A stretch of DNA of 39,257 nucleotides from contig QHOS01000047.1 of assembly GCA_003219415.1 (NCBI GenBank), forward strand, positions 1 through 39,257, given 5' to 3'. This document shows positions 1-39,257 of this stretch, piece after piece (the first letter of the stretch is position 1; every line of letters starts with the position of its first letter). A program made the position numbers and the translations under genes. Origin of the DNA: Verrucomicrobiota bacterium (GTDB lineage: Bacteria; Verrucomicrobiota; Verrucomicrobiia; Chthoniobacterales; UBA10450). The notes beneath the pieces are model-generated. The model was not told the origin of the DNA. It ran no database searches and saw only the letters and a list, made by a program, of their open reading frames with translations.

Positions 1-766
1 CCAAATCGCCGAGCACTGCTCCGAGGCCAAGAAGTACTCCGAGAATTGTCGTGTGCATCCAGTTCAGCGCCGATAAATGCCCCGGCATCAGTTTGAACAA
101 TCCCAGACTGCATAGCAGCGCAAAAACAATCGCGCCGAAAAAACCCTCCCACGTTTTCTTGCCGCTAATATGAGGGACCATCAGGTGCCGTCCAACGACG
201 CTGCCGGTTAGGTACGCACCCATGTCGGCAAATTTTGTCACTGCGATCAGAAACAGAACATAGAATTGCCCGGTCAATTGGCCCGTGCTCGAACGTGGGG
301 TTAGATAGACAATCTTGGTGATGAAATTAAAAAGCCAAAGCACATAGAGCAGACCGAACAAAGTATAAGCCATTGTCTGCAGCGGCTCGTCATGGCGAAG
401 GCGAGCAAACATTTGTCGACCGAAGACGGTCAGCAAAAAAAACAACAGGACGGCAACTTCGAAGTCATACGAATGTGCCGGTCCGATCTTGGAAAAGTAA
501 TAAAAACTGCCGGCTAGCAGAACGGCGCCGCAAATCATTCCCGTGATTTTGAAATTGGGCAGGCCTTTGTGATCGAGCATTAGGTAGAATTCCAATAGCC
601 CGATCAATCCGAACAGGCTGATCAGCAGCCAAAAAAGAATCTCGTAACCGGAGAACATGATCAGCAGAGCGATTGTCCAAAGCGCGATCGTGCTGATGAA
701 CCGCAGAATGAAAGTGGAGCGCGGCGTGATTATGTTCGACTCGGTTTGCTCCAGCGTTGAAGACAT
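1..766 (-). CDS. cdsA: Phosphatidate cytidylyltransferase, first copy (C-terminus beyond window)
   Basis: Partial: the 3' end lies beyond position 1, so about 255 codons are visible. The start ATG at 766-764 gives MSSTLEQTESN, followed by a polytopic membrane protein with about six hydrophobic segments. The later part reads KFADMGAYLTGSVVGRH, then SGKKTWEGFFGA, then GAVLGDL. These are the conserved blocks of CdsA, the inner-membrane enzyme that makes CDP-diacylglycerol from phosphatidate and CTP. The C-terminal KRxxxxKD signature would lie outside the window. A second, complete CdsA-like gene is at 36795-37805. No strong Shine-Dalgarno precedes the start. The family call is firm, but which copy is the housekeeping one cannot be settled here. 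Confidence 0.88.
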   Translation of the reverse strand, partial: MSSTLEQTESNIITPRSTFILRFISTIALWTIALLIMFSGYEILFWLLISLFGLIGLLEFYLMLDHKGLPNFKITGMICGAVLLAGSFYYFSKIGPAHSYDFEVAVLLFFLLTVFGRQMFARLRHDEPLQTMAYTLFGLLYVLWLFNFITKIVYLTPRSSTGQLTGQFYVLFLIAVTKFADMGAYLTGSVVGRHLMVPHISGKKTWEGFFGAIVFALLCSLGLFKLMPGHLSALNWMHTTILGVLLGLGAVLGDL

Positions 767-992
767 GCACTTGCATCATCTCGGAGGAACGAATCAGGCG
801 CAAGCGCAGACGTGCCGCGTATCAGCGCAATACGACTCAACCGCGACCGGTGGAACGCGTTTCCCTCGGCCTGGGTAGTGTCGCCGCAGCGAAGGTCGAT
901 TCCTTGAGCACGCTCCAATACGCGCAACCTTGCCGGAGCACGCGCAAATTCCCCAGCCAGTTTTGGCTAAGCGCGTAACGAGCGCCTCGGAC

Positions 993-1637
993 TTATTCCG
1001 GCGTGGGCGATGGAGTTTGCAACGTAGCCGCAGGAGATGCAGTTGGCGAACTAGCCCCTACCGGAGGAGACGAAGCTGGCGAGGCAGCGTCTAGCGCAGA
1101 AGGTGTGGTTGGTGAAGTTGGCGCCGCATCCTGGACTGCAGGAGACACCGCCGCTCCCGCCATCCATGCTTTCTGTGCTTGTTGGAACTTATACTGTTTT
1201 TGGCTCTGCGATTGCTGCTGCGCACCCTGTCTCTGAAGTCGCTCTCGCGTCATCCTGTCTTTTTCAGCTTTTGCAGCGTTTAGCTGCGAGGGGTCGGTAA
1301 TTCGGGCCTGAATCTGGGCGCGAAACTCTTGCATTCTCCTGTCTCTTTCAGCTTTGGCCTCCGCTGCGTCGCGAACGACGTCCTGCGACTGAGCATCGGG
1401 AGGAATCGTCTGGATGTTGGCCCTGGATTTTTCGTTTTCGGCCAGCGCTCTCACTCTTTCATCCAACGCATTAACTTTTTCATCCAACGCATTCAGTCTT
1501 TCAATTAACGCGTCCTCGCGTGTATCCAGTTCCACTTTCCGCTGGGCAAGTTGTTGTTCGGCGACTGCATCTTGTTTTTGGCAAGAACAAATCATCGCGA
1601 GAGAGATGACCATCGGAAGGATAAAAATTTTTTTCAT
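993..1637 (-). CDS. Coiled-coil lipoprotein of unknown function
   Basis: The 214-residue product begins with a lipoprotein signal (MKKIFILPMVISLAMICSC, lipid Cys about residue 19). The body is highly charged and helical. Residues about 30-70 carry heptad-like repeats (ERLNALDEKVNALDERVRAL), and the matching DNA at about 1456-1500 is a near-perfect tandem repeat of TTTTTCATCCAACGCATT-like units. The C-terminal third is Ala/Pro/Ser/Thr-rich low complexity. I recognise no enzymatic domain. It is most likely an envelope-anchored structural or spacer protein, and a function is not claimed. It stands alone, about 225 bp from the upstream cdsA start. Confidence 0.75.
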   Translation of the reverse strand: MKKIFILPMVISLAMICSCQKQDAVAEQQLAQRKVELDTREDALIERLNALDEKVNALDERVRALAENEKSRANIQTIPPDAQSQDVVRDAAEAKAERDRRMQEFRAQIQARITDPSQLNAAKAEKDRMTRERLQRQGAQQQSQSQKQYKFQQAQKAWMAGAAVSPAVQDAAPTSPTTPSALDAASPASSPPVGASSPTASPAATLQTPSPTPE

Positions 1638-1818
1638 ATCAAGACGTAAACTGGGATGTTAGCTAATTCGGCAAGGAAAATGGAAGGCCAAGAGCCAGTC
1701 AAATGAAACCTGCTCGCAAAGGCGAAGCGTCGTTATGCTTTTCACGCCAATTTTTCCGACCGTTTGAAGACCTGCTTCCACGCGACCAAGCCGATGCTAT
1801 CGAGGAACGGAAAAGGTG

Positions 1819-1847
1819 AAGGCGTTCGCCGCAGGGGCGAACGCCTT
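1819..1847 (-). terminator. 12-bp hairpin, likely terminator of the S74 gene
   Basis: Perfect 12-bp stem: arms 1819-1830 and 1836-1847, with a 5-nt loop. It lies 49 nt downstream of the stop codon of the minus-strand gene at 1896-3023. An outer GGTGAA/TTCACC pair can extend it. On the minus strand it is followed by a weak T-rich stretch (CACCTTTTCC), so intrinsic termination is plausible but not textbook. Confidence 0.6.
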
Positions 1848-1895
1848 TCCAATTCACCTCGGTGCCTGGCACACAAGGCCACTCTATTCGGAGTC

Positions 1896-3023
1896 TTACG
1901 GTTTGGTGGCAACTACTTGCGGTGCAGGCTTGCTCACTTCGAGCTGCGCGCTCACTTTTTGGATTTGCGCGGCCTGTTCTTTGAGTTGGGCCGTCAGAAC
2001 CTCCATCCCTTTCTGTTGCTGCGCGACAGTGACTTCCAAGTTCTGCACTTTTTTGTGCTCTTTGAGGAATTCGTTGAGCAACATCGCGTTGACCTGCTCG
2101 TAACGCACGGTCGAGATTTCACCATCCTTGTGCTGCACCACGAGGTCGGGATTCACTGTGGCCACCTCCTCGGCAATCAAACCGTATTGGGTCCTGCCGT
2201 TCTTATCGGCGTTGTATTTGAAGGTCACCGGCTTGAGCGCCAGAATGGCTTCGCTGGCCTTGTCCATCGGTTGAATGTCGTGTTTGAAGCGCCGGGACGA
2301 CGCGGAGATGCCCACGACGTTAAATTGATCGACAAATACTGCTTCTTGGGTGCCAACGTCGCTAACCGGTTGATCGAAGATGCTGCCGATGAAGCAGGTG
2401 TTATCGAGGGTAGCAAAAGGACCTGCACCAGGTACGTTGATCGCGATGCAGTTATTGACGCTTGCCCCCAAACCGGTGCCGGCCTCGTCACCGACAGCGA
2501 CGTTATTATTACCGTCTACGTTGGCATCGAGTGCGTCATCACCGATCGCTGTGTTAAAGGACCCTGTCGTGTTGAAGAACATGGCGTCATCGCCCATCGC
2601 ATTATTTTGGCTGCCGGTACTGTTCAGGAGCGCGTTGCGCCCATGCGCGTTATTGAAGAATCCGCTGACATTGTTAAACAGCGCGAATGCACCGACTGCG
2701 TTGTTATCCGCTCCATCGCTATTATTTAATAGCGCGCCCGCGCCGACGGCGGTATTAGTGCCGCCATTGTCGACAAGCAGCGCTGCCGCGCCTACGCCAG
2801 TGTCAAAGTTGGCGTCGCTTAAGGATAAGACTGACAAGAAGCCAAAGGCCGAATTGTATAGACCGGTGGTGAGGCTCCCGAGGGCGCCTTGCCCGTCCGC
2901 TGTGTTGCTTGTGGGGACAGAACCTGGATCTGGTGTGTCTGTGGCGCTTTGCACCTGTTGGCAAAGCCCAAAGCACACAAGCGCAGACAGGACCGTCCCA
3001 AATATAATTTTCCGAATTTTCAT
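1896..3023 (-). CDS. Secreted YadA-head-like protein with S74 intramolecular chaperone domain
   Basis: 375 residues. Residues 1-27 form a signal peptide ending QSA. Residues about 45-215 are degenerate repeats of the type NTAxGxxAL..N.xG (NTAVGAGALLNN, NNAVGAFALFNN, NTAIGDDAL, NVAVGDEAG), as in the left-handed parallel beta-roll of trimeric adhesin heads. From about 242 (SSRRFKHDIQPM) to 330 is a Peptidase_S74/endosialidase-type chaperone domain, which in phage tail spikes assembles the trimer and then cleaves itself off. The first residue of that domain, Ser before S/R-RFKHDI, fits the family cleavage site. A coiled coil (about 318-363) and a short Pro-rich tail follow. Shine-Dalgarno GAAGGA (complement of 3034-3039) supports the start. 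It is probably a trimeric surface or secreted fibre; the ligand is unknown. Confidence 0.85.
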   Translation of the reverse strand: MKIRKIIFGTVLSALVCFGLCQQVQSATDTPDPGSVPTSNTADGQGALGSLTTGLYNSAFGFLSVLSLSDANFDTGVGAAALLVDNGGTNTAVGAGALLNNSDGADNNAVGAFALFNNVSGFFNNAHGRNALLNSTGSQNNAMGDDAMFFNTTGSFNTAIGDDALDANVDGNNNVAVGDEAGTGLGASVNNCIAINVPGAGPFATLDNTCFIGSIFDQPVSDVGTQEAVFVDQFNVVGISASSRRFKHDIQPMDKASEAILALKPVTFKYNADKNGRTQYGLIAEEVATVNPDLVVQHKDGEISTVRYEQVNAMLLNEFLKEHKKVQNLEVTVAQQQKGMEVLTAQLKEQAAQIQKVSAQLEVSKPAPQVVATKP

Positions 3024-3396
3024 AATTTAATTTTCCTTCATTGTTTTTGGCCTTTCCTGAATTATCCCTGCCGCGCCGCCTGCTCGCGAAATAGTTTCGG
3101 AGGAACCCCGCACCCGCGGGACGAAGCTGGTACCATCGCGTCTCATTTCTGGCCGTTTAATCATTTCCTTCGCAGGCGTTGTGTCAGAAATCCCGACGAG
3201 GTGTCAAGGAAAAACTAGAAAATGCGGCAGGAAGCCGATGGTGTAGGAAAACCTTCGAGGGGAGAACGCTTCGTTGCAGCCCCTGTAACGACTAGCTACC
3301 CATGCAGTCGCTGAACAATTGACGCATCCGCTGCCTGACACGCTGTCGCCCTATAAATTTTGTTTCATGCGTTCCTGATTCGCCTAATCTTCTGTC
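3024..3396. other. Intergenic region between divergent S74 gene and tdh
   Basis: 373 bp between two divergently read genes, so both promoters should lie here. It contains the Shine-Dalgarno of the minus-strand gene at 3034-3039. A TATAAATTT stretch at about 3352 could be a -10 for tdh, but I find no well-spaced -35. No open frame with recognisable product, and no convincing riboswitch. Confidence 0.5.
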
Positions 3397-4440
3397 ATGC
3401 AGAAAACGATGCAGGCCGTCGTGAAGGCGAAAGCCGAGCCGGGGCTGTGGATCGAGGAAGTGCCCGTCCCTGAAGTGCGTGGCGATGACGTGCTTATTCG
3501 AGTCTTGAAAACCTCGATCTGCGGAACTGATGTTCACATTTACAACTGGGACGCGTGGGCGCAGAAAACGATCCCTGTTCCCATGACGATCGGCCATGAG
3601 TTCGTCGGCGTTGTCGACGATGTAGGCGATCATGTGAAAGGATTCGCAAAGGGCGATCTCGTGGTAGGGGAGGGACACATCACGTGTGGACATTGTCGCA
3701 ATTGCCTCGCGGGACGGCGTCACCTTTGCCCCAACACACAGGGCGTGGGCGTGAATCGCCCCGGCGCATGGGCGGAATTTGTAGCGATCCCACAGGACAA
3801 CTGCTGGCACGCAGATCCCTCGATCTCACTCGATGTGCTTTCTTGCTTCGATCCGATGGGCAACGCCGTCCACACGGCGCTCTCGTTCGATCTGGTCGGT
3901 GAAGATGTGCTCATCACCGGCGCGGGACCAATCGGCTGCATGGCGATCCCTGTTTGCAAACGAGCCGGCGCGCGTCACATCGTGATTACAGACGTCAATC
4001 CGTATCGTCTGGATCTCGCGCGCAAAATGGGAGCGGATCTGGCGTTGGATGTGCGTACGGAAAAGGTCGCCGATGCAATGCAAAAGCTCGGGATGAAAGA
4101 AGGATTCGACGTGGCGCTGGAGATGTCCGGCAATCCGAAAGCGTTCGCCGACATTTTGCCGAACATATTTCACGGCGGGAAGATCGCGCTGCTAGGCATC
4201 ATGCCGGGTAGCGCCGCGATTGATTGGAACCTGGTGGTCTTCAATCAGCTCACTATTAAAGGGATTTATGGCCGCGAAATGTACGAGACCTGGTACAAAA
4301 TGACCGCGATGATCCAATCCGGTCTCGACATCTCACCGGTGATTACCCACCGCTTCCCCTACACAGAATTCAAGGAAGCCATCGAGCTGATGAAATCAGG
4401 CAACTCCGGCAAGATCGTACTCAATTGGGACGAACGCTGA
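3397..4440 (+). CDS. tdh: L-threonine 3-dehydrogenase
   Basis: Zinc-dependent medium-chain dehydrogenase, 347 residues (family about 341). It oxidises L-threonine with NAD+ to 2-amino-3-ketobutyrate, the substrate of Kbl encoded downstream. Catalytic zinc ligands are visible as Cys42 (SICGTD), His67 and Glu68 (GHEF). The structural zinc is bound by Cys97, 100, 103 and 111 (CGHCRNC..RRHLC). The Rossmann glycine motif GAGPIG lies at about 174. The ending [10 protein letters not shown] is typical of bacterial Tdh. ATG at 3409 ([12 protein letters not shown]) is an alternative start and matches the usual N-terminus better; neither has a clear Shine-Dalgarno. In many genomes tdh and kbl abut. Here a foreign-looking antisense gene lies between them. 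Confidence 0.95.
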
Positions 4441-4446
4441 ATCCCT

Positions 4447-4465
4447 GTCCACGGATTACGCGGAT
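4447..4465 (+). repeat. Degenerate GGATTACGCGGAT repeat, inverted partner of 5657-5675
   Basis: GTCCACGGATTACGCGGAT just after the tdh stop. The reverse complement of 5657-5675 (GTCCACAGATTACACAGAT) matches it at 16 of 19 positions, and all three differences are transitions. The pair brackets the antisense lipoprotein cassette. Confidence 0.6.
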
Positions 4466-4480
4466 ATCGCGGATATTTCC

Positions 4481-4625
4481 GGGTAGCGCACGCGTCTCGC
4501 GTGTTGGCGATGGCGTCTCGCCATCGCGAACCTTTCTAGCGTTCTCCGATGATCCCGATGTCATTTTAAGAAAAGCTTGTTTCGGCGCGACGCCGAAACC
4601 AACACGCGAGACGAGTGCGCTACCC
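4481..4625. repeat. 145-bp inverted-repeat element (MITE/BIME-like)
   Basis: Terminal inverted repeats 4481-4507 and 4599-4625 match at 26 of 27 positions (GGGTAGCGCAC... and ...GTGCGCTACCC). Inside, abutting each end, are two further hairpins: 4507-4527 (9-bp stem, TCT loop) and 4580-4598 (8-bp stem, CGA loop). About 50 bp of unstructured sequence lies between them. No transposase is encoded and no clear target duplication is seen. It sits between the convergent 3' ends of tdh and the lipoprotein gene, so it could also serve as a bidirectional terminator. Confidence 0.8.
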
Positions 4626-4632
4626 AAATTTG

Positions 4633-5382
4633 CTACCGCAACGCGGCCGCTTGTTCATGGCGACCTTCCAGTTCAAGCACCATTCGCTTAATGTGCCTGT
4701 AGTCCTGGTGGCGACTCAGGAATTGCAAACTTTCTTGCGGATCGCCCCATTGTAGAATCTGGATGGTTTCCTGGCGAGCGCCCCAAGAATTCATTTCATG
4801 TTGATTCGGCATGTATAGATCAATCGTGTTGCGGCCAGCGAGAGCCCAGCCGTAATCGTCAACGCGATAAATTTGTCCAGTGGAGACCAGTCGGAAGGCC
4901 GTGCCCGCCGGCCAGCGTGACCAATCAGCTGCAGCGCTGCCGATACGCGGTTTGGCGACCACAACGGCGCGCTTTACGCTGCGCGTTGTTTTCGCCCCGC
5001 GTTTTGTTGTGCGCGTGACTGTTCGCTTTTCTTCAATCGAGAATGGTTGGAGCTGTGGTGAAAACGAATCGGTCTCGTCCACGGGCATAGCGCGGGGCAC
5101 ACCATCAACGGGAATCGCGCGCCGCGTTACTTCGGCTCGGTGGATAGGTGGGCCAGCTGCCTGCAATTCCCCGCCCAGAGCATTGTGATTGCCGTACTCG
5201 CGGTGGTCTGACTCAGTGTGCGTGTACGCTGTCGTGCGGACATGTTGAAAATCCGTTTTCGCCAGCGGCGACTCGTAAGGAGGCAGCGCATGGTGACTTG
5301 TCCCGCAACCACTGAGCAGAATGATGGCGATAAAAGCCGCAAGAATGGCCCAGGCAAGATTTCGACATTCAGCGTAGGTCAA
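4633..5382 (-). CDS. 3D-domain lipoprotein (MltA/RpfB-type DPBB fold)
   Basis: 249 residues with a lipoprotein signal (LLSGC, lipid Cys26). The conserved part is split. VRTTAYTHTESDHRE..GNHNALGG (about 48-71) is followed by a basic, low-complexity insert (about 80-145). Then comes WPAGTAFRLVSTGQIYRVDDYGWALAGRNTIDLYMP (about 155-192), with Asp175/176 and Asp188 at the positions of the 3D motif. This double-psi beta-barrel is found in lytic transglycosylase MltA and Rpf-like proteins, so a peptidoglycan-related periplasmic role is likely. Whether it is catalytic is unknown. The gene lies antisense between tdh and kbl and is flanked by repeats. Confidence 0.82.
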   Translation of the reverse strand: MTYAECRNLAWAILAAFIAIILLSGCGTSHHALPPYESPLAKTDFQHVRTTAYTHTESDHREYGNHNALGGELQAAGPPIHRAEVTRRAIPVDGVPRAMPVDETDSFSPQLQPFSIEEKRTVTRTTKRGAKTTRSVKRAVVVAKPRIGSAAADWSRWPAGTAFRLVSTGQIYRVDDYGWALAGRNTIDLYMPNQHEMNSWGARQETIQILQWGDPQESLQFLSRHQDYRHIKRMVLELEGRHEQAAALR

Positions 5383-5678
5383 GGCGAAACACCGGGAAAC
5401 TTATTAACAGTTATTCACAAGGCGCGCAAGTCCCTATTTAAGATGTTTTTGCTGGGAGGTTACGACTGCGCCTCAAAACCTGGCACCGACAATGGGGATA
5501 AGTCGAAGCTGCAATTTCCTTGTCATTCGACATTCCTGCTTCGCTATTTAATGACTTGCGAATTCCCTTTGGCTCGCCCTCTGGGCTGCCGTCCATGTCG
5601 TTCGCGTCCCAGCGGCTCTATTCTGCGGCTTTGTGTTTGTTTTCCGCCCATTCGAAATCTGTGTAATCTGTGGACTCT
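5383..5678. other. Intergenic region upstream of kbl
   Basis: About 296 bp between the divergent lipoprotein gene and kbl. It has an AT-rich start (TTATTAACAGTTATTCACAA at 5401-5420) that could hold the lipoprotein promoter, and ends with the ATCTGTGTAATCTGTGGAC repeat just before kbl. No gene is visible. Confidence 0.45.
5657..5675 (+). repeat. ATCTGTGTAATCTGTGGAC repeat abutting the kbl start
   Basis: Inverted, 16/19 match to 4447-4465. It contains an internal tandem of (T)AATCTGTG units. It overlaps the possible GTG start of kbl at 5670, which argues for ATG 5679 as the true start. Confidence 0.6.
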
Positions 5679-6860
5679 ATGGTTTCCGAATTCGAAAATC
5701 AGGTCGTTCAAACTCTCGAAGAAATTAAATCGCAAGGTCTTTTCAAAACCGAGCGTGTCATCACGAGTCCGCAGGACGCGCACATTGCGATCATGGGCGG
5801 CAATCGCGTGCTCAACATGTGCGCCAACAATTATCTAGGGCTGGCAGATCATCCCGCGCTGATCGCTGCCGCCAAAGAGGCTCTCGAAACGCACGGATTT
5901 GGGATGGCGAGTGTGCGTTTTATTTGTGGCACGCAGGACATTCATAAGGAACTCGAAGCAGCGCTTACCAAATTCCTGGGCACTGAAGATACGATTCTTT
6001 ACCCATCCTGTTTCGATGCAAACGGCGGCTTGTTCGAGACACTGCTCACCGACAAGGACGCCGTGATCAGCGATGAATTGAATCACGCCAGCATCATCGA
6101 TGGTATCCGGCTCTGCAAAGCGCAACGCTTTCGGTACAAGCACAACGACATGGCCGATCTAGAAGCCCAACTCCGCGCTGCAAAGGATGCGCGTTTTCGA
6201 CTCATCGCCACGGACGGCTGTTTCTCGATGGACGGAACCATTGCCGATCTCAAGTCAATTGTTGAGCTCGCGGAGAAATGCGACGCACTCACGATGATGG
6301 ACGACGCGCACGCGACCGGATTTCTCGGCAAGACAGGACGAGGTACACACGAATATCGCGGTGTGATGGGCAAAATGGACATGATCACTGGCACTCTTGG
6401 CAAGGCGCTCGGTGGCGCGAGCGGCGGTTTTACCAGCGGTCGCAAAGAAATTGTCGGCCTGTTAAGGCAACGCTCGCGTCCCTATTTGTTTTCCAACACG
6501 ATCGCACCGCCGGTGGTCGCGGCGTCACTGAAGGCGCTCGAGCTTCTCAGCGCATCCACTGAACTGCGCGACAAGCTTGAAGAAAACACGAAATATTTCC
6601 GCGCCGCGTTGACGGAACGCGGCCTGACGATCAAGCCTGGCGTTCACCCTATTGTTCCGATCATGATTGGCGACGCAGCCAAATCACAAAAGTTCGCCAG
6701 TCGAATGCTTGAGAAAGGCGTTTACGTCATCGGCTTTTTTTACCCGGTCGTTCCGCATGGCACCGCGCGGATCCGCACACAAGTGTCAGCAGCGCATTCG
6801 CGCGAAGATTTGGAATTCGCGGTGAACGCCTTTGCCGAAGTGAACGAAGAATTGAAATAG
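5679..6860 (+). CDS. kbl: 2-amino-3-ketobutyrate CoA ligase (glycine C-acetyltransferase)
   Basis: PLP enzyme of the alpha-oxoamine synthase family, 393 residues from ATG 5679 (E. coli 398). It cleaves 2-amino-3-ketobutyrate with CoA to glycine and acetyl-CoA, completing the threonine degradation begun by Tdh. Conserved blocks seen are [56 protein letters not shown] and the PLP lysine K242 in TLGKALGG. An in-frame GTG at 5670 is possible but lies inside a repeat. No Shine-Dalgarno is visible, so the start is moderately certain and the function firm. Confidence 0.95.
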
Positions 6861-7075
6861 CGGTAAAGGGGCATGCCTACAAAGGCGGATCGGCTTCTCC
6901 GAAGACGATGGTGAAAGCAGTCGCCGAAGGCGCAGTATAAAGTCCGCGGAATCGCGCAAATAGAAGTTAGGCGGCAGAGCCGCGGATATTTGCCAACGCG
7001 TTGAGGACAACGCGTTCCACCTTTGCGCACTGCTAGCGAAATTCCAATCGTCTTCGAATAAAGTAGCGCGTTGCC
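6861..7075. repeat. Structured intergenic stretch before sufS
   Basis: 215 bp with no credible gene. It contains a 9-bp stem hairpin (arms 6995-7003 and 7008-7016, loop AGGA) built from two AACGCGTT palindromes. A small GCGGC-AGA-GCCGC hairpin lies at about 6971-6983. The texture resembles a repetitive element rather than a promoter region, although the sufS promoter must lie within or near it. Confidence 0.5.
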
Positions 7076-8335
7076 ATGCGCGGAGCAGATTATGGGGTGC
7101 ATAAGGTTGCCGACACCACCGTGGATTGGAAGAGCCTTCGCGAGGATTTCCCGATCCTCCGCGAACAGGCGCATGGCCATCCTCTGATCTATTTTGATAG
7201 CGCGGCGACCTCACAGAAGCCGCGCGCGGTGATCGAGGCGCTTCGGAATTTTTATGAACATGAGAACGCAAATGTCCATCGTGGACTCCATACCCTGAGT
7301 TCACGCGCGACAGAAGCTTACGAAAAGGCGCGGAAACGTGTAGCGGAATATATCGGTGCCCCGAGTGCAGATGAAATCATCTTCACACGTGGGACCACTG
7401 AGAGCATCAATCTGGTAGCCCAGGCATGGGGCGGAAAATTTATCCGCGAAGGAGATGTCATTCTCCTGACAGAAATGGAGCACCACAGCAATCTTGTGCC
7501 GTGGCAATTGTTAGCGGAACGAACAGGAGCGCGGCTGCGCTTCGTGCCGGTTCTCGATGATGGGACTTTGGATCTCGCACACCTTCCCAAATTACTTACG
7601 CAGGAGGTGAAACTGTTTGCCTTTACACACATTTCGAATTCCCTGGGCACAATTAATCCTGTCGCCGAGTTGTGTGAGAAAGCGCACGCCGTAGGCGCCC
7701 TTGCGCTGGTGGATGCGGCGCAGAGCGTGGGACACTTAACGCTCAACGTGGGCGAGTTGGGCTGCGACTTCATGGCGTTCTCCGGCCACAAGATGTGTGG
7801 ACCGACCGGGATCGGCGCTCTTTATGCGCGAAAGGAGATTTTAGATTCCATACCGCCCTGGCACGGCGGTGGTGAAATGATTGTAAGCGTCGCCTTGGAA
7901 AAGAGCACGTTTAAGAAAGCGCCGCATCGATTCGAAGCTGGCACGCCAAATATCGCGGGGGCCATCGGTCTCGCTGCGGCGATTGATTATCTTGATGGAA
8001 TCGGGCGCGCAGCAATTTTCCAACATGACTTGCAACTGGCGCGTTATGCATGCGATCGCCTGACCGAATTGCCACGGACGCGCGTTTTTGGACCAGCCGA
8101 GGAGCGTGGCGCCCTGGTTGGATTTGTGATGGATGCGGCGCATCCGCATGATCTCACCACGTTCGCCGACCAATACGGACTGGCGTTAAGAGGCGGGCAT
8201 CATTGCAACCAGCCGTTAATGCGGCGATTTGGTGTGTCGGGGACGACGCGCGCCAGTTTCTATTTCTACAACACGAAAGAGGAAATAGATCGGATGATTG
8301 AAATCCTGCACAAGGCTGCGCGTTTCTTTAAATGA
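7076..8335 (+). CDS. sufS: Cysteine desulfurase SufS
   Basis: Class V aminotransferase-fold PLP enzyme, 419 residues. It takes sulfur from L-cysteine as a persulfide for Fe-S cluster assembly. Visible features: DSAATSQKP near residue 42, NVHRGLHTLS, EMEHHSNLVPWQ, PLP lysine K239 in SGHKMCGPTG, and active-site Cys377 in RGGHHCNQP, the short-loop group II (SufS) arrangement. The N-terminal dozen residues are poorly conserved, so a start at GTG in GVHKVADTT is possible. sufU follows after about 155 bp that holds a repeat copy. No sufBCD is in the window. Confidence 0.94.
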   Translation: MRGADYGVHKVADTTVDWKSLREDFPILREQAHGHPLIYFDSAATSQKPRAVIEALRNFYEHENANVHRGLHTLSSRATEAYEKARKRVAEYIGAPSADEIIFTRGTTESINLVAQAWGGKFIREGDVILLTEMEHHSNLVPWQLLAERTGARLRFVPVLDDGTLDLAHLPKLLTQEVKLFAFTHISNSLGTINPVAELCEKAHAVGALALVDAAQSVGHLTLNVGELGCDFMAFSGHKMCGPTGIGALYARKEILDSIPPWHGGGEMIVSVALEKSTFKKAPHRFEAGTPNIAGAIGLAAAIDYLDGIGRAAIFQHDLQLARYACDRLTELPRTRVFGPAEERGALVGFVMDAAHPHDLTTFADQYGLALRGGHHCNQPLMRRFGVSGTTRASFYFYNTKEEIDRMIEILHKAARFFK

Positions 8336-8349
8336 TGTGCGTCGTTTCC

Positions 8350-8442
8350 TGTCATTCTGAGCGGAGCGAAGAATCTCGGATCAGTCGGTCGGCCAGGGCG
8401 CCAAGGACCAGCCAGAGATGTTTCGCTTCGCTCAACATGACA
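8350..8442. repeat. TGTCAT...GAGCGNAG repeat, copy A (paired halves)
   Basis: Left half 8350-8377 (TGTCATTCTGAGCGGAGCGA then AGAATCTC). Right half 8415-8442 is its imperfect reverse complement (ends CTCAACATGACA). The halves are about 37 bp apart between sufS and sufU, and other copies occur at 12664, 22862, 26489 and 32765. Confidence 0.8.
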
Positions 8443-8490
8443 AATAGCGTACGCGATGCTGTGCGACCCAAAACGCTAAACAGGTAATTC

Positions 8491-8949
8491 ATGGAAATCG
8501 AAGAGCTATATCAGGAAGTCATTCTCGATCATTCGCGCCGGCCGCGGAATTTCGGTGAGCTGCCTGATGCCGCGGTGCTAGTACATGGTGACAACCCGGC
8601 TTGCGGCGATGAAATTCATCTCGCTGTTAAATTTGATGCCGGCGGTGGCTTGGAGGACATCAAGTTTACTGGGAGCGGATGCGCGATCAGCCAGGCATCA
8701 GCGTCTTTGATGACGATGAAACTCAAGGGAAAAAGTCGCTCGGAAGCGATGGAAATGCTTCGCGCCTTCCACGATCTCGTCACAAATGACGCAGGGGAAG
8801 CGCCCAAAGCGCTGGGTGATCTCCGTGTTATGAAAGGCGTGCAACATTTTCCGCAACGGGTCAAATGCGCAATGCTCCCGTGGCGAGCAGTGGAACAGGC
8901 GTTTGAGCAGGGCGCCGGCGAAACGACAGTTTCAACTGAACCGACGTAA
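8491..8949 (+). CDS. sufU: Fe-S cluster scaffold / sulfur acceptor SufU
   Basis: 152-residue IscU/SufU-family protein that receives sulfur from SufS. The three conserved cysteines are present: Cys38 (NPACGD, with Asp40), Cys64 (GSGCAISQAS) and Cys126 (RVKCAMLPW). The long stretch between the second and third Cys (MKLKGKSRSEAMEMLRAF...LRVMKGVQHFPQR) is typical of SufU rather than IscU. AGG-containing Shine-Dalgarno (ACAGGT) lies 6 nt before ATG. It is encoded directly downstream of its usual partner SufS. Confidence 0.93.
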   Translation: MEIEELYQEVILDHSRRPRNFGELPDAAVLVHGDNPACGDEIHLAVKFDAGGGLEDIKFTGSGCAISQASASLMTMKLKGKSRSEAMEMLRAFHDLVTNDAGEAPKALGDLRVMKGVQHFPQRVKCAMLPWRAVEQAFEQGAGETTVSTEPT

Positions 8950-8964
8950 TCGCACGAGGAACGC

Positions 8965-9231
8965 ATGCTTTATATGATCATCGAACGCTTCAAAGACCCG
9001 CCTGCGATTTATCGGCGTCTGCGCGAAAAAGGCCGGATGATGCCCGAAGGACTCGAGTACGTTTCGAGCTGGATTGCTGTCGATCGGAACATTTGCTGGC
9101 AACTGATGCGCACCGAAGACGAGTCGCTCTTCCAGCGCTGGATCGACAATTGGAAAGACTTGGTGGATTTCGAAATCGTTCCCGTTCGTACATCAGCCGA
9201 AGTGCGAGAAATAATGGAAAAACAACTGTAG
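8965..9231 (+). CDS. DUF3303 family protein
   Basis: 88 residues, beginning MLYMIIERFKDPPAIYRRLREKGRM and ending WIDNWKDLVDFEIVPVRTSAEV. The opening (M-[IV]-ERFK) and the DLVDFE(I/V)VPV tail are characteristic of DUF3303, small ferredoxin-like (dimeric alpha-beta barrel type) proteins of unknown function. Good Shine-Dalgarno GAGGA lies 4 nt before ATG. The gene starts 15 nt after sufU, so it is probably co-transcribed with it, but a role in Fe-S biogenesis is only a guess from position. Confidence 0.85.
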   Translation: MLYMIIERFKDPPAIYRRLREKGRMMPEGLEYVSSWIAVDRNICWQLMRTEDESLFQRWIDNWKDLVDFEIVPVRTSAEVREIMEKQL

Positions 9232-9277
9232 AGGAAGCCGTCGGTTTCCCGTCGGAACTACGTCCGAAACCTGCGCG

Positions 9278-10468
9278 CTAACCCTCGTGCAGGGCGATAC
9301 TGGCGCCCACCCAGGTTTTGTCGATGTTGAAATCGACACCCATCATCTTGCTCTGACTCATTCGGACAAGATTGTTGACCAATGTTGGATCGCGGTCGCT
9401 CTCCGGCCAAACAAACATCATGCGGATTTCGGCCTTTGATTTCTGGCCATCAACCGTTGGCACAAACGCAGCGTAGTCGACTTTCCTCTGCAAAATCCAT
9501 TCGTGCGGATTCTTTAGAGCAGCGGTTTTTTCGCGTGTTGGCTCCATCTCCACGCCGTGACCGGCAAACGAGTAGAGCGGTTTCAAAACGTAATTATCGA
9601 TCTTTTCGCTGACTGGGAATTCGTCGGCAAAAAACGCTGGCGATGTGTGTTCAGTCTTTAGGAACGGCAGTGAATGTTTGCTGATCCGGAAGTACCAATT
9701 CGGATGACCGACCCATGTGACGTCGAGATCATCTTGAAACCGGAATGGCAGATTCAAATCGGGTCTCTGAGTTAGCTCATCGAAAATTACCCGGTTGTAA
9801 ATCCGCTCAATCCGCACTTCACGTCCATCGCGATCGTAAAATAATTGGCGACCGCGCTTCTTGATTTTCGTCACGCAAACCGGGCAGATACCGAGAAGGG
9901 TTTCCGTAGCAGCGAAATCGATCCGTGTTTTTTGCTTTTCCGGCTCGATCTCAAGTAGGACGATATTTTCTGGAGCTGAATCGGCGATGATGGTGCGTCG
10001 TAACAAGCCAAGATACGCCTCGTCTTTGATTCCGCCGAACGAGGATGTCCAGTTGCGCGGAATCGCCGGATACGCCTTGCGAATGCAGCTCAGCAACAGT
10101 AACTGAAATCCGAACAAGCTCGGGAACGCTTGCAATTCAATCAACCGTGGGACGAGGCGGTTTCCTTCTTCGCAAATCGCGAAATCCACAACGAGAAAAT
10201 TTGGATGTGCCGATTCATTTGGAACGTCTAGTCCGTTCGGAACCGCAAGAGCCGCATGCCGCGCGAATTCCGGCGTACGCGTGAGAGCAACGATCGCATT
10301 TGCCGCGCCCGTCACTTCATCGGTGAAATCGCGCGTCAAAAAGATCGGCGTTTCTGAGATCCGAAAATCTGCCGGCCATTTTTCGGTTTCGTTTACGCAG
10401 CGCACGAGCCCCGCGTATTTCTCTGGCGTGAAGCCGTCGTTGAATTGCGCGCGCAGTTGCGGATCCAT
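9278..10468 (-). CDS. ATP-grasp-like protein, function unknown
   Basis: 396 residues, no signal peptide. The C-terminal part has an ATP-grasp look. NYVLKPLYSFAGHGVEM (about 292-308, Lys296 as the nucleotide-binding lysine) is followed by HEWILQRKV, then EIRMMFVW (about 347) and NNLVRMSQSKMMGVDFN, where metal-binding residues usually lie. The N-terminal half (IPIFLTRDFTDEVTGAANAIVAL...FLVVDFAICEEGNRLVPRLIELQAFPSLF) is conserved-looking but not recognised. It might ligate or modify a peptide or small metabolite. It is the last gene of a minus-strand group of three, with a 20-bp gap to its upstream neighbour. Confidence 0.6.
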   Translation of the reverse strand: MDPQLRAQFNDGFTPEKYAGLVRCVNETEKWPADFRISETPIFLTRDFTDEVTGAANAIVALTRTPEFARHAALAVPNGLDVPNESAHPNFLVVDFAICEEGNRLVPRLIELQAFPSLFGFQLLLLSCIRKAYPAIPRNWTSSFGGIKDEAYLGLLRRTIIADSAPENIVLLEIEPEKQKTRIDFAATETLLGICPVCVTKIKKRGRQLFYDRDGREVRIERIYNRVIFDELTQRPDLNLPFRFQDDLDVTWVGHPNWYFRISKHSLPFLKTEHTSPAFFADEFPVSEKIDNYVLKPLYSFAGHGVEMEPTREKTAALKNPHEWILQRKVDYAAFVPTVDGQKSKAEIRMMFVWPESDRDPTLVNNLVRMSQSKMMGVDFNIDKTWVGASIALHEG

Positions 10469-10488
10469 TTTGTCAGATCCGCCCCTAG

Positions 10489-10704
10489 CTACTCGCCGTC
10501 CGGCTGGTCAACAATGCTGTTAATATGCAGCGGACCGAGAACGTTGGTCGCACCGTTGTCAGCGACGACCACAACGCGATTGCCACGCGGCGTGATGAAG
10601 GCGTGATCAGCTGTAGGCACTGAATATTCGCGCCCGTCCGAAGTACGGATGACAAACGGCACGAAGGGAGCGACTAAGAGGCACTCGCGCAAATCAGCAA
10701 TCAT
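10489..10704 (-). CDS. Small conserved protein (71 residues), unknown function
   Basis: Starts at ATG 10704-10702 (MIADLRECLLVAPFVPFVIR), giving a 71-residue product. A longer 90-residue reading would overlap the upstream gene. The pattern (x-LRxxLxxxPFxPFVIxTxDGRExxVP, then a hydrophobic strand ITPRGNRVVVVADNG) is a widespread small-protein type whose members I know only as hypothetical. It sits 8 bp after the aminopeptidase stop and 20 bp before the ATP-grasp-like gene, which fits an operon. Confidence 0.75.
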   Translation of the reverse strand: MIADLRECLLVAPFVPFVIRTSDGREYSVPTADHAFITPRGNRVVVVADNGATNVLGPLHINSIVDQPDGE

Positions 10705-10712
10705 ACAGCAAA

Positions 10713-11732
10713 TTATACCAAAAACTTCCCTTCTTGCATCACTTGTTCGCCATCGAACCAAATGTCGAAATCACGGCCAACACAGTCGATATGCGTCTTG
10801 GAAATCCAGTCTGCGCCGGTGTGCTCGGCGTAGGGATGGCCAAAAGCGATGTGGACACCTGGGATTTTTTCGTCCTGTAAAATGTGGCCAATAACATGCG
10901 TGCACGCCGTGTTCGTGCCGATGGCGAATTCCCCCACGCGATTGCTGTTCTCGTCGGTGCTGGTGTAGGCGCGAAATTCGTCGCGCAAATCCTTGTTCTC
11001 AGACTTCAACGAGCGGATCCGATTATTTTCCACTTCGATGGTAAGCGGGTTGGATTCGAGATCGCCGAAGCGTTCGCAGAGATAATCGCCCACAACGCCA
11101 TCAACGACGAACACTCCGTTAGTGTTCATAGGCGCAGTGAAAATTTCGCCCCCGGGCAAGTTGCCCCATTTGTCGCGCGTGATGATCCCGCTCGTTTTGA
11201 GCCACCTCAACTTCGGAGAAAGCTCAGCCTCAAACTCAGTGCCATGCGGCGTTTTGCAGGTGATCCGTTCAGCTTTGCGGGCGCGTTCGACCAGGCGCTC
11301 ACTCAAGTCATCCACTTTCAAAAAGTCGGCCCGCATGCCTTCGAGCATGATTTGTCGGTTAATGTTCACCATATGAGCGTGTCGGATTCGGTGGCTGTTG
11401 ACGACACCGGTCATTTGCGTCCGGGCAGTGAGCTCGCCTGGCTGCGTCTGGGCTGCGAAGATCGATACCTGTGAGCGTGCCAGATCGTCCAGGATGATCT
11501 CTGGCATAAATTTCAGCGGACGCCGCGCATGATGCTCCAAGACAAACAAGCTGTAATCCGAACCCACTCGCTCCACTTCCGTTTGGAGCGCCGCCGCGAT
11601 CTCGCGCGTTGCGGTGTCTGTAATGATTGTGATCCGCTCCTCTGGTTTTAATCGAAGACAGACATTGATCGCATTGCGCGCGCCGGGAACTAACTCCGGA
11701 TCGATTGGATAATGATAGGCGCGGTCGGGCAT
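10713..11732 (-). CDS. M29-type aminopeptidase (AmpS/aminopeptidase T family)
   Basis: 339 residues matching the COG2309 pattern of leucyl aminopeptidases. Putative metal ligands: Glu in LPGGEIFTAP, Glu in RVGEFAIGTN, His in HIAFGHPYAE, and His-x-Asp in KTHIDCVG near the C-terminus. M29 enzymes are cytosolic di-metal peptidases that remove N-terminal residues. The same fold includes 2,5-dihydroxypyridine dioxygenase (NicX), so substrate assignment is tentative. First gene of the three-gene minus-strand group. The usual AmpS N-terminal domain is shortened here. Confidence 0.82.
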   Translation of the reverse strand: MPDRAYHYPIDPELVPGARNAINVCLRLKPEERITIITDTATREIAAALQTEVERVGSDYSLFVLEHHARRPLKFMPEIILDDLARSQVSIFAAQTQPGELTARTQMTGVVNSHRIRHAHMVNINRQIMLEGMRADFLKVDDLSERLVERARKAERITCKTPHGTEFEAELSPKLRWLKTSGIITRDKWGNLPGGEIFTAPMNTNGVFVVDGVVGDYLCERFGDLESNPLTIEVENNRIRSLKSENKDLRDEFRAYTSTDENSNRVGEFAIGTNTACTHVIGHILQDEKIPGVHIAFGHPYAEHTGADWISKTHIDCVGRDFDIWFDGEQVMQEGKFLV

Positions 11733-11933
11733 ATAAAAGTTTTCAGAATTACGCTGAAATCAGGAGCAGGCAAATCTTCTCTGGCGCGTGTACACATTGG
11801 GGCATTAGCACCGTCTGGTACTGCTTCAATTACGATACATACAGATAATGGGTTTTCGACGAAGAGAGTTTGTGACTTTATTGCAGTCACTTTAAATGAA
11901 GATCGTAGAGCAAGACTCTTCCGAGCACCCGCT

Positions 11934-12596
11934 ATGAAATTGCAAATTCAATCGCTGACTTACTTTGGTGCTGTGCTTGTAATTTTCGGGGCGTGGGCCA
12001 AGCCAGCTCTTGGGGATCAACAGCAGCAGGCCTCTTCATTCCAGGTGCAAAAGGCTGATGTGGCGAAGGCCGGGAAACTGGCGGGCGACCTCGCGTCACT
12101 TTCGCCAAGAGTGAATCGTGAAGAAGCAAAGCTGCTGGCAGACTGCGCGTTCGCCACTGTAAGCAAGCTCAGGCGAGAATACCGCATGTTTGGGACGCCG
12201 ATCTTCAATAACTTCCTCATTTATCACGGCCTGAGGAAACGCGGTTACTGCTACCAATGGTCGGAGGACCTGCTCCTCGCCCTCGACAAATTGAAGCTAA
12301 CGAGCCTCGAACTGCACTGGGGCGAATACGACCCGGGCACGTGGCGCGAGAACAATTGCATCGTTGTGACCGCCAAAGGCCAGCCATTCGAGCGCGGGAT
12401 CATGTTGGAGTGCTGGCGGCATTTAGGACATCTCTACTTCGGTCTAGTTGCCAGCGATTATGAGCAATACGCGGAGAATAGCGCGTACGCGCGCCTTGTC
12501 TTGGGCAGATCGGCAGCCCGCAAAGCTTCCGGGGCTAATCATGGCGTTGCGTTTCAGAAGAGAGTTCTAGCTAGCGAAAAAACCGGCAATTACTGA
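11934..12596 (+). CDS. Conserved exported protein, unknown function
   Basis: ATG 11934 gives MKLQIQSLTYFGAVLVIFGAWAKPALGDQ, a clear signal peptide with cleavage near residue 27. A longer frame from 11712 would hide it and overlap the divergent gene. The mature 190-residue protein has a conserved-looking core HGLRKRGYCYQWSEDL, SLELHWGEYDPGTWRENNC, then VVTAKGQPFERGIMLECWRHLG. I associate this GYCYQW / RENNCVVVTA pattern with uncharacterised bacterial proteins. The two core cysteines could form a disulfide. No neighbour gives a functional clue. Confidence 0.72.
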   Translation: MKLQIQSLTYFGAVLVIFGAWAKPALGDQQQQASSFQVQKADVAKAGKLAGDLASLSPRVNREEAKLLADCAFATVSKLRREYRMFGTPIFNNFLIYHGLRKRGYCYQWSEDLLLALDKLKLTSLELHWGEYDPGTWRENNCIVVTAKGQPFERGIMLECWRHLGHLYFGLVASDYEQYAENSAYARLVLGRSAARKASGANHGVAFQKRVLASEKTGNY

Positions 12597-12663
12597 AATC
12601 TCTTCAGCGTGTTTTCGCTGCGCGCTGAGTCGAGGCGCTGAGCGAATTGTCTCCTGCACTCCT

Positions 12664-12743
12664 TGTCATTCCGAGCGAAGTCGAGGAATCTCTAATTGTT
12701 GATTGCAATCCCGCAACAGCGGGAGACTCCGCTCGACACGACA
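12664..12743. repeat. TGTCAT...GAGCGNAG repeat, copy B (degenerate pair)
   Basis: Left half 12664-12692 (TGTCATTCCGAGCGAAGTCG then AGGAATCTC). The right half at about 12721-12743 reads back as TGTCGTGTCGAGCGGAGTCT, a weaker inverted match. Lies between the exported protein gene and the small HKDAN gene. Confidence 0.7.
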
Positions 12744-12816
12744 GTCAAGGCAGCCGTCTCAACACCACCAGAAATTTCTTGCGCGAGGCGACGCTCGATT
12801 CCAAACTCGCGGTGCA

Positions 12817-13140
12817 ATGAGCACCTTTGCGCGTTCGAATAATTTCGCTCGCGCTCTTGTCTCTGCGCTCGTTTCAGTAGGGTTTCTTTGGGCGCTCGCG
12901 CTGAGTGCTTCACCGCAATTGCATCAGCGCGTCCACAAAGATGCGAATCGTGTTGAGCACAACTGTGCGGTGACGATGATCACATCGGGCAGCTACGATC
13001 ATGCTGCACAGGTGCCGTTAGTCAGCGCACCGGTTCCGGCGCTTCAATTTTCCAAAATTCCGGCGTTGAGCCCATGCTGGGTTCAATCGCCTTTTCTTGG
13101 CGCGTGCATTCTCGAGCATGCGCCACCCGCTCGCGGTTAG
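12817..13140 (+). CDS. Small exported protein (HKDAN/HxC type) upstream of TonB receptor
   Basis: 107 residues from ATG 12817. A hydrophobic N-terminal segment (FARALVSALVSVGFLWALALSAS) is followed by SPQLHQRVHKDANRVEHNCAVTMI. The clustered His, Asp and Cys residues (HQRVHKDAN..EHNCAV) resemble DUF2946-like small proteins that accompany metal-uptake receptors, and suggest metal binding at the periplasmic face. The C-terminus has two more Cys (SPCWV, GACILEH). The next gene, about 160 bp on, is a TonB-dependent receptor. Family assignment is tentative. Confidence 0.62.
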   Translation: MSTFARSNNFARALVSALVSVGFLWALALSASPQLHQRVHKDANRVEHNCAVTMITSGSYDHAAQVPLVSAPVPALQFSKIPALSPCWVQSPFLGACILEHAPPARG

Positions 13141-13303
13141 CACGCAGCTGGGCCGCGTTCTCGCGGAGCGTTAGAAGTCAATTACTTCGCTTGAGTGTCG
13201 GCACGGCTTTGTGCAAGAGCCGCCGCTTTTTACCTGGCTTCACGCAAATCGTGACCGCCGCAACCAATCACAACTCTGAAAAACCTATTTGAAGAACATC
13301 TCA

Positions 13304-15424
13304 ATGAAAAAATTTCTAATCGTATCAGTCGCAGTGTCGCTTATGCGCAACATTGCTTTGGGTCAAGACGCCGCTCCGGCATCGGCCAGTCCAAGCCCTT
13401 CGCCCGCCGGCACAGAAGCGGAACGCGTGGTCGTCCAAAGTCAGGAGTTCGACATCTCGCGTGAGCAAATCGTGCCGAGTCTCGGTGCGACGCGTTACAC
13501 GGTCGGCCCCGACCGTCTCGATTCCCAGTCGCAAGGCGAGGACGCGCCGTTTAACCAAACGATGTTGCGCTTCCCCGGGGTCACGCAGGATTCGTTCGGG
13601 CAGCTTCATGTCCGTGGCGAACATGCAAATTTACAATACCGCATCGACGACGTGCTAATCCCGGAAAGTATTCCGGGTTTTGGCCAGGTACTGGAGACTC
13701 GCTTTGCGGACAATATTTCGCTCATAACTGGCGCGCTGCCCGCGCAGTTCGGCTTTCGTAATACCGGCGTAATCGATATCCATACGAAGAACGGCGCTGT
13801 TTTCCAACAGGGCGACGCATCGGTGTATGGCGGAAGCTTCGACACCATTATGCCGAGTCTTGAGTACGGCGGCGTGGCGGGGAAGGCGAATTATTACGTC
13901 ACCGGGAGTTACCTGCACGATGGCATCGGGATCGAGAATCCAACGCGCACCGCCAACCCGATCCATGACGACACCGATCAATATAGAATGTTTGGTTACT
14001 CCTCGTACATTGTCGACGACACCAGCCGATTCGTGTTGCTGACCAGCGGGTACCACGGTGATTTTGACATTCCGAATAATCCCGGGCAAACGCCGCAGTT
14101 CATCGACATGGGAAGATCGACATTCAACTCAGCCAAGCTCGATGAGACCCAGGTCGAGCAAGATGCATATGCCATTCTCGCCTATCAAAAAAAGATCGAC
14201 GATTTCAATATGCAGGCGTCGGTTTTCACCCTGTATAGTTCGGTCCTCTTTCGGCCAGATAATGTCGGCGATCTCATTTTCAACGGCGTTGCCTCACGCG
14301 TCGATCGCGACATTTTCTCGAATGGAATCGCGTTAGACGCGAGCTACAAACTCAACGATGAACACACGCTCCGCGGCGGATTCCTTATAAACGCGCAGCA
14401 TGCCACCGTCGGAACGTCCACACTGGTTTTCCCGGTCGATGCCAACGGCAACCAGACCAGCGACATTCCTCTGCGCATTGTCGATAACTCCGGCAAGTAC
14501 GGCTACTTCTACGGATTCTATTTGCAGGATGAATGGAAACCTTTCGAACAACTCACAATCAATTTCGGCGGCCGCTTCGACATCGTGGACGCGTTCGCGC
14601 ATGAGAATCAGCTCAGTCCTCGAATCAATATTGTTTGGGAGCCGTTGAAAGGCACGACGTTGCACGCCGGTTATGCGCGGTATTTCACACCGCCGCCGCT
14701 GGAGAATGTCGAACAAGGCACGGTCTCAAAGTTCGACGGCACAACCAACGAATCCGCCATTCACCAGGACTCCGTCACGAAATCGGAGCGCGCACATTAT
14801 TTCGACGTGGGCGTGACGCAGAAAATTGCCGAAGGTTTCAATGTAGGCATCGATGGTTTCTACAAAAGCTCGCACTCGGTTCTCGATGAAGGCCAATTCG
14901 GGCAGGCGCTCATTCTTTCATCGTTCAACTACAAGCGCGGCGAGATTTATGGCGGCGAATTCACCTCAAGCTACGATCACGGCCCGTTCTCCGCCTATTT
15001 TAATTTGGCCTATGAATGGGCGCGCGGAACGAACGTCAGTTCGGCGCAATTTCTTTTCGATCCGGATGAATTCGCTTTCATCCGAAAGAACTGGGTCTTC
15101 CTCGACCACGATCAGCGTTTCACCGGCTCCGCTGGCGCCTCCTACACTTGGAACGATTGGAGACTAGCCATCGACGGACTTTATGGAAACGGGTTGCGCC
15201 GAGGTTTTGCCAACACCCAAAAGAACCATCCATACGAGACATTCAACGTCAGCCTGTCGCGCCGGATCCAGATCACGGCAAAGACTGCTGTCAAAATCCG
15301 TTTCGATGTCGTCAACATTCTCGACACTATCTACGAATTGCGCGACGGCAGCGGCATCGGAGTCGGAGCGCCGCAATTTGGCCAGCGTCGCGGTTTTTAT
15401 GGCACGGTGGCGTACGATTTTTGA
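13304..15424 (+). CDS. TonB-dependent outer-membrane receptor
   Basis: 706 residues from ATG 13304 (a TTG at 13289 would add five residues before the signal peptide). Signal peptide MKKFLIVSVAVSLMRNIALGQ. After a Pro/Ser-rich linker comes a plug domain (QTMLRFPGVTQDSFGQLHVRGEHANLQYRIDDVLIPE..., then GALPAQFGFRNTGVIDIHTK). The rest is a beta-barrel rich in alternating aromatic strands, ending ...QFGQRRGFYGTVAYDF with the C-terminal Phe expected for BamA insertion. Such receptors import scarce metal complexes, cobalamin or glycans. The following metal genes make metal uptake plausible but unproven. No TonB/ExbBD genes are in the window. Confidence 0.9.
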   Translation: MKKFLIVSVAVSLMRNIALGQDAAPASASPSPSPAGTEAERVVVQSQEFDISREQIVPSLGATRYTVGPDRLDSQSQGEDAPFNQTMLRFPGVTQDSFGQLHVRGEHANLQYRIDDVLIPESIPGFGQVLETRFADNISLITGALPAQFGFRNTGVIDIHTKNGAVFQQGDASVYGGSFDTIMPSLEYGGVAGKANYYVTGSYLHDGIGIENPTRTANPIHDDTDQYRMFGYSSYIVDDTSRFVLLTSGYHGDFDIPNNPGQTPQFIDMGRSTFNSAKLDETQVEQDAYAILAYQKKIDDFNMQASVFTLYSSVLFRPDNVGDLIFNGVASRVDRDIFSNGIALDASYKLNDEHTLRGGFLINAQHATVGTSTLVFPVDANGNQTSDIPLRIVDNSGKYGYFYGFYLQDEWKPFEQLTINFGGRFDIVDAFAHENQLSPRINIVWEPLKGTTLHAGYARYFTPPPLENVEQGTVSKFDGTTNESAIHQDSVTKSERAHYFDVGVTQKIAEGFNVGIDGFYKSSHSVLDEGQFGQALILSSFNYKRGEIYGGEFTSSYDHGPFSAYFNLAYEWARGTNVSSAQFLFDPDEFAFIRKNWVFLDHDQRFTGSAGASYTWNDWRLAIDGLYGNGLRRGFANTQKNHPYETFNVSLSRRIQITAKTAVKIRFDVVNILDTIYELRDGSGIGVGAPQFGQRRGFYGTVAYDF

Positions 15425-15483
15425 GACGCATGGTACCGCCTTGGTCCCCGCGGGTGAGATGATTTAATCCAACAAAATCTGCC

Positions 15484-16356
15484 ATGCACACGCAGCCACG
15501 TAAGATGATAGGCCTTTCTCTTTTGGCAGTAACGCTGCTTCTTATTCTGCCGACAGTTGCTAGCGCGCAAAACACAGCCGCTACACCGCCCGCGCCATTG
15601 TCCACCGCGGGTGCTACAGAGAAAATCACCTTCACGGACGTAAACGTCGATGGACCATACATCGCGATGACCTTCGATGACGGCCCGCATGGGACCAACA
15701 CCCCGAAGCTGCTTGAGATGGCCGCGAAGAGACACATCAAGCTTACATTCTTTGTCCTCGGTGAATGCGTTGAGCAGAACCCGACGGTTCTCCAACGCGA
15801 GGTCGCAGAAGGACACGAAATCGGCAATCACTCCTGGTCGCATCCTAATCTCGCGAAGCTCTCGGACGAGGCCGTCCGCAGTCAGTTGCAAAGAACCGAA
15901 GACATCATCGTCAAGACGGCCGGCGTAAAACCGAAGCTGATGCGTCCTCCCTATGGCGAGCTGACGAAACGGCAGCGCATATGGGTGAATCGCGACTTCG
16001 GCTACAAAGTCATCTTGTGGGACGTTGATCCTCTGGATTGGAAGCGCCCAGGACCAAGTGTCGTCGCACGCCGCATTATCGCGGGCACACGTCCCGGCTC
16101 GATCATTTTGTCACATGACATCCACCCGCCGACGATTGCGGCGATGTCCCAAGTTTTTGATGCGCTTCTCGCAAAAGGATTCAAATTTGTGACTGTCTCC
16201 GAGCTGCTCGCCATGGATAAAGGCGGCGAGCGGCCGGAAGTCGCGAAGACACCTCAGGCGCGGCTCAGCCCGCGAGGTCATGTCGTCCCGCCATCGGCGA
16301 CTGTTCCAGAAGTTCAGCCTGCGCAATCGCCGGCTACGGCTACGTCGCCCCATTAA
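15484..16356 (+). CDS. Exported polysaccharide deacetylase (NodB/CE4)
   Basis: 290 residues with signal peptide (LLAVTLLLILPTVASAQ). CE4 motifs are in order: MTFDDGPH (catalytic Asp65 and metal Asp66), HSWSHPN (metal His116 and His120), RPPYGE, WDVDPLDW, and LSHDIHP near the C-terminus. Such enzymes remove N-acetyl groups from peptidoglycan or secreted polysaccharide in a metal-dependent way. The last 45 residues are a Pro/Ala-rich tail. It lies 59 bp after the receptor gene and may be transcribed with it. ATG 15508 is an alternative start. Confidence 0.92.
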   Translation: MHTQPRKMIGLSLLAVTLLLILPTVASAQNTAATPPAPLSTAGATEKITFTDVNVDGPYIAMTFDDGPHGTNTPKLLEMAAKRHIKLTFFVLGECVEQNPTVLQREVAEGHEIGNHSWSHPNLAKLSDEAVRSQLQRTEDIIVKTAGVKPKLMRPPYGELTKRQRIWVNRDFGYKVILWDVDPLDWKRPGPSVVARRIIAGTRPGSIILSHDIHPPTIAAMSQVFDALLAKGFKFVTVSELLAMDKGGERPEVAKTPQARLSPRGHVVPPSATVPEVQPAQSPATATSPH

Positions 16357-16619
16357 CAAATAGAATCTTGCGCGTTCGGCCCACCACAGTGTGAAAACGC
16401 GCCGCGCAATTTCGGTGCTATTTGCTAATCGCAGCGCATATGATTTTTCATCTGGCGATTTCATGATCGCGTACATTTGTTCGAATGCATCGCGCAGGTC
16501 ATAGTCGTTTGCGGCATGCGCGCGATCTTGTACAAAGCGGCAGCTATTTTGGGATGCGTTGCTTGCGGTCTGGCTATAGTCGCTGTCAAAAATCTCGCAA
16601 AAGAGTCGCCCAAGACCGA

Positions 16620-16649
16620 TTGCGCATACCCTCCCGGGTATATTATATT
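16620..16649 (+). promoter_or_regulatory. Promoter of the RcnR-like repressor operon
   Basis: TTGCGC at 16620-16625 and TATATT at 16644-16649, separated by 18 bp, resemble a sigma-70-type -35/-10 pair. Transcription would start at about 16656, directly at the GTG start codon (16657), so the message may be leaderless. No Shine-Dalgarno is present upstream of that GTG. Confidence 0.55.
16626..16641. promoter_or_regulatory. Palindromic CsoR/RcnR-type operator
   Basis: ATACCCTCCCGGGTAT: 6-bp inverted arms around a C-tract core, lying exactly between the -35 and -10 elements and 16 nt upstream of the repressor start. CsoR/RcnR-family sites are short A/T-flanked palindromes with a G/C tract core. 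The position predicts autorepression relieved by metal. Confidence 0.72.
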
Positions 16650-16656
16650 TTCACTC

Positions 16657-16935
16657 GTGGCTCATACCATTGGAGGCAAGAAGAAGCTCATCAACCGGGT
16701 GCGAAGGCTCCAGGGGCAGATTGATGCTGTCGAAAAAGCCATCCACGAGGAACAGGATTGCGGAAAGGTACTGCAGCTCATCGCGGCTGCCCGCGGCGCG
16801 CTCAACAGCCTGATGGCCGAGATCCTCGAAGGCCATATTCGTTTTCACATCGTCAATCCTGACGGAAAGCCGAAATCGAAACAGGCTGGCGCCGCGCGGG
16901 AGCTGATCGCCGTGGTGCGGAGCTATCTCAAATAA
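16657..16935 (+). CDS. RcnR/CsoR-family metal-sensing repressor
   Basis: 92 residues from GTG 16657 (V/M-A-H-T-I-GGKKKL). All-helical DUF156 repressor: RVRRLQGQIDAVEKAI..DCGKVLQLIAAARGALNSLM..ILEGHIRFHIV. With this start, His3, Cys35, His60 and His64 fall at the positions that bind Ni(II)/Co(II) in E. coli RcnR, whereas FrmR keeps Cys35 and His60 only. That register is strong support for the GTG start over any upstream start. It should bind the palindrome in its own promoter and release it on metal binding. The P1B ATPase gene begins 16 nt downstream, so the two form an operon. Confidence 0.88.
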   Translation: MAHTIGGKKKLINRVRRLQGQIDAVEKAIHEEQDCGKVLQLIAAARGALNSLMAEILEGHIRFHIVNPDGKPKSKQAGAARELIAVVRSYLK

Positions 16936-16951
16936 CAGGACGCTTGAAACC

Positions 16952-18715
16952 ATGAACATCGAGGCAGCACTCGAACGGACAGCAGCTGGCGGCCACATTA
17001 CCGACGATCATAATGACCGCGACGATGACCATGATCAGGGTCGCGAGCACTCAGTTACCGCGGGTGAATATGTCCGCCTCGGGCTGATGGCGCTCGTCAT
17101 CGTCGCAAGCCTGACCGGATGGTGGCGGCATTGGATGTTGCGCGACTGGCTTGCATGTACGGCCACACTTGTCGGTGGATTCCCCATTTTCAAAGAGGCG
17201 TGGGAGAATCTGCGCAAGCGGCGCATGACGATGGAGCTGTCCATGACGCTGGCGCTCGTCGCCGCGCTTTGCATCGGGCAGTTTCTCACCGCGCTCGTCA
17301 TCGCGTTCTTCGTGCTCTTCGCCGAGATGGTCGAAGGCTACACAGTTGGCAGTGGGCGGCGTGCGATCCAAACCTTGATCGACGCCCTGCCGCGTCAGGT
17401 GAGAGTGCGGCGTGGCTGCACGATCAACACAGATGGCGTGCTCGAAGTGCGCGTCGAGAAAATCGGGCGTGACACCACCTTTGGCAAAATCATCGAAATC
17501 GTCGAGCAGGCGGAAAAGTCTCGCGCGCCCGTGCAGCGGATCGCCGACCGGCTCGCGGCGGGACTGGTCTACTTCGCGTTCGGAGCGGCGGCGTTCACAC
17601 TTATTGTCACGCGCAATTTCACTTCGACCATCGCGGTGATCATCGTCGCTGGCGCGTGTGGAGTGGCGGCGGGCACGCCACTGGCCATTCTCGCCGGAAT
17701 CGGAAGCGCTGCGCGTCGCGGCATCATCACGAAGGGTGGGCTTTACCTCGAGCAGCTCAGCCGCATCGACACTATCGTTCTGGACAAAACCGGCACGCTC
17801 ACGCTTGGAATTCCCGAAGTGACCGCCGTGCGAGCAATCAATAACGCGACAGAGAATGACGTGCTCCAGACCGCTGCCATCGCCGAGCAACATTCCGAGC
17901 ACCCGCTCGGAGAAGCGATCGTACGTTGTGCCCACGAGCGCAATTTGCCGCTGCACGAGTATTCGCAACTGCGTTACTCGCCGGGAAAAGGGATCGTTTG
18001 TGAGGAATCGAGCACACGCATCTTCGTCGGAACCCGCGCTCTTTTTGAAGAGAATGGCGTGCCGGTTCCGGCAGACGTACTTTTCGAAGTTGAGGGTGGT
18101 AACGGCGCTGGCAAAACTGTTGTGCTGGTCGGGCGCGACCAAAAGATTCTTGGCGCCGTGACCCTGGCCGATCAGCTTCGTGCCGAAGCGAGGCAGGCAG
18201 TGAACGATCTCAAAGCGCAGGGTTATCGCGTCATTCTGTTGACTGGTGACAGCTCCGATACCGCACGTGCCATCGGGCGCGAACTGGGCGTCGATAAAGC
18301 GATCGGCGATCTTTTGCCCGAGCAGAAAGTGGAAAAAATTCGCGAGCTGCTGCGTACGGGCCGCAAAGTGGCAATGGTCGGCGATGGCGTGAACGATGCG
18401 CCCGCACTGGCTGAAGCCACGGTGGGTGTCGCGATGGGACAGGGCAGCGATGTCGCGCTGGAAACCGCCGACGTTACGCTTATGACCAGTGATCTCTCGC
18501 GTCTCGTGGAAGTGCTCGCGATCAGCAAGCGCTGCTATCGCGTAATTATGTTTAACTTTTGGGGAACAATCGGCGTGGATACCGTCGGCATTATATTGGC
18601 GTTTTTCGGTCTGCTTGCGCCGATCATAGCGGCGCTCATTCACGTCGGCTCGGAATTGGCTTTCATTCTCAATTCCGCCCGGCTATTCCGCCAACAACCA
18701 CCCAGACCTTCTTGA
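16952..18715 (+). CDS. P1B-type metal ATPase lacking the actuator-domain core
   Basis: 587 residues, shorter than the usual 640 or more. The N-terminus has a His/Asp-rich stretch (residues about 14-31) and no CxxC domain. TM segments 1-4 precede GSGRRAIQTLIDALPRQVRVRR (to 154). The next residues, GCTINTDGVLEVRVEKIGRDTTFGKI, correspond to the region after the TGES loop in relatives, so about 70 residues carrying the actuator core are missing. TM6 reads AGACGVAAGTP, with Gly234-Ala235-Cys236 at the usual CPC/SPC place. The P and N domains are intact: DKTGTLT (Asp278), SEHPLGEA, LLTGDSSDTA and GDGVNDAP (Asp478). The last helix (HVGSELAFILNSARL) resembles the HEG(G/S)T region of Co-type pumps. 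Role: metal transport, or now a degenerate or regulatory form. Confidence 0.88.
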   Translation: MNIEAALERTAAGGHITDDHNDRDDDHDQGREHSVTAGEYVRLGLMALVIVASLTGWWRHWMLRDWLACTATLVGGFPIFKEAWENLRKRRMTMELSMTLALVAALCIGQFLTALVIAFFVLFAEMVEGYTVGSGRRAIQTLIDALPRQVRVRRGCTINTDGVLEVRVEKIGRDTTFGKIIEIVEQAEKSRAPVQRIADRLAAGLVYFAFGAAAFTLIVTRNFTSTIAVIIVAGACGVAAGTPLAILAGIGSAARRGIITKGGLYLEQLSRIDTIVLDKTGTLTLGIPEVTAVRAINNATENDVLQTAAIAEQHSEHPLGEAIVRCAHERNLPLHEYSQLRYSPGKGIVCEESSTRIFVGTRALFEENGVPVPADVLFEVEGGNGAGKTVVLVGRDQKILGAVTLADQLRAEARQAVNDLKAQGYRVILLTGDSSDTARAIGRELGVDKAIGDLLPEQKVEKIRELLRTGRKVAMVGDGVNDAPALAEATVGVAMGQGSDVALETADVTLMTSDLSRLVEVLAISKRCYRVIMFNFWGTIGVDTVGIILAFFGLLAPIIAALIHVGSELAFILNSARLFRQQPPRPS

Positions 18716-18776
18716 CGGCTGGGCTACGTTCTACTGCGAGAACCAAACTCTAGCCTGCGCCGAACATTGATCTGCG

Positions 18777-19577
18777 ATGGCGCTGGCAGCCTTTGGCGAC
18801 AGCAAAATAATGGATGGTCAAATCACTCTCTGGCAGGTCGTCGCGGCCTATGTTTTCGCCCTTGCCGGTGGATCCATCAGCACATCACTGCACTTAGCGC
18901 ACAAGCCGCTTTGCGCGCTGATTAGTTTCGCAGCCGGAACCCTTCTGGGCGTAACGCTCTTTGCCATTTTGCCCGAAAGCTTGGGCGACAGTGCTTGGTG
19001 GGCTGTAGCTTTGGCGGCGGCAACTGGATACGCCCTGTTTTTCTTCATCAGCAAATACGTCCACCATGTCTGCCCCGCCTGTGCGGCCAGCCACTTCGAC
19101 GCAGACGCGACGCGACATTTTAGTGAAATCGCGACTGCGCTGATTGTGGCACTGGCGATTCACAGCACGACCGACGGTTTGGCGTTGGGAATTCAACAGG
19201 AGGCTCCTGCAACGGACGCGACGAAGTGGTCGCTGTTCGCTGCGCTTTGCATTCACAAAGTTCCGGAGGGCCTCGCACTGGGGAGTCTTTTGATTGGCGC
19301 TGGTTTGCAACGCAGCGGTGCGCTCGGCTGGGTTGCCGCAGTCGAAGCAACGACTCTCCTCGGTGGCGTGATTGGCTATTTCTTCCTGGCGAAGGTTTCC
19401 ACGTTTTGGCTCGGATTAATCATGGCGCATGTCGGCGGTGGATTTTTCTATCTGGCCGTACACGCGGTATTGGGAGAACTGATCAAGCATGGAAAGGCAC
19501 TTGTGCTGACGAGCTTTTCTGCTGGGTTGGCCTTGATTGGGATTCTTAACATTTGCTTAAGGATGCTCGCGCCCTAG
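18777..19577 (+). CDS. ZIP-family metal transporter
   Basis: 266 residues, about eight membrane segments. The two signature helices are present: HSTTDGLALGIQQ (TM4) and HKVPEGLALGSLL (TM5), the His/Asp/Glu metal-binding pair of ZIP proteins. A His/Cys-rich loop (KYVHHVCPACAASHFDAD) precedes TM4. ZIP proteins move Zn(II) or other divalent ions into the cytosol. ATG 18810 (MDGQITLW) is an alternative start. It lies 61 bp after the ATPase, same strand. Confidence 0.9.
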   Translation: MALAAFGDSKIMDGQITLWQVVAAYVFALAGGSISTSLHLAHKPLCALISFAAGTLLGVTLFAILPESLGDSAWWAVALAAATGYALFFFISKYVHHVCPACAASHFDADATRHFSEIATALIVALAIHSTTDGLALGIQQEAPATDATKWSLFAALCIHKVPEGLALGSLLIGAGLQRSGALGWVAAVEATTLLGGVIGYFFLAKVSTFWLGLIMAHVGGGFFYLAVHAVLGELIKHGKALVLTSFSAGLALIGILNICLRMLAP

Positions 19578-19681
19578 CGATTGCATTTTGCGTCATGCAC
19601 TCATTCCATTATTGCGACAAAAGCTTTGGAGCCTGATTAAGTATTGTTGTGACTGAATCCATGAAAACTTAATGCCACATC

Positions 19682-20584
19682 ATGTCTCGCGGACATTCAC
19701 ATTCGCTCGCGAATTTCGATCGCGCATTCATCATCGGAATTCTACTGAACTCCGGGTTCGTCGCGATCGAAGCGGTCTTTGGTTTCTTCGCCCACTCGCT
19801 CGCATTGCTCGCCGACGCGGGTCACAACTTCGGCGACGTGTTGGGGCTGGTGATGGCCTGGACGGCCAGCTATCTCGTTAGGCGTGCGCCGACTCGCCGC
19901 CACACTTACGGATTCCGTGCGTCTTCAATTCTCGCTGCGCTCGGCAACGCGATTATCCTGCTGGTTGTTACGGGGGCGCTTTCGTGGGAGGCAATTCGGC
20001 GGCTGATCCATCCCGAGCCCGTCATGGGAACGACCATGATCTGGGTCGCTGCGGTTGGTGTCGTTATCAATAGCGTAACCGCTCTGATGTTTATGTCAGG
20101 CCGCAAACGGGACCTGAATTTGCAGGGCGCCTTCATGCACATGGCGGCCGACGCCGCGGTCACGTTCGGCGTCGTGGTCGCGGGCATCGCGATTTACTTC
20201 ACGCAATGGCTCTGGCTTGATCCGCTCATTAGTTTGCTGATCGGTGTCGTCATCGCGGTCGGCACTTGGGGATTGCTCCGCGAGTCACTTAATCTCTCGC
20301 TGGCTGCCGTACCCACGGGTATTGATTCCGCCGCCGTGGAAAATTATCTCTCCAAACTGCCCGGGGTTGCCAAAGTCCACGATCTCCACATTTGGGCCAT
20401 GAGCACGACGGAGATCGCGCTTACAGCGCATCTCGTAAAGCCAGATGGAAAGATCGACGATCCGCTTTTGGCTCGGATCCAAGATCAACTGCACGATCGC
20501 TTCGGCATCGGGCATATGACCATTCAACTGGAATGTGGCGGCCCCGATAGCTTATGTGCGCAGGAGTCCGCGCACGTGGTGTAG
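19682..20584 (+). CDS. Cation diffusion facilitator (CzcD/ZitB type)
   Basis: 300 residues with six TM helices and a C-terminal cytosolic domain. Zinc-site residues are seen as DAGHNFGD in TM2 and HMAADAA in TM5, the HD-HD set of Zn/Cd-proton antiporters. The N-terminus MSRGHSHS is a short metal-binding leader. The C-terminal LPGVAKVHDLHIWAMSTTEIALTAHL is the ferredoxin-like dimer domain. It exports excess Zn(II) or related metals in exchange for protons. Its stop codon TAG is the first three bases of a perfect inverted repeat (20582-20606). Confidence 0.94.
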   Translation: MSRGHSHSLANFDRAFIIGILLNSGFVAIEAVFGFFAHSLALLADAGHNFGDVLGLVMAWTASYLVRRAPTRRHTYGFRASSILAALGNAIILLVVTGALSWEAIRRLIHPEPVMGTTMIWVAAVGVVINSVTALMFMSGRKRDLNLQGAFMHMAADAAVTFGVVVAGIAIYFTQWLWLDPLISLLIGVVIAVGTWGLLRESLNLSLAAVPTGIDSAAVENYLSKLPGVAKVHDLHIWAMSTTEIALTAHLVKPDGKIDDPLLARIQDQLHDRFGIGHMTIQLECGGPDSLCAQESAHVV

Positions 20585-20606
20585 CCACGCTCTTCATTCG
20601 TGGCTA
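20582..20606. repeat. TAGCCACG...CGTGGCTA palindrome containing the CDF stop codon
   Basis: Perfect 8-bp arms 20582-20589 and 20599-20606, 9-nt loop. The stop codon of the CDF gene (20582-20584) is the first triplet. It may double as a transcription terminator, though no T-run follows. Confidence 0.75.
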
Positions 20607-20616
20607 GCTTTGATTA

Positions 20617-21954
20617 GTGCATTCGTTTCGTTACCGCGACGGGCATCTCTACTGCGAAGACGTCGATCTTGCCCGTGTCGCGGAGGAGCTCGGCACGCCG
20701 ACTTATGTTTACAGCGCGGGGACAATTCTCGATCACTACGCGCGACTGGATACTGCGCTTCAGTCTCTCGATCACCTGATCTGTTACGCAGTCAAAGCAA
20801 ATTCAAATCGCGCGATCCTGAAGTTGCTCGCCGATGCGGGCGCAGGTTTCGACATCGTTTCGGGCGGCGAACTTTATCGTGTGCTCGCTGCTGGTGGCGA
20901 TCCCGCCAAATGCACGTTCGCAGGCGTGGGCAAATCGCGAGAGGAGATCGAGTACGCGCTAGAGCAGGGGGTTTACAGCTTCAATGTCGAGAGTGAAGCG
21001 GAACTGGAACAGATCGATCGCATCGCGGGCGTAAAAGAAACGCGCGCGCCGATTGCATTGCGCGTGAATCCCGATGTCGATCCGCATACGCACGAGTATA
21101 TCTCGACCGGTTCGCGCGAAAATAAGTTCGGCATCGCGCTGGATCGCGTCGCTGCGGTTTACGAGCAAGCCGCCAAAATGTGCAACGTCGAGATGGTTGG
21201 CATCCAAATGCATATCGGCTCGCAAATTGCAGAGGCGAAGCCCTTCGCGAGCGCGATCGGAAAAGTGGCGCCCATCGTGCGAGAGCTGAAATCAAAATAC
21301 GGAATCAAGTTCCTTAGCATTGGTGGCGGCATGGGAATTGTTTACCGGCGCGCACTCGAGAGCGGATCAGGCAAATGGTGGCGCGATCACGGTGGCGAAT
21401 CGTTTGCGTTCAGCGTCCGCGATTATGCGGATGCGATTGTGCCAGAACTGTGCCAGTTACATCTTCGCGTTCTGGTGGAGCCTGGTCGTTTTCTTGTTGG
21501 CAACGCCGGTGTGTTGCTCACACGCGTGCGTTTCATTAAAAAATCGGGTGCGAAGAAGTTTGCGATTGTCGATGCTGGGATGAACGACCTCATTCGTCCT
21601 GCGCTTTATCATAGTTATCACGAGATTGTGCCGGTCTGTAGGGCGTCCGCCGCGGCGGACGCCAGTCAAAATTCGATTACGGGCACGAGCAAAAGGGCTG
21701 AGAAGATCGACATTGTTGGGCCGGTATGCGAGTCGGGCGATTTTCTTGCTCTGGATCGGGAGATGCCTGAGCTCCATGAAGGCGATCTGCTCGCCATCAT
21801 GAGCGCCGGCGCGTACGGCCTTGTGATGGCTTCCAATTACAATTCGCGTCCGTTGCCCGCGGAAGCGCTGGTTCGTGGCAACCAGCTTGCGCCGATTCGA
21901 AAACGGCAAACTTGGGAGGATCTAGTGGCGGGAGAGATCGATCCGAAGTGGTAG
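20617..21954 (+). CDS. lysA: Diaminopimelate decarboxylase
   Basis: 445 residues from GTG 20617. Fold-type III PLP enzyme making L-lysine from meso-diaminopimelate. PLP lysine Lys60 (CYAVKANSN) is seen, with FDIVSGGEL, RVNPDVDPHTHEYISTG, MHIGSQI, SIGGGMGI, VEPGRFLVGNAG and active-site Cys in GPVCESGDF. Between EIVPV and EKIDIVGP the protein carries an extra CRASAAADASQNSITGTSKR stretch, encoded by a 22-bp perfect palindrome (21642-21663) plus flanks, in frame, in a surface-loop region. The stop TAG lies inside the inverted repeat of a second element (21946-22026). Expected function is retained, since all catalytic motifs are intact. Confidence 0.93.
   Translation: MHSFRYRDGHLYCEDVDLARVAEELGTPTYVYSAGTILDHYARLDTALQSLDHLICYAVKANSNRAILKLLADAGAGFDIVSGGELYRVLAAGGDPAKCTFAGVGKSREEIEYALEQGVYSFNVESEAELEQIDRIAGVKETRAPIALRVNPDVDPHTHEYISTGSRENKFGIALDRVAAVYEQAAKMCNVEMVGIQMHIGSQIAEAKPFASAIGKVAPIVRELKSKYGIKFLSIGGGMGIVYRRALESGSGKWWRDHGGESFAFSVRDYADAIVPELCQLHLRVLVEPGRFLVGNAGVLLTRVRFIKKSGAKKFAIVDAGMNDLIRPALYHSYHEIVPVCRASAAADASQNSITGTSKRAEKIDIVGPVCESGDFLALDREMPELHEGDLLAIMSAGAYGLVMASNYNSRPLPAEALVRGNQLAPIRKRQTWEDLVAGEIDPKW
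21642..21663. repeat. 22-bp perfect palindrome inside lysA coding sequence
   Basis: Reads GGCGTCCGCCG followed by its exact complement, preceded by TGTAG. It codes in frame for ASAAADA-type residues near position 342 of LysA. It resembles the GTAGGG-headed intergenic palindromes nearby. Confidence 0.85.
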
Positions 21955-22026
21955 GGACGGACCGCCGGGCCGTCCGCGAATGCAATGCGGGTCCTCGGCG
22001 CGCTCGGCGATCGCGCCCTACCACTT
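21946..22026. repeat. 81-bp inverted-repeat element spanning the lysA stop
   Basis: Perfect 11-bp ends: AAGTGGTAGGG at 21946-21956 and its complement at 22016-22026. Inside are a GGACGG/CCGTCC hairpin and a GGCGCG/CGCGCC hairpin. The left end holds the last lysA codons (K, W) and the stop TAG. Confidence 0.8.
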
Positions 22027-22062
22027 GCAGAACTTCGCGTTCAGCATAAATAGTCCCTGCCT

Positions 22063-22767
22063 GTGATGATAAAACGCTTCTTACTCGTTTATTTTTTGTC
22101 GATATTTGCGCTTGGCTCCCAAGCGGCTTCCCCGGTGTCGGGCGAATATATCATTCTTGTCGGTGGCCCATCGATGTATCAATGGGAAAAGTACAAGACT
22201 TATCCGCACGATCATTGGTGGGCGAACTTTATTCGGGCTGCGCGTATACGCACCGAACAATTGCGAACCGAGCTCGGATCGGACGCAAAGATCACTTGGC
22301 TCGTTTACCGACAGGGTTATGAAGATCGCGCCAAACAGGAACACCAGGACCTAATCAGCTTGATTGGTTCCGTGCGCGATAAACTTAATCTCAACCTCGT
22401 ATGGTTTGGCCCGGGTTCCGCGGTGATTAACTATCTAAACAATGGCCAGCCGCGAGATCAGGTGAAGGTCATCGGCTTTGAATATTTCGGCCACTCGAAC
22501 CGGGCGTGTTTCATGTTCGATTATAGCAACAATATCGACAGTGCTTGTAAATCGTGGTTGCATGATAGCGAGCTTACGAAGATCAATCGGCGGGTTTTTG
22601 CTCGCCACGCCTACGCGAAGAGTTGGGGCTGTCATACCGGTGAGGAAATGTCGAAGAAATGGTACGCCGCTACGGGTGTGCACATGATTGGTGCAGTCGG
22701 AAAGACTCAATACATGATGGAAGAGCTGCCTGTCCTCGTTTCACAGACCGACAAGTGGGTGAACTAA
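22063..22767 (+). CDS. Secreted protein with possible caspase-like Cys/His residues
   Basis: 234 residues with a signal peptide (FLLVYFLSIFALGSQAA). The mature part opens GEYIILVGGPSMYQWEKYK, a beta strand and loop at the start of an alpha/beta fold. Later blocks are LNLVWFGPGSAVINYL, KVIGFEYFGHSNRACFMFDY and HAYAKSWGCHTGEEMSKKW. His in YFGHS and Cys in WGCHTG, each following a hydrophobic strand, match the spacing and context of the catalytic His and Cys of clan CD (caspase/CHAT) peptidases. That reading is inference from pattern only. I know no characterised homologue. A conserved secreted hypothetical is the safe call. It stands alone after lysA. Confidence 0.65.
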   Translation: MMIKRFLLVYFLSIFALGSQAASPVSGEYIILVGGPSMYQWEKYKTYPHDHWWANFIRAARIRTEQLRTELGSDAKITWLVYRQGYEDRAKQEHQDLISLIGSVRDKLNLNLVWFGPGSAVINYLNNGQPRDQVKVIGFEYFGHSNRACFMFDYSNNIDSACKSWLHDSELTKINRRVFARHAYAKSWGCHTGEEMSKKWYAATGVHMIGAVGKTQYMMEELPVLVSQTDKWVN

Positions 22768-22861
22768 ATTTCGGATTTCGGATTTTGCATTTCGGATTTA
22801 ACATCGCGAGCACGCGATGAATTTCGGTCGGCTATCGGCTCGTTATCACCAGTTGGGCTTT

Positions 22862-22890
22862 TGTCATTCCGAGCGAAGTCGAGGAATCTC
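22862..22890 (+). repeat. TGTCAT...GAGCGNAG repeat, copy C (single half)
   Basis: One half-unit, nearly identical to the left half of copy B over its whole length, 40 bp before bioB. Directly upstream (22768-22800) is a run of TTTCGGATTT units, another degenerate repeat. Confidence 0.75.
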
Positions 22891-22929
22891 TCGAAACTAT
22901 TCTGAACGGGACGATTCTGCCCAAGGGTT

Positions 22930-23874
22930 ATGAAGTTCCCGGAATTATCAGCACTCTACCATCAGCCGCTGTTCGATCTCATTTCGCAAAGCCGGGCTGT
23001 TCATCTTCAGCATTGGCGTGGCGAAGAAGTGCAGCGGTGCAGCTTGCTTAGCATCAAGACCGGCGGCTGCAGTGAAGACTGCGCTTATTGTGCGCAGTCC
23101 GCTCATTATTCCACCGGCCTCGAGCGCGAAGAATTGTTGTCTCTGGAAGAGGTCATGACTGCTGCGCACCGGGCGCGTTCACAAGGCGCGACGAGGTTTT
23201 GCATGGGTGCGGCCTGGCGCGGCGTACGCGATGGCTCTGAAAAGTTTGAGCGCGTGCTCCAGATCGTCCGGGAAGTAAGCCAGCTCGGGATGGAGGTATG
23301 CGTTACTCTCGGAGAAATCGGCTCGGTGGAGGCGCACAAACTTAAAGCCGCCGGCGTTACGGCCTACAACCATAACCTCGACACTTCTCCCGAGTTTTAT
23401 CCGGAAATTGTGAGTACGCATACATTTCAGGACCGCCTCGACACCATTGCAGCCGTGCAGGAAAGCGGTATGTCGGTTTGTTGCGGCGGGATCATCGGCA
23501 TGGGGGAAACCGAAGCCGATCGGCTGCGAATGCTCGAGGTATTGAGCAACCTCGATCCGCCTCCGGAAAGTGTGCCGATCAATTGTTTAATGCCGATGCC
23601 GGGTACACCACTGAGCGATCAACCGGCAGTCGACATTTTCGAGCTGGTTCGTTTGATTGCGGTAACACGAATCGCACTGCCGAGGGCGCGAGTTCGCCTG
23701 GCAGCCGGGCGCACCCGGCTTTCACGCGAGGGTCAGGCACTCTGTTTTTTCGCAGGCGCGAATTCAATTTTTTACGGCGACAAACTTCTAACCGCGAAGA
23801 ATCCCGCTGCTGATTTGGACGTTGCTCTCTTGCGCCAACTCGGGCTGCAGCCTCAAGCAGTGACGAGTTCATAG
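22930..23874 (+). CDS. bioB: Biotin synthase
   Basis: 314 residues, radical-SAM enzyme inserting sulfur into dethiobiotin. The SAM cluster cysteines are Cys47, Cys51 and Cys54 (GGCSEDCAYCAQS). Other family blocks are RFCMGAAWR, CVTLGEIG, YNHNLDTS, CCGGIIGMGE, PINCLMPMPGTPL, ARVRLAAGRTRL and CFFAGANSIFYGDKLLT (the [2Fe-2S] arginine is in the RLAAGR block). No other biotin gene is near, so this is a stand-alone bioB. The stop TAG opens a small GC-rich hairpin stretch at 23872-23895. Confidence 0.96.
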   Translation: MKFPELSALYHQPLFDLISQSRAVHLQHWRGEEVQRCSLLSIKTGGCSEDCAYCAQSAHYSTGLEREELLSLEEVMTAAHRARSQGATRFCMGAAWRGVRDGSEKFERVLQIVREVSQLGMEVCVTLGEIGSVEAHKLKAAGVTAYNHNLDTSPEFYPEIVSTHTFQDRLDTIAAVQESGMSVCCGGIIGMGETEADRLRMLEVLSNLDPPPESVPINCLMPMPGTPLSDQPAVDIFELVRLIAVTRIALPRARVRLAAGRTRLSREGQALCFFAGANSIFYGDKLLTAKNPAADLDVALLRQLGLQPQAVTSS

Positions 23875-23925
23875 CCGCCACCGGACACTCCGGCTGGGAG
23901 GCCGTCGCTCTTCACTCCCAAGAGC
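23872..23925. terminator. Hairpins at the end of bioB
   Basis: CCGGA-CAC-TCCGG (23881-23893) can be nested in an AGCCG/CGGCT pair beginning at the stop codon. A second hairpin GCTCTT-7nt-AAGAGC lies at 23907-23925. No T-run is present, so function as terminator is uncertain. Confidence 0.45.
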
Positions 23926-24015
23926 TAAGATTTAGATCGACATCTGTCAGGGGTTTTGCGATGAAGCCTTTCGGGGCTCGATGGGACTTAACAAGAACCT
24001 CAACAGAAAGAGATT

Positions 24016-24456
24016 ATGGACTGGAAAAAATTCTTCATCGCATTCGTTGCAGCGTTTGGTTTCATCTTCCTGTTTGGCTTCCTCTGGTACGGCAAGCTGA
24101 TGCATGGTGCGCATCAGGAAGTGCCAATACTTTGGCGAACCGAAGCCGATTTTGGCAATCACTTCTCAACGCTCGTTTTTGGGCACATTGTGATGGCATT
24201 CTTCCTCACGTTACTTTGTGCACGTTTTGTCCCGGGGGGTGGCCCAGGCGCCTGCGCGACGCTGGCGATTCTTGTAGCGCTGATATATGCCGGAGCTGAC
24301 CTGATCACTTTCGCGGTACAGCCCCTGACGACCAAGATCCTCTGCGGTTGGATTGTTGGCGACTTGATTCAATTCGCGATTGCTGGCGCAATTATCGGCG
24401 CGATCTACAAGCCAGCGCCTGCGCATACTACGTTTGTAAAGGAACGCTCGCCTTAA
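24016..24456 (+). CDS. Four-TM membrane protein, tandem paralogue 1
   Basis: 146 residues with four hydrophobic helices. It begins MDWKKFFIAFVAAFGFIFLFGFLWYGKLM and ends in a GAIIGAIYKP motif. The next gene encodes a protein of the same size and plan (W at about 40, ending GAIVGAIYKP), so the two are tandem duplicates. The layout resembles small DUF1761-like membrane proteins, but I cannot name the family with certainty. No catalytic residues are evident. Confidence 0.75.
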   Translation: MDWKKFFIAFVAAFGFIFLFGFLWYGKLMHGAHQEVPILWRTEADFGNHFSTLVFGHIVMAFFLTLLCARFVPGGGPGACATLAILVALIYAGADLITFAVQPLTTKILCGWIVGDLIQFAIAGAIIGAIYKPAPAHTTFVKERSP

Positions 24457-24508
24457 CGGATTCGCCCGCGTCGTCGCAACTCGATAGACTTTAGGAGTAA
24501 AGCTATTC

Positions 24509-24922
24509 ATGAAGCGATTCATCCTCGCGTTCATCGCCGCGTACGTATTCATTTTTGCCTGGGGCTGGCTGCTTAACGGCGTTTTTCTCAAAGACGTTTA
24601 CGCAGAAACGCCGAATCTCTGGCGATCGCAAAGTGAAATGATGAGCTTGTTTCACTGGATCATTACTGGCCAGGCGCTTTTGGTTTTCGCGTTCGTCGCG
24701 ATTTATGCGAGCGGCTTCGCTGGCGGCGGGGTGATTTCGGGAATTCGGCTTGGTATTCTGCTGGAAATCGCAGCGATCGGCATGCGTCTGGCCATCTATG
24801 CGGTCCAGCCATTTCCCGCGAAGTTGATCATTTACGGCAGCATAAGCGGCCTCATCGAGATGATAATCGTCGGCGCGATCGTTGGGGCGATTTACAAACC
24901 CGCAGTTGGGCGAACGGCTTAG
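24509..24922 (+). CDS. Four-TM membrane protein, tandem paralogue 2
   Basis: 137 residues, paralogue of the preceding gene. MKRFILAFIAAYVFIFAWGWLLNGVFLKDVYAETPNLWRS aligns with the same region of paralogue 1 (FLWYGKLMHGAHQEVPILWRT), and both share AVQP in the third helix region and end in IVGAIVGAIYKPA. Shine-Dalgarno AGGAG lies 11 nt upstream. The 52-bp gap suggests co-transcription. Function unknown; the pair may form a heteromeric membrane unit. Confidence 0.75.
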   Translation: MKRFILAFIAAYVFIFAWGWLLNGVFLKDVYAETPNLWRSQSEMMSLFHWIITGQALLVFAFVAIYASGFAGGGVISGIRLGILLEIAAIGMRLAIYAVQPFPAKLIIYGSISGLIEMIIVGAIVGAIYKPAVGRTA

Positions 24923-24952
24923 CGACGGACTCGCGTTCGATCTATACCGATT

Positions 24953-24990
24953 TGGAGTTGGATGTTGGGCGTTGAACGTTGAACTTTGAC
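24953..24990 (+). repeat. Degenerate GTTGGATGTTGGGCGTTGAACG repeat
   Basis: Short tandem-like run of GTTGGA/GTTGGG/GTTGAA units just before aguA. Related runs, in both orientations, lie at 27300-27392 between the SGNH gene and gap. Confidence 0.6.
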
Positions 24991-24994
24991 GTCC

Positions 24995-26068
24995 ATGGAA
25001 AAACCTTCGCAAACTCCAGCAGCCCTGGGCTACCGGATGCCGGCGGAATGGGAACCGCACACCGCGACCTGGCTCTCATGGCCACGGCGCGAAGGAATCA
25101 GTTTCCCGGATTCATTCGATCGCGTCATGCCGGCGTTGCGAGCAATGGTCGAGGCGCTGATCGAGTCGGAACAAGTTTGCATCAATATCCGCAATGGCGC
25201 GCACCAGGCCCAAGCGCGCGAGGTGTTACGCGGATTACCAATGGAACAAATCTCGCTTCATCTGGTCCCCACAAACGAACCGTGGTGCCGCGATCACGGA
25301 CCGATATTTCTCACGCGTGATCTCGATCCAAAACCCGCCACAGGACGGATTCGCCGGGACAAACTTGCGGTTGTGGATTGGGATTACAACGCTTGGGGCA
25401 ACAAATATCCGCCATTCGATTTGGATGAAGTGGCGCCAACGCGCGTCGCAGAAATTCTCGATGTTCCAGTGTTTTATCCGGGCATGATTTTGGAAGGCGG
25501 CGCGATTGATGTGAATGGCGCGGGCGCACTGCTTACCACCGAATCATGCTTGCTAAACAAGAATCGAAATCCAAGTCTGTCGCGTGACGAAATCGAACAA
25601 CGCCTGCGGGATTATCTTGGGGTTCGCGACATTCTCTGGCTCGGCGACGGCATCGCCGGCGACGACACGGACGGTCACATCGACGATCTCGCGCGATTTG
25701 TCTCGGAAAAAACAGTCATAACCGCCATCGAAGAAAATCAGTCCGACGAAAATTACGAGCCGCTCCAAGAGAACCTCGCGCGGCTGCAGGCAATGAAAAT
25801 TAACGGTCGCGGGACCGAGGTGCTCACGGTTCCGATGCCGAAGAAGATCATGCGCGAAGGACTACGGATGCCGGCTACGTATGCAAACTTCTACATCGCA
25901 AACAGTTGCGTGCTGGTGCCAACGTTTGCCGATCCCGCGGACGAAGCCGCGTTGTCGATTCTGCGCGAATGCTTTCCAAATCGCCGAGTTATCGGGATCG
26001 ATTGCCGCGAGCTAATTTGGGGACTCGGCGCATTTCATTGCCTTACCCAGCAACAACCAGCCATTTGA
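24995..26068 (+). CDS. aguA: Agmatine deiminase
   Basis: 357 residues from ATG 24995; the in-frame TTG at 24986 is less likely. Guanidine-modifying (PAD-type) enzyme converting agmatine to N-carbamoylputrescine plus ammonia in putrescine synthesis. Motifs: RMPAEWEPHTATWLSWP, EPWCRDHGPIF, DWDYNAWGNKYPPFDLD, EGGAIDVNG, GDDTDGHIDDLARFV, and the nucleophile Cys349 in GAFHCLTQQ. The partner N-carbamoylputrescine amidase (aguB) is not next to it here. Confidence 0.95.
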   Translation: MEKPSQTPAALGYRMPAEWEPHTATWLSWPRREGISFPDSFDRVMPALRAMVEALIESEQVCINIRNGAHQAQAREVLRGLPMEQISLHLVPTNEPWCRDHGPIFLTRDLDPKPATGRIRRDKLAVVDWDYNAWGNKYPPFDLDEVAPTRVAEILDVPVFYPGMILEGGAIDVNGAGALLTTESCLLNKNRNPSLSRDEIEQRLRDYLGVRDILWLGDGIAGDDTDGHIDDLARFVSEKTVITAIEENQSDENYEPLQENLARLQAMKINGRGTEVLTVPMPKKIMREGLRMPATYANFYIANSCVLVPTFADPADEAALSILRECFPNRRVIGIDCRELIWGLGAFHCLTQQQPAI

Positions 26069-26136
26069 TTTCTGCAGTGGCACTCTGCGAGCGCCGGACG
26101 AATGATGCGGGCGATCATAGACCGCCGCTACAGGTG

Positions 26137-26427
26137 TCAATCAGCCGTTGACCCCGGTTTGTAACCGCTACTTAAAATTGCGTCGTGAAGATCGGGCGGG
26201 TGCGTTTTGCGGGCGTCAAACGTGATAATGACGCGCTGATGCTCGAGATCGGCCTTTACGTCTTTCACTCCAGCAATTTTTTTCAGCACGGGTCCGAGTT
26301 TGCGCACGCATTCATCACAGTTTTCGCCTGCGGTCGCGATCTCGATGGTTTCCAAGATGGCGTGATCGGCGCGTTCCGGAAAAAACGGATCTGACGGGTC
26401 AGGGTCGTTTGGTCGTGCAGGGTCCAT
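26137..26427 (-). CDS. HMA-domain metal-binding protein
   Basis: 96 residues. After an acidic, Pro-rich leader comes a heavy-metal-associated domain: IEIATAGENCDECVRKLGPVLKKIAGVKDVKADLEHQRVIITFD..DLHDAILSSGY. The metal motif is Cys-Asp-Glu-Cys instead of the common MxCxxC with small residues, and the acidic pair may alter metal preference. Likely a cytosolic copper/heavy-metal chaperone or sequestering protein. It stands alone, away from the metal cluster at 16.6-20.6 kb. Confidence 0.82.
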   Translation of the reverse strand: MDPARPNDPDPSDPFFPERADHAILETIEIATAGENCDECVRKLGPVLKKIAGVKDVKADLEHQRVIITFDARKTHPPDLHDAILSSGYKPGSTAD

Positions 26428-26488
26428 CGTCTTTTGATTTTTCTTAATCTAACGTGCGAGACCCGCGTAGCGGCCGTCTTGTGCCGTT

Positions 26489-26583
26489 TGTCATGTTGAG
26501 CGACGCGAAACATCTCTGACTATTGGTCTTGTGAGTGGGTAGCAAGAAATGATCCGAAATTCTTCGCTTCGCTCAGAATGACA
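26489..26583. repeat. TGTCAT...GAGCGNAG repeat, copy D (paired halves)
   Basis: Left half 26489-26516 (TGTCATGTTGAGCGACGCGA...CATCTC), right half at about 26556-26583 in inverted orientation (GAAATTCTTCGCTTCGCTCA then GAATGACA). Lies between the starts/ends of the two minus-strand genes. Confidence 0.8.
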
Positions 26584-26636
26584 GGCTACGCGGCTACGCT
26601 TTACGCGTGCAATCAGCACAGAGCTGAAGACCGGTG

Positions 26637-27293
26637 TTACCGAGATTCCAACTGCTGGCGCGACGCCACTTCGCGGGCTACCGGCTCGAGCACCCGCCAG
26701 ACGGTTTCGGCAAGAATCTTCTGGCCGGCTGCGTTTGGATGAATTCCATCGGACAAATTCAGTGATGGATCGCCTGCTACGCGCCGCAGGAGATACGGTA
26801 CGAGCGCCGCGCCATCTTTGGCAGCGAGATCGGCAAACATCTTGCCAAACGCGGAAACATAATCATCGGTCGTATAATTGGGTAGTTGCATCCCCGCAAT
26901 CACAACGCGCATCCGTGGATTTCGCGTTTTCACCTTATCGATGATCTGTTGAAGATTGTTCTGGATTTGATCAACAGACACTCCTCGAAAGGCGTCGTTG
27001 ATTCCGAGCTCCAGAATGAAGATATCGATCTTACGTTTCATATGAGCCGGAAGCCGCTCCAAGCCGCCTTCCGTGGTGCCGCCGGCGGCGCTGGCATTGA
27101 TTACCCGAAAATTCAGGCCGGCCGCGCGCAATTTCTTTGCGAGCAGCATCGGGTAGGCTTCGTTTGGCGCGAGTCCGAAACCCTGGGAGAGACTGTCGCC
27201 CAGGACTAAAATCGTTTTCGTTTCGGCAGCAGAAGCCGGCGGTGCGAACAGAATCGACAAGATCGCGAGGGGCAATGCGATGGCGGAGCGCAT
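26637..27293 (-). CDS. Periplasmic SGNH arylesterase/lysophospholipase (TesA-like)
   Basis: 218 residues from ATG 27293-27291, where a signal peptide begins (MRSAIALPLAILSILFAPPASAAE). A longer frame would prepend repeat-derived residues. SGNH blocks: ILVLGDSLSQGFGL (Ser nucleophile), INASAAGGTTEGGLERLP (Gly), LELGINDAFRG (Asn) and LSDGIHPNAAGQ (Asp-x-x-His). This order is that of TesA/arylesterases, which hydrolyse thioesters, aryl esters or lysophospholipids in the periplasm. Substrate cannot be told from sequence. Confidence 0.9.
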   Translation of the reverse strand: MRSAIALPLAILSILFAPPASAAETKTILVLGDSLSQGFGLAPNEAYPMLLAKKLRAAGLNFRVINASAAGGTTEGGLERLPAHMKRKIDIFILELGINDAFRGVSVDQIQNNLQQIIDKVKTRNPRMRVVIAGMQLPNYTTDDYVSAFGKMFADLAAKDGAALVPYLLRRVAGDPSLNLSDGIHPNAAGQKILAETVWRVLEPVAREVASRQQLESR

Positions 27294-27299
27294 TAAAAA

Positions 27300-27392
27300 A
27301 CGTCCAACGCTCAATGCCGAACGTCCAATCTCGAATTCAGATTCAGAATTCAACATTGATCGTTGGGAGTTGGACGTTGGGCGTTTTCCGCG
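27300..27392. repeat. Inverted degenerate GTTGGACGTTGGGCGTT repeats
   Basis: Left part (27300-27330, AACGTCCAACGCTCAATGCC...) is the reverse complement type of the right part (27363-27392, GTTGGGAGTTGGACGTTGGG...). They flank GAATTCAGATTCAGAATTC, itself an inverted repeat. Same family as 24953-24990. Confidence 0.6.
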
Positions 27393-27427
27393 TATCGGTT
27401 TAACCCTTCAATCTTCAACTTTCTTTT

Positions 27428-28426
27428 ATGGCCAATTACGCAATCAACGGTTTCGGGCGCATCGGACGCAACGTCCTTCGCGCCATGACACAAAAACAAG
27501 TCCAGCAAGTCCTCGCCATCAACGATCTCACTGACACGCATACTCTGGCGCATTTGCTCAAATGGGATTCGGTGCACGGCAAATTCGACGGCGAGATCGG
27601 TTACGATGACGAGAACATTATCGTGCGCGGCCACAAAATTAAGATCCTAAAAGAGCGCGATCCGGCCAATCTGCCCTGGAAAAAACTGGACATCGATGTC
27701 GTGCTCGAATCGACGGGTCTCTTTACCGACCGTGACAAGGCCGAGCTGCATTTGAAGGCGGGAGCGAAACGAGTGCTGATCAGCGCCCCCGCGAAAGACC
27801 CTGACGTCACGATTTGCCTCGGTGTAAACGACGGCGTCTACGACCCCGCGAAGCATAAAATTGTCTCCAATGCGAGCTGCACCACGAATTGCCTCGCGCC
27901 GATAGCAAAGGTTTTGCACGACAAATTCGGCATCGCCCACGGATTCATGAGCACGATCCACAGTTACACGAATGACCAGCGCATCCTCGATTTTCCGCAC
28001 AAGGATTTGAGACGCGCGCGAGCAGCAGCGATCAACATCATTCCTTCTACAACAGGCGCGGCGAAGGCGATCGGCGAAGTCATTCCGGAATTGAAAGGAA
28101 AACTGAACGGCGGCGCGTTTCGGGTGCCCACTCCGGACAGTTCGGTTACAGACTTCACCGCCGTGCTGGAGAAAGACGCGACTGTGGATGCGATTAACAC
28201 CGCATTCAAAGAAGCTGCGTCGGATAAAAGCTACAAAGGCGTGGTCGAATACAGCAATGAAGCGCTCGTTTCACAAGATATCGTGGGCAATCCACACTCC
28301 TGCATTTTCGACAGCCAATTGACGCTTATGCTTGGCAACAGGTTCCTGAAAGTGGTTGGCTGGTACGACAACGAATGGGGCTACAGCAATCGCTGCGTGG
28401 AACTGATGGAAATGCTGGGAAAATAG
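27428..28426 (+). CDS. gap: Glyceraldehyde-3-phosphate dehydrogenase
   Basis: 332 residues, typical length. N-terminal NINGFGRIGR-type motif (YAINGFGRIGRNVLRA) binds NAD. Catalytic Cys151 is in SNASCTTNC, with the catalytic His in the STIHSYTNDQ block. WYDNEWGYSNRCVEL ends the protein. It carries out the phosphorylating oxidation step of glycolysis and runs in reverse in gluconeogenesis. It is the first gene of a glycolytic run gap-pgk-tpiA that is interrupted by unrelated genes. Confidence 0.97.
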   Translation: MANYAINGFGRIGRNVLRAMTQKQVQQVLAINDLTDTHTLAHLLKWDSVHGKFDGEIGYDDENIIVRGHKIKILKERDPANLPWKKLDIDVVLESTGLFTDRDKAELHLKAGAKRVLISAPAKDPDVTICLGVNDGVYDPAKHKIVSNASCTTNCLAPIAKVLHDKFGIAHGFMSTIHSYTNDQRILDFPHKDLRRARAAAINIIPSTTGAAKAIGEVIPELKGKLNGGAFRVPTPDSSVTDFTAVLEKDATVDAINTAFKEAASDKSYKGVVEYSNEALVSQDIVGNPHSCIFDSQLTLMLGNRFLKVVGWYDNEWGYSNRCVELMEMLGK

Positions 28427-28430
28427 CAAC

Positions 28431-28457
28431 TCTTGCTCATGCTCCTGCTCACGATCG
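28431..28457 (-). repeat. GAGCAT/GAGCAG-type hexamer repeat, left flank of four-helix gene
   Basis: Read on the minus strand as CGATCGTGAGCAGGAGCATG..., it resembles the GATCAT/GAGCAC run at the 3' end of the next gene in inverted orientation. Confidence 0.5.
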
Positions 28458-28461
28458 AAGC

Positions 28462-28899
28462 ATGAAAACTTACTTTGATCACGAAAGACTCGATGTATAC
28501 CAGGAGGCGATAGCGTTCTGCGGTTGGGCCGGCGACTTGCTGAGCGACGTTGCTGGTAAAGCTGCGGCAAAAGATCAACTCGATCGCGCTTCGACTAGCC
28601 TGCCACTGAACATCGCGGAGGGAAATGGGAAATTCTCGGATGCTGATCGATCCAGATTCTTAGAAATCGCTCGCGGTTCGGCCTTAGAGTGCGCGGCATG
28701 TCTGGACGTGCTCGCTGTGCGAAGGCTCGTCGATACCGAGCGAGTTGTTCCCGCGAAAGAGCAACTCGTGCGAATCGTTAACATGCTCATGGGAATGTTG
28801 AAAAGATTTTCGGGACGCGCGGAGTTCTTGCGAGAGGGTGAAGGAAAACATGCTGTCGGATTCGATCATGATCATGATCATGATCACGAGCACGATTGA
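28462..28899 (+). CDS. Four-helix-bundle protein (23S rRNA IVP family) with His/Asp tail
   Basis: 145 residues from ATG 28462. MKTYFDHERLDVYQEAIAFCGW, QLDRASTSLPLNIAEGNGKFS, RFLEIARGSALECAACLDVL and a final helix are the standard blocks of the four-helix-bundle family, first seen in 23S rRNA intervening sequences. Its molecular role is not known. The last 11 residues are FDHDHDHDHEHD-like, encoded by a GATCAT microsatellite (28864-28892), which would make a metal-binding tail. It is wedged between gap (35 bp) and pgk (3 bp) and bracketed by inverted hexamer repeats, which suggests a mobile cassette. Confidence 0.88.
   Translation: MKTYFDHERLDVYQEAIAFCGWAGDLLSDVAGKAAAKDQLDRASTSLPLNIAEGNGKFSDADRSRFLEIARGSALECAACLDVLAVRRLVDTERVVPAKEQLVRIVNMLMGMLKRFSGRAEFLREGEGKHAVGFDHDHDHDHEHD
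28864..28892 (+). repeat. GATCAT hexanucleotide microsatellite
   Basis: Four or so tandem GATCAT/GATCAC units encode the alternating Asp-His tail of the four-helix-bundle protein. Confidence 0.8.
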
Positions 28900-28902
28900 G
28901 AA

Positions 28903-30114
28903 ATGACGAAGCTCTCACTTCGTGATCTTGATGTGCGCGGAAAACGCGTGCTGGTGCGGGCGGATTTCAACGTGCCGACCGAAACGCGTGGCGGCAAGAT
29001 TCGCATCACTGACGACACGCGGATTCGTGAAACTTTGCCCACGATCAACTATCTGCGAGAGCACGGCGCGAAAACGATTTTGATGTCGCACTTTGGCCGG
29101 CCCAAAGGCAAGCCAGTTGAAAAATATTCACTTCGTCCGATCGGCGATTATTTGCACACGCTGATTCATCAGCCGGTCATTTTCAGTCACGACACGATTG
29201 GCGACGTGCCGGAAAAAATCATCGAGCACATGCAGAATGGCGACGTGGCGCTCCTCGAGAACTTGAGATTCCAGCCCGGTGAAGAAGCAAACGATCCCGA
29301 TTTTGCCAAAGCGCTCGCCAGTCTCGGCGATCTTTACGTCAACGATGCTTTTGGCGCCGCTCATCGCGCGCATGCGTCCACAGTGGGAATCACAAAATTT
29401 GTAGAGGAGTCAGCCATGGGTTTTCTGATGGAAAAAGAGTTGAAACACCTGCGTGACGGTCTTGATAAACCAGCCAAGCCCTTTGTTGTCATTTTGGGCG
29501 GCGCGAAGGTCTCCGATAAAATCGGGGTTTTGAAAGCGCTAATGGAAAAGGCCGACGTGATTTTGATTGGCGGCGCAATGGCGAACACATTTCTGAAAGC
29601 CGAGGGGATTCCGGTCGGCTCAAGCAAGGTCGAATCGGATAAACTCGATCTTGCGCGCGAACTTCTCGAGATGGCCAAGAAACGCGGCGTGAAATTCTTG
29701 CTTCCAATTGATGCGGTGGAAACAGACGAAATTCGCCCCGGCGCAAACATGCGAAACACAAGCCGGCTCTCGCCACAGCATGGGATCAGTGATGGATGGC
29801 AGGCAGTCGATATCGGCGCGGCGACGATCGCGCTTTACCAGGAAGAAATTGCCAAGGCCGAAACGATTCTGTGGAACGGGCCGCTGGGCGTGTTCGAAAT
29901 TCCAGAGTTTGGGGAGGGGACGATGGCGATCGCGGAAGCGCTGGCGCAGTCGGGTGCGACGACGATCATCGGTGGCGGCGATTCGGTGACGGCGGTGAAA
30001 CAAGCCGGGCTTGCCGGCAAGATGACGTTCATCTCCACCGGTGGCGGCGCATCGCTTGAATTACTGGAAGGCAAGGAATTGCCTGGCGTGGCCGCGTTAA
30101 GCGACAGGAAATAA
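28903..30114 (+). CDS. pgk: Phosphoglycerate kinase
   Basis: 403 residues, full length. Transfers phosphate from 1,3-bisphosphoglycerate to ADP. Conserved parts: KRVLVRADFNVP, LMSHFGRPKGK, ENLRFQPGEEANDPDFAKALASLGDLYVNDAFGAAHRAHAST, VVILGGAKVSDKIGVL, LIGGAMANTFL, WNGPLGVFE and the C-terminal GGGDSVTAV / STGGGASLELLEG nucleotide loop. Starts 3 nt after the four-helix gene. No separate promoter is evident, so it probably depends on readthrough from gap. Confidence 0.97.
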   Translation: MTKLSLRDLDVRGKRVLVRADFNVPTETRGGKIRITDDTRIRETLPTINYLREHGAKTILMSHFGRPKGKPVEKYSLRPIGDYLHTLIHQPVIFSHDTIGDVPEKIIEHMQNGDVALLENLRFQPGEEANDPDFAKALASLGDLYVNDAFGAAHRAHASTVGITKFVEESAMGFLMEKELKHLRDGLDKPAKPFVVILGGAKVSDKIGVLKALMEKADVILIGGAMANTFLKAEGIPVGSSKVESDKLDLARELLEMAKKRGVKFLLPIDAVETDEIRPGANMRNTSRLSPQHGISDGWQAVDIGAATIALYQEEIAKAETILWNGPLGVFEIPEFGEGTMAIAEALAQSGATTIIGGGDSVTAVKQAGLAGKMTFISTGGGASLELLEGKELPGVAALSDRK

Positions 30115-30117
30115 GCT

Positions 30118-31254
30118 GTGCCAGTTCGCGAGTCCGTTTCGAAGGTTCATGTTGAATCTCCAGCGCCGCGCAAACCGACCGAGCACAAGACTATCATCTG
30201 GGCGCTGACTAATTCGGCCATTGGTGTAGCTGCATTCCTTATCACTTGCGTAGGTCTACACGCGATCCTGCCATTTCCAGAAATCGATGGTGGGGTCTCG
30301 CAGAAATTCCGATTTTTCGCCGCGCATAAGGATGAATTTGACACACTCTTTATCGGATCGAGCCGGATCTACTTTCAGATTTCACCCGCTATTTTTGATC
30401 GCGTCACGCGCGAGAGCGGGCTGCCGACGCACAGCTTCAACTTCGGTATTGGCGGCATGTATTTGCCGGAATCCGCTTACCTGCTTGAACAGATTCTGAA
30501 CCTGAAACCGCGCAACTTGAAATGGGTTTTCATTGAATACGATGAACTCCAAACCAAGTGGTCCCCCGAAAACCAGACCAGCCGTCGGGCACTTTATTGG
30601 GCCGACTGGAAACGAGTATCGCTCCTTTTGCGAAAACTTAGCGACGCCGGCACGGCTCCGCTATGGCTGCCGAATCCCGCAAAGCTTCGCGACATTATGC
30701 TCCGTCAAAAAAAAGAGAAAAACACGCGTAGCCTACTGACATTTTATGCGGGGCAGCTTGAAAAAAACTATACCAACGTCGCAAGAGCGGCTGATATTCC
30801 GGACCATTTCTTGAGTCGCGACACAAAGGAACGTCGTGCAAGCTACCTCGGCGCAGCTAGCGATGGGTACGTGACCAGACCGAATCGAATGTCCGCCGGC
30901 CAGGCCGCAGCGTATGAGCGGGGACTGGCGGATGCGATGGCCCAAGCCGGCACACGTCGGCTTTCACCTTATACGGTGGAAGCCTACCGGCAGTGCGCGC
31001 AGGAAGTCAGGAATATTGGAGTCGCGCCAATCTTTTTGATCACGCCCAGCATGACACAAATTAACATCGCCACCGAAAGTGTCGGGGTGCCGGGCGTTGT
31101 GATGGCGTTTAATAATCCGCGGGATTATCCAAGCCTCTATCGCAGCAGCGTACGGCGCGACGGACAACATCTAACCAAATCAGGGGCGGAAGAATTCACA
31201 CGCATCGTGGCGGCGAATTTTGTGGAACTCGCGCGAGCAGGCGAAATCAAATGA
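30118..31254 (+). CDS. Membrane-anchored SGNH-like partner of MBOAT acyltransferase
   Basis: 378 residues from GTG 30118, 3 nt after pgk. A basic cytosolic leader and one TM helix (about 28-52) are followed by an extracytoplasmic domain: DTLFIGSSRIYFQ (Ser81/82), FNFGIGGMYLPES, and near the end RRDGQHLTKSGAEEF, where Asp348-x-x-His351 fits the SGNH catalytic pair. DltD, AlgX/J and related proteins pair with MBOAT proteins in O-acylation of exported polysaccharide. The MBOAT gene follows 50 bp on. It is therefore likely the periplasmic transferase or esterase half of that system. Confidence 0.78.
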   Translation: MPVRESVSKVHVESPAPRKPTEHKTIIWALTNSAIGVAAFLITCVGLHAILPFPEIDGGVSQKFRFFAAHKDEFDTLFIGSSRIYFQISPAIFDRVTRESGLPTHSFNFGIGGMYLPESAYLLEQILNLKPRNLKWVFIEYDELQTKWSPENQTSRRALYWADWKRVSLLLRKLSDAGTAPLWLPNPAKLRDIMLRQKKEKNTRSLLTFYAGQLEKNYTNVARAADIPDHFLSRDTKERRASYLGAASDGYVTRPNRMSAGQAAAYERGLADAMAQAGTRRLSPYTVEAYRQCAQEVRNIGVAPIFLITPSMTQINIATESVGVPGVVMAFNNPRDYPSLYRSSVRRDGQHLTKSGAEEFTRIVAANFVELARAGEIK

Positions 31255-31304
31255 TCAACAATCAATGGCTGCCGGTTTAACTTCGCTTCCCATTCTCTGT
31301 CCGA

Positions 31305-32711
31305 ATGTCTTTCGTTGAATTTCGGTTCCTCTGGTTTTTTCTGGCCGTGTTCATCGTCTACTGGACGATGCGCAACAACGCCGCGCGAAAGGTGTGGCTT
31401 CTCCTCTGCAGCTATTGTTTTTACGCGGCTTGGAACTGGAAATTTACATTCCTGGTTCTCGGGTCCACGACGGTGGATTACATCGTCGGACAAATGCTCG
31501 GACGAAGCGAACGTCCGGCATGGCGGCGCTTCTGGATTGCCACCAGCGTATGCGTCAATCTCGGTGTCCTGGCTTTTTTCAAATACTTTAACTTTTTTGT
31601 ATCTTCGGCGTCCGGGTTTCTGGCGTGGCTTGGTTTACCGGCGAGCGTGAACACGCTCAACATTATTCTGCCAGTCGGCATTAGCTTCTACACGTTTCAC
31701 TCGATGAGCTACACGATCGACGTGTACCGCGGGAAGCAGCGTCCCATTTCGAATTTTGTCGATCTTTCGTTGTTCGTGAGTTTTTTCCCGCCACTGGTCG
31801 CAGGGCCGATTGTGCGCGCAGTGTACTTTCTGCCGCAGCTCGTTTCGGCCAAGAAGTTTTCCAATGTCGACGTGCGGGGCGCAGTGATGTTATTCCTGGC
31901 GGGATTCATCAAGAAGGCCTGCATCGCTGATGGAGTCGCGCCGACCGTCGACCGCTACTTCGCTCATCCGGCGGATTTCACGGCAGCGAGCGCGTGGATT
32001 GGTGTGCTGTTCTACGCCATCCAGATTTACTGCGATTTTTCCGGCTACACGGACATGGCCATTGCTGCTGCCCGGCTGCTTGGGTACCAATTACCGAACA
32101 ACTTCCAGTTTCCCTACCTTGCCCGGAACGTCTCTGATTTCTGGCGGCGCTGGCACATTAGTCTCTCGAGCTGGCTCCGCGATTATCTCTACATTCCACT
32201 CGGTGGAAATCGCGGCTCGCGCGGGTTTGCTTACCGTAATGTCATGATCACGATGCTGCTCGGCGGCCTATGGCACGGAGCTGCGTGGACGTTTGTTATC
32301 TGGGGCGCGTTACATGGAACCGCCCTGCTCATCCATCGCGAGTGGACCCGCTTTACCGAGGGTCTGAAGTGGGCTGCGCGGGGGATGCGCTGGTTCGCAT
32401 GGCCTATTACGATCTATGCGGTATGTGTTGCGTGGATCTTGTTTCGCGCGCACGACCTTGGCAGTGCGGGAACAATACTAAAGCAGTTTGTCCTGTTTCG
32501 CGGCGGCGGTAACGAACATTTCCACCGATGGTTCCTTTTGCTGATTGGCGGGCTTGCCTTAATTCATTGGCTCAATTCTCGCCGATGGTTTGCAGAATCA
32601 TGGCGGCAATGGCCTGCCCCAGTCTTCGCGGCGGCTTACGGTTGCACTTTTGCGGTCGTCCTCTTATTTGTTCCGCCGCACTACACGCCGTTCATCTATT
32701 TTCAGTTCTGA
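31305..32711 (+). CDS. MBOAT-family polysaccharide O-acyltransferase
   Basis: 468 residues, about eleven TM helices. Family blocks: FYAAWNWKF, LPVGISFYTFHSMSYTIDVYRG, FFPPLVAGPIVRA, YCDFSGYTDMAIAAARLLGY, FWRRWHISLSSWLRDYLYIPLGGNR and LLGGLWHGAAWTFVIWGALHG, with the catalytic His324. AlgI/PatA/DltB-type proteins pass acyl (usually acetyl) groups across the inner membrane to a periplasmic partner, here the SGNH protein just upstream. The polysaccharide is not known; no glycosyltransferases are near. Confidence 0.93.
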   Translation: MSFVEFRFLWFFLAVFIVYWTMRNNAARKVWLLLCSYCFYAAWNWKFTFLVLGSTTVDYIVGQMLGRSERPAWRRFWIATSVCVNLGVLAFFKYFNFFVSSASGFLAWLGLPASVNTLNIILPVGISFYTFHSMSYTIDVYRGKQRPISNFVDLSLFVSFFPPLVAGPIVRAVYFLPQLVSAKKFSNVDVRGAVMLFLAGFIKKACIADGVAPTVDRYFAHPADFTAASAWIGVLFYAIQIYCDFSGYTDMAIAAARLLGYQLPNNFQFPYLARNVSDFWRRWHISLSSWLRDYLYIPLGGNRGSRGFAYRNVMITMLLGGLWHGAAWTFVIWGALHGTALLIHREWTRFTEGLKWAARGMRWFAWPITIYAVCVAWILFRAHDLGSAGTILKQFVLFRGGGNEHFHRWFLLLIGGLALIHWLNSRRWFAESWRQWPAPVFAAAYGCTFAVVLLFVPPHYTPFIYFQF

Positions 32712-32764
32712 GTCTGCGGCCAGGGACGGAATTACATGCGTAAGAAAAACGTGGCCGCGCTGCT

Positions 32765-32858
32765 TGTCATCCCGAGTGTACCGAGGGATCTCACGAGTGA
32801 CGAAAGATTTGCCACCCCTCGAAAAGTTGGGAGGTTCCACGCTTCGCTCGGAATGACA
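32765..32858. repeat. TGTCAT...GAGCGNAG repeat, copy E (paired halves)
   Basis: Left half from 32765 (TGTCATCCCGAGTGTACCGA...GGATCTC), inverted right half ending at 32858 (CTTCGCTCGGAATGACA). Lies between the MBOAT gene and tpiA, only 10 bp from the tpiA start. Confidence 0.78.
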
Positions 32859-32868
32859 ACTGAATCAC

Positions 32869-39257: not shown

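Follow-up and report, generated by a model that had tools for sequence, protein, structure and literature searches.

The question raised by this locus is whether a P1B-type ATPase gene that lacks the core of its actuator (A) domain encodes a working protein, is a recently damaged copy, or is an error of assembly. The gene lies in DNA from a bacterium that shares its genus with a genome deposited under the name Candidatus Udaeobacter; the whole stretch that was analyzed (39,257 nucleotides) is called the window below. The open reading frame (positions 16952–18715, + strand) runs from ATG to TGA in an intact frame and encodes 587 residues, without 60 codons of the A domain. Its product scored 448.6 bits against the curated family profile TIGR01525 (cut-off 346.25) and 362.8 against TIGR01512 (cut-off 313.5). 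It contains membrane helices, as in P1B ATPases, together with the DKTGT phosphorylation motif (residues 278–282, positions 17783–17797, + strand), the HP motif (residues 317–318), and GDGVND, the GDGxND hinge motif (residues 477–482, positions 18380–18397, + strand). Two features of P1B ATPases are missing, an A domain with a TGE loop and a CPx motif with both cysteine and proline. At the CPx position, residues 234–236 (17651–17659, + strand) are Gly-Ala-Cys (GAC), which keeps the cysteine and lacks the motif proline.

The break in the A domain falls at positions 17414–17419 (+ strand), where R154 is followed by G155 (GGC, 17414–17416), which directly adjoins C156 (TGC, 17417–17419). The match of the window protein to the Pfam E1-E2_ATPase profile begins only at profile position 74 of 181, and in the intact orthologue L035 profile positions 3–181 are matched. 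A first-pass annotation of this DNA had described a skipped actuator core, GAC in place of CPx, and untouched DKTGT, HP, and GDGxND motifs in an open frame, and all of these are present in the frame as described. No TGE was found upstream of DKTGT, which speaks against a TGE-bearing A domain elsewhere in the protein, the outcome that the annotation had named as contrary to its account. Its estimate of about 70 missing residues was too high, as comparison with the nearest orthologue gives 60 codons (180 nt).

The predicted structure of the window protein also lacks the A fold. When AlphaFold2 was run on shallow alignments (14 sequences for the window protein and 13 for the intact protein), the window model (mean pLDDT 72.0) retained the P and N domains, mostly at high pLDDT, and no residual A domain was present, residues 145–192 being below 50 and containing zero strands. 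In the intact-protein model (mean pLDDT 74.6), eight strands lie within residues 149–231. A structure prediction for a residual A domain had been proposed at the outset, and its outcome agrees with the loss of the A-domain core. The best PDB match of the window protein is 7qbz ("Cadmium translocating P-type ATPase", E 1.3e-91), a longer protein in which chain residues about 168–226, located between the two matched pieces, have no counterpart in the window. The SPC motif of 7qbz aligns with the window GAC and, near the C terminus, 7qbz has HEGST where the window protein has HVGSE. We take 7qbz to be a P1B-4 pump. The marks of the P1B-4 subgroup are an SPC motif and HEG(G/S)T near the C terminus, and both are absent from the window protein, which has GAC and HVGSE instead.

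The nearest orthologue (sister) is a 97% identical gene in the same-genus genome of Verrucomicrobia bacterium AV125 (G076 C74, locus L035, QHQO01000185.1). Its protein of 647 residues contains exactly 60 extra codons at the junction, including the TGES loop (SSITGESLP), and the two loci are alike in the type of repressor encoded upstream. The DNA around the gene is 97.6% identical to the sister contig upstream, with two 1-nt gaps, and 96.8% identical over 4,527 nt downstream, with no gap, so the 180-nt gap stands out against nearly gap-free flanks.

To place the gap among relatives, 83 genomes of the family were searched, own genome included; in the best relatives, the match was split in two by additional sequence. 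Of 568 relatives, the best 80 were fetched, so that the resulting census covers part of the clade members. It comprises 23 fetched loci besides the window, with duplicate fetches of one contig counted once; L139, apparently the L050 locus again, was left out, and L027 and L041, whose sequences do not extend to the GAC position, were taken in as close orthologues. The A domain is readable in 21 of the 23 loci, L040 (Ns) and L041 (contig start) being the two unreadable ones. TGES is kept in all 21 readable clade relatives among the best 80 of 568 fetched. A search of 213 genomes of the order, own genome included, considered only matches at E ≤ 1e-100 and found them in 11 genomes, again with the own genome counted; among the 10 others, 8 were readable at the A domain and TGES was present in 8/8. 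Thus, the same deletion was found in 0/21 readable loci (83 family and 213 order genomes searched, best 80 of 568 fetched), and the junction DNA was matched at full length only in the own genome among the matches listed for the 83 family genomes. The orthologue L027 (G018) is one codon shorter in its A domain (VVA-ETIII), and the contig carrying it stops just past TGESLPV. The first-pass annotation had asked whether related Verrucomicrobia have the deletion in common, and these counts answer in the negative: as far as the relatives are readable, the deletion is, on this sequence comparison, a singleton.

A gap seen in one genome could be a real loss or an error of assembly. We favor a real, very recent in-frame deletion that would leave a dead pump, to which we assign a probability of about one-half. 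If so, a 180-nt in-frame piece encoding the A-domain core would have been lost very recently, and only here as far as was seen, probably by illegitimate deletion between two CGGC repeats and next to a tract that may derive from a related lineage. In the sister, the two ends carry in-register copies of CGGC 180 nt from each other, although the window junction reads CTGC, not CGGC, which counts against this model of the deletion. The competing explanation is an assembly or library artefact, in which two pieces that may stem from co-occurring strains were joined into one contig with the A-domain core left out, while the living bacterium has a normal pump; we regard it as a substantial possibility at a little under even odds. 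The 4-nt in-register microhomology in the sister argues against such an artefact, as does the fact that the break is in frame, for which the chance expectation is one in three. The window contains no run of Ns, and the ends at the break carry no long repeat: when flanks of about 120 nt were compared, no exact repeat exceeded 7 nt, and the 7-nt one is out of register. A k-mer collapse is thus not the obvious cause, and collapse driven by a repeat was rejected because any in-register repeat at the break is at most 4 nt. Also against an artefact, the missing 180 nt were not found elsewhere in the own assembly.

Other observations favor the artefact. Three of nine other orthologous family loci are interrupted at or close to this spot: G079 has a 301-N gap over it, the contig of G018 stops within the A domain, and that of G017 begins about 324 nt past the junction position. 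Three of the 14 base changes found only in the window (compared with four close relatives) fall within the first five codons past the junction, and purifying selection on the remainder of the gene appears undisturbed. In addition, a tract with raised divergence from the sister contig (17417–17704, + strand, far end approximate) begins exactly at the junction, as it would in a chimeric contig. The densest 330 nt of divergence from the sister within 16443–21944 starts at 17413–17417 and holds 27 of 164 mismatches, a cluster reached in 0/2,000 uniform shuffles; we give this result little weight because it is post hoc, the uniform null is too simple, and other parts of the contig are mosaic as well. 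A probability computed for the substitutions at the junction, likewise post hoc and with a uniform null, is given equally little weight. Against the artefact, tracts of the same contig that are equally or more diverged have no such gap. Positions 22083–22322 contain 37 mismatches in 240 nt, positions 24003–24242 contain 34 in 240 nt, and positions 19083–19322, in a gene for a ZIP-family transporter, contain 25 in 240 nt, a divergence of ∼10% compared with about 1–3% around it, which suggests recombination or strain mosaicism there. One recombination event that swapped the tract and lost the 180 nt would also explain the signs at the junction. The recent in-frame deletion that the first-pass annotation listed among three options is therefore retained as the best-fitting of them, with assembly error as its close rival.

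If the shortened gene is real and its protein is made, the consequences for the transport cycle can be considered. Passages of PMC10654040 describe the A domain as the built-in phosphatase of P-type pumps. The truncated protein could still bind ATP and become phosphorylated at D278; with the TGES loop gone, it would not be dephosphorylated and should stall rather than pump. We infer this stalled phosphoenzyme from the missing A domain. It is also conceivable that a protein without an A domain works, either as a phosphorylatable metal sensor or as a pump dephosphorylated in trans, both of which the first-pass annotation had put forward. The frame is open, the DKTGT, HP, GDGVND, and GAC motifs are intact, and the P and N domains are still modeled with mostly high pLDDT. 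The dN/dS ratio between the window gene and its sister is 0.117 (0.094 when the 12 codons that follow the junction are excluded), and outside the junction only 1 of 11 base changes found solely in the window alters the protein, a pattern with no sign of relaxation, yet no proof of selection after the loss. The dN/dS value that the annotation had called for is thus low, at about 0.1, but it was mostly shaped before the loss and tells little of selection afterward. A free A domain that might act in trans was not seen among the PF00122 matches of the genome, the other three of which belong to P-type ATPases of ordinary appearance, one of them truncated at the end of its contig. Since the deletion is present in none of the 21 readable relatives, the comparison lends no support to a conserved sensor or to a pump assisted in trans, and we regard a working protein of this kind as very improbable. 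The same low standing applies to its more specific form, a truncated protein retained as a membrane metal sensor that is phosphorylated and unable to dephosphorylate on its own, which we consider highly doubtful. No P-type ATPase lacking an A domain was found in the literature searched by title and start of abstract.

Upstream of the pump gene, positions 16657–16935 (+ strand) encode a metal-sensitive repressor with a PF02583 match and residues H3, C35, H60, and H64, which together identify the RcnR/FrmR type; downstream are genes for a ZIP-family metal transporter (18777–19577, + strand, PF02535) and a CDF-family cation efflux transporter (19682–20584, + strand, PF01545 and TIGR01297). The repressor scored 90.5 of 133 against the FrmR equivalog cut-off and 75.7 of 138 against that of RcnR, and neither name was given because both scores are below the cut-off. 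This repressor is probably the regulator of the window pump. The residues H3, C35, H60, and H64 presumably correspond to the ligand set of RcnR, and by analogy this RcnR-like set hints at Co, Ni, or Zn as the metal.

Each of the three GAC plasmid loci that were opened carries an annotated metal/formaldehyde-sensitive repressor gene immediately upstream of the pump gene, and H3, C35, H60, and H64 are present in 4/4 repressors (the window and these three loci). By a strict sequence pattern, a repressor gene was found in 6 of 21 further stretches, equal to 5 of 19 distinct loci when the overlaps L035/L131 and L036/L134 are merged, several of the stretches being short; the Bosea GAC loci gave no match to this pattern. 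Because the strict pattern occurs in only these 5 of 19 distinct further loci, the pairing of repressor and pump is, as far as sequence patterns detect it, not general in the GAC clade.

The GAC motif was placed in a tree of 41 rows from 39 hand-picked loci, which left out GAC loci such as L045, L047, and L050. All 18 GAC rows, window included, fell on one side of a single branch with support 100/100, and this branch was present in 100% of 200 bootstrap trees. The members come from Verrucomicrobia, Bosea, Omnitrophota, and Bacteroidota and from plasmids of Novosphingobium, Rhodanobacter, and Methylorubrum, and the alignment of 13 intact proteins shows no variation in V-A-G-A-C-G, A-A-G-T-P, and T-G-E-S. 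These results support the first-pass suggestion that GAC denotes a separate subclass: the motif is the mark of one well-supported P1B clade of proteins predicted to be otherwise normal pumps. It is independent of the deletion, because the readable GAC relatives keep the TGES loop. From its sequence features, we class the window gene as one for an ordinary P1B metal exporter of the GAC type in a soil bacterium of the Chthoniobacterales. No description of a GAC motif in P1B pumps was found in the literature searched by title and start of abstract, and the word GAC did not occur in the eight papers scanned for it. The subgroups P1B-1 to P1B-7 are named in PMC4932525, and GAC is absent from its passages on them.

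Several other pumps depart from CPx or from full length. CSC-type plasmid pumps (L143 from Streptomyces and L144 from Shinella) resemble the GAC pumps in lacking the proline of CPx and are placed beside the GAC clade, on a branch whose support (93/85) falls short of the level taken as firm, but they differ in having the CSC motif, a separate clade, and different gene neighbors. Three loci of the same bacterial family (L017, L024, and L026) encode P1B pumps with SIPCTFVLAGPSA at the metal site, IPC standing for CPx, and the two of them placed in the tree (L017 and L024) group on a long branch of their own. Kinship with an antimonite pump, considered in view of an AntR gene beside a plasmid homologue, was rejected, because the motif in that pump is CPC and its place in the tree is outside the GAC clade; the literature searched by title on this point held nothing useful. 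In plasmid p1META1 of Methylorubrum extorquens AM1 (L145, 2773–4635), the C terminus of a GAC pump is shortened and altered, and an IS21-family element (ISMex13) comes next; this pump, too, looks like a broken copy. In a Verrucomicrobiota MAG (L050, 3812–5799), a GAC pump is split past the phosphorylation site into ORFs of 388 and 282 amino acids and appears to be a broken or mis-sequenced copy.

A class of pumps without an A domain would, if true, break the accepted P-type cycle, and the evidence above points to one damaged or mis-assembled copy, not to a class. What keeps its interest, which is modest, is a well-supported P1B clade that has GAC for CPx and that is in part encoded beside a His-Cys-His-His repressor.
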